Part shown: in pieces, positions 1 to 64,000 of the stretch | How the letters are laid out: every line of letters begins with the position of its first letter | Numbering within the stretch: position 1 is the first letter of the stretch | NCBI GenBank assembly: GCA_949130485.1 | Contig: OX422186.1 | Location: 3,017,313 to 3,081,312 of the forward strand | Length of the DNA: 64,000 nucleotides | Origin: Agelas oroides | Lineage: Eukaryota; Porifera; Demospongiae; Agelasida; Agelasidae | Direction: 5' to 3' | Position numbers and translations under genes: made by a program | The notes under the pieces: generated by a model | What the model saw: the letters and a program-made list of their open reading frames with translations, nothing else | The model's database searches: none | What the model was told of the DNA's origin: nothing

Positions 1-642
1 ACTGTCTCCACTGTCACTACTGTCATTACTGTCACTACTGTCTCCACTGTCTCCACTATCACAACTCTTTTCACCGTCACTACTGTCACTACTGTCACCA
101 CTGTCACAACTCTCTCTGCTGTCACTACTGTCACTACTGTCACTACTGTCTCCACTGTCACTACTGTCTCCACTGTCACTACTGTCACTACTGTCTCCAC
201 TATCACCACTGTCACTACTGTCTCCATTGTCAGTACTGTCACTACTGTCTCCACTGTCACCACTGTCACTACTGTCTCCACTGTCACTACTGTCACTACT
301 GTCTCTACTGTCACTACTGTCACTACTGTCTCCACTGTCACTACTGTCTCCACTGTCACTACTGTCTCCACTGTCACTACTGTCTCCACTGTCACTACTG
401 TCACTACTGTCACTACTGTCACTACTGTCTCCACTGTCATTACTGTCTCCACTGTCATTACTGTCATTACTGTCACTACTGTCACTACTGTCTCCACTGT
501 CATTACTGTCATTACTGTCACTACTGTCACTACTTTCACAGCTCTCTCCACTGTCAACTGTCACTCCTGTCACTATTGTCACTAATGTCACTACTCTCAC
601 TACTGTCTCCACTGTCGCCACTGTCACTGGATGTTAATGTTA
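1..642. repeat. 9-bp minisatellite, block 1 (ACTGTCACT-type)
   Basis: Tandem array of a 9-bp unit close to ACTGTCACT, alternating with TCCACTGTC variants and occasional CACAACTCTC-type interruptions. It runs off the left edge, so its true length is unknown. It encodes long low-complexity Ser/Leu or Thr/Val open frames that are a by-product of the period being a multiple of three. The same unit recurs in opposite orientation from about 1080. Confidence 0.95.
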
Positions 643-1079
643 CATATTGCCATTTTGGAAACCTTTCTAGCACGTTTTTAGTTATGTTTTCTTGCCTCTG
701 GTTGATGATTACACTTTCAAAAGGGATAGAGGTTATATTTGAATACATGTATCCTTCCATACCCACCCATCACTGTACCAGATACCTATTTTGAGCATTG
801 ACAATGAGAGATATATAGTACCATTGATATGGTGTAACTACTATGTGACTGGTTTTTGCTTATGATTTTTGAGCTCATATAAACGCACTTGTACTTGACA
901 GTTGAAATCTGTGTTTTGTTAAACCTTTCCACCTCTACAATCATTTTCAATGCTGTAAATGAGCATCTGGTACAGTTGTAATGATGGCTGGGTAGTATGT
1001 AAAATACTAAGTAACTGGTTTTCGGTTGAAATGTGTGCCTCCATTACACAAACACACATGGATATGATCTCGCAGAAGA

Positions 1080-2205
1080 ACTTTGTGACAGTAGTGACAA
1101 GATTGACAGTGGAGACAGTGGAGACAGTAGTTACAGTGGAGACAGTAGAGTCAGTCGAGACAGTGGAGACAGTAGTGACAGTAGTGACAGCAGAGAGAGT
1201 TGTGACAGTGGTGACAGTAGTGACAGTAGTGGCGGTGGAGAGAGTTGTGACAGTATGACGGTGGAGAGAGTTGTGACAGTGGAGACAGTAGAGACAGTGA
1301 AGACGGTGGAGACAGTTGTAACAGTGGAGACAGTGAAGACGGTGGAGACAGTAGTGACAGTGGAGACAGTAGAGACAGTAGACACAGTAGTGACAGTAGA
1401 GACAGTAGTGACAGTAGTGACAGTGGAGACAGTAGTGACAGTGGAGACAGTAGTGACAGTAGTGACAGCAGAGAGAGTTGTGACAGTGGTGACAGTAGTG
1501 ACAGTAGTGACGGTGAAAAGAGTTGTGACAGTGGTGACAGTAGTGACAGTGGAGAGAGTTGTGACAGTGAAGACAGTGGAGACAGTAGACACAGTAGTCA
1601 CAGTAGTGACAGTTGAGACAGTGACAGTTGAGACAGTTGTGACAGTGGAGATTTTAGTGACAGTAGTGACAGTAGTGACAGTGGAGACAGTAGTGACAGT
1701 GGTGACAGTGGAGACAGTAGTGACAGTAGTGACAGTGGAGACAGTAGTGACAGTGGTGACAGTGGAGACAGTAGTGACAGTAGTGACAGTGGAGACAAGT
1801 GACAGTGGAGACAGTAGTGACAGTGGTGACAGTGGAGACAGTAGTGACAGTAGTGACAGTGGAGACAGTAGAGACGGTAGTGACAGTGGAGACAGTAGTG
1901 ACAGTAGTGACGTAGTGACAGTTGAGACAGTGACAGTGGAGACAGTAGTAACAGTGGAGACAGTAGACACAGTAGTGAAGTAGTGACAGTAGTGACAGTT
2001 GAGACAGTGACAGTGGAGATTTTAGTGACAGTGGAGACAGGAGTGACAGTGGAGACAGTAGCGACAGTGGAGACAGTAAAGACAGTGGAGACAGTAAAGA
2101 CAGTAGTGACAGTGGAGACAGTAGTGACAATAGAGACAGTAGTGACAGTGGAGACAATAGAGAAAGTAGTGACAATAGAGACAGTAGTGACAGTATAGTG
2201 TTGGG
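1080..2205. repeat. 9-bp minisatellite, block 2 (inverted: GACAGTAGT-type)
   Basis: Tandem array of GACAGTAGT/GACAGTGGA units, the reverse complement of the block at 1-642. Interruptions such as GAGAGAGTTGTGACAG mirror those of block 1. The 437 bp between the blocks (643-1079) is ordinary AT-rich sequence without a gene I can support. Long frames on both strands here are repeat artefacts. Confidence 0.95.
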
Positions 2206-2890
2206 TATTTACAGTAGTATTTAAATTATAGTATAAGTTAGCACTATGAATACTTATAATTCGTGCTTGCAACACAAAGTAACTGCCAAAATTGAGTGAT
2301 AGTTACTGTCTTAATGTGGTATAAATTGGATATACTGTCATATCACCACCACCTGTGGTCAGAAAACCAAGTAACTTACAATTGATCAGATTGAACAGCC
2401 GCTCATTAATAAATTTCTCTACGTGCAGATACTTCCAGTTTGCATTGTTGTGGTCAACATATACTAAATGGTCCAGAGCATTCGCTCAGCATAGTTAGAG
2501 CTACCCTTGTAATGTGGTGAACAAAACTGCATTCTATTAATGATCCGAGCTATAGCAAGATGTCCTAGAAGGTTGGAAGTCGGTCAAGTGTTTTGGCTAC
2601 AGTATATAAAAGAGTAGGGGGAAAGGAATGAGGGGACGGGGGAGATGGAAGGAGGAGAGGGGGGTAGGGAGAAAGTGAGGGTAAGATCTTGACAATTATC
2701 TTTAACATGAAAAAATAAGATACAAAATGGGAAATATAGTTGGACCTGAGTTCGATTCCCTGCATGCATACGAAGTAGCTGTGTGCCTTTATAACAACAC
2801 CGTTTTTGTGTGCAAGTGACAAACACATTTGTGAATGTCGCTCTTAAACTTATTTTCTCCCACTCATCCTCCCTCCCTCTCTCTACCTGC
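2206..2890. other. No gene seen
   Basis: Unique sequence after the minisatellite. It contains a purine-rich stretch near 2610-2680 and a lone tRNA B-box-like motif (GTTCGATTCC, about 2750) without a matching A box. I see no supported coding exon. Confidence 0.5.
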
Positions 2891-2925
2891 AATGTCCACA
2901 TCCTGGGTGTATGTCATGACTGGCA

Positions 2926-3507
2926 GGTTCTAGATACCAGGGAGTCGTGTATCAACTTGGCCACTCTCTATGTCAAGCAAAGAGAAAGGTGAGTGAGGGC
3001 TCAGTACAGCACTGCCATAATGGTGCATGGTCAGCATGACTACTTCTGGGTGAGGGATATGCATATTACAGCATGACAAGATTACCCCCTTTCAGCTATG
3101 GAATCGTGACCAGCAGCACATCTTCAGCATTAGCTTTGTTCTTCAATGGCTGAGATTAGCTAATGCCTTCAATACAACATCTGCAGCTATGGCATTCCAC
3201 AAGAAAGAGGAGCTCATCCAACAGGAGCAAGAAGAGCTTCATCGTAAAAGACCTGTCATCATCTACGTACATTACTGCACCCACTCATTCATACAGACTC
3301 TGCACACCACAGAAGCAATACCAGAGCCAGAGTTACCAGTGGGCATCACCCTATAATGTGTTAAGGAAGAAGGAAACCCTTACATTCAACTTTGCCAGTT
3401 TGCCTCATTGCTGGTAGCTGCTCTTGATGCATGCAAGGGAGCAGCTTACAGAGTGCTTGTCATCAATGCACACCAACAGCTGTCCAGCTGTGATACCAAA
3501 AATTAAT
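2926..3507 (+). pseudogene. Unrecognised exon pair with an in-frame stop
   Basis: Two coding-like stretches. The first (about 2926-2988) is followed by a donor, AAG|GTGAGT. The second starts after a CTTTCAG acceptor at 3096 in the same phase and stays open to a TAA at 3354-3356. It then continues in the same frame to a TAA near 3507. The predicted peptide is rich in Gln/Glu/Lys around LIQQEQEELHRKRP. I do not recognise a family. The conserved frame on both sides of the single stop suggests a decayed gene, or a chance reading. The sequence lies just left of the gypsy element. Confidence 0.3.
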
Positions 3508-4716
3508 AGCAAAATGTATCCTTAGCTATACAGTTTGATTTGATGTACATCAAAGCTATTACTGTGGTTTCTACATAAAATTAATACAAGTACACAATTG
3601 TCTATGAAGGGTATAAATTTGTCCTTGGGCTTGGCCATCAATTATTTAGGTAATGAGTATTAACTGCCTGGACTGTAATTTGCATGGTGGCTGCAAGTAT
3701 TGCTATACCCAGCATCTGTCTAGCCAGCCCTTCTCTATTCAAACAGGTTAGGATTATAATTGCTATTCAGACAAGAGAAATGGGTAGTACAATACAATAG
3801 TTTATGCAGCTAGGATATGGTGAGGCTTTGCATAATGCAATGTATATAGGCTTTGAGGCTTTGCATAACGCAACGCATGATGAGGTGGCAAAATGCTTTT
3901 GTGCTATTTGCACTAAGATTTCTTCATGCATGCCATGACATGCTTTGTGCTCCTTGTGAGCAATGTCAACCAAGCTTTCAACCATCTCTAGGATCGTATA
4001 CCCGTGGGTGCAGAGTTTGTGCCTTTTCTAGGCACTTTGTTCTAGCCTGCTGATGATCATATTATTATAAACTGGTGTAGCTATGTGACTCAAGAACTGA
4101 ACACAAAGACTATCAGAGATCCATAATTATTAACTAAACAAAATTTTGATTATTTTAAAACACAAAAATTGGTGCATTTGTGTACCACAGCAGCTGTCTG
4201 CAACTTCCACCAAATTGATCTTGGCAATTGAACTGTCATGATTCTGCACCTGTATACATGGAGCACAGATACTACAGCCTGGCTATGAGGTCTGTGACTA
4301 AGTGTATTAACGTTTTGGACTAGGATGGACCAATACACCATGAATAACATTGAACACGCAACAGCAGACAATTCAGCATGTTGCTGTACTCCTAAGACTT
4401 CATGAATACTGCCTGACATGATTTTTGCAATAATCATCTTAACACTACACTGCTATATATATTGGAACGAACAAAAATGCTTTGGATCCAAATATAGCCA
4501 TCCATCCCCAGCAGTCAATTGTCAGAAAGGAAAGTAATTCTCTTCCAGGTCTCACTTGCAACAAGCCGACAAGATTTATAGCGCAGTGATCAAGAAGGGA
4601 GTGAAAGAACGGCATAAGGGCTACCCGTCCTGCAAAGGTGGCAAGAAATCTTGAGGGTAATCATTAATGAGACTTTGGAATGTTATAGTGGTGCTTGCAA
4701 ATTACTTTGGTGGTAC
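3508..4716. other. No gene seen
   Basis: AT-rich intergenic sequence with only short, composition-driven open frames. It ends at the ATTTG target-site copy (4717-4721) of the gypsy element. Confidence 0.5.
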
Positions 4717-4721
4717 ATTTG

Positions 4722-4918
4722 TGTGGTAACCTGGCCACAGAGTTCAATGGAGCAAGATACTGTTGAACTGACAAGAGCTTACAACAATGCGAGTTTACAT
4801 AGATACAGGAAGTAGCCAAAACAGGAAATGGGTAAAATACCACGTGGAATGTTTTAGGCATGCATGCATAATATAATAAATGAGTCAATGTTCTGAGTTC
4901 AGGTAGTGCACTATGACA
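4722..4918 (-). repeat. 3' LTR with internal deletion
   Basis: 197 bp on the minus strand, starting TGTCATAG and ending TTACCACA. Compared with the reassembled 5' LTR (293 bp) it lacks 96 bp between two ATGCA repeats. The missing part includes the TATAAAA box seen in the other LTR. Confidence 0.9.
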
Positions 4919-6237
4919 CTTCCCCCCTCTGAGATTGGAGGAAGCCGAAAGTCAATGTCCATAGTAGTTGGGGTGTGAACGTGATCGAGTCGAACGATGT
5001 ACTGGGTGTACTGGCCGGAGGTACCGCAGGAGGTGCGGGTGGGGAAACTCGGGTTGGAAGGTATGTCATCCTGGGGCAAAGGAGAGTCGTTCAGGGGCGA
5101 GGGATCTGCACTGTCCCGCCGAGCACGTACAGCGTCCACATGCCTGCGGACTACACGTCCGTCACCCAGCTCAATGTGATAGGAGAGTGGACCAGTAACC
5201 TTGGTCACAGTTCCCGGGATCCAAATTAGAGGGGTAGAGGAGAAATCTTTTGTGTAGACGAGATCTCCGACCTTGAAGCTCCGTAGCGGCTTGGAATTGT
5301 TATGGGAAGCTGCCTGCTCGGCCTGCTTCTTCTGGACATGTTGTTGTAAATCCGGAAACAGACAATCGAAACGTGACCTGGGTCGACGGTTCATCAGTAG
5401 TTGAGCTGGGGCAATGCCCGTGGTCGTGTGAGGGGTGATGCGATAGGTAAAGAGGAACTTGGAGAGTCGCTCTTGTAGTGAGTCTCCCTTTGTTGCTTTA
5501 AGTCCACGTTTGACAGTTTGCACTGCTCTTTCGGCCAGGCCGTTACTTGAAGGGTGGTAGGGTGCTGTAGTTACGTGAGTGATACCATTCTCGGACATAA
5601 AGGCGCAGAACTCCTCACTTGTGAAGGAAGAACCATTGTCGGTGACTACTTTCCGAGGAAGACCGTGAGTCGCAAACACCATGCGTAGTTTTTCGATTGT
5701 ATTGGCAGAAGAGATAGATTGCATCAGATGAACATCAAGCCATTTGGAATGGGCGTCCACAAGAATCAAAAACATGTGGCCCATGAAGGGTCCTGCAAAA
5801 TCAAGGTGCAGTCTGCTCCACGGCTCTGAGGGCCATTCCCAGGAGTGAAGGGGGGCAACAGCCGGGGCAGGGCGGGATTGCTGGCACACCGAACAAGACT
5901 TCACTAGGTTGTCGATCTCTGCATCCATTCCAGGCCACCAGATATAGGAACGGGCCAGGGCTTTCATCTTGCTTGCACCCAGATGAGTATTGTGGAGCTC
6001 TTCCAGCAAAGGCTGTCGACCCTGAGGAGGGACTATGACGCAGGAAGACCACAAGATGCAGCCATCAAGAACACTGAGCTCGTCCTTGCGACTGGCATAG
6101 GGTTGGAACTCGGAGGTGAGCTTGTGTGTTGGCCAACCAGAGAGTGTGAATCTGTGGACGCAGGAGAGGATAGGGTCTTTGGCTGTCCACTCCTTGATGG
6201 CTTGGGCATTAACTGCCGAGGAGGACAGATGATCCAC
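4885..6237 (-). pseudogene. Gypsy integrase part of pol
   Basis: About 450 codons. An HHCC zinc-binding domain (H-N-T-H-L-G ... C-S-V-C) is followed by the DD35E integrase core (LDFAGPFMG, then DNGSSF, then the Glu of SNGLAERAV). A C-terminal domain with a DLVYTKDF/WIPGTV-type fold follows. The frame overlaps the start of the 3' LTR. It lies in a different frame from the upstream pol, separated by two one-base losses (see the entry at 6299), so it cannot be made as one polyprotein from this copy. Confidence 0.9.
4919..4930 (-). other. Polypurine tract of the gypsy element
   Basis: AGAGGGGGGAAG on the minus strand, immediately upstream of the 3' LTR start TGTCATAG. This is the expected position and composition for the plus-strand primer of reverse transcription. 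Confidence 0.85.
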
Positions 6238-6298
6238 GACACAATGACATCTGCTGGGACACAGTCATTCGAGGTAGAGACTGGTCTAGGGAGCCTAC

Positions 6299-8878
6299 TC
6301 AAAGCGTCCGCATTTTGAGCTGCTTCCCTGATTTGTATCGGATGGAGTAGCGGTATGCCGAGAGAATAACTGCCCATCGAACGATTCTTGAGGGAGCCAT
6401 ATTCGGGATTCTGCTGGTCTCACCAAACAAAGTTTTCAAAGGCTGGTGGTCGGATTCAATGGTGAAGTGTCTGCCGATGAGGTAGCAATGAAACTTCTTC
6501 ACCGCAAAGATGATGGCTAAGGCTTCCTTCTCTAGCTGAGAGTAATGTTTCTCCGCTGCCGAGAGGGTTCTGGAGATGTATGCAATGGGCCTTTCTTTAC
6601 CACCATCAACAACGTGCGACAGGACGGCCCCGACACCATAATCTGAGGCGTCGCATGCCAGCACCAGAGGCTTGGCGGGGTCGTAATGGGTAAGAAGAGC
6701 ATCTGACTGCAGTGCGTCTTTGGCACATTGGAAGGCAACTTGCTGCTCGTCATTCCAGATCCACCGTTGATGCTTGTTGAGAAGAGAGTAGAGGGGAGTG
6801 AGGTTGGCTGCCAGATTGGGAAGGAACTTGTGGTAATAGTTAATCAATCCCAAGAATGAGCGAAGCTGTGTGACATTAGTTGGGGCAGGGGCCTCTTTAA
6901 TGGCTTTGACCTTCTCTTCCGTTGGGCGTATGCCCTCTTCATCAACTACATGCCCCAGATACTCAATGCTAGAGCGAAGGAAAAAGCACTTTTGCTTGTT
7001 GAGTCGCATCCCAGAGTTCTCCAGGCGTTGTAGAACCTCAGCTAGGCGGTTTCGATGCTCATCAAGTGTACAACCGGCAACCAAGATATCGTCGAGGTAG
7101 ACGCTAACTCCGTCCAGGCCCTGGAAGAGCGTTTCCATGTGGCGCTGGAAAATAGCCGGTGCCAATGCCACGCCAAACGGTAGGCGATTATATTGGAATA
7201 AGCCACGATGAGTATTGACGGCCACATACTGCTTTGAGGCTGTATCCAGGGGCAACTGAAGGTACGCGTCTTGGAGGTCGAACTTTGAGAAATATTTCCC
7301 ACCGGACATAGCAGTTAGCAGCTCTTCCATTAGAGGGAGGGGGTACGTTTCGGTAGGAGCAGCCTGATTGATTGTGAGCTTATAATCCCCGCATATTCGT
7401 ACTTTGCCATTCTTTTTGAGTACAGGAACAATTGGGGCAGCCCAGGTAGAGTGTTTAACAGGTGAGATAATGCCTTTGGACTGCAAGTCGGCTAGCTCGG
7501 CCTCAACCTTGCTCTTTAAGGCAAAGGGGACACTTCTCGCTTTGTAGAACTTAGGTTGAGCATTAGCATCCACCTTCAGCTTCACAGGGGGACCATTAAA
7601 GCATCCAAGCCCCTCAGAAAACACTGGTGCATGTTTATCTAACAGCTCCTGTAGTGGGCTGGCCAGCTCTAGAGACCTAATCTCTTTGAAGTTATCTAGG
7701 TCCACCCCAAGTGGAGTAATTAGGTCCCTGCCCAGCAGGTTGGGGCCTGTCCCAGAAACCACATGCACAGTTAGATACAACTGTGTACTTTTGTACCTGA
7801 TTGTAAATGGAGCGGCTCCCAGCACAGCTATGTCCTGCCCTGTGTATGTCTTCAGCTTGCTGCTGACTGGTTCCAGGGTGGGGGCACATGAGGACTGCTG
7901 TAGTCGTTGGAAGGTGGCCTCGTTGATGATGGAAACTGCAGCTCCGGTGTCGACTTCCATCTCGACTGGGGTGTCGTTGATGTGGAGGGTGACGGTGAAT
8001 GGAGGAGAATGTTCATCTTCAATGGTATTGAGACTGTATTCATCCCCGCTAGAATTATCTTCTTGTTCTGGCTGCTCTTGAATGTAGTGTGTCCTCTTAG
8101 GAGGCTTCTTATCTGATGAGGGACCAGTGGCTGGAGGATCACTCTTTGCAAGAGTGCGAGCCTTAGCACGGCACACCCTGTCCAAGTGGCCTTTCTTTTT
8201 GCAGTGCCTGCACACCTTCTCTTTGTGTGGACAGGCAGGAGCCAAGTGAAGACCGCCACAACGGTAACAGGTTGGGGAAGTAAAAGAAGAAGCAAGTTTG
8301 ACTCCTTTCTGCGTGTAGTGAACTGGTTGCAGGGGTGCAGAACCACCTAGTTTCTTGGCGTCGTCCTCCGCTGACTCAATGGACTGAGCGAGAGCCAGAG
8401 CGTCCGTGTATGAGATGTCACCTTCGGACAGTAACTTGCGTTGGATGCCCTGGTGGTTGACGCCGCAGACCAAACGATCACGTAACATTTCTTCCAAGCG
8501 TTCTTTCGAGCCGAAGTTACAGTTCATTGCGAGCTCTCGGAGGGCTGCGATGTAGTCGGCGATGGACTCGGACGGCTTCCTAGTACGCGTATTGAAATTG
8601 AACCGATGCACGACGACGGACTGCTTCTTCTTGTAGTGCGATTTTAACAGCCCAACTAGTGAGTCAAAGGAGATATCGTCTGCATCCAGCTTGCCGTTGG
8701 GGACCAAACTCCGCAGTAGCTTGAAGGTCTGATCGCCACAGACAGTCAGGAGGATCGACCGCTTCTTGGTAGAATCGGTAATATTGTTGGCTACCATGTA
8801 GAAACGTAGTTGTTCCTCGTAGACTTCCCAGTCATCGGCTTTCGGGTTGAACGCCTTAAATTTGCCGTAGGTAGCCAT
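6299..8878 (-). pseudogene. Gypsy gag-protease-RT-RNase H
   Basis: Starts at the ATG of MATYGKF at 8878, just inside the 5' LTR and primer-binding site. In order it has a gag-like region; two CCHC-type knuckles (CYRCGG..., CRHCKKKGHLDRVC); an aspartic protease with DTGAAVSI; a reverse transcriptase with YLDDILVA; and RNase H with ACDASDYGVGAVL. The frame ends near 6311, where a one-base loss shifts reading. A second one-base loss follows near 6240 before the integrase frame. Both are deletions of one base relative to an uninterrupted pol. The layout matches the Ty3/gypsy order RT-RH-IN. Confidence 0.92.
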
Positions 8879-8890
8879 AGTCAGTTTCAC

Positions 8891-8900
8891 CTCGTCGCCA
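8891..8900 (-). other. Primer-binding site
   Basis: Minus strand TGGCGACGAG, five bases after the LTR end TTACCACA. The position and the TGGCGAC start fit the tRNA primer-binding site seen in many Ty3/gypsy elements. I cannot assign the tRNA from sequence alone. Confidence 0.7.
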
Positions 8901-8905
8901 GGGAA

Positions 8906-9156
8906 TGTGGTAACGTGGCCACAGAGTTCAATGGAGCAAGATACTGTTGAACTGACAAGAGTTTACAACAATGCGAGTTTACATAGATACAGGAAGTAGC
9001 CAAAACAGGAAATGGGTAAAATACCACGTGGAATGTTTTAGGCATGCAGGCCTGGTATTGGCCGAAACGCGTCCTGCGCAGTGGGTGACTTTGCATAACA
9101 TCTAGGCCTGTTTTATAAGGGAGATGTGGTTCGTTGATTGTTCATGCATAATATAA
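8906..9156 (-). repeat. 5' LTR, proximal part (interrupted)
   Basis: Holds most of the 5' LTR, including a TATAAAA box (complement of 9111-9117) that the 3' LTR has lost. The LTR is cut at 9156|9157 by the Helitron and resumes at 20438. Confidence 0.92.
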
Positions 9157-10812
9157 AAGTCACAAAAAAGTTTGCCAAACGCAAACAAGCACATGTAGGG
9201 ATGAAATCCTCAAAAACCAACCAAACAAGACGGGAACGACACCACAATACTTTTACATCATCCCTACATCTTGTGCCATTTTGCCAAAACTGTGTGTTTG
9301 TATTTGTTTTTTAGTTGTGTGTAGAAGAGGGTTGTCTTGTAGATGGAAGGGTGTGGCGTGGGTGTGTTGTGCATAGTGAGTATGTTGTGTTGTTGGTGGT
9401 TGCTACTGAGTGTAGCAGGTATGGTCCAAGTTGTGTGTAGAAGGTGTGGAGTGAGTGAGGAGTGGTGAGTGTGTGTGGTATGTTGGAATGTGCATTATGT
9501 TGTTAAGTTTTATGCCTGTTTAGCATGATAGATATGGGTTGTCTTGTATACAGGTGGCTGTGAAGTGAGTAGTGGTAATTTTGTAATGCTTTGTGAAGGA
9601 TGGGTTATTTTGTGAGATAGTTGAATGGAGTGAAGTACTATGTTTGTTTGTGGTTGGTGTGGGCTAATAATTACAAATGTAGAGGGTTTTGTGTTGTGTA
9701 CAGGTGGCAAAATGGCACAAGATGTAGGGATGGTGTAAAAGTATTGTGGTGTCGTTCCCGTCTTGTTTGGTTGGTTTTTGAGGATTTCATCCCTACATGT
9801 GCTTGTTTGCGTTTGGCAAACTTTTTTGTGACTTGTTTCTGTTGTTTTTTTGTTGTTGTTGTGTAACCACACCCCAAGTGAAATGACTTGTTATGTAGTT
9901 TATTGTTGATGTTGATGGATTTCTGGAGGATGTTAGCTGTTTGCACTTATCCACTTGACAATGGAATCATGGGTGTAACTGTTGTCTAATTGGGTATGTG
10001 CATGTGTGTGTGAGTGGTTGTTCTAAGGCACTGTGGTCTCGGGGTCCTCCCAATAACGGGTATGGGAAGATGCCCTTTTCTTTTCAGGGTTCTTCCAATA
10101 ACTAGTAAGAGAGTACGCCCGGGAAGATGCCCTTTGTTTTTCCGGGTTCTTCCAGTACTTGTTACGGGACGCTTGCCTTTTGCTTTCTTTGTTTCGCAGA
10201 TAGTTCTGCTTATCCCGCGCCCGTTTCTTGTGGACGTTACGCATACTGCGTTCCTTGTCAAATCCAGCACAAGTACGTCAACTGCTGTATGAAAGTAGCA
10301 ACATATGCAATCGTTTGGGAATCAATCGATCGTCAAGTTCTCTACGGAAGTAGAATAACCGCAGCTGCATGCCAACTTCACGTGCTGTAGCTGTTGAACT
10401 TCTGTTGACGTAATCGCTATGAATATTCTATTCTAACAAAATGGCGTATAGCAGCAAGCATAAGCGTGGGGTTACCTGAGAATCGCCGATTAATTCGACT
10501 TCTTTCTTTGAGAACGATGAGTGGTGGGTACAATACCCAGTAATTTATGCTGATCTTTCGCGTTTGAATCGTTGTAATAGCTTCAGCCGTTGTCGTGCTA
10601 TCGTGGTGAGCAAAAGAAGAAGAAGAAGAAGTCAGAAGATAGACGATTTGCCTTTTTTAGCGACTTGATGTCAGGTATACTTAGCGATGCTTTCCAGCAA
10701 ATTTAACGATCCTGTTGCCCATGGAAGCACTCGATAATGTCTGATATGGCTCATGGAGGCCGTTGACTTATCTAACGCGGACATTTCGAGCGTGTCATTT
10801 GTGCACTTTGAA
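9157..10812 (-). mobile_element. Helitron-like element, copy A (3' part; continues at 20378-20437)
   Basis: Non-autonomous Helitron-like element on the minus strand. The two parts (9157-10812 and 20378-20437) sum to about 1.72 kb. Its 5' end (at 20437) starts TC followed by a 9-bp hairpin, ATGGCGTAC/GTACGCCAT. Its 3' end (at 9157) has a hairpin GTTTGC/GCAAAC 13 nt from the terminus. It sits between A and T with no target duplication, as Helitrons do. The last bases are GTGACTT rather than the canonical CTRR, so the subfamily is uncertain. It contains a ~130-bp inverted repeat (9157-9286 and 9704-9832) and a remnant Helitron-type N-terminal frame. The Mutator-like element at 10813 cuts it 60 bp from its 5' end. 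Confidence 0.78.
10023..10244 (-). pseudogene. Helitron Rep/helicase N-terminal remnant
   Basis: Short frame beginning MRNVHKKRARDKQNYLRNK, with repeats of the form YWKNPEKxRASSR. Basic (Y)xxNPEKxRAxSR repeats like these precede the Rep domain in some invertebrate Helitron proteins, as I recall. No Rep or helicase follows, so the element is non-autonomous. Copy B has replaced part of this region with other sequence. Confidence 0.5.
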
Positions 10813-11098
10813 ACTAGCGGCTAGCGACAGGAACGTTGCCATCTCATAAAATGACGTAATAAGAAATTATTTTCACGTGATTCATTTTCGAATGGCATGA
10901 CACAGTACAGTGTAATAGTACAATGAAGCTGTAATCTGTGTAGACATAGTGCTCTCCAGAAGCAGAGGGAAAAACGCACACAAGACAACGTACAGACGAG
11001 ACAACAACAATACAAAGTGATGGAGACAACTAAGACAATAGGTAAGTGTAGTGAATACATGTAGAAATATACAGCAATGTATCCGTAACTTTCCATTA

Positions 11099-14000
11099 TT
11101 ATCGCTCGATCCTAAGCTTCTTTGGCTCGATGCCACAGTTGTTGCACATCCACTCTTCAGGTACCTCATGGAGGTTAACACATGACCTTTGGAGATTGAA
11201 ACATTTTAAAATCATGTTCAAAAGCATATACTAAGCTGAATTATGTCACAATATTAGCTAGAAATTTATTCACTTACCAGTGAAACCACAAATCACAGGA
11301 ATCACACTGAATCATGTTCTTTTTGGCAGTTATCTCTTCACAGGAAGTGCACCTCCAACTACTACAGATAGCGTCAACTTGCATAGAAAGGAAACATAAT
11401 TTGGCAATAGCATGCTGTATCTGACTAGTCTCATGGCTCAGACCAGGGAAGGGTTTGGTGAACACCCATGACTGGAAGGCAATTAGCTAGATAATGATAA
11501 TGGTACCAAATTTTAATAATGCACTCTTGAAATACCAATTCTGAAGTGCTCACACTTCCTCGGTAGTATAGTCAACGTGTTTGTACAGCTCCTGAAGTAG
11601 CAGAAAATAATGCCCTGCCTCTGTTGCCATTTTCGACGCTCTTTTCTACCCAAACAGTGATATATTGTGTCATGTAAAAAGGGACTGCAACATGATTGAT
11701 GCACTGTACAATTGTATATTATGCAGTTTACCAGACCCTTCTGTTTGTTTTTTTTTTGTTTTTTTTTTGTAGTAGTCAGTCTGGTTTATGAGATTAGTAT
11801 CTAACCTGCTTGTTGTATCATATCCCAAGCATCAGGCTTAAAGTACTCCTGGACACACACGAAGTCTGTGTCGGCAACTTCATCTGGAATGTCATCAAGC
11901 CTGACATCTGCAACTGCAATTGGATGCCCGGTGCTGATGGCCCTGGTGATGGCCGATTCTTCACAAAACCACTGAAGAATACCTGAAGATAAATGAACAT
12001 TTTGCAGCTTGTAGCATGCCAAAGTTGTTAGGCCTATGCTAATGTAACTTACTGCTTGTCCTCTTAGATAGTCTTCCCTTGCAACCTCCATAAATAGAGG
12101 TTAATGGTCCAGAATTTAGAAGGGAGGTGCATATGTAGTCCTTTTCTTCAGTTGATGGTTTTACTAGCCGAACAGTGGGGCGCTTGCACTTGTTCTTAGT
12201 TGAAAAAAATCGGCGTTGAGGTGTGATGTTTTTGTTGCTTGGTTCAGGTCCAGTTTTGTGTGGCAGCTTTATTTCTTTTGTGGTGTGACTGAATGATTTG
12301 ATAATACTAATTGCTGAGGTCACATGTGATTTAGCAGATAAGAGGGCCACTGTACTACTGCAGTGGTTGACTTGAGCACAAAGAATTGACAACTTTTCCT
12401 GCAGTTTCTCCCTCAGTGATACAACCTCAGATTCAGAATCTGTGCTACGCTTGCAGTGTAGGTCACGAAGGATGCATTCTGATCCCACTTCATTAACAGG
12501 TGGAGGTGAGTGAGGATCAATATCCAATTCTGGGCCATGATCATGTAACAATGTATCTGGCTTCTCTTGTTTGAAACGGACAACAAGATGAACGTGCTTA
12601 CAAATTGTATTGTGGATTAAATGATCAGGACAGTTACACGAGTAGCTATGAACACATACATTACATTTTGTGCACCTTAGACAGCACTGAACTTGACACC
12701 CATCACCTTCCTCTGTTACATAGTACTCATGCCTCTTATCACTGGATGTAACAATCCAGCTGGTGTCACTGTGCTCTGTCACCAAAGATGTTGGCAGTTT
12801 CTGGCTTGTGAGGTGTCTGGCCATGATGGTGTGTATACGACCAGTTACTTTCCCTTTCTCTAGTTTCACAAGTCTCTCGAATGCCTTGTCTCTTGCAAAT
12901 TTTAGAAGAACATGTATACATCTATCAACTCGCTTGTTCACTTTTCCTTTCAAATAGATGTGTTTGAGGACGTGATGAAATGCCTCTACATACATGTTTG
13001 TATTAACAAAGGCTACCTTACGGTAGCACGCTGCCCACTGCTGTTTTGTTTCAGCATAGTATTGGGAAAAGTAATCACCAAATGTTCGTGCTATTTTAGA
13101 AAGTTTTAGCTGCTGAAGTGTTTTTTGTAGCAAAGTTTCAAATTTGGATATGCTGGTTTCCTCCAGCAACACCCTTAAATTGTGGTACACTCTAGCTTCG
13201 GTTTCCTTATCTCCAATAAGAGATTTGAGGTTTGTTCTCCATGCCCTATCAACATGCCAGGTACATAACAGTTTTTTAGGACCAGGCCCGAAGACAGCAA
13301 TCCAGGCGGTGTAAAACTGTTCTGCGTCATCAGACATAAACCAGGCTGGCACAATGTCTCCCACTTTCTCCTTTAGTCTGTTGAAGTAATTTATCAAAAC
13401 AAACTGGTCTTGTCTGTTTGACAAACACCAAGCTACTGGAAACCCCTCACCAAATTCATCAATTACCAGGACAGAGATGAGTAAAAAGTCATAGCCGTTG
13501 GTCCCATGTGTTGCATCCACACAAACAACCCTATTTGGTGCGAAGGTCTTCAGCATATCCCTTTGAAGTGGAGTTTGAAGAACTAGTACAAAATCTCGGT
13601 CTTCAAGGTTATCGCAGTTCTCTGGCTGAGATTGGCCCTGTGATTTAACCAGTAACACAGGGTTATCTTCTCCCTTAGTTTTCAACTCTTCAATCCAGGC
13701 ACCAACACTCACTGCATCGATTGGATGTTTTTCTACACCCTTTAACCCATATGTCTTTTCTATGTTTGCAATGTCCTTCCTTGTAACCAAATGGATTCTA
13801 TTAAACCTGCTGCCAACATTGTCCCTTATCTCATCCAAAATCCTTTCAAAAGTCACTCCCTGAGCCAGTTGTCCAGAAATTCTCTGATGGGCTACCTCTG
13901 GTAGCCTGAGGTGTCCCAAAGTTTGAGTGTGACCATAGTGTGAGTGACAAACTTCAACCAATATGGTGTGTTCAAGTAGGTGACGTGTCACTATCAAGGC

Positions 14001-17000
14001 TGCAGTGCAGTGAGCATTAATTTTAGATGAGCCTTGTGATTTAAGGTGACGCTTACCTGCACTTTTTGTTTGAAAAAAACCACTTCTGTTACAGTAGTAG
14101 TATGTCAGTGTAGTTTCTCCTTTGCCCTTAACTCCAGTTACCTTTGTGAACCAAGACCTTGTGTCTTTCTCATACTCTTCCTTCCACTCCATGAATTCTG
14201 TTGGTAAAGGAAGTATTTCTGACAAGCATTCATTGACATGCATGCATTGTTGACACATACCTTCATCACTTTTGAATGTCTTCTTTTCTGTCATCATTTC
14301 AATTCCATGTTCTAAGGATAAGTGTTGACGTAACTGAGCAAGATGTCTACAGTGAAAACTACACTGTGCTTCTTTGCAAAGAATGCTTTCGCTTCCAGTT
14401 GTATGTGGTTTGTCACTTTTGTGCACCCGCTTCATGTGATGATGTAGACTGCCACGATGTTTATAAACTTTGTTGCAGATGTCACATACAAGTCCTTTGT
14501 GTACACTAGTGCGAGGGTCACTTTGTTTCACACCTGGAGGGTCATTCTGGGTGACGCTCGTGGGGGAGTCATTGTGGGTGACGCTCATGGGGGGGTCATT
14601 CTGGGTGACAGTCATGGGGGGGTCATTCTGAGTGACGCTTGTGGGAGGGTCATTCTGGGTGACGCTTGTGGAAGGGTCATTCTTGATGACACTCGTGGGA
14701 GGGTCATTCTGGGTGACGTTCGTGGGAGGGTCATTCTTGATGACACTAGTGGGAGGGTCACTCTGGGTGATCCTCATGGGGGGGTCATTCTGGATGACAC
14801 TCGTGGGAGAGTCATTCTGGATGACACTAGTGGGTGAGTCATTCTGGGTGATGCTCGTGGGAGGGTCACTCCGATTGACGTTAGTGAGTGGGTCATTCTG
14901 GATGTCACTCATGGGAGGGTCATTCTGGGTGATGCTCGTGGGAGAGTCATTCTGGATGGCACTAGTGGGTTGGTCAATCTGGGCTACATCCATACTTGCT
15001 AACATAGCTGCTCCATTGTATGAGCAATCAAGTCGCTCAAGGCAGTTAGGTCTAGGGGTATGTAGTCAGATATTTAACATGCAGTAGAAAATATTCCTAG
15101 CTGTATAGACTCACAGGATATGTCCACTGATGATTTCAAACAGCATCTCATAATGAATCCTGGTCATCTCTCTCTATGAGATGAGAGAGAAGGAGGGTGA
15201 CTCAACAGTGTACTGCATGTATTTGATGTGACATGTACCTGGTTGTATGTTGGATTCTGATGAAGAACAATGCACTCAGCCATCTATTATGTGAAGACCA
15301 GCATATTCATTGCTGTTAGGTATACTGATGTACAGATTCCATACCTTCAATGCAAACACCCCACAGTCATAATCATTTTCTTGTTTGGGCAGCTCCTAAA
15401 CGGGTAAGTAGAAACACATTTAAGATTCTTTAAGCAGAATATCAAGATCATTACTTCACTTACCCAGCAAAGATGGATTGTCCAGCCTCTCCATGCCAAA
15501 GGTTTTCCAGTCTCCTTGATGTGCCTTGCTTGCATGTATAAGCTAAAAATGTAAGGGAGCGAGACACGTATATCTCCCATATTTTGTGATTTTAAAACAA
15601 CCTACAGAAGTTTCTTGATCAATGAAAGTCCACTGCAGCAGTCGATAGAATCACCATATGAAATTACTCTTTTGGAGAAATCAACCACCTGCAAAGAATA
15701 AGCTTGTATCTCCATTCATTCATATACTTAGCATCAATCTTACAAGCATTGCCCAGTGAAAACCAAGGTGTACTGGAAGTATCCATTTTGTGAAATTAAA
15801 CAGCTTGTCCTGTAGTGAGAATGGTCAGTTTGCATTACATGAGTAGACCACACAAACTGCATGTCAAGAACTTTATAGTGAAATTTACATGTTTGAAGAA
15901 GTCTTTCACAGTACCCTCCACCCCACTTTTGAGGAGCTTTTCTGAGAAGAAGCTGGTCAAGGGATACACTGTGGAGGACTAAGTAATAAATATGTTTGAG
16001 ATGATTAGCAAGTTATTTCATACTGAAATTGTTTAATTATACCTTGGTGTTCATAGATGTAGCATGTCTTGCTATCAGTGCCGAGTACAGTTGACAACCT
16101 ACATGAGTTTTATTTTAATATAGGTAACTGTCGTAACAGTAACTACAACAGTACTTACTTCATCATTGAGCCAGCAGAAACCACTGTTTGGAACCATCCA
16201 CCTTTGCCTGAGTGTTCTCAGACTTTGCCTGCTCACTGTCACTTTCTTTCTCCTGTTGTACCAGGAAGAAGGTAACTCGACAGTGGCAACAATCTCAGTG
16301 ATGTTGCTGTTCTTCAGAAGATCAAGGCACTTGGAAATATCTGGAAGATGAAATAAACTCTGAAATCAAATAGATGCCTGCAGTGCTTTGCAGTTACAAA
16401 CCTTCTGGAGTTGGAAACCAAGGATTTCCACCTGATTGCAAGGTTGGAACTTTTATCTTTCTGTTCTGTTGTAGATTACGCAACTCGTCCACTGACTGCA
16501 GTATGCTTTTGTGTAATTTAGGTGCTGGTTCACTGTTTTGAGCAGACTCCAGAAGAAGTTGAAAAAGCATGAGCTGCTTTTGTTGAATCACCACACCTTC
16601 ATTGCGATTCAGCCTAAGGGACTTTGTGCAGGTTGGTGTACGCCTGCCGGCTTCCTGTTATGCACAGACATCATGTTTATGTTTGTTGGTGTTTCGTTCA
16701 CATAACATACATGCACTCACCCTCTCATAGAAGAAAAGGTAGGGCTTCTGTGACAACATATTTTCTTTTTTTATGCATGTAATCTACGTACCAATAAGGA
16801 GAGTGCATATTGACTTGGTGGTGATAATCCATTATAGAAGCCCAATGTCTCTATGCTAACCTTGTAGTCATCCATCTTGTACCATGCTGTGCCTTTTCTC
16901 ACATATGCTATGTAGTGGCCTCCTTGGAGGGTGCCTCCCTCATGGCAGATAAACCCCCTTAGTTGATATGTTGGTTTCTGAAAACAAACAACTGATTTCA

Positions 17001-20000
17001 ATTGGTACACTGCTTTAGACTTAAAGTATGGTATGACCATTGGCTTACACTATTCCATGAAAGCTGTTCAGGGTAGGCGATGTGACTACCTTCCTTTTTC
17101 ATTTTGCCAGCAACTTGTTTGAAACTGTTGAAAAGATCATAAGTATAATAATTATCATCATCTATTTTCATGGAATACTTTTACCCACCGCTTCAGTTGA
17201 ATGATGAGGAGATCCGATGTCTTGCTGATCACTGTATCTTTGCTGGCATCTGTAAGTTTCTGGCACCTGAAGAGGTATTGACTCTCATTATGTAAACTAC
17301 CCTAGCATACAAACACCCTTTAATTTACTTGGTGCAGAAGTATTGGTTATCAGCTTCCAACGTCTCTCTCTGAAAAGCCTTCACTAAACATTCTCCCAAG
17401 CTTGAACCCTATATACGTTGATATAAATAAAAAAATTCATTTTGCAGAATAAGAATTATAGCAGTGTGCATTTACTAACATTAAGAGCAAGTGAGATGTG
17501 GTTGCTCAGCTCTTTGCTTTCTGAGGTAGTATGACATTCGTAGCATGTCACTGTATGAGAAGAGTGGGGATTGTATGTGTACATTCTCTTAAACTGAGCA
17601 TGTACTACCTTTGTGCAGGTCTGGACTTCACAAATCTCATCCAACCGACTTTGATGGCCAAAGACACTGGTAAATGAAGATTTGTATGAAATTACTGTTG
17701 ATGGTACGTATCTGATGAAAGGCCTCATGGTTACCTATTGCAGCTGACAGGAAGCTCCCTGTTCAAATATTGGAATACATTTATCAGAAATTCATGAGCA
17801 TCTTCTTGCTTTCCTGGTGCCCATGTAGGCAGGATTGCTGTCAGATTGAATCACATCAAGATTTTTGAACACTATTTCATCACACAATAGTCGGTGCATC
17901 TTTACCTTTCAGGTTCCTGTAGAGAGTTGTTGGGACTGCAACCTCACTTGGTCTTTCCAGACAGTGTATTGAGAGAGATCGCAGTGTACACAGAAGGCAG
18001 AAGCTGGAACTGGTTCCATGTACTGGAGATGTACACCAACAATCAATACTTTATCAGATGTTATTATAAGATGCCTGCACTTGTATATAAAAAGTCACAA
18101 AAAAGTTTGCCAAACGCAAACAAGCACATGTAGGGATGAAATCCTCAAAAACCAACCAAACAAGACGGGAACGACACCACAATACTTTTACACCATCCCT
18201 ACATCTTGTGCCATTTTGCCAAAACTGTGTGTTTGTATTTGTTTTTTAGTTGTGTGTAGAAGAGGGTTGTCTTGTAGATGGAAGGGTGTGGCGTGGGTGT
18301 GTTGTGCATAGTGAGTATGTTGTGTTGTTGGTGGTTGCTACTGAGTGTAGCAGGTATGGTCCAAGTTGTGTGTAGAAGGTGTGGAGTGAGTGAGGAGTGG
18401 TGAGTGTGTGTGGTATGTTGGAATGTGCATTATGTTGTTAAGTTTTATGCCTGTTTAGCATGATAGATATGGGTTGTCTTGTATACAGGTGGCTGTGAAG
18501 TGAGTAGTGGTAATTTTGTAATGCTTTGTGAAGGATGGGTTATTTTGTGAGATAGTTGAATGGAGTGAAGTACTATGTTTGTTTGTGGTTGGTGTGGGCT
18601 AATAAGTACAAATGTAGAGGGTTTTGTGTTGTGTACAGGTGGCAAAATGGCACAAGATGTAGGGATGGTGTAAAAGTATTGTGGTGTCGTTCCCGTCTTG
18701 TTTGGTTGGTTTTTGAGGATTTCATCCCTACATGTGCTTGTTTGCGTTTGGCAAACTTTTTTGTGACTTGTTTCTGTTGTTTTTTTTTTGTTGTTGTGTA
18801 ACCACACCCCAAGTGAAATGACTTGTTATGTAGTTTATTGTTGATGTTGATGGATTTCTGGAGGATGTTAGCTGTTTGCACTTATCCACTTGACAATGGA
18901 ATCATGGGTGTAACTGTTGTCTAATTGGGTATGTGCATGTGTGTGTGAGTGGTTGTTCTAAGGCACTGTGGTATATACATGACTGTCTACCTGTTCTGTT
19001 GTATGACAGGGTTGTAACACTGTATGTTGTGTGTTGTCCAAGGAACAGTTTCTATAGCTGGTTATACATTGTGGGCAGGTGTGTGTAGGTTGTGTATGGT
19101 GGGTGGCAGGTACATAGGTCATAAAGAGGTAAGGCATAACTGTGGTAAAGGAACCCTTGGAGAGTAAGAGTGTTTTTCCGGGTTCTTCCAATACTTGTTA
19201 CGGGACGCTTGCCTTTTGCTTTCTTTGTTTCGCAGATAGTTCTGCTTATCCCGCGCCCGTTTCTTGTGGACGTTACGCATACTGCGTTCCTTGTCAAATC
19301 CAGCACAAGTACGTCAACTGCTGTATGAAAGTAGCAACATATGCAATCGTTTGGGAATCAATCGATCGTCAAGTTCTCTACGGAAGTAGAATAACCGCAG
19401 CTGCATGCCAACTTCACGTGCTGTAGCTGTTGAACTTCTGTTGACGTAATCGCTATGAATATTCTATTCTAACAAAATGGCGTATAGCAGCAAGCATAAG
19501 CGTGGGGTTACCTGAGAATCGCCGATTAATTCGACTTCTTTCTTTGAGAACGATGAGTGGTGGGTACAATACCCAGTAATTTATGCTGATCTTTCGCGTT
19601 TGAATCGTTGTAATAGCTTCAGCCGTTGTCGTGCTATCGTGGTGAGCAAAAGAAGAAGAAGAAGAAGAAGTCAGAAGATAGACGATTTGCCTTTTTTAGC
19701 GACTTGACTGTCAGGTACTTAGCGATGCTTTCCAGCAAATTTAACGATCCTGTTGCCCATGGAAGCACTCGATAATGTCTGATATGGCTCATGGAGGCCG
19801 TTGACTTATCTAACGCGGACATTTCGAGCGTGTCATTTGTGCACTTTGAATGTGGCCGCCATTTTTTTTCGGGGTCATCCCTACATATGGCGTACTACCG
19901 TACGCCATGATATACTTACAATGCTGAAGTCGTGGTCCAAATTCTGATAGCACACCTTGCAAGCTCGGAGTATGGAACAAACACTGAAGAACAGAGTTCA

Positions 20001-20067
20001 TGAAACATGTCTTGCCTAGGTTTTCAAGGCCAGCGGCAATTTGACAGTGAGTCATGATCTCTGCCAT
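11099..20067 (-). CDS. USP-Ulp1-MULE transposase-SWIM-PHD fusion (24 predicted exons)
   Basis: Hand-predicted exons (high to low coordinate): 20067-19920, 18022-17906, 17837-17735, 17666-17480, 17408-17329, 17266-17189, 17124-17049, 16977-16792, 16747-16721, 16654-16402, 16340-16155, 16098-16043, 15978-15889, 15809-15744, 15688-15606, 15542-15464, 15395-15345, 15283-15239, 15173-15115, 15051-12053, 11982-11806, 11684-11587, 11471-11278, 11186-11099. All junctions are GT-AG and phase-matched; the sum is 5526 nt, 1841 codons plus stop. Domains: C19 ubiquitin protease, aa ~13-334 (Cys21 in NLGKTC, QEDAHEFL, His284 in GGHYIAYV, WYKMDDY); Ulp1 C48 protease, ~450-656 (WLNDE, His547 in HLGFHW, Asp554 in VVDF, Cys616 in YDCGVF); two C2H2 fingers; DDE transposase with Asp~1169 (VDATHG), Asp~1231 (SDDAEQ), Glu~1346 (VEAFHH); SWIM finger ~1460; PHD finger ~1787-1835. 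The family role is cut-and-paste transposition; the proteases may remove ubiquitin or SUMO from host or element proteins (inference). Weakest junctions: exon 11 donor and exons 21-23. Confidence 0.85.
14530..14990 (-). repeat. 30-bp coding minisatellite in the MULE gene
   Basis: About fifteen copies of a 30-bp unit encoding a 10-residue repeat of the form QNDPPTSVTx, at the junction between the Ulp1 domain and the first C2H2 finger. It stays in frame throughout. It probably forms a flexible linker; length variation between copies is likely. Confidence 0.9.
18092..19910 (-). mobile_element. Helitron-like element, copy B, inside MULE intron 1
   Basis: Complete second copy of the element at 9157/20437, with the same termini (TC plus hairpin at 19910, hairpin plus GTGACTT at 18092) and the same A^T insertion without duplication. 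The first ~870 bp and the 5' third are nearly identical to copy A. The middle differs: about 18976-19171 replaces 10036-10158 of copy A. It lies 9 bases downstream of the MULE exon 1 donor, leaving GTAAGTATA intact, so splicing of the host gene could survive. Confidence 0.8.
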
Positions 20068-20182
20068 GCTCAAGCAGATGCACGAATTGCACGAATTTCC
20101 CGCGAAAAGGTACACGTGGTACAATCATTGGAACCGCTCGTTGGGGGGAAATCCCGTGTAAACTACAGCTAACGCCCACGCG

Positions 20183-20338
20183 TGGCAACGTTCCTGTCGC
20201 TAACCTCCACAGGAATACTCAGCTAGCGCCAGGAATATACTACCGCGCATGCGCACAATGATGGCAACGTTCCTGTCGCTAACCCCCACAGGGATACTCA
20301 GCTAGCGCCAGGAATATACTACTGCGCATGCGCACAAA
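20183..20338. repeat. MULE subterminal tandem repeat
   Basis: Two units of 80 and 78 bp beginning GGCAACGTTCCTGTCGCTA, followed by the terminal copy in the TIR at 20341. Each unit also holds the palindrome GCGCATGCGC. Repeated TIR cores like these are candidate transposase binding sites (inference). Confidence 0.85.
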
Positions 20339-20377
20339 ATGGCAACGTTCCTGTCGCTAGCCACTAGTCACTTTGAA

Positions 20378-20437
20378 TGTGGCCGCCATTTTTTTTCGGG
20401 GTCATCCCTACATATGGCGTACTACCGTACGCCATGA
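20378..20437 (-). mobile_element. Helitron-like element, copy A (5' terminal 60 bp)
   Basis: Terminal hairpin ATGGCGTAC-TACC-GTACGCCAT, then GA at the junction with the LTR. The same 60 bp ends copy B at 19851-19910. It is separated from 9157-10812 by the Mutator-like element and its target duplication CACTTTGAA. Confidence 0.8.
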
Positions 20438-20479
20438 TAAATGAGTCAATGTTCTGAGTTCAGGTAGTGCACTATGACA
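20438..20479 (-). repeat. 5' LTR, distal 42 bp
   Basis: Matches the right end of the other LTR (4877-4918) and ends TGACA on the plus strand, followed by the ATTTG target duplication at 20480-20484. It rejoins exactly to 9156 without gain or loss of a base. Confidence 0.92.
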
Positions 20480-20484
20480 ATTTG

Positions 20485-20930
20485 TCATATATAAAGTTCG
20501 TCACAATTTCACTTTGACATTTAACCTTTTTTTGGAGACGGTGTCCGTTTACAGTAGTATTATGTGGTATGAAACTTTTACATTTACAGTTTTTCTCTCT
20601 TTTGATAGTGTATTCTAGCTATATACTGTGCACAGACCATAACATCCCTGCAACAATGTAACATAACGTAATTACTGTACCAATGTAAGAGTTATAGGCT
20701 GATACCAGGAATTATGAAGGCACAGCCTCACGAAATAGGTATCTAATTCTAGATACATACATGTGGGTATACATTGACTCATAACAGCCAACTATATCAG
20801 ATTCTGTTCACAATATACATAAGATGCATGTCGTCAGTCATTCATTTTTCAGTGGATTCACACCCTGTAGGGATCAGAGAGTAATGGAGCTGTGAAAGGT
20901 GAAGGAGTAAAGTGACAATGTGGAAATAGT
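20485..20930. other. No gene seen
   Basis: Unique AT-rich sequence between the gypsy target duplication and the GTGAGGGA minisatellite. I see no exon or RNA gene in it. Confidence 0.5.
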
Positions 20931-20934
20931 GATG

Positions 20935-22018
20935 AGGTGAGGGACCGAGTGAGGGATGAGGTGAGGGACCGAGTGAGGGATGAGGTGAGGGACCAAGTGA
21001 GGGATGAGGGGAGGGACCGAGTGAGGGATGAGGTGAGGGACAAAGTGAGGGATGAGGTGAGGGATGAGGTGAGGGACCAAGTGAGGGATGAGGTGGGAAC
21101 CAAGTGAGGGATGAGGTGAGGGACCGAGTGAGGGACCAGGTGAGGGTGAGGGATGAGGAGAGGGACCAAGTGAGGGATGAGGTGAGGGACTGAGTGAGGG
21201 ACCAAGTGAGGGATGAGGTGAGAGACCAAGTGAGGGATGAGGTGAGGGACCGAGTGAGGGATGAGGTGAGAGACAGAGTGAGGGATGAGGTCAGGGACCA
21301 AGTGAGGGACCGAGTGAGGGATGAGGTCAGGGATCGAGTGAGGGACCGAGTGAGGGATGAGGTCAGGGATCAAGTGAGGGACCGAGTGAGGGACCAAGTG
21401 AGGGACCAAGTGAGGGATGAGGTCAGGGACCAAGTGAGGGACCGAGTGAGAGACCGAGTGAGGGACCGAGTGAGAGACCGAGTGAGGGATGAGGTGAGGG
21501 ACTGAGTGAGGGATGACGGAGGGACCGAGTGAGGGATGAGGTGAGGAACCGAGTGAGGGATGAGGTGACGGACTGAGTGAGGGATGAGGTGAGGGACCGA
21601 GTGAGGGATGAGGTCAGGGACCAAGTGAGGGACCGAGTGAGGGATGAGGTCAGGGACCGAGTGAGGGACCGAGTGAGAGACCGAGTGAGGGATGAGGTGA
21701 GGGACTGAGTGAGGGATGACGGAGGGACCGAGTGAGGGATGAGGTGAGGAACCGAGTGAGGGATGAGGTGACGGACTGAGTGAGGGATGAGGTGAGGGAC
21801 CGAGTGAGGGATGAGATGAGGGATGAGGTGAGGGATGAGGTGAGGGATGAGGTGAGAGATGAGGTGGGGGACTGAGTGAGGGATGAGGTGAGAGATGAGG
21901 TGGGGGACCGAGTGAGGGATTAGGTGAGGGACCAAGTGAGGGATGAGGTGTGGGACCGAGTGAGGGACCAAGTGAGGGATGGGGAGAGGGACCAAGTGAG
22001 GGATGAGGTGAGGAGAGC
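20935..22018. repeat. 12/24-bp minisatellite (GTGAGGGACCGA)
   Basis: Tandem array of 12-bp units, mostly GTGAGGGACCGA alternating with GTGAGGGATGAG. Long frames on both strands ([12 protein letters not shown]) come from the repeat period and are not genes. It lies downstream of the Argonaute 3' exons. Confidence 0.95.
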
Positions 22019-22029
22019 ATAAAGGAGTG

Positions 22030-22180
22030 AGGAGGTATGACAGTACTATATAACTTACCAGGATAAAGATGATCTTATGAGGGAAAGAGCCCAGATTGAG
22101 ATTTACAATGGATTTTCAACCAGTGGGCACACTGCAGGAAGGAGAAGTGCAGGGGTTAGTTGGCTATCAGTATGTACTGC
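22030..22180 (-). pseudogene. Possible decayed Argonaute 3' exon
   Basis: After a CCTGCAG acceptor near 22133, a stretch reading VPTG then a stop then KSIVNLNLGSFPH, with a donor GTAAGTTA near 22060, sits where the PIWI-domain exon with the last catalytic residue should follow. Similarity to that exon is weak, so this is a tentative decayed copy. Confidence 0.3.
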
Positions 22181-23185
22181 CAGTACTGATGCCAGTGCTC
22201 CCATCAACAAACTTTATCCACGCAACAAATGGTGACCAATCACCAGCTTCCTGTAGCTAGCTGTTCAGAGTAGTTGTATAATTATTGCATGGTTCAGAGT
22301 GGACTATGGCCAGTTTTGTACAGTGTCCATATTCTCATGACCAAAGAAACAACTTGCCATACTCCACTCTGGTCCTACATATGATAAGGAATTTATTACA
22401 CACTAGTAACAAGTGATAGAGAACACAGAGCTATAAAAATACACTGTAAGTTGCACGTGTAGTATGCCAATACCTGTGAAATATGGAAAAACAATGTACA
22501 TACGGAAAAAAATTTATATTTGTCAAAGTATATACAGAGGGTAATAAAAAGACATACACATTGCAAGTATTTAACTTTTCAAATATCATCCACAATACCT
22601 CAAATTGATTACCTAATTTACATATGTTCACACTCTTTCTACGTAGGAGCCAATGCAGAAGATTAATGGTTGAACTGACTATAGTCAATTGCGCTACAAC
22701 TTATAATGGACTACAATGTGTAATCATAGTTCTTTTCTGAAATCTTCCAGACTCCACCAGAAATCATATTATATTGCCAACACAACACTACGTACATGTA
22801 GCCCCATTCCCAAGCTCCTCCCCAACTCTTGTTTTTCATACATTATGAAAAGCTGGAACAAGACTAATAATGTACATGTACAATGTATATGCATATGCTT
22901 CAAGTAAGTCCATAGATTACATTAGGCTGTTTACAATGTATCTATGGAAACAAACAAAGCTCTATACATGCAATGTACACATTCTATCACCTTTCCTTCA
23001 GCCAGTCACAGCACTGTTAAAGTAACTATTGTTCTTATATAATACTTTAAGGAGGTGAGACATACCATATCAGAGCAAAAGAGGCGGGTGTGGTGATGCT
23101 TCTAGACAATGACAAACGGTGATGCCTGGTCCTCCAGCTTCATGCAAGCTTCACGCACTGAACGTAGTTCATGCTGAAGCACCTA

Positions 23186-23432
23186 TTTGTGTGTGTGTGT
23201 GTTGTGTGTGTGAGGGTGTGTGTATGTGTGAGGGTGTGTGTGAGGGTGTGTGTTGTGTGTGTGTGAGGGTGTGTGTGAGGGTGTGTGAGGGTGTGTGAGG
23301 GTGTGTGTGAGGGTGTGTGTGTGTGTGAGGGTGTGTGTGAGGGTGTGTGAGGGTGTGTGTGTTGTGTGTGTGTGTGTGTGAGGGTGTATGTGAGGGTGTG
23401 TGAGGGTGTGTGTGAGGGTGTGTGTGTGTGTG
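23186..23432. repeat. (TG)n with GAGGG interruptions
   Basis: Low-complexity TG tract with repeated GTGAGGG inserts. On the Argonaute sense strand it is a CA-rich tract ending four bases from the acceptor of the exon at 23182. Confidence 0.95.
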
Positions 23433-23879
23433 CATATGTCAACATGAACTTAAAATTGATACATCTTCATCTGAACATCTACATGTAGATCCAACACTGA
23501 AAACATGATCTCCCTCCTCAAGATCTGACACCACAAGAGACAGAATGTCACAGCAACTACTACAACATTCCAAGAATCATGAATATTGTCACAACAAGTG
23601 CTCTGTGGATGAAAACAAGGTTTCCAACTAGTACAAATGTAACACATTGTGAGTCTGAGGAAGCAACACAAAACAGTATTGTTTGGCTAGCTGAGGCTTC
23701 ACGAATGCATTACCAGATTACAGCATACAGATCATGCATGTTGTAGCTAACAGAGATTAAGTCTGGCCTCCTGCTGACACCTCTGTTGACTTGGAAAAAT
23801 CGCTATGAATGCAAAATACACCGTCAGCTATTCAACTTCGACAATCAAACAATCTCTTCCACCTTCTCTGTTCTGTAAG

Positions 23880-24347
23880 TACAGTGGAAGCTCCCTTAAC
23901 AGACACCTCCCAATAGCGGCCACCTCACTTACACGGCAACTTGACACGCTCCCGATTGAAGCGCTATTAATACAATACTTAAGAATACTACCAAATGCGG
24001 ACACCTCACTATTCTGTAAGCGGACAGGTCTTTCAGTCCCTCTAGTACTAGGACTGTACAAAATTCACTCGATAATGCAGACGCTGGCATGCCTCTCGCA
24101 CAAGATTGTCCGGCACTGCTGATTGATTCACTAACTGGACATTATAATATAAAACTGGTACGCATGGTTCTAGCCTCTGGTTATCCCTACTTGCCATCGT
24201 ACAGCAAGGGAGAGCTCGTGAACGCGCCTTCGTAGCACTCAGCGGCACAAGTACACATTGCCACACCTACCGGAAATATACTGGAAGCTTTACTCATGAA
24301 ACTTTAGATGGCACCAACCATATCCGCATTATAGGGGTTCCACTGTA
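23880..24347. mobile_element. pogo/Tigger-like MITE
   Basis: 468 bp flanked by TA. Ends CAGTGGAAGCTCCC and (complement) CAGTGGAACCCC form short imperfect inverted repeats of the pogo/Tigger type. Also shows GGACAC/GCGGACA repeats typical of such families. No transposase. Lies in an Argonaute intron. Confidence 0.65.
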
Positions 24348-24789
24348 GCCAGGTTTGTCTGCACAACTTCAGCCCTTGTACAGTAGATGCTCACGCTCCA
24401 GCTACTCCTCGTAGTGTAGCAGGTACATGTACTCCTCCTAAACGTGTCTCTCATAGTCAACTTCACCCACACCCACATGAGGCAAGACCTCCTCTAAACC
24501 TAACACCATACATACATGTATGTAAACATTCTCTCCTCTGTCCTCTATATTTCAGCCCTCACCTGCTGGAACTGTCCCTCACTGACACCATCACGGTAGA
24601 AGATGATCCTGTGGGGCTTGAAGCGGGTGCTCTTGTAGAAGTTGATGAGCATCTCCCTCACCATGGAGGCCAGCTCTGAGATGATCTCCTGATGGTGCTG
24701 CTGGATACGCACTGTAGCGGCTAGGGTGAGCATCCATGCTGGCCACCAGCTAGTGTGAGAGAGTATATGGGTAGTGTGAGGGTAAGGAT

Positions 24790-25050
24790 GAGTATGTGTG
24801 TGTGTGAGTGTGCATGTGTGCGTGTGTGTGGGTGTGCATGTGTGCGTGTGTGTGGGTGTGCATGTGTGCGTGTGCGTGCATGTGTGCGTGTGTGTGGGTG
24901 TGCATGTGTGCATGTGTGTGGGTGTGCATGTGTGCGTGTGTGTGGGTGTGCATGTGTGCGTGTGTGTGCATGTGTGCGTGTGTGTGGGTGTGCATGTGTG
25001 CATGTGTGTGGGTGTGCATGTGTGCATGTGTGTGGGTGTGTGTGTACATC
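24790..25050. repeat. TGTGTGGG/TGCATG compound microsatellite
   Basis: Tandem units of about 12-18 bp (GTGTGTGGGTGTGCATGTGTGC). On the Argonaute sense strand this is a CA-rich tract about 40 bases upstream of the exon starting at 24749. Confidence 0.95.
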
Positions 25051-25249
25051 TACACTTGCTGTTTGTTTGCTTGGATAAACCGCTCTCATAATACATCTTA
25101 CACATATATGTTACATTAACACTAGACTCAATCACTTCCATAACTGTTTAGCTGTACATGTACATGTACATATGCGCATGTACACTGCATAACTGTGTGG
25201 TGTGTAGTAGCTGTATACACCTGAGCAAACAATCTCACAGACTAGTCAA

Positions 25250-25731
25250 TACAGTAGAAACTCGATTATCTGGGTATCCATTAACCGGAAACTCAATTAT
25301 CTGGATTTCAATTCTGACCGTCACATGATCTAAGACTTGACGATTATTAACGTGCGCGAAAGCTAGCATACTTTCCAAGCAGCAAGGTAGGCTTGCTACT
25401 AGGCTTCCAAAGAGACAATGAGTGGTACTCGACCTTGCCACTAAGGCAGAGATTTATGCAAAGTCACAGCAAGGTGCGTCTCAAGCTGCACTGAGTCAGG
25501 AGTACAACTGCCCAACGTCCACGATCAATGACATCATGACAAAGCACGGTTGCTACCTTTTTAAAGGTGAACCCCCATCTAAAAAAAGCGAAGAATGCTA
25601 AAGTCACCCAGCTAAACTGTCTTTACAGTGTATTTGCAATACATTTCATAGTGATGATCAATTATCCGGATTTTCGGTTATCCGGAATGGGCTTGGTCCC
25701 GGTGAATCCGGATAATCGAGTTTCTACTATA
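25250..25731. mobile_element. pogo-like element with transposase HTH remnant
   Basis: 482 bp between TA duplications, with terminal inverted repeats CAGTAGAAACTCGATTATC (the right end matches except its first base). Between 25430 and 25560 a plus-strand frame encodes a helix-turn-helix-like segment (KAEIYAKSQQGASQAALS ... STINDIMTKHG), as in the N-terminus of pogo transposases. The rest of the transposase is absent. Confidence 0.75.
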
Positions 25732-25859
25732 TGTTACAACTCACAGCAGCAATGGATGGCTTTCTCTCATCTCCAGCTGGAGGGTGAGTAACATCAGCTC
25801 CCATGAATATCACTCGACTCTGGAATACTGTAGGTCTATGTACATGTACATATTGAGAA

Positions 25860-25985
25860 AGATGATAGGAGGAAGGAAGGAGAAATGGGGGGAGAAGAGT
25901 GAGGGAGGAAGGAGGAAGGAAAGAAAAAGGAAAGAAAAGAGGGAGGGTGAAAAAGAGAGGGAGAGGGAGGGAGAGGAATGGCAAA
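25860..25985. repeat. Purine-rich tract (GGAAGGAGA)
   Basis: Plus-strand purine run, which is a C/T-rich tract on the Argonaute sense strand about 25 bases upstream of the acceptor at 25835. Confidence 0.85.
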
Positions 25986-26237
25986 GGTGAGTTTTGGCTG
26001 GTTAGCCACAATTTAAAGTTTATCTCATCAAAATCCCATTCCTAAGCTTTCTAATCCCTCAAACAGTACATGTACCTGATCCCTGGTACGAGGATGCTGT
26101 TGATGCCTCAGAGCTTGACGTTGATCTTGAGACACAGGTTGGAGAGGGTTTGTGGGGAGGGACGGATCACATTCTTTACCTGCACACACTGTGTGGCTAC
26201 TCCCAGCAAAGTGTCTCCCACCCACTTCACCTCCGCT

Positions 26238-26416
<179 letters not shown>

Positions 26417-26418
<2 letters not shown>

Positions 26419-26805
26419 GACTGTGTGGCCAAGTGGTTAAAGCACTTGACTGTCAATCGAAAGATCACAGGTTCAAGTCCCACCAGTTACCACAGGAGAA
26501 AAAAAACAAACCTTTCTTTCTCCACTTGGCACCCAACCCAGGCCCAAGTAAAATAGTAAATTGGGAACCTGGCTTAGGCTGGGGAAGGACAAGACCACTG
26601 GCTGTGCCTAATTCCACTGAGGTACAGGTGGGACTTCGGGTGCCCACACCACAGTGGAGGGGCATAGTCAGTGCTCCTGCGAGTGCTTGGCCCGGCTTCA
26701 GGAGTTTGTCTAGCGCTCGGCCCAGTGTTCCCTGAAGTAGCGCACAGGGGTCCCAGCCTTAATTGGTCTGGGGGGGGCATAGGGGAGCTCCTTATGTTTG
26801 TCCTT
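26417..26805 (+). mobile_element. tRNA-derived SINE-like element
   Basis: A Pol III-type head with an A box (TGGCCAAGTGG, about 26427) and a B box (GGTTCAAGTCC, about 26470), and an anticodon-like loop CTGTCAA. A ~300-bp unrelated body follows, with a T-rich tail TGTCCTTTTGTCCTTTTG before another TG run. The acceptor and T stems do not pair properly, so this is not a working tRNA gene. Confidence 0.7.
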
Positions 26806-27962
26806 TTGTCCTTTTGTGTGTGTGTGTGTGTGTCGTGTGTGTGTGTGTGTAATTAGCACTTATGGTACCGCCACTACTTCTGCACATACTTCCCGTGTGT
26901 ATTGGACAACACGTGATGATTACAATCACTCGTACGGTAGTAACAATTTTCGAAAACGAGAATGACTGCTGCACAAACAGTATACTCGAGATGCTACTGC
27001 ACACAGACACATGTACTGTATGTTCCATGCATGAAATTGCACAGATCACTCTTGTACACAGTTTGAGAAATGTGCAATGTATAGCTACCAGCTTAATGCA
27101 CACTACATGTATTACATACACAAACAAGAGCAAGAAATCATAAACAGCTGAAGACTCATCGTGTCTGTAAACAGTTGCTAATTTAACACCTAAAGCTGTG
27201 AATACTGCTGACTCAATTAAGCAAGAAAGTGCTCAAACTCTTTTTCTCATGAGAGAGTGGGGCCTGTGCATAAGACTAACCAAGGTCAGTCAAGCCTTGT
27301 GATTCTTTATGGGTTGGCCGGTACACAAAACTAGTTTGACCCCCTCATATACAGTGTTGGCGGCTACAGGACTTGGAGTTAGCCCAGGCATGAGTGGCAC
27401 AAAGCAACTTTGGCTGTCGATGTACACCTATTTTGTGTCCACTGGACCATGCTACTATAAATACCACGTTTAGGATTACGTCCCCCAGTAATGCCCCCTC
27501 ACTATAAAAGCTTGCAGTGTGCAGCACTGAGAGTTGAGACATACACATGTAAAGAGAAGCTGGCCCATTTGTTTATTGGCCGTGTGTGTTAGGCTACAGC
27601 CGCAAAACATGCATGAGTTGAGAGGCATGACACAAACTTCCACAGCGAGAAGCAATGAGGAGCGGTCGTGCACGCGTGGTCAGTTTGCGAAATTTCCAGT
27701 CAAATTCCGCTTCCACAAAAAAACTAGGAGGGACGAACCGCAATGCAGAGGGACAATTCGTAACATTTTTGAGGGCCTGACGAAGGCTTTTTCAAAAAGC
27801 ACCTCTCACTTTTTGAGAAACAGTCTTTTTCGCTAAAACTTCACATATCACACAAATATTAACGTCTGTATACTTACAACAGTTGACGCTATTCCAAAAA
27901 ACCTCTCCATCATGCCTTGTGTTGTCCATTTTATAGCATTTGCGACATTAAACCGCTTCATA

Positions 27963-29060
27963 TACAGTGCTCCAAAGCAAGAGAGCAAAATTTTTGAAAT
28001 TTTTCAAATTATATAGTAAAGCCCTCCTATCATCTTATTTACACATATAAACGGTACAAATCATCGTTATTTGCATGTACACGGCCTGCACTGCGAGTTC
28101 TAGCTTCTCTATATACTTGCCATACTTAAGAAGAGCCGTTGTGACGTCACAGATAATTTGTGATGTCACAGATGTGCACTACGATGACAAAAAACCATCA
28201 GCCAGCTAGAATTTCTCGTATTCGAACCGAGTATTAGCTACAAGTTCGATTAACTAGGCTTCGTGGAAAATGTGGCAAGCTCAACTACAACCGGTTCTTC
28301 TCAGAGCCAACTCACAACTTCCTTGATCACCCCAGCAACCAGGAAGTGAGTCCTGGGAGTCAAACAGTACTGCACAATGTCAGCAATGTGCACTCTACCA
28401 CGAGAAACTGTAAGATTTTATACTCTGCACCTAGAGCCAGTGAACGCGGATCAATGAAGACAGCAGCCATACTGTTCACCTAGCCACGTGTTGTGGTTGA
28501 TGACATCATGAAAGGAACGCCCACCCATGATACGTCACTAAAATGGCTGAAAGTTACTATTTCCACGCAAAAGTGCTCCCATACCTTCCAGGAAGGTTTC
28601 TATTCTAAGAAAAGTACTTAAAACAAAACTTTAACCTATCTAAAAGCCATCTTTCACGTAAATCCTGTTAACTCGGAGTTTTGTGGCTCTACTATGCTAA
28701 ACACTTTTGCCCCTCAAAAATCAGTTTTTAGGGATTTTCCTGACAGTGCTTGGGAGTGAAGCTTGTTGACTACCCTCATAACAAACTTCCAAGTAAAGGC
28801 TACTTTCACACCTCATCTGGACACTTAACGTCAAGAAACAGGGCTATACTATGCTAAACACTTTTTCTGAATGAGGTGACTTTTGGCAGCCATATTGACG
28901 AGGAGACATCACGTGACACTTAATTAAATTACGGAAAACATAACAAGTGTTGGGTCATTGCTTTTATGTACTTTGTAAACACATTTGATGTGTGTGTCAA
29001 GCATTACAGCTAAAAGTTTCCAAAATTGAAAAATTTGCTCTCTTGCTTTGAAGCACTGTA
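27963..29060. mobile_element. 1.1-kb TIR element with TA duplication
   Basis: Terminal inverted repeats of about 35 bp, starting CAGTGCTYCAAAGCAAGAG, lie at 27965 and (inverted) end at 29058, flanked by TA on both sides. No open frame of note inside. The TA target and CAGT start suggest a Tc1/mariner/pogo-type non-autonomous element. It lies in the Argonaute gap between exons 29806 and 26235. Confidence 0.75.
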
Positions 29061-29160
29061 CATATATAGATGCTGAACTCTATTTTTAGCTGGAATAAAA
29101 AGACACCTCTAACGCGGCCGTTTCAAGTGAAAATTGTAACGTGCGTACATGTACGTACAT

Positions 29161-29675
29161 TTAACCCTTTAACTACTGAATTATACTTTCTAGAGATCTT
29201 GTTTAGACTAGTCACACCTTTTTTCACCTGTATTTCCGCTTCTGCTGTGAGTTAGTGCTGGAAACTTGAGCCACAGCTTCTTCCACATGCCCTTTACAAG
29301 TTCATGACCTTGACCACACGCACTCATTAGCGAGCGTTCAATAGTCAGGGTCCTCCAACCAGAGAGTGCTCCTCCGGACTGAAACCTGCCTAAAATGTCA
29401 GAAATGGAGCCCCTGCAAGGCGAAAAGAGTGTTTTCTAGGCCCGTTCGTGCAAGAAAGCAGAGCAGTTGCCCACCTGGCATTGACCAGGGCTTTTCTACA
29501 GCCAGCTGCCACAGCTGCCATGCACTGTCACTCTCCGGGTGACACCCACCCACCTCCCCTCATCCCACCCTTTCTGCTAGCACAGAACCTATCTTCAAAA
29601 TGGATTGCACCAACTGATTACATGCGGCCGAATTTCGATGACGACTATAGTTGTCATTAGTAGTTAAAGGGTTAA
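29161..29675. mobile_element. piggyBac-like MITE 1
   Basis: 515 bp bounded by TTAA on both sides. Ends CCCTTTAACTACTGAA and, inverted, CCCTTTAACTACTAAT. The TTAA target plus CCC start is the piggyBac signature. No transposase. Confidence 0.75.
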
Positions 29676-30039
29676 AATATACGGTAAGTACACGCGTGTG
29701 AGCGGTATCCCGTAACCTTAACAAGAAACAAATGTAGTACTGTATTTCACCCATCCCATCTGCAAACACGACCCTCTTCCTCCCTTCTCTCCCCCACAAA
29801 CATACCTAAGTCTGTCCTCAGGGCACTGGCGGTAGGTGCCAAAGATGACCAGAGTCCAGGAATGTATCTCCACTCCTTTGTGGAACTGCTTCCAACGCAT
29901 GTCCCATACACCTACACATTGGGACACACCGACAGTGAGACACATAACTAGGACATTGAGACACTAGGTATACACATCACAACCACATTCTGTACCATAG
30001 AAAATAGGCAAGAAACTATGCAGCGGCACATTGTGACAT

Positions 30040-30540
30040 ACATGTACCATAGTCTCACAAAAGAGCGCCCACCCCCTACTTTGGGCCCAATTTCCTGTAT
30101 AGGGTCAAATGAGCACCCACCCTGGAGCGAGCTTTGTGTGGTAATGCCAGTAATGGGGAGTGCCTTTGTGGAGTGTTGAGAAGTGCTATGCACATCTGAG
30201 GTGAGAAACCTCGCTTACACTTTACTAAATGGTGGCTTTGCGTGGAAGGACGTAGCTAATGCGGCCACACTCGCTAGCCACTCATGGCCCAGTGTACTGC
30301 CGCTGATAGTGTTGCGTGCTGTTAGAACTTGAGCTTCCAAGGCCGGCGGCTCCGTTGTACGTTATTGTTCATTGTATACTTCAGCGAATTCGAGGGCAGT
30401 GAGTCGCTGTAAGCATACATGGGCCCTCTTTCGTGGTTAAATGTGGAAACGCACGAATGAGCGCCCACCCCCCTCTTTGGCAGGCTTGTAAGGTGCTCCG
30501 CCCATGGGTGCTCTTTCGCAACACTACGGTACATGTACAG
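30040..30540. repeat. Dispersed repeat, copy 1 (MITE-like)
   Basis: About 500 bp with inverted ends of the form TAGTCTYRCRAAAGAGCGCCCA and an internal AGCACCCACCCTGSAGCGAGCTT. A related copy lies at 31005-31470. It flanks short Argonaute exons and carries no gene. Confidence 0.6.
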
Positions 30541-31004
30541 TCTGACAAGTGTGACACTGCGACACTGGCACCACACTGTGATGGTCTTGCTGTTGACTTT
30601 ATCCTGAATGTGCTATGTACACGTACCTTTCTCTGGCTGAGCCTGCACTCCAGCCTGCAGAGAGAGGAGGCACAGTACGTTGTGACAGTGATACTGCTTG
30701 TACCGTTCATGTATGTGAGATAGATGGACATCAGATGACAAACAAACGGATATGGTTACAGATATTTCCTTCAATACGTACATGTACATGTATATGTGTA
30801 CATGCATGTATATCGTATTTCCTCAATCACATTCAAGGTGACATCTATTCCTAGGTGACAGCTATTCCTTTGGAAAGCAGGTGGAGATTGATAAACTGGC
30901 TACCTAACTATGTATGGTACTACCTACAATAGACCAGGTGCTATGGACCTGGCCAGGGCACTATTAGATAGATAACTTTTTGACTGATGACTGCTAGAGG
31001 ATGG

Positions 31005-31470
31005 CCCACTCCATACTTTGGCACAATTTCTTTCTCTAATGAGCACCCACCCTGCAGCGAGCTTCGCAGGCTAATGGAGTGCACCCGTGGAGTTTGAGAA
31101 GCACGTACATTCTTAAGTGCTACGCATATCTGAGGTAAGAAACTTGTGTTACACATCACCAAAGGTTACTACCAGACAGCAATTTGCATAGACAAATGTA
31201 GCCAATTCGGAGCGCACCGCGAGCTAAACTATGCTCATATAGTGCTGTTCAGAGTGTTGTGTGCCATCAGGACTTGACTTCAAAGCCACTGGTGGATCTG
31301 CTTTACATTATTGTTTGTCCACTTTTTTTCTTCAAGGACACTGAGTCGCTATAAACATGACACTCTTTCATGGTTAAATGCAGCACTCGAAACAGCACCC
31401 ACCCCCCTTATTGGCGGACTTGTAATGGTGCTCCACCCATGGGCGCTCTTTCGCAAGACTACAGTACATG
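31005..31470. repeat. Dispersed repeat, copy 2 (MITE-like)
   Basis: Divergent copy of 30040-30540. It shares GAGCACCCACCCTGCAGCGA, the TCTTTCRTGGTTAAATG motif and the right end CCCATGGGCGCTCTTTCGCA. Its left end is degraded. Confidence 0.6.
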
Positions 31471-32422
31471 TATAATTTTAGTCTCATACCTAGCACTAGT
31501 ACTATATAGAGGATAGTGTCAAAGAACAGCATGTACGGTAGTCTCCATTTAACACTACAGTGTTCATTAGCAATTGGCACACATCATACTTGTTTGCCAA
31601 CCTTCCCCCCGTACTGCAGTAGAGGTGGGGGAAGGATCCGCCCAGTGACAGTCACCATCTTCTGGTCAATAGAGATACCAAAGTCCTGCACATAGGGATC
31701 TTCGTTGAAATTAGCACGGGCAACCTGGGGAGTGGGAAGGGATAGTACAAGCAGGTCAGCGCAGGTATTGGATACAGGACCCACAGGACCTGCAATGTTT
31801 GGTTTTGCTCTTCCTATGTTCCATGTTTAACACATAAGGGAAAGCCCTGGAAACCTAAATATGAACATGTGTATACATGTACATGCAGTACTATTAACGT
31901 CGCGGGAGAAGTCACTCGGCGGAGGTTACGAAAACATAAACCTGGATTACAGTCAGAACCAGTGTTGCTCCTAGTTTCAGGGTTAGGGTTTGGTTTAGGG
32001 CAATCTTGCGTTGCCTAATTTAAAAAATGGGTTTTAGTAGCTTATTAATATATTCATGAGCCAAAATTGCCACTCGATGGATGCATCTACATGCTCACTG
32101 TAGGTAGCGTCCTAACGACCAATGTATCTCAAATCATTCTGTGCCAGCTTTTGTTCAGAGCTACTCCCAAAGTCAGGCTAGACTCATGTTTGTCACTACT
32201 CCTGGAATGGACAACTTCGACTGCACCAAAATGAATGCAAAATTTCAAAAAATTCACAGCTTGTCTACGGGAGGGGCTCATTCACGAGTGCAAGCAAGCA
32301 TTACTAGCCCCACCTCTCCCCCTTATGTTGCTAAACAACTCACGGTTCTGTTCCCCACACAGCTCCTCTGCAGCTTTCTAGTCAACGGCAATGTAATACC
32401 AATGATATATTGCGCATTCTAG

Positions 32423-33030
32423 TTAACCCTCTAATACCGAAAATAAAATTCTCATTCAACGTTTCTCACCAGCTTCCTAGTATATATGGTGATACACTGC
32501 GCTAAGCGCTTTCCGTGGTCAACTAAAACTTGGGGGACTTCCCTCACAGTTATCAGCAGCCCCAAACGTGCAGTTATCTAAACAGGAAAGGGTGGGGATG
32601 AACGAGGCGGGGCCAATTACGGACCTAGCCACGTGCGAGGACGCCATTTGAACAGCTGTACAAAAGCGCTCATTCTCTCAAAGGATACAAAAGTTTGTTG
32701 ATTTTTACTAGGCTGACGGAGAGAGGGGACCAACAGGGACTCGTAACTGAAGTGCTATTTCATGTAAGCTTAGAACGAAGGTAGCATAAGCCTTTTTAGT
32801 CATAGCGTTCGAATGGCCAGCAATGGTGGACTCGTTGCTGCCCAAACAGCTACCGCCGTGCTGCTTAGCAACATAGCCCGCCTTTACTACCGTAGTTACA
32901 GGATGTGGAGATACTTACCTACCACCTAGAGTAGTATCAATCTCTCTCACCTCACGTCCAGGGAGAAAGAAGCAGTAGAAATTGTCACTAAATTGTTACC
33001 AAAAGTGCACTATCGGTGTTAAAGGGTTAA
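32423..33030. mobile_element. piggyBac-like MITE 2
   Basis: 608 bp bounded by TTAA. Ends CCCTCTAATACCGAAAA and, inverted, CCCTTTAACACCGATAG. Related to the element at 29161 by its ends only. Confidence 0.7.
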
Positions 33031-33551
33031 AGCCCAGCCCAGCACTCGAAGCACCGGGCCACGATCACCTACTAGGCTTGGCATACGATCGCAAGACCTG
33101 GGCCTGCCCAATGAGTACAGTCTTGGCCACTGTGGCCTTTCTGCTGCTTCTAGACACAAGCTTGCTTTCACAAGCAGGCACTACGCACTACTCACAGCTA
33201 CTGACACTACAGCACTCTACTAAACTCCTCCTTTTTTTAATTATTTATTATTTTTTTTAAGTCGATCTAAGCTTATCTTCAAAGTTCCGACCACCACATG
33301 AAGGGTACCGCCAGGCCACATCTTAACTAACTTAATTATAAACTGATTATTGGATGCCAATGCCGACAGGAAATGGGGAAAATCCCCAATTTTACGGACA
33401 GTGAACGGTTTGAGACTCCTAAAACGGACTGCGCGCTAAAATTTTACCAAGACAAAGAGTTCTATGGGCTTGGATTCCAGGTTTGTCGACCTTGAAAATG
33501 CAGGGTTACCTGCCACCTTAACTGTATACTTGCAGTGTTTCAGAGGGGAAA

Positions 33552-34060
33552 GGTTAGGTGCATGAAATCACTTTGTTTACATACAGTACATGTATTTCTT
33601 AGACACACACTTCCATATACTTACATGTAAGTCAACAGCACACTCTAAGTAACATTTATAACACACTTAGCTGTACTTTATGGCATTTAATTTGTTGCAC
33701 GAGTATGGTTAGGTGCATGAAATCACTTTGTTTACATACAGTACATGTATTTCCACACTCCATATCTAAGTCAACAGCACACTCTAATGGGAATTACGAA
33801 ACTGAGCGGGAACTTCCCTTGCACAGTTTCAACAAAGCAGATACTGTTTCATTCCAACTTTACTACTGACTGTACTGACTGCTCTGTGGAAGGTTACTGT
33901 ACGGGCCCTTGCATGAAATGGGCACTTGCATGAAATAGGCACTTGCAGTGCAGTTACATACATGGAAAGGTTACTGTACAGGCCCTGGGCATGAAATGGG
34001 CACTTGCATGAAATGGGCACTTGCATGAAATAGGCACTTGCAGTGCAGTTACAAGTGTAC
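33552..34060. repeat. Two local tandem duplications
   Basis: A ~90-bp segment starting GGTTAGGTGCATGAAATCAC at 33553 is repeated at 33706. Next to it, 33890-34060 repeats a ~85-bp block built of GGCACTTGCATGAAAT units. Non-coding, within an Argonaute intron. Confidence 0.85.
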
Positions 34061-35456
34061 ATGTACATGGAAGATCTGTCAAAACTGGAGGGGTGGGCAC
34101 TTACACAAAATGGTCATTTGCAAAGGGCAATACGGTTAGTGGTTTCTCTGTTGTTGACTCTTTAATTTGTTCCCTGTTTGGCTCCAGGAAACCTCATCAT
34201 TACAATTATAAATGCGATCATGAAACAGCCCAGTTATGTTTCTAATTACTGCCCACTCACCAATCTGTTGATCTCCTTCTCTCTGTCGGGGGCTGTTCTG
34301 GAGGTAGCTCTGATCATCTTAGAGGTCTGCATCTCAGACAGCTTCTTGATGCAACGCTGCCCAGGTACCAGGTTGCACACCTGCAGCAGAGGCACAGAAG
34401 AGGAGTGACAAAAAACACGCAGCTGGGAAGTTATAGTCCCTAGCTCTCTCCCATTCCACCTTCTAATCGTCAAGTGATCGGAGCTAGAGAGCCTGAAAAC
34501 AGGCTAAAAAGCTTTTGTACCTGTCACCACCAACTTGATGATGATCCAACATGCAAACCCAGAGTGGGAGCTAGAAATCCTGGAGACAAGGCCAGGAAGC
34601 TTCTAACCTATATTAATTGGGTCGCCAGCAACTTGACTGATGGGATATGGGAACAACCAATTGCAACACTGAGTCAAAGGAGCATACTCAAAGCAGAGAG
34701 AGCCTAGGGGAGGGTGCACTTCCATGGCATGGGCTCTCTTTGCTAGCATTTACACACTCTACACTGACCTCCAGTGGGAGGTAGGTGTGTTTCTTCTCCT
34801 GTCCGACCTGCAGGCAGGGCAGGTGGGGGAAGCGCAGCTCCAGTTTGTGCTTCTCTTTGAAGTACTGCACAACACTGCAATCATATGTGTCTCCAGACTC
34901 CATGGTCAAGGGGAACCTGTGAGGGTGAGGGAGTGGGGAGGGGAGCAACACCGTGTGCTTACTAGAACATGAACATTTGTAGATAGCCAACACTAAGGGT
35001 TCGTTATACTTGCCCACACACATGTATACACATACATTCTATCATATTTATTGTACTTGGGATATTAATACACACACCAAACTGGACACTGCTTACGTTT
35101 GTGCAGAGGCTGGTCTCCTGGTGACATTGCAGACCCGATACTTCCTCTTGATGGGACCGACATGGGTCACCTCTACCTTCAGACCTGAGGAAGAAGGATG
35201 CAAGAACCACTCGGCTATGAGGAAAGACTCCAGGGTTGGATAGAACACTGGTGGGTTCTTACTGGTATCACTATGACCATTTGGTATAGCTGCAGAGTTT
35301 GTGCATGTACAGACCTTTGATCTCCTTTGCAAACTTGACCCTCTGTGAGTCTGACAGAGGTCTCCTCTGCTCCTGAATGTCCTGCAACTCGAGCACTTCA
35401 CAGAGAAAGTCCAACACTGGCTGCTGCTTGTAGAATGCAGTTGCCGAGACTGCACG

Positions 35457-35640
35457 GTGAGGGAAATAGTGGGAGAGGGTGAGAGGTGGAGGAGGGAATG
35501 AGGGGGAGTTGAGAGGAGGAAAGGAAAGGGAGAGGGAGAGGATGGGGACAAGGTGGAGGTGGAGAAGAGAGAGGGGGAAAGAGGAAAAGAATGAGGCAGA
35601 GAGGAAGGAAATAAGGTGGGAGAAGATAGACAGAAGAGAT
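35457..35640. repeat. Purine-rich tract
   Basis: GGGAGAGG/GGAAAGAGG-type run. On the sense strand of Argonaute it is a long C/T tract leading to the acceptor of the exon starting at 35449. Confidence 0.85.
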
Positions 35641-36249
35641 GAAAGTGTTTATACAGCCAACTTCCTATAGATGTCTTCTTTCCTGTCTCTTCCCACTCAT
35701 GACACTCGGACTCACCATCAATGTTGAGCATCATCTTCCACTGAGACGGCCGAATGCTCTGGTGGAACCCAAACCACACCTCCCGTCCATTGCCCAGGAG
35801 GTATGGCTCCCCATCCGGAGGGGCAAAGAACGACCGACCAACAGGAGTGTATCTGGGAGAGAGGAAGTGTACAGTGTGTATGTGGCACAATGCACGTGTG
35901 TTATGCCATACAAATGTGCGCGCGCAGACACAAAAACACACACAAGTACGCACACGTACACATAGCAAAGTATAAACAAGTCCTGATTATTTAAGGAAAA
36001 GTTCCAAAGAAAGGGCGCATTAATTTCCCCCTTTCAATGAAGCCCAGACTTGATGATGGGTAGTACAAACAACAGTACATGGTGAAGGTAAATGTAGGGC
36101 CACACCCACCTCATGGAGGGGAGGTGTCTCATGACCACATCAAGAGCTTGGATGGACTCGAAGGGCATGCCCAGTTGCTCCCCCCTCAGGACCTGCTCCA
36201 ACAGCTCCAGGTTCACCTGGGCCACGTGCTTGATGCCAACCTGTTGGGA

Positions 36250-36740
36250 CAGAAAGGTTGGGGGGAAGGGACAGAGAAAGGGAAGGAAGTAAAGGAGAAG
36301 AGATGAAAAGATAGGGAAGTAAGTGAAGGAAAAGAGGGAAGGGAGTAAAGAGGTGAGAGAGGTGAGAGAAGGGTGGGGGGAGGAATGGGGGAAGGGAGGA
36401 GGAGGGAAAGGGAGGGGAGTGGATAGAAAGGGGAGGTACATGTGGGGAGAGGGAAGGGGATGGAGAAGCCAGGGAGGGATGGAGGAAAGAAGGGAAGAGG
36501 AGGAATGGGGAAAGGGAGGAAGAGGGAAAGGGAGGAAGAGGGAAAGGGAGGGAGTGGATAGAAAGGGGAGGTACATGTGGGGAGAGGGAAGGGGATGGAG
36601 AAGCCGGGAGGGATGGAGGAAGGAAGGGAAGAGGAGAAAGGGGAGGGAGGGAGGAGAGGTGAGAGATGGAAAAAGGAGGAGGGAGAGGGGATAGGAGGGG
36701 AGGTAAGGTGAGGGAGGGAGGAAGGGAAGGAAAAGGAGAT
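36250..36740. repeat. Purine-rich tract with an internal ~120-bp duplication
   Basis: GGGAAGGGAGGA-rich run. A block GTGGATAGAAAGGGGAGGTA... at 36419 recurs at 36555. On the Argonaute sense strand it is a ~500-nt C/T tract ending at the acceptor of the exon starting at 36240. Confidence 0.9.
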
Positions 36741-37118
36741 GAGAAGAGAGAAGATGAAAGGTACATGGAAATAAAATCGACCAACAAAGGTGGCAGGATA
36801 GGATGAACAGTAAAGAAAAGTTTGACTAATGACCAAAGTAGAAGAAGGGTACTCACCGTGAAAGTCCTCTCCTTGCCATCACCACCAGGCAAAGTGACGT
36901 TTAGTTCAACCTGAGGGGGAGACACCAGCTGAAACATGACACACTCACCACTCTCCACCAACTGTCAGGGAGACTCACTGCTACCCAAATGTCCACATAC
37001 ATGCACACTGGGAATGACTTTTAGACTGGCGGCACCCACAGTATGTGTGTAAAAGATCTCCAGTCATGCTCCCAATGGTATATGTAGAGATATACAACTG
37101 CATATACATATATATCCA

Positions 37119-38090
37119 CTAGTGTAGATGCAAGGCATCTTGGGGCGAGCCTGAGCAAGCGGTACAATACCACATGGATGCCATATGGGTAGTATAGTCC
37201 CAGTGCACACCCTCCATTTCCTTTCCAGCGTATAAAAAATCTTGCAAAGAACCAGCGTATGCAAGGAAGACTACTTGAAGACTAGTACAAAGAATGTGCC
37301 CTGAGACGAATGCATGAATGAATACTAAGCCAGAGACGAAACAACAGCATTGCACAACAACGTTTTCAGAGTTGTGGTGTAATGTTGAGAAAAGCAGATC
37401 AGTCAGTGTGCGAACACGAGAGCAGGCAACAAATGTCAGTCCACAGGCAAACTCTTTCATTCCAACGTCGATCACCACTTTGTCTAGGGTAAGGCCCTGT
37501 GCCTTGTGGATAGTGACAGCCCATGCTAGCTTTAGTGGCAGTTGCAATCGTGAACACTGGGCACTTGATGCAGACCAGGTGTGGCGGATGGGGACAATAG
37601 GGACTGTTCCGTCAGGAAGGGTGGGGCCTGGGCAGGAATCAAACCGTAGCATAACAGGAACTGGCAGGTTGGGTGGTGCTTGACCACTTTTGTAGCAAAT
37701 GGCTATTACTGTTCCCATGGCTCCGTTGACCAGTCCAACTCCAGTCCAAAGGTTGGAAGTGAGCATGACCCGAGCACCATGTGTATATGCAAATAACTGG
37801 GTCTAGTCCAGCTGCATCATCAGACGAAGCCTTGGATGCATTTGGCCCTGTGTGAATGGCTTTTGAGCAGCGTGCCTAGCACGACCTCTCTCCCTTCGCT
37901 TTCTCGTTCCTTTGTTCCGCTGTCTCTGCAGCACGTCGAGCTCTGTCTCTCTTGTTTCTGGGCCGTCTCTGATCTTCGGCGACTTCCTGTTCCTGCGCTG
38001 GCTTGAGAGCTCTTCTAGAGCTGCTCTGGGTATCCATGTTCAACAAAACTTGTAGCCTAAAACGCTGAAGGTGGATCAAAACTCAGAAGT
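37119..38090 (-). mobile_element. Helitron remnant with helicase C-terminus
   Basis: The minus-strand 3' terminus at 37119 has the canonical form: hairpin AGATGC-CTT-GCATCT, then ACACTAG, followed by T. Upstream, 37770-37360 encodes the C-terminal motifs of a Pif1-type Helitron helicase (MLTSNLWTGVGLVNGAMG, AVTIHKAQGLTLDKV, VACSRVRTLTDLL). Further 5', 38034-37876 encodes a basic N-terminal segment (RNKRDRARRAAETAEQRNE). The Rep domain and most of the helicase are missing. It sits in Argonaute intron 2. The GGGGCGAGCCTGAGC motif near its ends also occurs at 38265 and in 54.5-56.3 kb. Confidence 0.8.
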
Positions 38091-38748
38091 AGGGCTAGAC
38101 TAGACCAAGTGCTCTTTTCGATATTCCGTCCGCACTTGAACTCGGCGTGCGCAATGTTTCGGGTTAAAAGAGTCAACTTGCATTTACGGAACGACGTACG
38201 ACGGATATATATATATTATATACATGTATATATGAAAAATTCACCGTTCGACTCGCTAGTGTGGGGCTCGCTCAGGCTCGCCCCAATTATGTGTAGCTAC
38301 AGTACATGCACTTTTTACATATGTTCCAGCACATGTATAAAGCAAAATCACTGGGGCCCAAACACAGATTCATCATATGTTTGTGAGGTGACTGTTGCTA
38401 CATGACATACCTTGTACTGTTAAACATATGATCATTAGCCTTAGCACGGTTACTTTATTCACAGCTTTAGCCCCCAACCTCTTGCCACTGGCTGGCTTTG
38501 TACAACACACTCCTACACATGTACACATGTGCAGGTCTTCATTTAGAGGGGTGCAAAGAGGGACATTCACCCCCCTTGGAACTTGCAAGTCAAGAGTGCC
38601 TTACCAGTACTAGTAAATGTGGTAACCAGTTCCATTTATAGATAGTGAAAATTTTACTTGAAAAGGTGAGGGTCTAAAATTTCCTAGGGGCAAGCCGCCA
38701 GCCCCCCTGTATAGTTTGTGTATTAAGCACAACAACACGGGGTTGTCC

Positions 38749-41700
38749 TGTCACGCCGTGGATGGTCCCCCCTCAAAATCGGTCCCCCCGGACCGTCCGT
38801 AGCAGAATATTTGGTCCCCCCGGACCAAATATCGCAGCCATACCTGGTCCCCCCCTGCCGCGGATGGTCCCACCCCTGGCGGTCATTAATTAGAATCAAA
38901 GTTCGTGCCTAGGACAAGTGTTCCATGGAAAGATGGATATGTCCAATCAGCTTGAAGCCGAGTTTTCGAGGCGAGATAAAACGATGGGGCTTTCCACCTG
39001 TGCGCAATTGAAACTATGGACTCGAAGAACGCCGAAGATCAACTACCGATGGAGACTGCGGACGAAGATCAGCCCGCACCGACGCAGGACCGCGACGACG
39101 AAGTTGCACTGGTGGAGAAAGCGTACTTTTACCTCACCGAGAAGCGGTACCCAACTGACTGCACTAAAAACGAGAAGCGAAGTATTCGACGGAAGTCTGA
39201 GAAACTGGTGGTGAAAGACGGAGTTCTGTATTACAGGAAGAAGGATGGGAGCGAGGTACGAAGTGTGTGTGCGCAGTTTACTACCTGGTTAAGAATCTAT
39301 GTGTCTGACATTTATAGTAATAGTTATGTATGCATAGACTAAATGTGTTTGTTAACCAGTCATCAATGTTCCACAGGTTCGGTTTGTTATGAATAACAAA
39401 GAACGCACAAAGATCCTGGAAGCGTGCCATAAGGATCCAACATCAGGCCACATGGGCACCAAGAAGACTCTGGCCCGCATCACACAAAGGTTCATATGGC
39501 CAGGAGTAGCAAAGGACGTGAACCATCTTGTAAGTACTTTATCTAGTGCTATTTCTAGACGTCATGGCCATTTTTCATATGTTTGAATCCATGTTGACTT
39601 ATCAATATGTGCTTTAGGTTGAAGCTTGTGATGTCTGTCAGAGAACTGGGAGGAAGATGAGCAAGGCAGCTCCAGAGCTTCACCCAGTACCTGTTGTCTC
39701 GCCTTGGCATCATCTGGGCATTGACTTTATTGGGCCGCTTACTCCATCCGCACATGGTTGCCGATATATTCTTACCTTGAGCGACTATTTCACGAAGTTT
39801 GTGCAGGCTTTTGCCATGGAATCAAAACATGCCACAGGAGTCGCCAATGCACTATTCAAGGTATGAATCTGAGCAAAGACTGGAGACATGTAGACACAGC
39901 TCTAGCTATATAGTACTATGGTGGTGCATAACCCAACTCTTACAATTTATATCTTGCTACTCCTGACTTTCATAGCTTTTCATGAGGTTTGGCTTGCCGA
40001 AGGTGATCACCTCCGACCAAGGTGGAGAGTTTAACAATTCTCTGGACACTGAGCTGATGAAGACAATGGGAATCGACCATCGCCTGACAACACCTTACCA
40101 TCCACAGGTGATTTATGTTAAACATGCCATGTTCAAATATTTACAGGAATGCTTGTATGTGATTTACTTATGTCAGCTTGTAAGCTTACACAAATGTTAT
40201 GTTTGTTATTCAATGTGCATAGGCAAATGGTCTGGTGGAAAGATTTAATCAGACGATCCAGAATATGCTTGTCAAGTTTATCGACACCAAGAAAGAGAGC
40301 TGGGAAGACTACCTTGACACTTGTGTGTATGCCTACAACTCGGCAAAGCATGAGTCATCCAAGTTCAGTCCGTTTGAGGTGATGTTTGGAAGGAGGGCTG
40401 TGCTCCCAATAGATCTTGATGGGGCTAGAGCATGTGAAGATGAGCTGTTGGTGATGGAGGACTTCAACAATGAAGAGCTGGAGAGAATGATGGAGGAGAG
40501 AAGAGCAAGACTAGACGTAGTTCAAGCGAATATTGTTGCTGCACAGGAAAGACAGAAGGAACAGTATGACCGCAAGCATTCCAACCCAGACGTGTTCCGA
40601 GTAGGTTCACTGGTGCTGAAGAAAGATTTCACTCGCAAAAAGCGTGCAGGAGGAAAGCTAGACCACAAATGGCTTGGGCCCTACAGAATTTCAGGTGCCC
40701 TTGGCAGAGGCCTCCATAGGCTAGAAGACGTCAAGAATCCTGCCAAAGTTGTCAGTAGGGTGAATGGTGTACATTTAAAGCAGTATCTTCCTCCGACAGT
40801 GCAGGTATGTATATAATTTTATTTGATTTTATATTTGTGTGCATCTATATGGAGTGCCTTCATCTACAGTTACCTACTACATTACATGTATTAGTAGTGC
40901 ATCGATTTACATGCACATGCAACATTCTGTTCCAGCCTCCTGCCAACTGCAACAATAGCAGCCATTCCGGCAACGACTCCAATGATGGCAGCCATTCCAT
41001 CAACGACTCCAACGGTGACGCCCATTCCAGCAACGACTCCAACAGTGGCAACAGTACCACCAACTCACCTACCAGAGATGATAGTGACAGTATCCCACCA
41101 CTACCTCCTCCTATGCCACCACTAAAAGATCTTGCTAGGTTTGCCTCACCCCTTAAAGGCTTTGGGGACCACAGCATTGACTGCAATGACACGCTCCCAT
41201 CAATTCCTGATGACCTCAGTGATTTTGGCGCACCTTTCTCAAGTACACCTACAACAAATGAAAAACAGCCTACCAAGCCCGTATTGCTGCTTTCACCTGA
41301 GCTTTCTGCCCCTCTTAAATCCAGGTTTGGCCAAGAAACTAAGCATTCATGTCGCAATTCTGCTGCTAAGGACTTAATGTTTAAGCACCGCCAAGCCAAG
41401 TGCCATGTAGAGCCATCCAAGCCTTCTGTGTGCATCAACCTGGATTCATACACACCCAAAAGCCCACCACACAATGTGAAAAAGTGGTTGAATAATGATC
41501 TGTTCCAGCTCGATCAATCAGAGAAAGCTATCTTGTTAACACCAACAGCTTGGCTTACAGATAGGATCATCGATGCCTCCCAGAAACTCCTGCTTCAGAA
41601 AATGCCAGGTAATACAGGCTTCCAGAGCGTAACACTGGGAAGAACTCTTCATTTTGAAGTGCAGTCGAATGAATTTGTGCAAATTTTACACAATGGCCAT

Positions 41701-42628
41701 GGACATTGGCTGACAATTAGTACCGTTGGTGTGACACACCCAGAAGTTTCTGTGTACGACAGTATGTATCCGACCACGTCAACACACGTAAAGCATCAGA
41801 TCGCAAGCCTGCTTGCAACTAGTCAAAACGGAATCAGGCTGAGACACATGGACGTGCAAATGCAAAGTGGGGGTTATGACTGTGGGCTATTTGCAATAGC
41901 CTTCGCTACAGCACTCGTCCATAGAGAACAGCCTGGACGCTTCCTGTTTGACCAGGACAAAATGAGGCATCATCTGCTCAAGTGTCTGCTAGAAGGAGAG
42001 CTGACACCATTTCCTGTGAAGAAGACACGACGAAATGCATGTCGAGTAAAAAGTTGGGACACCATAGAGGTTCATTGTGTTTGTAGGATGCCTGAAGTCA
42101 GTGGTGTAGAGATGATCGAGTGTAGCAAATGTAAAACTTGGTACCATATTCCATTTTGTATTTTTGTACCTATAGAGGCTACCCAGGCTAGGAAGGAGTG
42201 GTTTTGTCCTAAATGTACATAGTTTAGTTAACTCAATAACTATATTTAATAACTTGTTGTAATTTATACTGTACATACATGTATTTATTATATTATTGTT
42301 ACTTATGAAGTTATCTTTGAACGCTTAAAGTATACAAGAACGGAGAGGGGAAGGCTTGGGAGATTTCGTGGAATTGAATCTCGGACTCCACAAATGCCCG
42401 CAGGGAAATAGTGAAGAAACAAACTTCGTATCGTGCCAATCTTAAGGCAGACTAAGTGTTAGAGTTAGTTATAAGCGGCCACACTTCATAGTTTGAGTAG
42501 TTTGCTCTGTAGTTAACAATTGTGGTTAACAACTGGAGGGGGACCAACCACGGCAGGGGGGGACCATTCACAGCGCCGTGGATGGTCCGGGGGGACCACT
42601 TTTGAGGGGGACCAACTATAGTATGACA
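38749..42628 (+). mobile_element. Complete Ginger-type DNA transposon
   Basis: 3880 bp with inverted ends starting TGTCA; both share GGTCCCCC-TCAAAA-GGTCCCCCCGGACC. A 4-bp target duplication GTCC lies at 38745-38748 and 42629-42632. Ginger elements are cut-and-paste transposons with a gypsy-like integrase, TGT...ACA ends and 4-bp duplications. No reverse transcriptase or LTR is present. It lies in Argonaute intron 2, in the opposite orientation to that gene. Confidence 0.9.
39016..42222 (+). CDS. Ginger transposase: integrase-Ulp1-PHD (6 exons)
   Basis: Exons 39016-39255, 39377-39529, 39618-39860, 39976-40107, 40223-40804 and 40936-42222 join with phase-0 GT-AG introns into 2637 nt (878 codons plus stop), without any frame break. 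Domains: HHCC zinc-binding region (H-K-D-P-T-S-G-H-M-G ... C-D-V-C); integrase core with Asp in GIDFIGPL, Asp in TSDQGGEF and Glu in ANGLVERFN; GPY-type C-terminal domain near KWLGPYRI (~aa 406); a Ser/Asn-rich linker with SxSGNDSND-type repeats; Ulp1 protease with His~706 (GHGHWLTIS), Asp~724 (VYDSMYP), Cys~766 (YDCGLFAI); C-terminal PHD finger ~831-878 (CVC ... CSKCKTWYH ... WFCPKC). It should catalyse excision and integration of the element. The Ulp1 part may cleave SUMO or act as a maturation protease (inference). The ATG at 39016 begins the open frame of exon 1; another ATG at 38931 is in a different frame. Confidence 0.9.
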
Positions 42629-43159
42629 GTCCTACCCTTGTTCCTAGGCCTCTCAGAACAGTACCATGAGCTCTTACCAATACAAAATGTCAAGGTGCAA
42701 GTAGTGTAAGGTGTGCGAATAAGACGGTGACACCTCCCAAAACTTTTTAACTGTCAACTTTTGTCCCCCCCGGACATTTTATGTACATGTACATGTACAG
42801 TATACAGCTTACCCTATCACGTCCAATGGGAAGTGGTCTTCTGGAGTAAAGGTTCTTTCTGCCGTCAAAGACCAGCTTCTGATGAGCAAAGTACTGTGCT
42901 TGTGACATCACCAGGGCCTCCACAATCTCCCTGTTCACTCTCCGGGGACACTTGTCTGGCACTATGGAAATATCATAATGGTAGAGAACACAATTGGGGA
43001 TCTTCACTTGGAAGTGGTTAGCTCGAAGGAGAATGGGACGTCCGATACGGCCAAATGAGGGTCTGAGGGGAGGGTGGAAGTCGGGTGGTGGTGGTGGTTC
43101 ATGAGGTGAGGTGACAACCGCTGCGGGTGGCCAGATTGGCACCACTGTATGTGTACATT

Positions 43160-43178
43160 CACGTGTGTGTGTGTGTGC

Positions 43179-43266
<88 letters not shown>
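43160..43266. repeat. (TG)n microsatellite
   Basis: About 50 TG units. On the Argonaute sense strand the CA tract ends about 15 bases from the acceptor of exon 2 (43144). Confidence 0.95.
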
Positions 43267-43267
<1 letters not shown>

Positions 43268-44140
43268 TGAGAGAGAGAAAACAATGTCTAGATAATGTGT
43301 TGCCTGGCTGGTGAAGCTCAGTACACAGCCTGTCTAGAGGGAAACACACTAGAACGTGTAAAGTAAACTCTAACAGTCATATCTGATTTATAGTACATCA
43401 TGGTACACCAGACAGTCAGCTTACACGGCACCACTGGGAGTTGATGAGGCAGATACGGCTCCGCCATTCTTTGGAGGACTTCTCGAGGATTGGATCGGAC
43501 TGTGGCCAGCGCTCAGATCACTTCGTTGTTAGGCCTACCGTCTCCGTCACCGTCGCCATTATTAGCCTTCTGATAATTACTATGACGTCATGCACTAATA
43601 AGGAACTAGGGGAAGTACCTCATCTGCATTGGAATGTTAATGACGTGTTTGGTCATGAATATCGTGCCCATGCAGACAGAGAGCTAAGAAGGGTGTGGCG
43701 GGTCACTGACAGCGCAGCTAGTTCAGTAAGGCCATACCAAATTAATTTTATGTTTCACGGATTGCTTAGGTCAGAAACATGACCTGGTAGGCAGGCAAAA
43801 ATGACCAAACTTCTCATAAATTTAATTAGGTACCACTCAGCCACACAAAACTGCTCGCCATCCTCCATTCTTCCCACGTGGTGAGTACTTAGCCTCGTTT
43901 CCAGGCCTTCGCGCGTTCGTCGCTTGCAGTACGAAGAATGCATGTGTACATATTAATTGCATTTTAACATTTTTTTTTCAATTTTCAAGAAAAAGACCCG
44001 GCCGGATCCGTGAAACATCAAATCAATTTGGTATGGCCTATCTAGTTGCTTTGGTACGGTACTTAGCTGCCAAGAAGTGTTTTCATTTTTTGCTGATGTG
44101 AGGCAAGAGAATTGCAGCCCTTCAAGACTATCACGCTTTA

Positions 44141-44862
44141 GGGCCGTCTGGACTGGACTAGTAGAAGTACTGGACTGGTGGACTCAGTGCCCGCTTTTCG
44201 GCATTGGGAGCCCGGAGCCTGGGTATGAGGCTAGCCTATAGGGCTGCATGATGCATTATATAAACCCCCAAATATGCAACCTTTTATGCACAGAATGATT
44301 TGATGCCAAGCTAATAATTTTTTTCAATGACAATAGCCAATGCATAACCTGGGCTTCAAAATTGTCAGGGAGGAGGGGGGGAAGCAAAGGTTGCATGTCA
44401 AAGATTTGATGGAGCAGCACCCCTATGTTCTTTTGCACTTTACCTCCTCGGAACAGAGATTAGCAGTGTAGATGAGGCTTGGTGTGTAAAAAGAAAGGAA
44501 CAAAGGGTATTGCTCACTAATATACACTTGAGCATTACATAGCTTCGGATTTTTCAAGTGAGTGCCTGGAAACGAGGCTGGCTATAGAGCACTACAGTGT
44601 AGCTGTAGTATGCTAACATGGTGTAATGAGACCTCTTTCACTGAAGTCAGGTTGTTTAGCACTATAACATATGGGATGAGAAATCCATTACATGCTGGGT
44701 ACACCTTCACTAATACTGAAGGCCTATAGTAAATTATTAAACAGTGTAGCTATATACAGAGAAGGCTGCAGGGTTCCACACAACTCCATAGGCGAAGGAG
44801 TCCCATTAGAAAGCGTAAAAAAAAATCAGTCCACCAGTCCAGTCCACTGATTGTAGACGGCC
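44141..44862. repeat. Inverted repeat pair, possible MITE
   Basis: GGCCGTCTGGACTGGACT at about 44141 and its partner AGTCCACTGATTGTAGACGG at about 44841 form imperfect inverted arms of ~40 bp, both rich in GGACTGG. The 640 bp between has no gene. I found no clear target duplication. Confidence 0.45.
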
Positions 44863-45219
44863 TCACCCTTGATGCTTCAATACCACAAGTGCTACTTGGT
44901 GTTACGCACCAGTATTTGTACCATGATGAATATTTTGTTTTTGAATCTTGCTAGTAAAATGAATGAAGCATGGCTGTACTTATAGCTACATTTCTAGCAG
45001 CATAATCACATCAACGTTTGAGAACAAAAGATAGCTAGCTAGAATAATAAGCCATTTTATGAGCACAATATTCTTATGCCAAACACTGACCCATGCAGGC
45101 CCACTGGCCGTCTCATGCTTACATGTTCTGTAATTGGCAAGCTATGTGACGAAGTCCCTGCAGCTTCCATGTTTGGAACACAATCAGGTCAGTATAATAT
45201 TATATATACATGAAATGGA

Positions 45220-47592
45220 TCAGAGGAAACTTTTCTGTTGCACTAACAGATCAAACACTTCACCAGATGTAGAGGAATTTAGGCCGTTAAGTTTGCAATT
45301 ATCTTTTGCACCACATACTTCCTGAAGCATCAGCAGAGCTGTTCTTGAAAACAAGGTGGATGTCAATGTTTTGGCCAGGGAGTTGAAAGAAACATTCTTA
45401 ACTTGTTTTGGTATAAATTTGACAATCGGAGTGCTGTAAATCAAGGGGTTACTATTCATCACATAAATGGCTCCTCCTAAATTTGCATGATTGTTCTCCC
45501 AACACACAGTTGTGTGAGGCAAGGAGAGAGTTGAACTAATAGCCAGATATACTGCACCTCCACGGCTCTCTCCTGTATTATCTAGTCCTGCATTGTATCC
45601 ATTGTTTGTAAAGCTAATGTTTCCATTGAATGTTACTTTTAAAGCTTGTAGAGATGGCTCCACCCCGCATTGCAAGGTTGCTGCAAAAGCTGCTAGTAGC
45701 AGTGAAACTAAATGACCTGTTCCTAACTGCATAGATCACATCATTGTTTGCTGAATTACCAGCGAAGTTGTTGGTTCCATTAAAGGTGAATATACTGTGT
45801 GATACAAAGATTGCACCACCAAAAGTGTTAGCTGAGTTGTTGAAAAAGTATTGCTTCCAATGCAGGTAAGTACATTGGATAATATGTGGATTGCACCACC
45901 AAATTTTGCGGAATTATGTGCAAAATTATTAGAACCATTGAAGTCCAGTATGGAATTGGAATTTGCATGGATTGCACCACCCTTAATGCCTGCTGAGTTG
46001 TTGATTAAGTTGTTGGTCCCATTGAAGATAAGTATACATTGCCTGAAGCATAGATCACGCCACCATGCTTCCCCCTCTCCCTCCCTCCTCCCCCTCTCCT
46101 CCCTCTCTCCTCTCACATGAAAATCCCATGAAAAACAAATTTCATGGTAGTTTAATACAGAGGGTGACCTATGAAAATGTAAACATTTAATGTAATTAGG
46201 CATGGCATTTTCATGGCAGTTTTTCTGGTGGTCACACTGTTCCAATGTTCTTTCTTGCCATGTAGGTGTTCTTGAGTTCAATGTTTATCGAACCCAGTCG
46301 GCCAGTGTCCCCCTCGGAGGATCCTATACCCTCAGCCATGAGGGAGCAACTTCCACTTCCATGGAATTAGAATTTGCATGGATTGCACTAAGTCTTAATG
46401 TCTGCTGAGTTGTTGATAAAGTTGTTGGTCCCATTGAAGGTAGCTAAGCATAACATTGCCTGATGCATAGATCACTCCACCATGCTTGATTGCTGAGTTG
46501 TTGATGAAGTTGTTTATTCCAGTTAAGGTGCATGCTACTTTTTGTTCTGTGTAGAATACACCACCATAATGTGCTGATTTATGACTAAAACTACTGGTAC
46601 CATTGAAACTCAATAATATATTGGTAATAGCACCACCATTATTAGAGATGTGTGAGTTGTGTCAGGGGTTATTGAAGAAGTTGTTGATTTCGTTAAGTGT
46701 AAAATTGTCGTTTGTGTAGACTGCGCCACCATTGTAAGCAGAGTTGTGGTTAAAATTACTAGTACCAGTGAAAGTCATTAACATATTGGTTTTTGCATGG
46801 CTGCACCGCCATATTTTGACAAGTTGCCAACGAAACTGCTAGTCCCAATAAAGTGTAGTGAGCTTGTTGATGCATATATCGCTCCAGCACAATAATACTT
46901 ATAATTTGCTGTTTGATGATTTCCGGGTTTCCAATGAATGTTAGGTTGCTGTTGAAGCCAGTAACACCACATCCAAATTCACGTAACTCATCATCACTGG
47001 TTAATAACTGACATGCACATTGAATTCACTCTTCCCTGCCAGAGTAATGATGGTGTTATGTACTGTAAGTCCATTGCCCAGGTTGTCATGGAAGAAACAG
47101 TTAACTAGTTTACCATTCAGTGTAGACTGTAAAAATAAGTCTACTACTAGGTCTAGGACTACTAGCTCGATAACCAACATAACTCCAGGACCTGTTGAAA
47201 GAGGTAAGAGCTAAAGAATAAATGTTGAAGTCCACCATATTTGTATGAACCTGAAGCCAACTTACCCATTGCGAGTGACTGTTGCTATGCCGTATAAAAG
47301 AGACTCACCACGCATTGTCGGCCTGGCTATACTTTGGCAACTGCAATATTCATATCAAGAATGTGGTCACCTGGCAAGAACACCATAGTGGTGTTGGAGG
47401 TAAAATATAGTTCAGCTTCTTGTGCATACAGCACTTAGAAAGTGTGGCACAGTGGTTTAAATTGTGAGGGCAAGATGACCATGAGGTGGCAGTGGGTGTG
47501 ACACAGTACACATTCTCAGCAGAGCAATAGGAGAGGGTGTTAATGAGCAGTGCTGCCACAAGAACAATGAATGGTGTGGACTGAGCCATCAT
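45220..47592 (-). pseudogene. GGAIY/FxNNSA-repeat protein, decayed copy 2
   Basis: Begins with a signal-peptide exon at 47592 (MMAQSTPFIVLVAALLINTL ... CVTPTATSWSSCP), close to that of the copy at 52367. It is followed by at least ten 25-30-residue repeats of the form NGTNNFINNSAxxxGGAIY in all three minus-strand frames, between 46980 and 45740, and by the post-repeat block (GGAIYVMNSNPLIYSTPIV) down to 45220. Frames change many times and the multi-pass C-terminus is absent. The repeats resemble polymorphic-outer-membrane-type beta-helix repeats. This copy cannot encode a full product. Confidence 0.8.
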
Positions 47593-47969
47593 GTAAAATA
47601 GCTGAAAAAAGAGAGGGAATTGCATTTATGGTCCCACTATTACAAGGTATTTTACAAGCTTTTACTGTAAAGTATACAGGTACATGGACCTCCTGTACTG
47701 TGCTTGTGTGATCTAATGAACTGCTTGTGTGGCAAACCTAAATATCTTCTGTCACTTGCAATATGAGGCTGTGCCAAAATTATTAATATAGGCAAGTAGT
47801 AAGATATAGCAAATCACATTTACTTTTTGTGGCCCACACTGTCACTTGACACACACTTGCACTCGAAAACTGAAAGTGATGAATGGTAGCTATAGGTCTT
47901 TTACAGGAGAGTAAACCAATCTGCTGTCACGGTTCAGATCATCAGTGCATACAGCAAATGACTGTTCTG

Positions 47970-48092
47970 GCAAAACAGTCAACTTAAAATGAGTGATTTT
48001 TTTTATCAACTTGACATTCTTGTGTACTGAAAAAAACAGTCAACTTAAAATGAGTGATTTTTTTATCAACTTATGATTCTTGTGTACTGAAA
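47970..48092. repeat. 60-bp tandem duplication
   Basis: CAGTCAACTTAAAATGAGTG...TTCTTGTGTACTGAAAA occurs twice back to back with a few differences. Non-coding. Confidence 0.85.
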
Positions 48093-48363
48093 ACTTGCTC
48101 ACATATTGTCCTTACGTTTGGGAAGGTATGCTTGAAAGCAGGGCCTGTGTTTCATAACAATGCAATTTAGATAGCAAAACAGGAAGTATACAGAGCGAGT
48201 GTTTTTGAATCAACAAAAACAATTATCATTACTAGCTAGCTAATGAAACACACAAAAATTGGGTGTATCAGTTAGCTATGTTACTAATTCGGAACTATTA
48301 GATTATTTACTACATCTATCTACTGTTAATATTTTGAGGAATACAAAAACAGGAACACATAGC

Positions 48364-51300
48364 TCAAACACTGCTATGGGTAGGCTGTATTAGGTCTTCA
48401 AGCCAAGGTTCACGAAGCTGATCAAGGTTTGCAGATTCTGTGAGATCATTTATAGGATTATTCACTGCTTGCTTGGTCAGTTTTATGTTCAATTTCTTGA
48501 ACTCTAGGTTCAGTTTAGGAGCCTTCTTCCACAGCTTGGTGTCCCTCATTTGCTGGAAGATGTGATAGGCGAGTATCCCAATGAATGTTGCAAGGGCTAT
48601 AGAGACAGAGGTGTACCCAACTGCAAGCTGATTTCCTCCTGAGTGGTTGACGTGATAGGTGGCACCAACTACAATGATCAAGTTCAGAGTAAAGGAACTT
48701 TCAAGTGCATCTAGACACCAGTTCTTGTAGACCCCACCACTGACCCACGCCCATATTTGAAGAATCCCAGTTCCCACTAATATTGCTAGCAAGTTAACAC
48801 TGGGGTCTTGCTGATAATTGAAGGCAGACACTAAAAGAAGAACAAAGCGAAGCACAAGCAACAGACCAGGTCAGTAGCGATGTTTTGCTTTGTAGGGAGC
48901 ATGGTATGAATCCATGAAAGGATTCAGTCTGGCACTTTTGACCCACGAGAAGAGCCTCAGGTGCGATATTGCCTGCAGCCACTGACCAAAGAGAAACAAC
49001 ATAGTGTAAGGAAGAAAGAGAAAGAGGAAAACAACAATTGACACTAGGAATAATGGAATGTGTTTCTTAACGAGATAGTCAATGTTGGCATCATGCAACC
49101 ACACACTTCTATTGTGTGTTGGATATTCAAGGTTGGTGAAATAGACTGTAGCAATCAATGTGCAAATAACCTTTGTATATGAGAGGAGGATGAGTGTTGC
49201 CAAGACAGAAACTGGGTTACTGCCAAGCAGGTTTGCAAATATTTGTGAGAAATTGCTAACAAGAATTATGAATCCTACTAGCAGCCAAAGATATACAGGG
49301 AACACAAACTGCAGCCATGTTTTGCTGTAAGCATCCAGTCCATTGTAGAGACACGTCTCGATACCAAAGTCAAGGTTTAGCCATGCAATGAAAGCTGATA
49401 AAGCAGCAGTAGATTTCACTGGTAGAAAAATGGTACAATTTACTCCAACAATATTGGCATAAAACACTAGGCCACTGAGTGTTCCTGTTGCTACAGTCAG
49501 TTTGCAGACAAGGAGCAAGAAGACCAGTGCTACTCCCATCACTGCAAAAGGAATGAACAAAACAAGATAGAAATTTGTGCACTTTCTGCATTGATGAGTG
49601 CCTAGTACCAGACTGTAACCTTCCCTAGCTACAATGTCCACACAAGAGGCCTGACCTGTTGTATGCACACTGAACATCTGTATTGTTGAGAGGAAAGACC
49701 TTTGCATCATTAACACAGTAGTCAAAGGGGCACTGTGGGTGGAGAATTAGTTCATGAGATAGACGGTCATACCCAATCCAAAAGTGTTGGCTTGAATCAC
49801 GTGTTATTTGTCCTACTCCATTTGTTATATTGCATTGATTTATATTGTGCAAGTCTTGGCTCACATACACATGATTTTGCTGACTCGGAAATGTTAAATC
49901 CAGGTGGACAGGTCTGATTTATTTCTACCAAAAAATACAGTTGTTCATAGTTTGAACATGGGCTACCTTCTGGATGCAGCCATATGAACACTTCCCGAGA
50001 CAGTGAAACACAGTGTAGTTGAGTTTAGTGCAAGTGTTGTTTGTATGTTGGAGATATTGATAATCTAGAAGGTTAACTGGGTCGGAGTCTTCATAGGGTA
50101 TTGCTGTGCTCCTCACTGTGCTGAAAACAGTTCCATTTCTTTGTCCTACAGTGACTGTGGGCACAGAAAGCTGAAATGTTTCACCAGGATACACTGGGTA
50201 TGGAATAAAATATGATTGAGACTCCCTGCAGTCTGGAATGTTATTGTTACATCCACATACGTGAAGTGGGTCAGAGGAAATCTTTGAAGTTGTGCTGTTA
50301 TCAATGTCAGCTTCATATTGAACTAACATATCAAACATATCACCTGATCTATAATTTAAGTCTAGGCCAGTTACATGTAGTTTGCAGTTATCTATCGCAC
50401 CACCATATAACACACTTCCTGCATTATCAGCAGAGTTGTTCTTGAAAACAAGTTGGACATCAATACCACTGGACAGATTCTGACCAGGGAGTTGAAAGAA
50501 GCATTCTTCTCTTGGTACATATGCAGCAAGAAATGGTGCAATCAGAGTGCAGTATGTGAGGGGGTTAACATCAGAGACATAGATGGCTCCTCCTAATGTT
50601 GCATGATTGTTCTCCCAACACACAGTTGTGTGGGGCAAAATGGAGAATGTTGAATTAAGAGCCAGGTATATTGCACCTCCACGGCTAACTTTATTATCTG
50701 CATTGGTGCTATCATGTCCATTGTTAGTATAGCTGATGTTTCCATCAAATGTCAGTTTGCTGTTATGATTTGCTGAAATTGCTCCACCTTGAATTGCAGA
50801 GTTGCTGATGAAATTAATGGTTCCAGTGAAGGTAATCACAACATAGTCACGTGTTGAAATTGCACCACCACTGGGTGCTTTGTTAGTAATGAAATCACTA
50901 ATTCCTGTGAATTTCAATAAAGTCTTGTTTTCTACATTGATTGCACCACCGACATCATTTGCAGAGTTGTTACTGAAACCAGTAGTTCCAATGAATGTTA
51001 GTGAAGTGTTGAAATATGCGGAGATCGCACCACCACAATAATTTGCTGAGTTGCCTGTGAAGTTGTTGGTTCCATTGAATATAAGCACAGCATTACCAAA
51101 AACTGAAGTGCCAATTGCACCACCATTACTAAAGTGTCCATTTGCTGAGTTGTTGATGAAGTTGTTGGTTCCACTGAAGGTAAGTACAATATTGATTTCC
51201 ATATAGATTGCACCACCAGTCCAATCTGCTGAGTTATCACTAAAAACACTGGTTCCAATGAATGTCAGTGAGGTGTTGGTTTCTGCACAGACTGCACCAC

Positions 51301-52367
51301 CCTGCAGTGCTGAGTTGTTGACGAAATTGTTGGTTCCATTGAAGGTAAGTACAGCATTTCCATGTGTGTAAATTGCACCACCACCAAATTCTGCACTACC
51401 TCTATGTACATGGTTGCTGATGAAGTTGCTAGTTCCAGTGAAAGTAAGTACTGTATCGTGTGATGTGTAGATAGCACCACCCTTATTATTTGCTGAGTTG
51501 TTGATGAAGTTGCTGGTTCCATGAAAGTTAAGAACAGTGTTGTTTGTTACATAGATTGCACCACCACCATGTGCATGTTTTTGCTTTTTGCTTGCAGACT
51601 TAACATTGTCAATGAAGTTGTTAGTTCCAGTAAAATGTAGTGAGCTTGCTACTGCCAAAATTGCTCCGGCACCTACTTCAGAAACTCCTAGATTGTTATG
51701 CCTATTCTTGAGGAATGTAGTGTTCCCAGTAAATGTGAGGGTACTGTTGAGAGCAGTGATAGCACATCCTATAATTCACACCTCTCACTGAAGGACTGAC
51801 ATCCACATTGGTTGTGTACAAATTCACTGTTCTCTGCCAGAGTGATGCTAGTGTTATGTACTGTAAGTCCATTGCCAAGGTTGTCATGGAAGAAACAGTT
51901 AACTAGTTTCGCATTTTGTGTTGATTGCAACAGCAGAGCAGAGTTACTAGCTGAACGTATACCATAACTCCAGGACCTGTTGTAAGAGGTAAAAGCTAAA
52001 GAATAAATGTTGAAGTCCACCATATTTGTGAAGCTGAAGCCAACTGACCCATTGTGAACAACTGTTGCTATGTTGCCTGAGGAAGACTCTCCATCAGCCT
52101 GGTTGCATTCGCAACTGTGATATTTCTATCAAGAGTGTGGTCACCTGGAAAGAACACCATAGTGGTGTTGGAGGTAAAATACAGTTCAGCTACTTGTGCA
52201 TACTCAGAGAGTGTGGCACAGTGAATTGAATTCTGAGGGCAGGATGAGCATGAGGTGCCAGTGGGTGTGACACAGTACACATTCTCAGGGTAGCAGTAGG
52301 TGAGATTGTTAATGAGCAGTGCTGACACAAGAACAATGAATACTGTACAGGTGGAGTGAGCCATCAT
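48364..52367 (-). pseudogene. GGAIY/FxNNSA-repeat multi-pass membrane protein, copy 1
   Basis: ATG at 52367 with a signal peptide (MMAHSTCTVFIVLVSALLIN) and a Cys-rich start. Then a beta-helix-like region, about sixteen FTGTxNFxxNSAxxxGGAIY repeats in one 577-codon frame (51658-49925), a Cys-rich block, and a C-terminal part with six or more hydrophobic segments (49600-48400), including LQFVFPVYLWLLVGFIILV. It looks like an extracellular repeat receptor or adhesion protein with a multi-pass anchor; the ligand is unknown. Frame breaks occur near 52100, 51765, 49985, 49860 and 49630, and a TGA at 48871-48873 replaces a conserved Trp (compare the copy at 57.6 kb). A few could be sequencing errors, but together they indicate a pseudogene. 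Confidence 0.8.
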
Positions 52368-52379
52368 GCAAAATGACTG

Positions 52380-53940
52380 CAGGGGAAAAAATGCATTCTA
52401 TTTATAGGTATTAATTTTGTGATCCCACAAGTTTTCAGACCATATTTATACAGTACACATTTCAAAAAGGCAGTAGCAATGTCACAGTAGTTTAAGCAAT
52501 TGCAAGTTATACTTGAGGTTCAGAATGTATATGTACACGAGGCCCATCCACCTACATATGTTTACAGGAGGCCCCTCCACCTACATATGTGCAGCAAACA
52601 CTAAATGATCTTGGATGTTGCTCCTGTGTATTGCACTTGTGCAGGCAATTAAATTAGACATAATCACATAACCTACCTTTATTGTGGTCCACACTAGCTG
52701 TCACTTGATACAAACTTGAGCTCAATTTCTATCACTCCATCTAGCTAGGAAAATTGAGACCAACAATTAGTGGTAACAGGATAAGAAAACTGTCAAGAAT
52801 CAGAGTTGCCACATGTAGTAAGTCTTCTAGCAAACAAATACAAGTGCTGTGCTATAGCCACTTTACTGTATTACATAAACAGACAAGTTTAAGCTCAAAT
52901 AAGCTCTTCTGTACTCCAGTGTATTAAATGATTTTCACATTTGCTGCATCACCATTACTATAATTTGCTCAAACTTTATAGCTATAGACCCCTTCAGCAC
53001 AATTTTTCCTAGAAATGAGTGGAGGTGTGTCTAGTACGCAGTGGAATGTAGACCTCATAAAAAGTTGCATTTAGTTGGTCATTGCTCTTTCCGAAATAAT
53101 GAATTAAGTCCATGCAACTTGATGTTACTGTTGTAGTTCAAGGTGCATGGGCAAGTTAGACATAATCATATACCATGCATCAACATACCTTTACTTTTGG
53201 TAGAGCATGTGGTAGCACACACTCACTTGATACACACTTGCACTGTAGTTAGTGACTGGTATATAGTACCTGCAGCAAATACTGTTCTGGGTCTAGAAGT
53301 AAAATGAGTGACTTTCTGAGTTTTTACGAAACTTTTATGTACTAGGAATTGTAATGTTTTGGGAGGACTTTAGCTACACTAGTGATAATCCTCGTTTGGC
53401 ACACACAATATCATGCATGCAGCATAATACTGTTCTGAAAAACAGTTGAATGGCTTATCTTTATGTGATTCTTGTGTATAGAAACTGAAATGTTTTGGGA
53501 AGACTTTACATAAGTGATAGTACCTCTTTGTTTTGTATATGTGACACACACGTTTTGGATAAAGATCTTGTGTGTACAAAACCATGGGAATTTGAAAACT
53601 CAAAATATACCAAGGGATCATTGTTCTTGTTGTTTAAGTAGCATCACGTATTAGGTTCTGGTGCTAAAAAATCATTGAAGATTTTGTCAAAACAGACATT
53701 TGAGTGCCTAGCTACGTATTTGATGATAAAAGTTGGAAATATACATGTATAGTTATGTGCACACAAGGTGCCAGGAATTTTATGATTATATTTTCTAGAT
53801 TTATAGGTATATCTTGCTGAGTTCAGAAAATGTCAGATGTCCTGGTCCTTGCTATATGTGAAATATCATGCTGAGCCTAAGACACCAAATCCATCAATGA
53901 TGAAACATACCTTTAGCCCTAGTGACAAAGTAGCTATGAT
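52380..53940. other. No gene seen (upstream of the copy-1 membrane gene)
   Basis: AT-rich sequence 5' of the gene starting at 52367. Contains a small ~30-bp duplication near 52540-52590 (CCACCTACATATGT). No supported exon. Confidence 0.5.
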
Positions 53941-53950
53941 TTCGGCATTT

Positions 53951-54748
53951 CCATATTTCGGCACTGTCTCCTCAAGTGCATGTCTATATAGTGGATATTT
54001 GCTGAGCCCATAGAGCTGTGGAATCAGGATTCTCTCAGCTATGGAGTATGGAGCCAGGTCTTTTTTGATGTAGTCTATATTGTCAGCTCATCTCCTGAGT
54101 ACAATTACTGGAGTTGTGGTATGGAAGTTTCACAAGCTCTTCTCTAGCTGTTGCTCGTATTTGATCGAGTCACGCAGGCCTCCGTGATTCGAATTCTCAC
54201 AAGCTGATCGCTCTGTACACTGAGCACTCCCCGCTGGTGGCAGAGTCACGAAGTACGCCGTCAATAATCAGTCTCGGTCTCGCTAGTAGTGCCTCCCTTT
54301 CCTCACCGTTTTCAAGTCCCTGTTACGTTGATTCCCACTGTTCAGCCTTTCTAGTCTTGTCTCTTGAGCAAGCAGTAATACATGAACCCAATATGCAATG
54401 CGGAAATATTGCATCGAGCACAAATAGGGCAGAATGCATATACGGAATACGCACGTACCACATATATATATATAAATAAATATATAGACAATTTTCCGTT
54501 TTCACCACAAGTGTGGGGCTCGCTGCGCTCGCCCCAATAAAAGAAAGTCGCCGTTAGCATCGCTAGAAAGGGGCTCGCTCACGCTCGCCCCGATTGTGCC
54601 CAGGAAATGAGCTGACAATATAGACTACATCAAAAAAGACCTGGCTCCATACTCCATAGCTGAGAGAATCCTGATTCCACAGCTCTATGGGCTCAGCAAA
54701 TATCCACTATATAGACATGCACTTGAGGAGACAGTGCCGAAATGTGGA
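53951..54748. repeat. 142-bp inverted repeat with 514-bp spacer
   Basis: 53951-54092 and 54607-54748 are near-perfect inverted copies (for example CTATGGAGTATGGAGCCAGG at 54040 and CCTGGCTCCATACTCCATAG at 54640). The spacer holds two GGGGCTCGCT...GCTCGCCCC Helitron-like motifs. The arms could pair into a long hairpin. Confidence 0.85.
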
Positions 54749-56339
54749 GTCACAGGAAACCAATGGAATATACTTGTTCGTACTAAGCTGTTGAACCCTC
54801 ACCCTTGACTTGCAACTCTTCAGGCCAATTGCTTGGAGACTAAATTTGATACAGCTGTAGCTACTACCCCACTGTAACAACACAGAGTGTGTACAATGAA
54901 CCCAACCACATAGCTATCCAGATGAGCACATAGCTATACCCAAGCTATATGGCTCCATGAACACCGGCATACATTTGATACCCTAGCCTCACCCCTGGGC
55001 ATTTCCCGCCTCTACTGTTACAGGCTACAGCTGGAGGTGGATTGAGAAGACCTGGGAACGAACCTATTGTTATGTGACACTTAGCGTATGCAAGTGGGTA
55101 AATGTAGTGCTATGAAACTCTAATGCATCATGTAACTCATTCACGCTCGCCCCACAATGCACTGCATTCCCCTAGTATATATATTATATACTAGCAGAAT
55201 GCGTTGCATTGTGGGGCGAGCCTGAGCAAGCAGTGGCATGAAGGCGAGAAGAGCAACGATTCTGGTTGGTCATTCCTTTTGCACTTATGTAACAGAAGTA
55301 GGCGGCACTTTTCTGCTGTATTCGCACCCATCAGTCGTTGGTCTGATCTCTGGTACCTCAGCAGTGAGCCTCGTTCCCAGGCCCCGCCCAACTTTCCGTA
55401 GCTTTTCTGTGCTGCAAGCGACGGAAAGCTGGGCGGGGGCTGGGAACGAGGCTACAGTCTCGCGAGACTACCTCAGCAGCTGCTTTATCTTTTGTCCTAG
55501 GCTTACCAGTCTGTGTTCCTTTTGCTCTGCTGTTTCAGTAGCGCGGCGCGCTCTGTCACGTTCGATTCTACGTTTCCTTTTCTCCTCCGTCGTTTGCAGG
55601 GTCCTTGCGGGTCACTTCGAGAACAAGATGGTGCCATATCGTCAACCCTGAAGCTTCACTTCGAGAACACGATGGTTCCATATCAACTACCCTTAGATTT
55701 ACGTTGGGCTTGTGAGGCTGCCGAGAAATAGCTACACGTGTATTTTCAAATTTTTCACAACGCGAGTATTGTTATTCAACGAATACGAATGTATTTACGG
55801 TACGACGTACGAATACATACATACATACATACAGACACCGCTTGCGTTCAACACGTTAATGTGGGGCTCGCTCAGGCTCGCCCCAATTATGTGTCGTGCG
55901 TCGTGCCGCATATCCTAAACTTATCCAACTTAACGCATGCGTTACGTGCACGTAACGTCAATGAAATACGTATATATGTATACGTGTTCTACAATGGAGT
56001 CGTATAGCAATTCTTCAGCAAGAGTCCCCGAGTCATCACGGAACAGAGAAGACAGACTGCAGTGAAGACAGACTGCAGTGGAACTTTCATGCAGAGATTG
56101 CTGCGTTGGAAATGCAGAAATGTACTACATGCTCGGAGGCGTTCCCAGGCCTTCAGCTTCGCTCACACTCTACTGAGTGTATGCGCTGTAACCGAGACAA
56201 ATATGTGCCAAAGCTGTACTCGTCCATGAACAACATGCCACGCCGCACCAGCCGCACCGCACCACCCGCTCTGCACGCGCTTGCGCATCCATCGCATTCG
56301 AGCTCACGCTCGCCCCCACAATGCTGTGCATTCACCTAG
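54505..56339. mobile_element. Cluster of Helitron-family ends
   Basis: Three canonical 3' termini: hairpin AATGC-ACT-GCATT then CTAG at 55172-55175 (plus strand); its mirror, CTAG at 55191-55194 (minus strand); and AATGC-TGT-GCATT then CTAG at 56336-56339 (plus strand). All are followed by T. GGGGCTCGCTCAGGCTCGCCCC-type motifs occur at about 54515, 54573, 55215 and 55862. Between 55250 and 55720 the minus strand encodes a basic segment (ERDRARRATETAEQKEH) similar to that at 37.9 kb. These are non-autonomous relatives of the Helitron in Argonaute intron 2. Confidence 0.7.
55368..55456. repeat. Short palindromic MITE, copy 1
   Basis: Arms GCCTCGTTCCCAGGCCCCGC and GCGGGGGCTGGGAACGAGGC flank a ~40-bp centre, giving an ~89-bp hairpin. 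A related copy lies at 56702 and partial ones near 43894 and 60545. Confidence 0.75.
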
Positions 56340-56701
56340 TAGCTACTTCGCAAGCTATGAAATAATTGACTGCTAGTTAACAGTATAGTAGAGATACAAA
56401 CGCGGTCGGGCTGGTCGGGTTTTGGCCCGACCACTTTTCCGCTGACTAAACGTGCACGTGCGCATTTTGAACACGCGAAGTCGTACGCGTATACGTGTAA
56501 GGACTAAGCCGACCCGTCTCGGAAACCGGCCGCCCAACATCGTGCAACTTTCACTGACAAAAAGGTAGGCTAAGGCGTTGCTTTAGGATTTTCAGCCATT
56601 TCAGTTTACTCTATATGGCCATTCTCAGTTACTGCGACGAAACCCGCGTGCTGCCTGCAGCACGTGCGCGCAGCTAAGTTTACACGCGGAATCTGAATCA
56701 C

Positions 56702-56800
56702 TAGCCTCGTTCCCCAGGCCCCATCCAGCTTTCCATCGTTTGCAGTACGTACTGCCAGCGTCGGAAAGCTGGGAAAGAGCCTAGGAACAAGGCTACCCAT
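56702..56800. repeat. Short palindromic MITE, copy 2
   Basis: AGCCTCGTTCCCCAGGCCCC ... GAGCCTAGGAACAAGGCTA, with inner arms CCAGCTTTCC/GGAAAGCTGG. Same family as 55368-55456. Confidence 0.75.
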
Positions 56801-57042
56801 TCAGTACTCGATGTGAATCAGAATCCTGCTACAGCTAAGAAACGACCTCCGAGCAAATTTTTTTGCTGCTGGGGCATGCCCTTCCATACGAAGCTATTAC
56901 GTGCACTAAGTTACGCGCAATCTGCAATCACTACCTCACAGAGAGTGCGTATAGCAACTATTGAAATTCTGTTTGCTAAGAATTGCAAAACATGAGATTT
57001 GGGCCTTAAAATGGCCTCAGAAGCGATCTCCTAGCGTCTAAT

Positions 57043-57655
57043 TTAACAAAATTTGCCTGGGGGAGCATGCCCCCAGCCCCCCATATATACTACATGTGGT
57101 ATGTTTGGCCACACCACCTTGAAATAGCTTGGTACAGCCATGGAAGCAACTGTGGGTGGGCTGTAGCAGGTCTTCAAGCCAAGGTTCACTGAGTTTACAG
57201 ACTCTGCGGGGTCATTTATATGATTATCTACTATTTTCTTTGTGTTTGGTTTTTTGTTTAGTTTCATGAATTTTAATTTAGGCACCTTCTTCCACAGCTT
57301 GGTGTGCCTCAATTGCTGGAAAATGTGGTAGGTGAGGATTGCAATGAATGTTACAAGTGCTATTGTGACAGAGGTATGCCCAACTGCAAGCTGATTTCCC
57401 CCCTGAGAGTTTGACATATAAGTGGCAGCACCTAGGATGGTCAAGTTCAGAGTACCCCCAGTAAATGAACCTTCCAGTGCATCTAGACACCAGTTCTTGT
57501 AGACTCCACCACTGACCCAGGCCCACACTGTGAGCATCCCACTTCCCACTAATATAGCAGGTTAACACTGGGGTCTTGCTGATAATTGAAGGCAAACACT
57601 AAAAGAAGAATGAAGTGAAGAACGAGCAGCAGTCCAGGTGAGTAGCGATGTTTTG
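57043..57655 (-). pseudogene. Membrane-protein C-terminal fragment, copy 3
   Basis: Minus strand from about 57655: a hydrophobic segment, NYQQDPSVNLL, then after a frame break VWAWVSGGVYKNWCLDALEG, TNSQGGNQLAVGHTSVTIAL-like membrane segments and a Lys-rich tail. Matches the C-terminus of the 48364-52367 copy, without the repeat region. No upstream exon found, so it is a truncated copy. Confidence 0.75.
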
Positions 57656-57683
57656 GTTTATTCGTGACTGTACCTGCAGGTGT

Positions 57684-57822
57684 CTAATTTGAGTGGGTGG
57701 AGCCCGAGCATGTGTCACTAGGCCCTTTTTCTAATTTGAGTGGGTGGAGCCCGAGCATATGTCACTAGGCCCTTTTTCTAATGTGAGTGGGTGGAGCCCG
57801 AGCATGTGTCACTAGGCCCTAC
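57684..57822. repeat. 47-bp tandem repeat, three copies
   Basis: Units beginning CTAATTTGAGTGGGTGGAGC at 57684, 57731 and 57778. Non-coding, just upstream (on the minus strand) of the copy-3 fragment. Confidence 0.9.
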
Positions 57823-58239
57823 ACCCGCTGCATTTGGGGGTACACGGTTACTCACCTGAACGTAGATGCTGCAGTACTGAACCATCTGCAGCAGCAAACC
57901 CAACTGACCCCTCTCCAAAGTGTCCGGCTCATCGCAACCACGTGCACACGAAACTAGTCTCGCGCATGCGCATATGCCCAACATCCTCCAGCTTGAAGGA
58001 TGAAGAGGCCGAGAAACCTACAGAGGAGGAACTTGAAATGTTATACTAAAAGTTATCTGAATGCAAGGAAGTGCCTTCACTGAAGTACTGGAAATTGCAT
58101 GAATTGTGCAAATATGCAATAAAAAGCGTACGTACCATATGAACACATGTGGTCAGAAATTTCAAATTCCTAAATGTTCAGCATCTTCTGAAATGCATTT
58201 TAAGAGTATTCCCATGTTAGGGGAGGCTAACTCAACATT

Positions 58240-59860
58240 TGTGGGTTAGACCACTATGCTTCTCAGCCCTTCAATTGTGCCAGGCTATTGTGATGCATGG
58301 TCAGAAAGTGGTAGTTTGCCCAAACCACTCACCAATCTTTTCAATGAAGAACTTATGCATCATATTCTCAACTTGTTGACAAAAGTGAAGAAACACTCAG
58401 GAGTATTGCTATTTCTACAGAGCGGGCTAAGTCACTTGAGTTGTTGACTAGAGGACAGTCGCATAGCAAACTACGCAGTATCGGTACAGGGCAGGATCAG
58501 TGTTCTCACCAGAATTTACTGGCCAAAGGGCACAAATTGCACCTCATGACCACGCCCCTCATCTTGAATATAGTAATTGTCAGTGCCAAATACCTGTTGC
58601 ATGTGTACCTTGTGAGTACTGCCTCCCAAAGCATTTTCAATGTTCCTCCAAGTTCTATATTCAGACCCCAGACAGTTCTTAAGTTCAAGTAGTTAAAGTA
58701 GCTGTTGAAAATATGTTGGTTTTGAGGTGGACCCAAAGGGCACATTGTTGGTTTTGAGGCAGACCCAAAGGGCACATTAGAGCCCCCAAAGGGTACAGTG
58801 CCCTTTGGAAAAGGCCTAGCGAGAACCCTGGGCAGGATGTATCACTGCCTCAAAATTTAAAATTGCAGTGCATATAGATGCATGTGGCACACCCATCACA
58901 ATCGCTATTCAAGCGAATTTGTTACCCAGAAAGTTTCAAGTTCAAGACACAAAGTACCTGTTGGGTATTAGAACATGAGAAACAAGCAATAGCAGATTAC
59001 TGTGCACATAATAAAGACAGTCATTCATGTCTTACATTTACTAAACACTGCATATCCTCATCTGGGTGCCACTCCTGATGGCATTGTACAATGCATGTGC
59101 TGTGGAAAGGGTGTTGTAGAAGTGAAATGCCCTCACAACTGTAAAGACAAGAGTTTGAAAATAGCTAGTGATAATTCATTAAAGTAACTCAACCAGCGTA
59201 CTTTATGGAAAGAAACATAGATATCTCGAGAACTACTCAACGCACACCGGACAAGTACCAGCATGTAGCCAAGAGCCTGTAGATTCTACTGATGCTAATA
59301 TTGTGGAGACTTCAACTTGTTTGGAAACAACACAGCAAGAAACGACAAATTTAACCGTCCGATTATTGATTCGAATCGGACTGGTCCATGTTCAGCTGCG
59401 CCCCTGAGTGTTCAAAGCAGTTACCGCTACGAAAATATATTGCGAATTGGGGAGGTCTTGGGGCATCGTATCGATGCTAAAATCTCTCCAAAAGCAGCTT
59501 CAGAGAAGGCACAAACAACAGTGTCTGAAAATAGATGCACTTCTCCGAAGATTGATGTTTTTCGGACGGCCATTTTAACGCTTCTAGCGCCAACAGGAAA
59601 CAATGCGCGCGCGTCATTTTTGGTACACCAGGTACCGCGTACCTCCGCTACGGTATCGCCGAATGTTTACGCAGTTTTCCCTCCGCGTTTGAGCGTCCGA
59701 TTATACCTGTCGTCCGATAATTTCTACTGCCAAAGTGAGGAACATGGAACAATGATTGGTTGTGACAATGAAAAATGACTGGTTTCATATTGATTGTCTC
59801 AATATTTAAAATATCCCTAGTGGAAATTGGTATTGTCCAGACTGTAGGAAGAACGTGTAA
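58240..59860 (+). pseudogene. Decayed YqaJ-nuclease/PHD gene
   Basis: Plus-strand fragments in shifting frames. 58870-59190 encodes a YqaJ-like exonuclease signature: HPHLGATPDGIVQCMCCGKG followed by VVEVKCPH (the Asp and Glu-x-Lys metal site). 59715-59860 encodes a PHD finger (YCQSEEHGTMIGCDNEK, then after a frame break WFHIDCLNI, a stop, and GNWYCPDCRK). Several stops and shifts separate the parts. Proteins with this pairing occur as repeated, transposon-associated genes in marine invertebrates, as I recall; the exact element is not identified. Confidence 0.55.
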
Positions 59861-59879
59861 ATATTTATGCTGCAATGGA

Positions 59880-61223
59880 GATAGATTAGGATGTAGCTAA
59901 ATGTACACCGAGTATCATGTATGTGGATAGTTCTTTAATGAACAGTGAACAGAAATAGAGTTTTATTACTCATTGGGAGTCATTATAAATCATACCAGGA
60001 AGCAACACAATAACACAATGAGAAAAGGTATTTGTTTCTCAATCAATACAAGTCCACTCAGTCTTAGACAATGTAGCTAGAAGTCAACTAAAACTTGAGG
60101 GTTTCCTACTTGTGCCCAGAAAAGCTGTGTGTGGCATGAGACTACCTAATTTCTAGTCTCAGAATTGTCAAAAATTGCTTCATTGGCAGAGTATCTCCTC
60201 CACACTATGTGAATGGACGGTTCTAGCTACCTGCTTTGAAGGTCAGTCTGATTGCCAATTCATTAGAGATGTGATATCTGTGTCAGTCAAAGTTACAAAT
60301 GTCAATTTGTAACAAGTAACGTCAACTTCTACACCCAGAAGTCTCATATTTATACATAATTGTATAATGTACATAAGCCATGTCAGCGTGGCAGTGAAGC
60401 TAGCTGATTAGGCATGTCCACTTAAGTCAGGAGGGTGGTTCAGGGACTCTTCATGTCTGGAAACTTGGAATGCCAGGAGTGGAGAAGTCAAGTGCTGAAT
60501 GAAGGTGACAGCTGGTGACTCTGAAAGCAAAATAGACTGATCACTAGCCTCATTCTAAGGCCTCCCAACTTTATTCATTTCACCACATGTGGTGTATGTG
60601 TTTTTCTTTCAGGTATACCAGTTAACCTCTTAAGGCTTGCTTAGTGGCTTAGTGGCTAGTTAATGGGCTAGATTTCATTCCCGGTTCAACAATTGCCGTA
60701 TTTAGCTAGACTTCCACACCATGTGTAGTGGGTTAGCCGTTTACAAGCAATGTCATCAAAAGAGGGCCATACTTTTGATTTTATTAACGGTAGGACAAGC
60801 TGGTTTGTCCGCTTGCATTCAATTTACCAATTGGGCTGATGACCAAAAATTGAACATGGGAGCTAGAAATTATTAAACTTGTCACATTCTGGGAAATGAC
60901 ATCAATTTAACAACAAAGGAAAAGTCTAAATGATAGCAATTAACACATGCAGGATGACACAAAGTATGATAGCCCACAAAACCTACAGCAAAACTGAACG
61001 AATTAAAATATACATGTTGGCTGCAGGGACATTAAATACTGAAATAATTGCAATAAGAAGCATATAATTTACAAATGTAGATATTGCGGGGTGAGCATGT
61101 TTTGTCTACCTGGTATTTATTTTACAATATTAATATGCAAAGTCACAGAAGTAAAGATTTACGTAAATTTTTATAAGACAGTCACGTTTTGGCTAATAGT
61201 GATGCACATGTATTATCACATGA
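59880..61223. other. No gene seen
   Basis: AT-rich sequence downstream of the kinase gene. A partial palindromic-MITE end (CTAGCCTCATTCTAAGGCCT) lies near 60545. No supported exon or RNA gene. Confidence 0.5.
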
Positions 61224-63333
61224 TCACTGAATATACCAGGTTTGAGCTGCAACTATAATCTGTTCTAGAATACAAGCAATGTCATCAGAAGAGGGACGCA
61301 TTCTAGGGCTGTTGTGAAGACACTGTTTGATCAACTTAATGAGGTCATGTTCTCCACCTAGCTTCTGTTGCAACTGGTCAATGTATCTCTGACGCCTTTC
61401 AACCTCAGTACGAGCACAAAGGTTTCCATTGTCATCACAAAATGTTGCTGGAAGCAAGTCACAGGGGAACACTTGTGTGGAAGTGAAGAGGGATAGGTGA
61501 CCAAAGGAAAATATATCAAGTTTCTTGTTGAACTTGGCATGATCTGAACAAGCTTCAGGAGGCATATAGATAATGGTGCCAGGGACATGGGTTGTACTTT
61601 TGAATGCTGAGCTGCATGCAGGGTCAATGTCAATGATGCGAGAATTACCGAAATCGCTTATCTTTGCCACTCTCTCAGAACTGAGCAAGATGTTTTTGGC
61701 TGTAAGGTCATGGTGGATTACAAGTGGTTTGTGCTTGTGTAGATAAGCCAGCCCTTTGGCAATGTCATGTAGAATGGAGACCTTAGCATTCAGGGGAAGA
61801 TTTGCATAGGAAGGGTTGAGGAGATAGTCATGAAGATTCGTCTGCAGCTGTTCCATCACTAGTGCTGGCAACTTGGAGTCGGGCAGGAGGCAAACGCCCT
61901 GGTATTGTACAATGTTAGGATGACGAAGGCTAAACAAGATGTGAAATTCAGTGAAAACATCTTGTAAAACTGGTCAGGGTTCGTGCAGATCTTCACCGTG
62001 AACCTCTTTGCTGCATATATTGTTCCTTCAATATTCACTTGCTGAACATTGCCGTATGCTCCAGAACCAAGCTGTGTACCAGTCAGTTGCGCTTTCTTGA
62101 CATATGACCTCAGCTCAGGGTCTTCATCCCACCTTTGGTCTGCAAATCAAATAGTTTTTAGTCACACAAACAATTCAGAGTTTCTGTTGTTCTAGTGATG
62201 ACAATATACCATGCAAGGTAGATTGCACTACATATCTGTACAGTACTTGCTAACACATGCAAGTTCGCCAGGTGGTACACATACGTATACATATGTCTGC
62301 ATACCAACCTTGCGCAAACAGGCATCACATCATCAGAAGCATATTAGTTGATTTTATGAACCAAACATGGGTTATTCTAGTGACAGAAAAATCAAGATAT
62401 ATACAGCAGATTGGTGGTGTCCTATGGTAGTGGAACTAAACTTTAAGAGGAACTGGTCCAGGTTATCTGACCATGATTGCAAGCCACTTGCAGGCAACAA
62501 AAGACATTAAAAAGTACTGTGATGCACAACAAAATACTTTGCAGGCCAGGGGAAGCAATGGAGATCCAATCCAAGTGCTCGTTAAGGGGTTACAATAGAT
62601 TGGGATGCAAGTATTATGGTCTGATGTTGCTGATCCTTAATTCTCATGTAGGAAGCAGTTTCATGCTTTGAGTTTTAAATTAAGCTTGCTAGCCATAATG
62701 CTCACTTTAGACATAATGGGCGTTAAGAGAACTGAGAACTCGTGAGAAGGATGGCTGCATTTGTCACCACCTACCTCTGAGCCCAGAGACACTTGGACGC
62801 CCTGTAGCGCAAACCCTGCCTCTAAGTCTTTTACCTTTTCTCCATGTAGACTACACAAGCTGAGAGATTATTTAGCTGTCAGTTGATACCAATGCAATAG
62901 CACAGTTATTATCATCTCCATGCTTACCTCACGTGCAACAATCTAAATATCCATTCTAGCTCACTCTCACTCCTCTCAAATGCATGTGTGATATGTGTTC
63001 TATGACCAGTCTATAACCCCAGTGCCTGAGAAGACAAACCTGCTTTTTGAGTCGGATATTGCTGCTCTAGTGCTTGGGCAATCCTGCTTTGGTCCACTGT
63101 AGGGCTCTTCAGGCCATCACATAGCTTTTTGAGGGTCGGGAATAGTGGTGGACGACTTAACCACCTGGAGAGTACCTCTTGGAGGTAAGCTACAGGGCCA
63201 CCTGGAATAAGCAGGGGTGTGGCTGCAATTGTATCTAGTTCCCCTGGCAGTAGCCCCAGCTGCAGACCAAATGATTTCCAGTGACTAGCAATGGGCTGGA
63301 GATGTTCTATGAGGAATGCCAGGTCATCAGGGT
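61224..63333 (-). CDS. Death domain-protein kinase (partial, one frame break)
   Basis: Exon 63333-63040 encodes a death-domain-like fold (LDPDDLAFLIEHLQPIASHW ... LKKLCDGLKSPTVDQSRIAQALE). It ends in phase 1 and splices to the exon starting at 62139 in matching phase. That exon encodes a kinase: Gly loop LGSGAYGNV, AAK lysine, catalytic loop HHDLTAKN (Arg of HRD replaced by His), SDFGNSR, and an APE-like PPEA. A one-base frame change lies between about 61975 and 61950, at the end of the N-lobe (before EFHILFSLRHPNIVQY). This is either an inactivating indel or a sequencing error. Stop at 61224. A role as an intracellular signalling kinase downstream of death-fold receptors is inferred. 5' exons may lie beyond 63333. 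Confidence 0.75.
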
Positions 63334-64000
63334 CTAGGAGAAAATTGTACAGCAGCAATTTGAAGAACTTCAAAATACATAAACAATCTGTGATGCCTAC
63401 AAAGGCTGGACACTGAATCTTGAAAACTAGCATTCTCAGAATGCGGAACACAACTTCTAATTGAACAGCTAATAGCCCAGTTGCATGTAAGCAGAAATAT
63501 TGCCAATGATGTCACTGCTGGGTGCTCTGCTTTCCAGCAATGTTATCTATGGAGATGCAGGTATGACAACTTTCAAAACTCCCACCACAGTGTGTCCTAT
63601 TTTAGCAATAAGGGAATACAAATACGATTGTTTATGTGTATACAATTGGTCTTTGTTTGAAGATGATATGGCAAGCATTGATAGGTAGGCTGTCTAGTCT
63701 GACCAATGTTAATGAGGTTTTATCTACCCTAATCAACAATATCACTCTCCCTTTGCTCTGAGTTAAAACCAGGCTGAGCAAGAAATGACCACTGTTATTG
63801 TGTACCTGTATACAAAGTATGGGGCACTTGCAGAAGGAGGAATACATGTGTCATTGCCTGTCTGCCCTTCTCCTGCACTGACTGCATGGAATTCAGTCAG
63901 TGAAACTACTCAGATAAGCAAATTAACGGCCAGGCTCTACTTTGCTGCACGAGGCTTTCTGCATGCATGTAATAGGATGATGGGACACTTCAACCATCTG
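63334..64000. other. No gene seen
   Basis: Presumed intron or upstream sequence of the death-domain kinase gene. No exon that I can support to the window edge. Confidence 0.45.

Follow-up and report, generated by a model that had tools for sequence, protein, structure and literature searches.

Ulp1 proteases have been linked to transposons in both plants and animals. According to excerpts of PMC13317346, plant KIU-VANDAL elements with Ulp1 cause sequence-specific hypomethylation and undo the silencing of their own kin, the share of the Ulp1 domain itself being undefined there. Ulp1 also occurs in Mutator elements of hydra and lancelet, and Ginger1 transposons carry Ulp1, OTU or Ulp1 with a PHD finger, and the authors infer a role of the ubiquitin pathway (PMC2836005, in excerpts). 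The same excerpts describe a Trichomonas protein composed of transposase_11 and Peptidase C19, and MuDR-6_HM of Hydra is listed with 'Ovarian Tumour Gene' in excerpts of PMC6446971. Links of Ulp1 with Mutator-like elements (MULEs), of OTU with MULEs and of C19 with a transposase are already published in these sources, animal Ulp1-MULEs included.

The window analysed here is a 64,000-nt stretch of the genome of the sponge Agelas oroides (contig OX422186.1, positions 3,017,313 to 3,081,312). It contains a MULE of a family designated family A, in which a USP (C19) and an Ulp1 (C48) precede the transposase. Kaonashi/KIU-VANDAL elements likewise have an Ulp1 domain in a MULE; however, they are non-TIR elements whose Ulp1 lies in a separate VANC/KIU gene, and no USP is mentioned in the excerpts (PMC13317346), whereas family A has TIRs, a 9-bp target site duplication (TSD), an Ulp1 spliced to the transposase and a USP in front. 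The hydra and lancelet Mutator elements and Ginger1 are, like family A, animal DNA transposons with a SUMO/ubiquitin protease and sometimes a PHD finger, but the excerpts of PMC2836005 mention no USP beside Ulp1, and Ginger1 has its protease at the C-terminus and a Gypsy-like integrase as its core. A core of the latter type was not found in the window product, which scored 14.1 bits with Pfam rve against a cut-off of 32.6. MuDR-6_HM resembles family A as a MULE with a deubiquitinase-type protease, which is OTU and not USP, with no Ulp1 or PHD listed in the excerpts (PMC6446971). The Trichomonas protein also joins a USP to a transposase, but its transposase domain is a different one and no Ulp1 is mentioned in the excerpts. 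Rehavkus, compared by its described features, shares with the window element a 9-bp TSD, a PHD finger and a minisatellite; the latter precedes the 3' TIR in Rehavkus (PMC6446971, in excerpts), whereas in the window element it belongs to the N-terminal part of the transposase exon. No report of USP, Ulp1 and MULE in one element was found in searches of the open-licence PMC literature and in these excerpts.

Boundaries of the element and its copies in the genome

Family A is a real, well-bounded MULE family with an unusual protease pair. The features of the window copy are given below in window coordinates.

10813..20368, minus strand: whole Mutator-like element of family A, defined by TIR ends, 9-bp TSD and sister copies with the same ends
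10804..10812, no strand: left 9-bp TSD CACTTTGAA, read from the sequence
20369..20377, no strand: right 9-bp TSD CACTTTGAA, read from the sequence
10813..10842, plus strand: TIR at the gene's 3' end, ca. 30 bp
20339..20368, minus strand: TIR at the gene's 5' end
20183..20359, minus strand: subterminal tandem repeat, 79-bp period, 2.3 copies, with a TIR-like core inside
18091..19909, no strand: 1.8-kb repeat inserted within intron 1; copy L009 is without it and otherwise identical
16721..20067, minus strand: USP (C19), exons 1-9, with Cys21, His284 and the Asp box DDYKV
16402..16654, minus strand: exon 10, linker between USP and Ulp1
15115..16340, minus strand: Ulp1/C48, exons 11-19, with His547, Asp564, Gln610 and Cys616
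15052..15114, minus strand: 63-nt phase-2 intron between Ulp1 and the transposase exon
12053..15051, minus strand: exon 20, the transposase exon, part of a 1008-aa open frame
14536..14983, minus strand: in-frame minisatellite of 16.6 copies with a 27-bp period, within the N-terminal part of exon 20
14421..14489, minus strand: C2H2-like zinc finger, below the Pfam cut-off
13251..13529, minus strand: MULE DDE/RNase H-like domain, with Asp1169 and Asp1231 (Glu1346 at ca. 12986)
12594..12656, minus strand: SWIM-like CxC...CxH zinc finger
11806..11982, minus strand: exon 21, a C-terminal region similar to the sea-urchin relative P0030
11278..11684, minus strand: exons 22-23 of the earlier model, boundaries uncertain
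11135..11351, minus strand: PHD finger, split by intron 11187-11277 between the end of exon 23 and the beginning of exon 24
11099-11101, minus strand: stop codon

The TIRs of the window element are alike over ca. 30 bp with one mismatch, and the TSD CACTTTGAA on both sides falls within the 8-11 bp expected of a MULE. The end sequence ACTAGYGGCTAGCGACAGG was found at 10813-10831 (plus strand) and 20350-20368 (minus strand), that is, 2 matches against 0.02 expected. The element is inserted in another copy of the 1.8-kb repeat that is found in its own intron 1.

The original prediction had proposed that other copies be sought through the element ends, and this search was productive in the present genome. 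The exact end sequence ACTAGYGGCTAGCGACAGG occurred 36 times in 259 Mb, corresponding by position to 14 facing pairs and 8 singles. Eleven of the 14 pairs span 1.26-1.82 kb and are presumably non-autonomous elements; the remaining three are the window element at 9.6 kb, L009 at 7.7 kb and, at 11.1 kb, a C18 pair with loci L010 and L011, in which no match to the window-encoded protein was found. Nine-bp TSDs were also present at L002, L004, L008 and the C18 pair, and a further copy, L015, is flanked on both sides by the TSD GCAACGGAC. L009 is identical to the window copy over 7499 aligned bases, and there were no identical 9-mers on its two flanks. One side of L009 corresponds to the window's junction within the same repeat, and the other side differs. 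Since only one flank shares the window's junction and a TSD pair is absent, L009 may be a local duplication.

Gene model, domains and sister copies

The gene model of the window copy was built manually, guided by the USP and Ulp1 motifs. It has 24 exons, all GT-AG, and 1842 codons including the stop, running on the minus strand from the ATG at 20067 to the stop at 11099, and it reproduced the exon and codon numbers that had been predicted. A 26-exon model from a splice optimiser, which has the same start and stop, was dropped because it misread the Ulp1 His exon.

When the spliced product was searched with Pfam, UCH (3.9e-37, profile positions 1-254 of 254), Peptidase_C48 (6.3e-18), MULE (PF10551; 1e-7, 32.7 bits against a cut-off of 27.6) and PHD (4.9e-6) were all over the cut-off, and ZSWIM1-3 RNaseH matched with 1.1e-7. 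The proposed arrangement of a MULE with a USP ahead of Ulp1 and a PHD finger behind was thus recovered. Among the five profiles suggested for this check, SWIM, whose zinc finger is common but not universal in MULEs, was the exception, with no match in the window product; among the proteins scanned, only P0081 matched it. C2H2 and FAR1 were both under the cut-off.

The Cys, His and Asp/Asn boxes of the USP lie across the full C19 domain, the UCH profile being complete, and the nearest solved structure by sequence was USP36 (5.9e-33). The Ulp1 part was most similar to SENP1, SENP5 and SENP2, with SENP1 as the nearest solved structure by sequence (8.3e-24). By similarity, the two domains would be a USP36-like deubiquitinase and a SENP1-like deSUMOylase. 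Alignment with SENP1 gave the full C48 set of His547, Asp564, Gln610 and Cys616. The residue numbers given earlier for Cys21, His284, His547 and Cys616 were matched exactly, whereas the catalytic Asp of Ulp1 had been placed at 554, which is another residue; the DS motif 17 residues past His547 corresponds to Asp564. The predicted DDE residues of the MULE transposase were also present, and the three acidic positions were conserved among the aligned sequences, the window's included (D in 82 of 83, D in 83 of 83 and E in 81 of 82). We take these residues to be the catalytic triad. Among 81-82 aligned sequences, 95-100% kept the SWIM-like cysteines and histidines.

If exons 1-21 of the window copy are taken as fixed, the frame is held to the PHD finger by 175 combinations of splice sites around exons 22-23. 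The boundaries of these two exons are tentative in every copy, and P0030 extends from the DAW region to the PHD without this stretch.

The sister copies L015 and L013 are 99.5% and 96.9% identical to the window copy, respectively; L013 is without the 5' end beyond window position 20197 and contains many stops. Each of them is one base longer than the window copy in exon 4 (USP) and in exon 12 (Ulp1). When a 58-nt GT-AG intron is removed from exon 4 and the strong donor of exon 11 is used, L015 has an uninterrupted frame of 1947 aa in 25 exons; applied to the window copy, this splice pattern led to a stop at codon 143. The 1842-codon model of the window copy stays in frame because the 58-nt intron is retained and the donor is shifted. 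In Pfam, the L015 product scored better than the window product with both UCH (6.1e-40) and C48 (3.3e-22), and the Cys, His and Asp of the USP and the His, Asp, Gln and Cys of Ulp1 are all present in it. Since one base is missing at each of two sites relative to both sisters, the window copy is probably broken by frame-breaking 1-bp deletions in exons 4 and 12. The word 'intact' in the original prediction is probably wrong for this copy and fits L015, and the window copy and L009 are probably recently broken members of a family that is itself not broken. Synonymous and non-synonymous changes numbered 0 and 2 in the USP between the window copy and L015, and 4 and 11 between L013 and L015. As these family A counts gave no clear excess of synonymous change and no sign of selection, selection is argued from the distant families only.

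Families with the same domain order and relatives elsewhere

Three further family A copies, L013 among them, carry both USP and Ulp1. Family B was found on C17, C19, C2 (twice) and C1, and its transposase is 37% identical to that of family A over the longest aligned piece. Among the stretches examined, those on C17 and C19 and the two on C2 contain the minisatellite and the C2H2 finger, and all five except C19 have a PHD-like end. The Ulp1 Cys motif lies upstream at C17, C19 and the one extended C2 copy; USP boxes are present at C17 (Cys box included) and C19, no USP box was found in the extended C2 copy, and the C1 copy breaks off within the transposase. In family C, on C8, USP boxes and Ulp1 motifs accompany a frame of 1168 aa that contains minisatellites and a MULE domain. 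This MULE domain scored 30.9 bits in one profile search and 26.3 in another (cut-off 27.6) and gave no tblastn alignment to the family A transposase. The order USP-Ulp1-MULE is present in three lineages with divergent transposases.

Co-location was evaluated with 119 MULE and 85 UCH matches (E up to 0.001, scored candidates only). Eight of the 119 MULE matches had a UCH match within 12 kb, against 0.23 expected under random placement. In all 14 MULE-UCH pairs at this distance the UCH was upstream on the same strand, with none in the other three orientations. The eight loci comprise four of family A, two of B, one of C and a doubtful one, L049; since copies share families, the independent USP-MULE associations number three or four and not eight. 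L049 (C1) was considered as a fourth family and rejected: in the USP/Ulp1 part it is similar to family C, whereas the MULE and a second C48 at this locus are of another type. It is treated as a C-like copy that has decayed and that has a different element next to it or within it.

Several C-type MULEs had a weak Ulp1 exon match 0.95-1.8 kb upstream (5 of 10 matches with E 0.08-0.23). At two C-clade Ulp1-MULE loci, Ulp1 motifs were present and no USP box was found within ca. 4 kb further upstream; the Ulp1-MULE association is therefore the wider one and that of the USP the narrower. The C48 profile matched the genome at 20 places but missed the family A copies, in which the Ulp1 exons are short. 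Copies lacking USP and Ulp1 had been named beforehand as a sign of a one-off capture. Some Ulp1-MULE loci are indeed without a USP, but both domains are carried by the three further family A copies and by two other lineages, an outcome mostly in favour of the original prediction.

In the protein database, the transposase frame had 80 relatives at E up to 0.001, including sequences from Lytechinus, two beetles, two hemipterans and a frog. A C4HC pattern was seen in the last 160 residues of 16 of 82 relatives, a set that may include shortened sequences, and Pfam PHD was weak in relatives (P0030, 23.8 bits; P0082, 18.1 bits; cut-off 24). Only two longer fused relatives, P0081 and P0082, were found, neither with UCH, and the full USP-Ulp1-MULE combination was not found outside this genome in this search. 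When the Ulp1 part was used as the query, two proteins only were retrieved, both plant C48. The N-terminal 378 aa of P0081 appeared Ulp1-like by eye (HW, DS, Q, C); since a Pfam C48 match and PDB matches to E 10 were absent, P0081 was left out as support.

Proposed function and competing explanations

Small-RNA-directed silencing in animals uses SUMO, according to excerpts of PMC8131101; those of PMC5735166 make no mention of Ulp1 or SUMO. On the evidence above, we consider it probable (ca. 0.6) that autonomous members of this TIR-bearing MULE family encode one spliced protease-transposase of ca. 1950 residues that would counter ubiquitin/SUMO-dependent restraint. In the autonomous family A protein, a USP36-like deubiquitinase would be followed by a SENP1-like Ulp1 deSUMOylase, a low-complexity minisatellite linker, a C2H2-like finger, the MULE DDE transposase, a SWIM-like finger and a PHD finger. 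The zinc fingers and the transposase would bring the proteases to the element ends and target chromatin, and the PHD finger would tether the complex to histone H3 tails. At these sites the proteases would free the transposase, as well as silencing or repair factors, of ubiquitin and SUMO. Such stripping would let the element escape ubiquitin/SUMO-dependent restraint, for which the anti-silencing effect of plant KIU-VANDAL elements (PMC13317346) is a precedent. We infer this anti-restraint function for both proteases, and we know of no transposon-encoded enzyme for which the reversal of SUMO-based silencing in animals is established.

A close rival is that the proteases serve the transposase, either by preventing its ubiquitin-dependent degradation or by modulating repair factors at the cut, and do not counter silencing. 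The fusion in cis places the enzymes on the transposase itself, and excerpts of PMC2836005 propose an action of transposon-borne ubiquitin/SUMO proteases on DNA repair, both of which suit this explanation; the present sequence data, however, do not separate it from anti-silencing. It is possible, at somewhat longer odds, and anti-restraint by deconjugation is favoured over it.

The USP, Ulp1 and transposase are likely made as one polypeptide, judging from the splice signals. They might instead be made as two or three products, namely, a USP-Ulp1 protein ending at the stop after Ulp1 and a separate transposase starting at an internal ATG of the 1008-aa frame, via alternative transcripts or splice forms. 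In families A and B, the unspliced Ulp1 frame does meet a stop right after the domain, and the relative P0001 (94% identical) is predicted from an internal Met. However, this stop sits inside a GT..AG phase-2 intron, the donor of which has the same codon and phase in both families, and because an unspliced phase-2 GTRA donor always reads as a stop, it is no evidence of a gene end. In the family B copies on C19 and C2, the following exon is reached in frame across introns of at least 71 and 76 nt, respectively, or slightly more; in C17, an intron ending at this acceptor would measure 29 nt, which is too short, the next choices being 44 or 47 nt. Furthermore, the Ulp1 and transposase exons are only 63 nt apart, leaving little space for a new promoter, and P0082 combines MULE and C48 in one predicted protein, although in the order MULE-C48, which differs from that of family A. 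P0082 also has a PHD match, below the cut-off. Separate products are thus unlikely.

That the proteases are inactive relics retained as folded linkers is more doubtful still. The family B copies examined are decayed, the family B Cys box NICYAIS differs from the usual USP motif and the extended C2 copy has lost the DS motif of Ulp1, but L015 retains the complete catalytic sets of both proteases. Least probable, and largely refuted, is a single event in which this element captured fragments of host USP and SENP genes as a Pack-MULE-like passenger. MULEs are known to capture genes, and the family A USP boxes are at least as similar to human USP36/USP8 (pairwise box identity of 0.47 and 0.55) as to those of B or C (0.44 and 0.39), a pattern that does not point to a single origin of the USP. 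However, the same order recurs in four copies of family A and also in B and C, whose transposases are divergent, with complete catalytic sets and splicing in frame.

Beyond the preferred reading for family A, the ubiquitin and SUMO protease cassette could be a conserved counter-defence module of animal MULEs, fused to the transposase and passed or retained across clades; we offer this tentatively, at a little under even odds. If so, one polypeptide would erase ubiquitin and SUMO marks at its own insertion sites. An Ulp1 beside a MULE transposase, as reported from plants, hydra and lancelet, can be accompanied by a second, different modifier protease, and this second protease occurs in lineages with far-diverged transposases. 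Family A is a testable system, since it offers two protease domains, a copy whose frame is open, copies that are identical and numerous partners that are presumably non-autonomous.

The family A element and the 1.8-kb repeat

Repetitive features of the window were located around or within the family A Mutator-like element (MULE; 10813-20368, minus strand) or at the window edge:

18091-19909: 1.8-kb repeat, an insertion within the element's intron 1
9501-10812 and 20369-20436: second copy of this repeat, around the element
20937-22013: array of 12/36-bp units (GTGAGGGAC...), 1.1 kb, directly right of the element
1-1624: inverted repeats, long and imperfect, at the window's left end

The intron-1 repeat and the repeat flanking the element were 99-100% identical. 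Since one copy lies in intron 1 and the element itself lies inside another, the element and the repeat have apparently been mutually inserted, one into the other. The inverted repeats at the left edge had the appearance of a repetitive array.

Further sequences related to family A

C18:4542483-4553580 (L010, L011): 11 kb bounded by exact family A ends, with a 9-bp TSD
C4:2991598-2999334 (L009): family A copy, inverted orientation, ca. 18 kb to the left of window position 1

The C18 interval showed no match to the protein encoded by family A. Across 7499 aligned bases, L009 did not differ from the window element, and one insertion junction was common to both; when the flanks were compared, the other side of L009 carried no matching TSD. 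Instead of having transposed independently, L009 may have arisen by local duplication.

Domain neighbours and minisatellites

C1:6873200-6880800 (L049): MULE of another type with a second C48 domain after it

This second C48 domain (E 1e-4) and the MULE adjoin a decayed family C-like USP/Ulp1. In each of families A, B, and C, an in-frame minisatellite was present between Ulp1 and the transposase (window 14536-14983; L015; L027 and L028; L048), its unit sequence differing among the families and its length varying from copy to copy.
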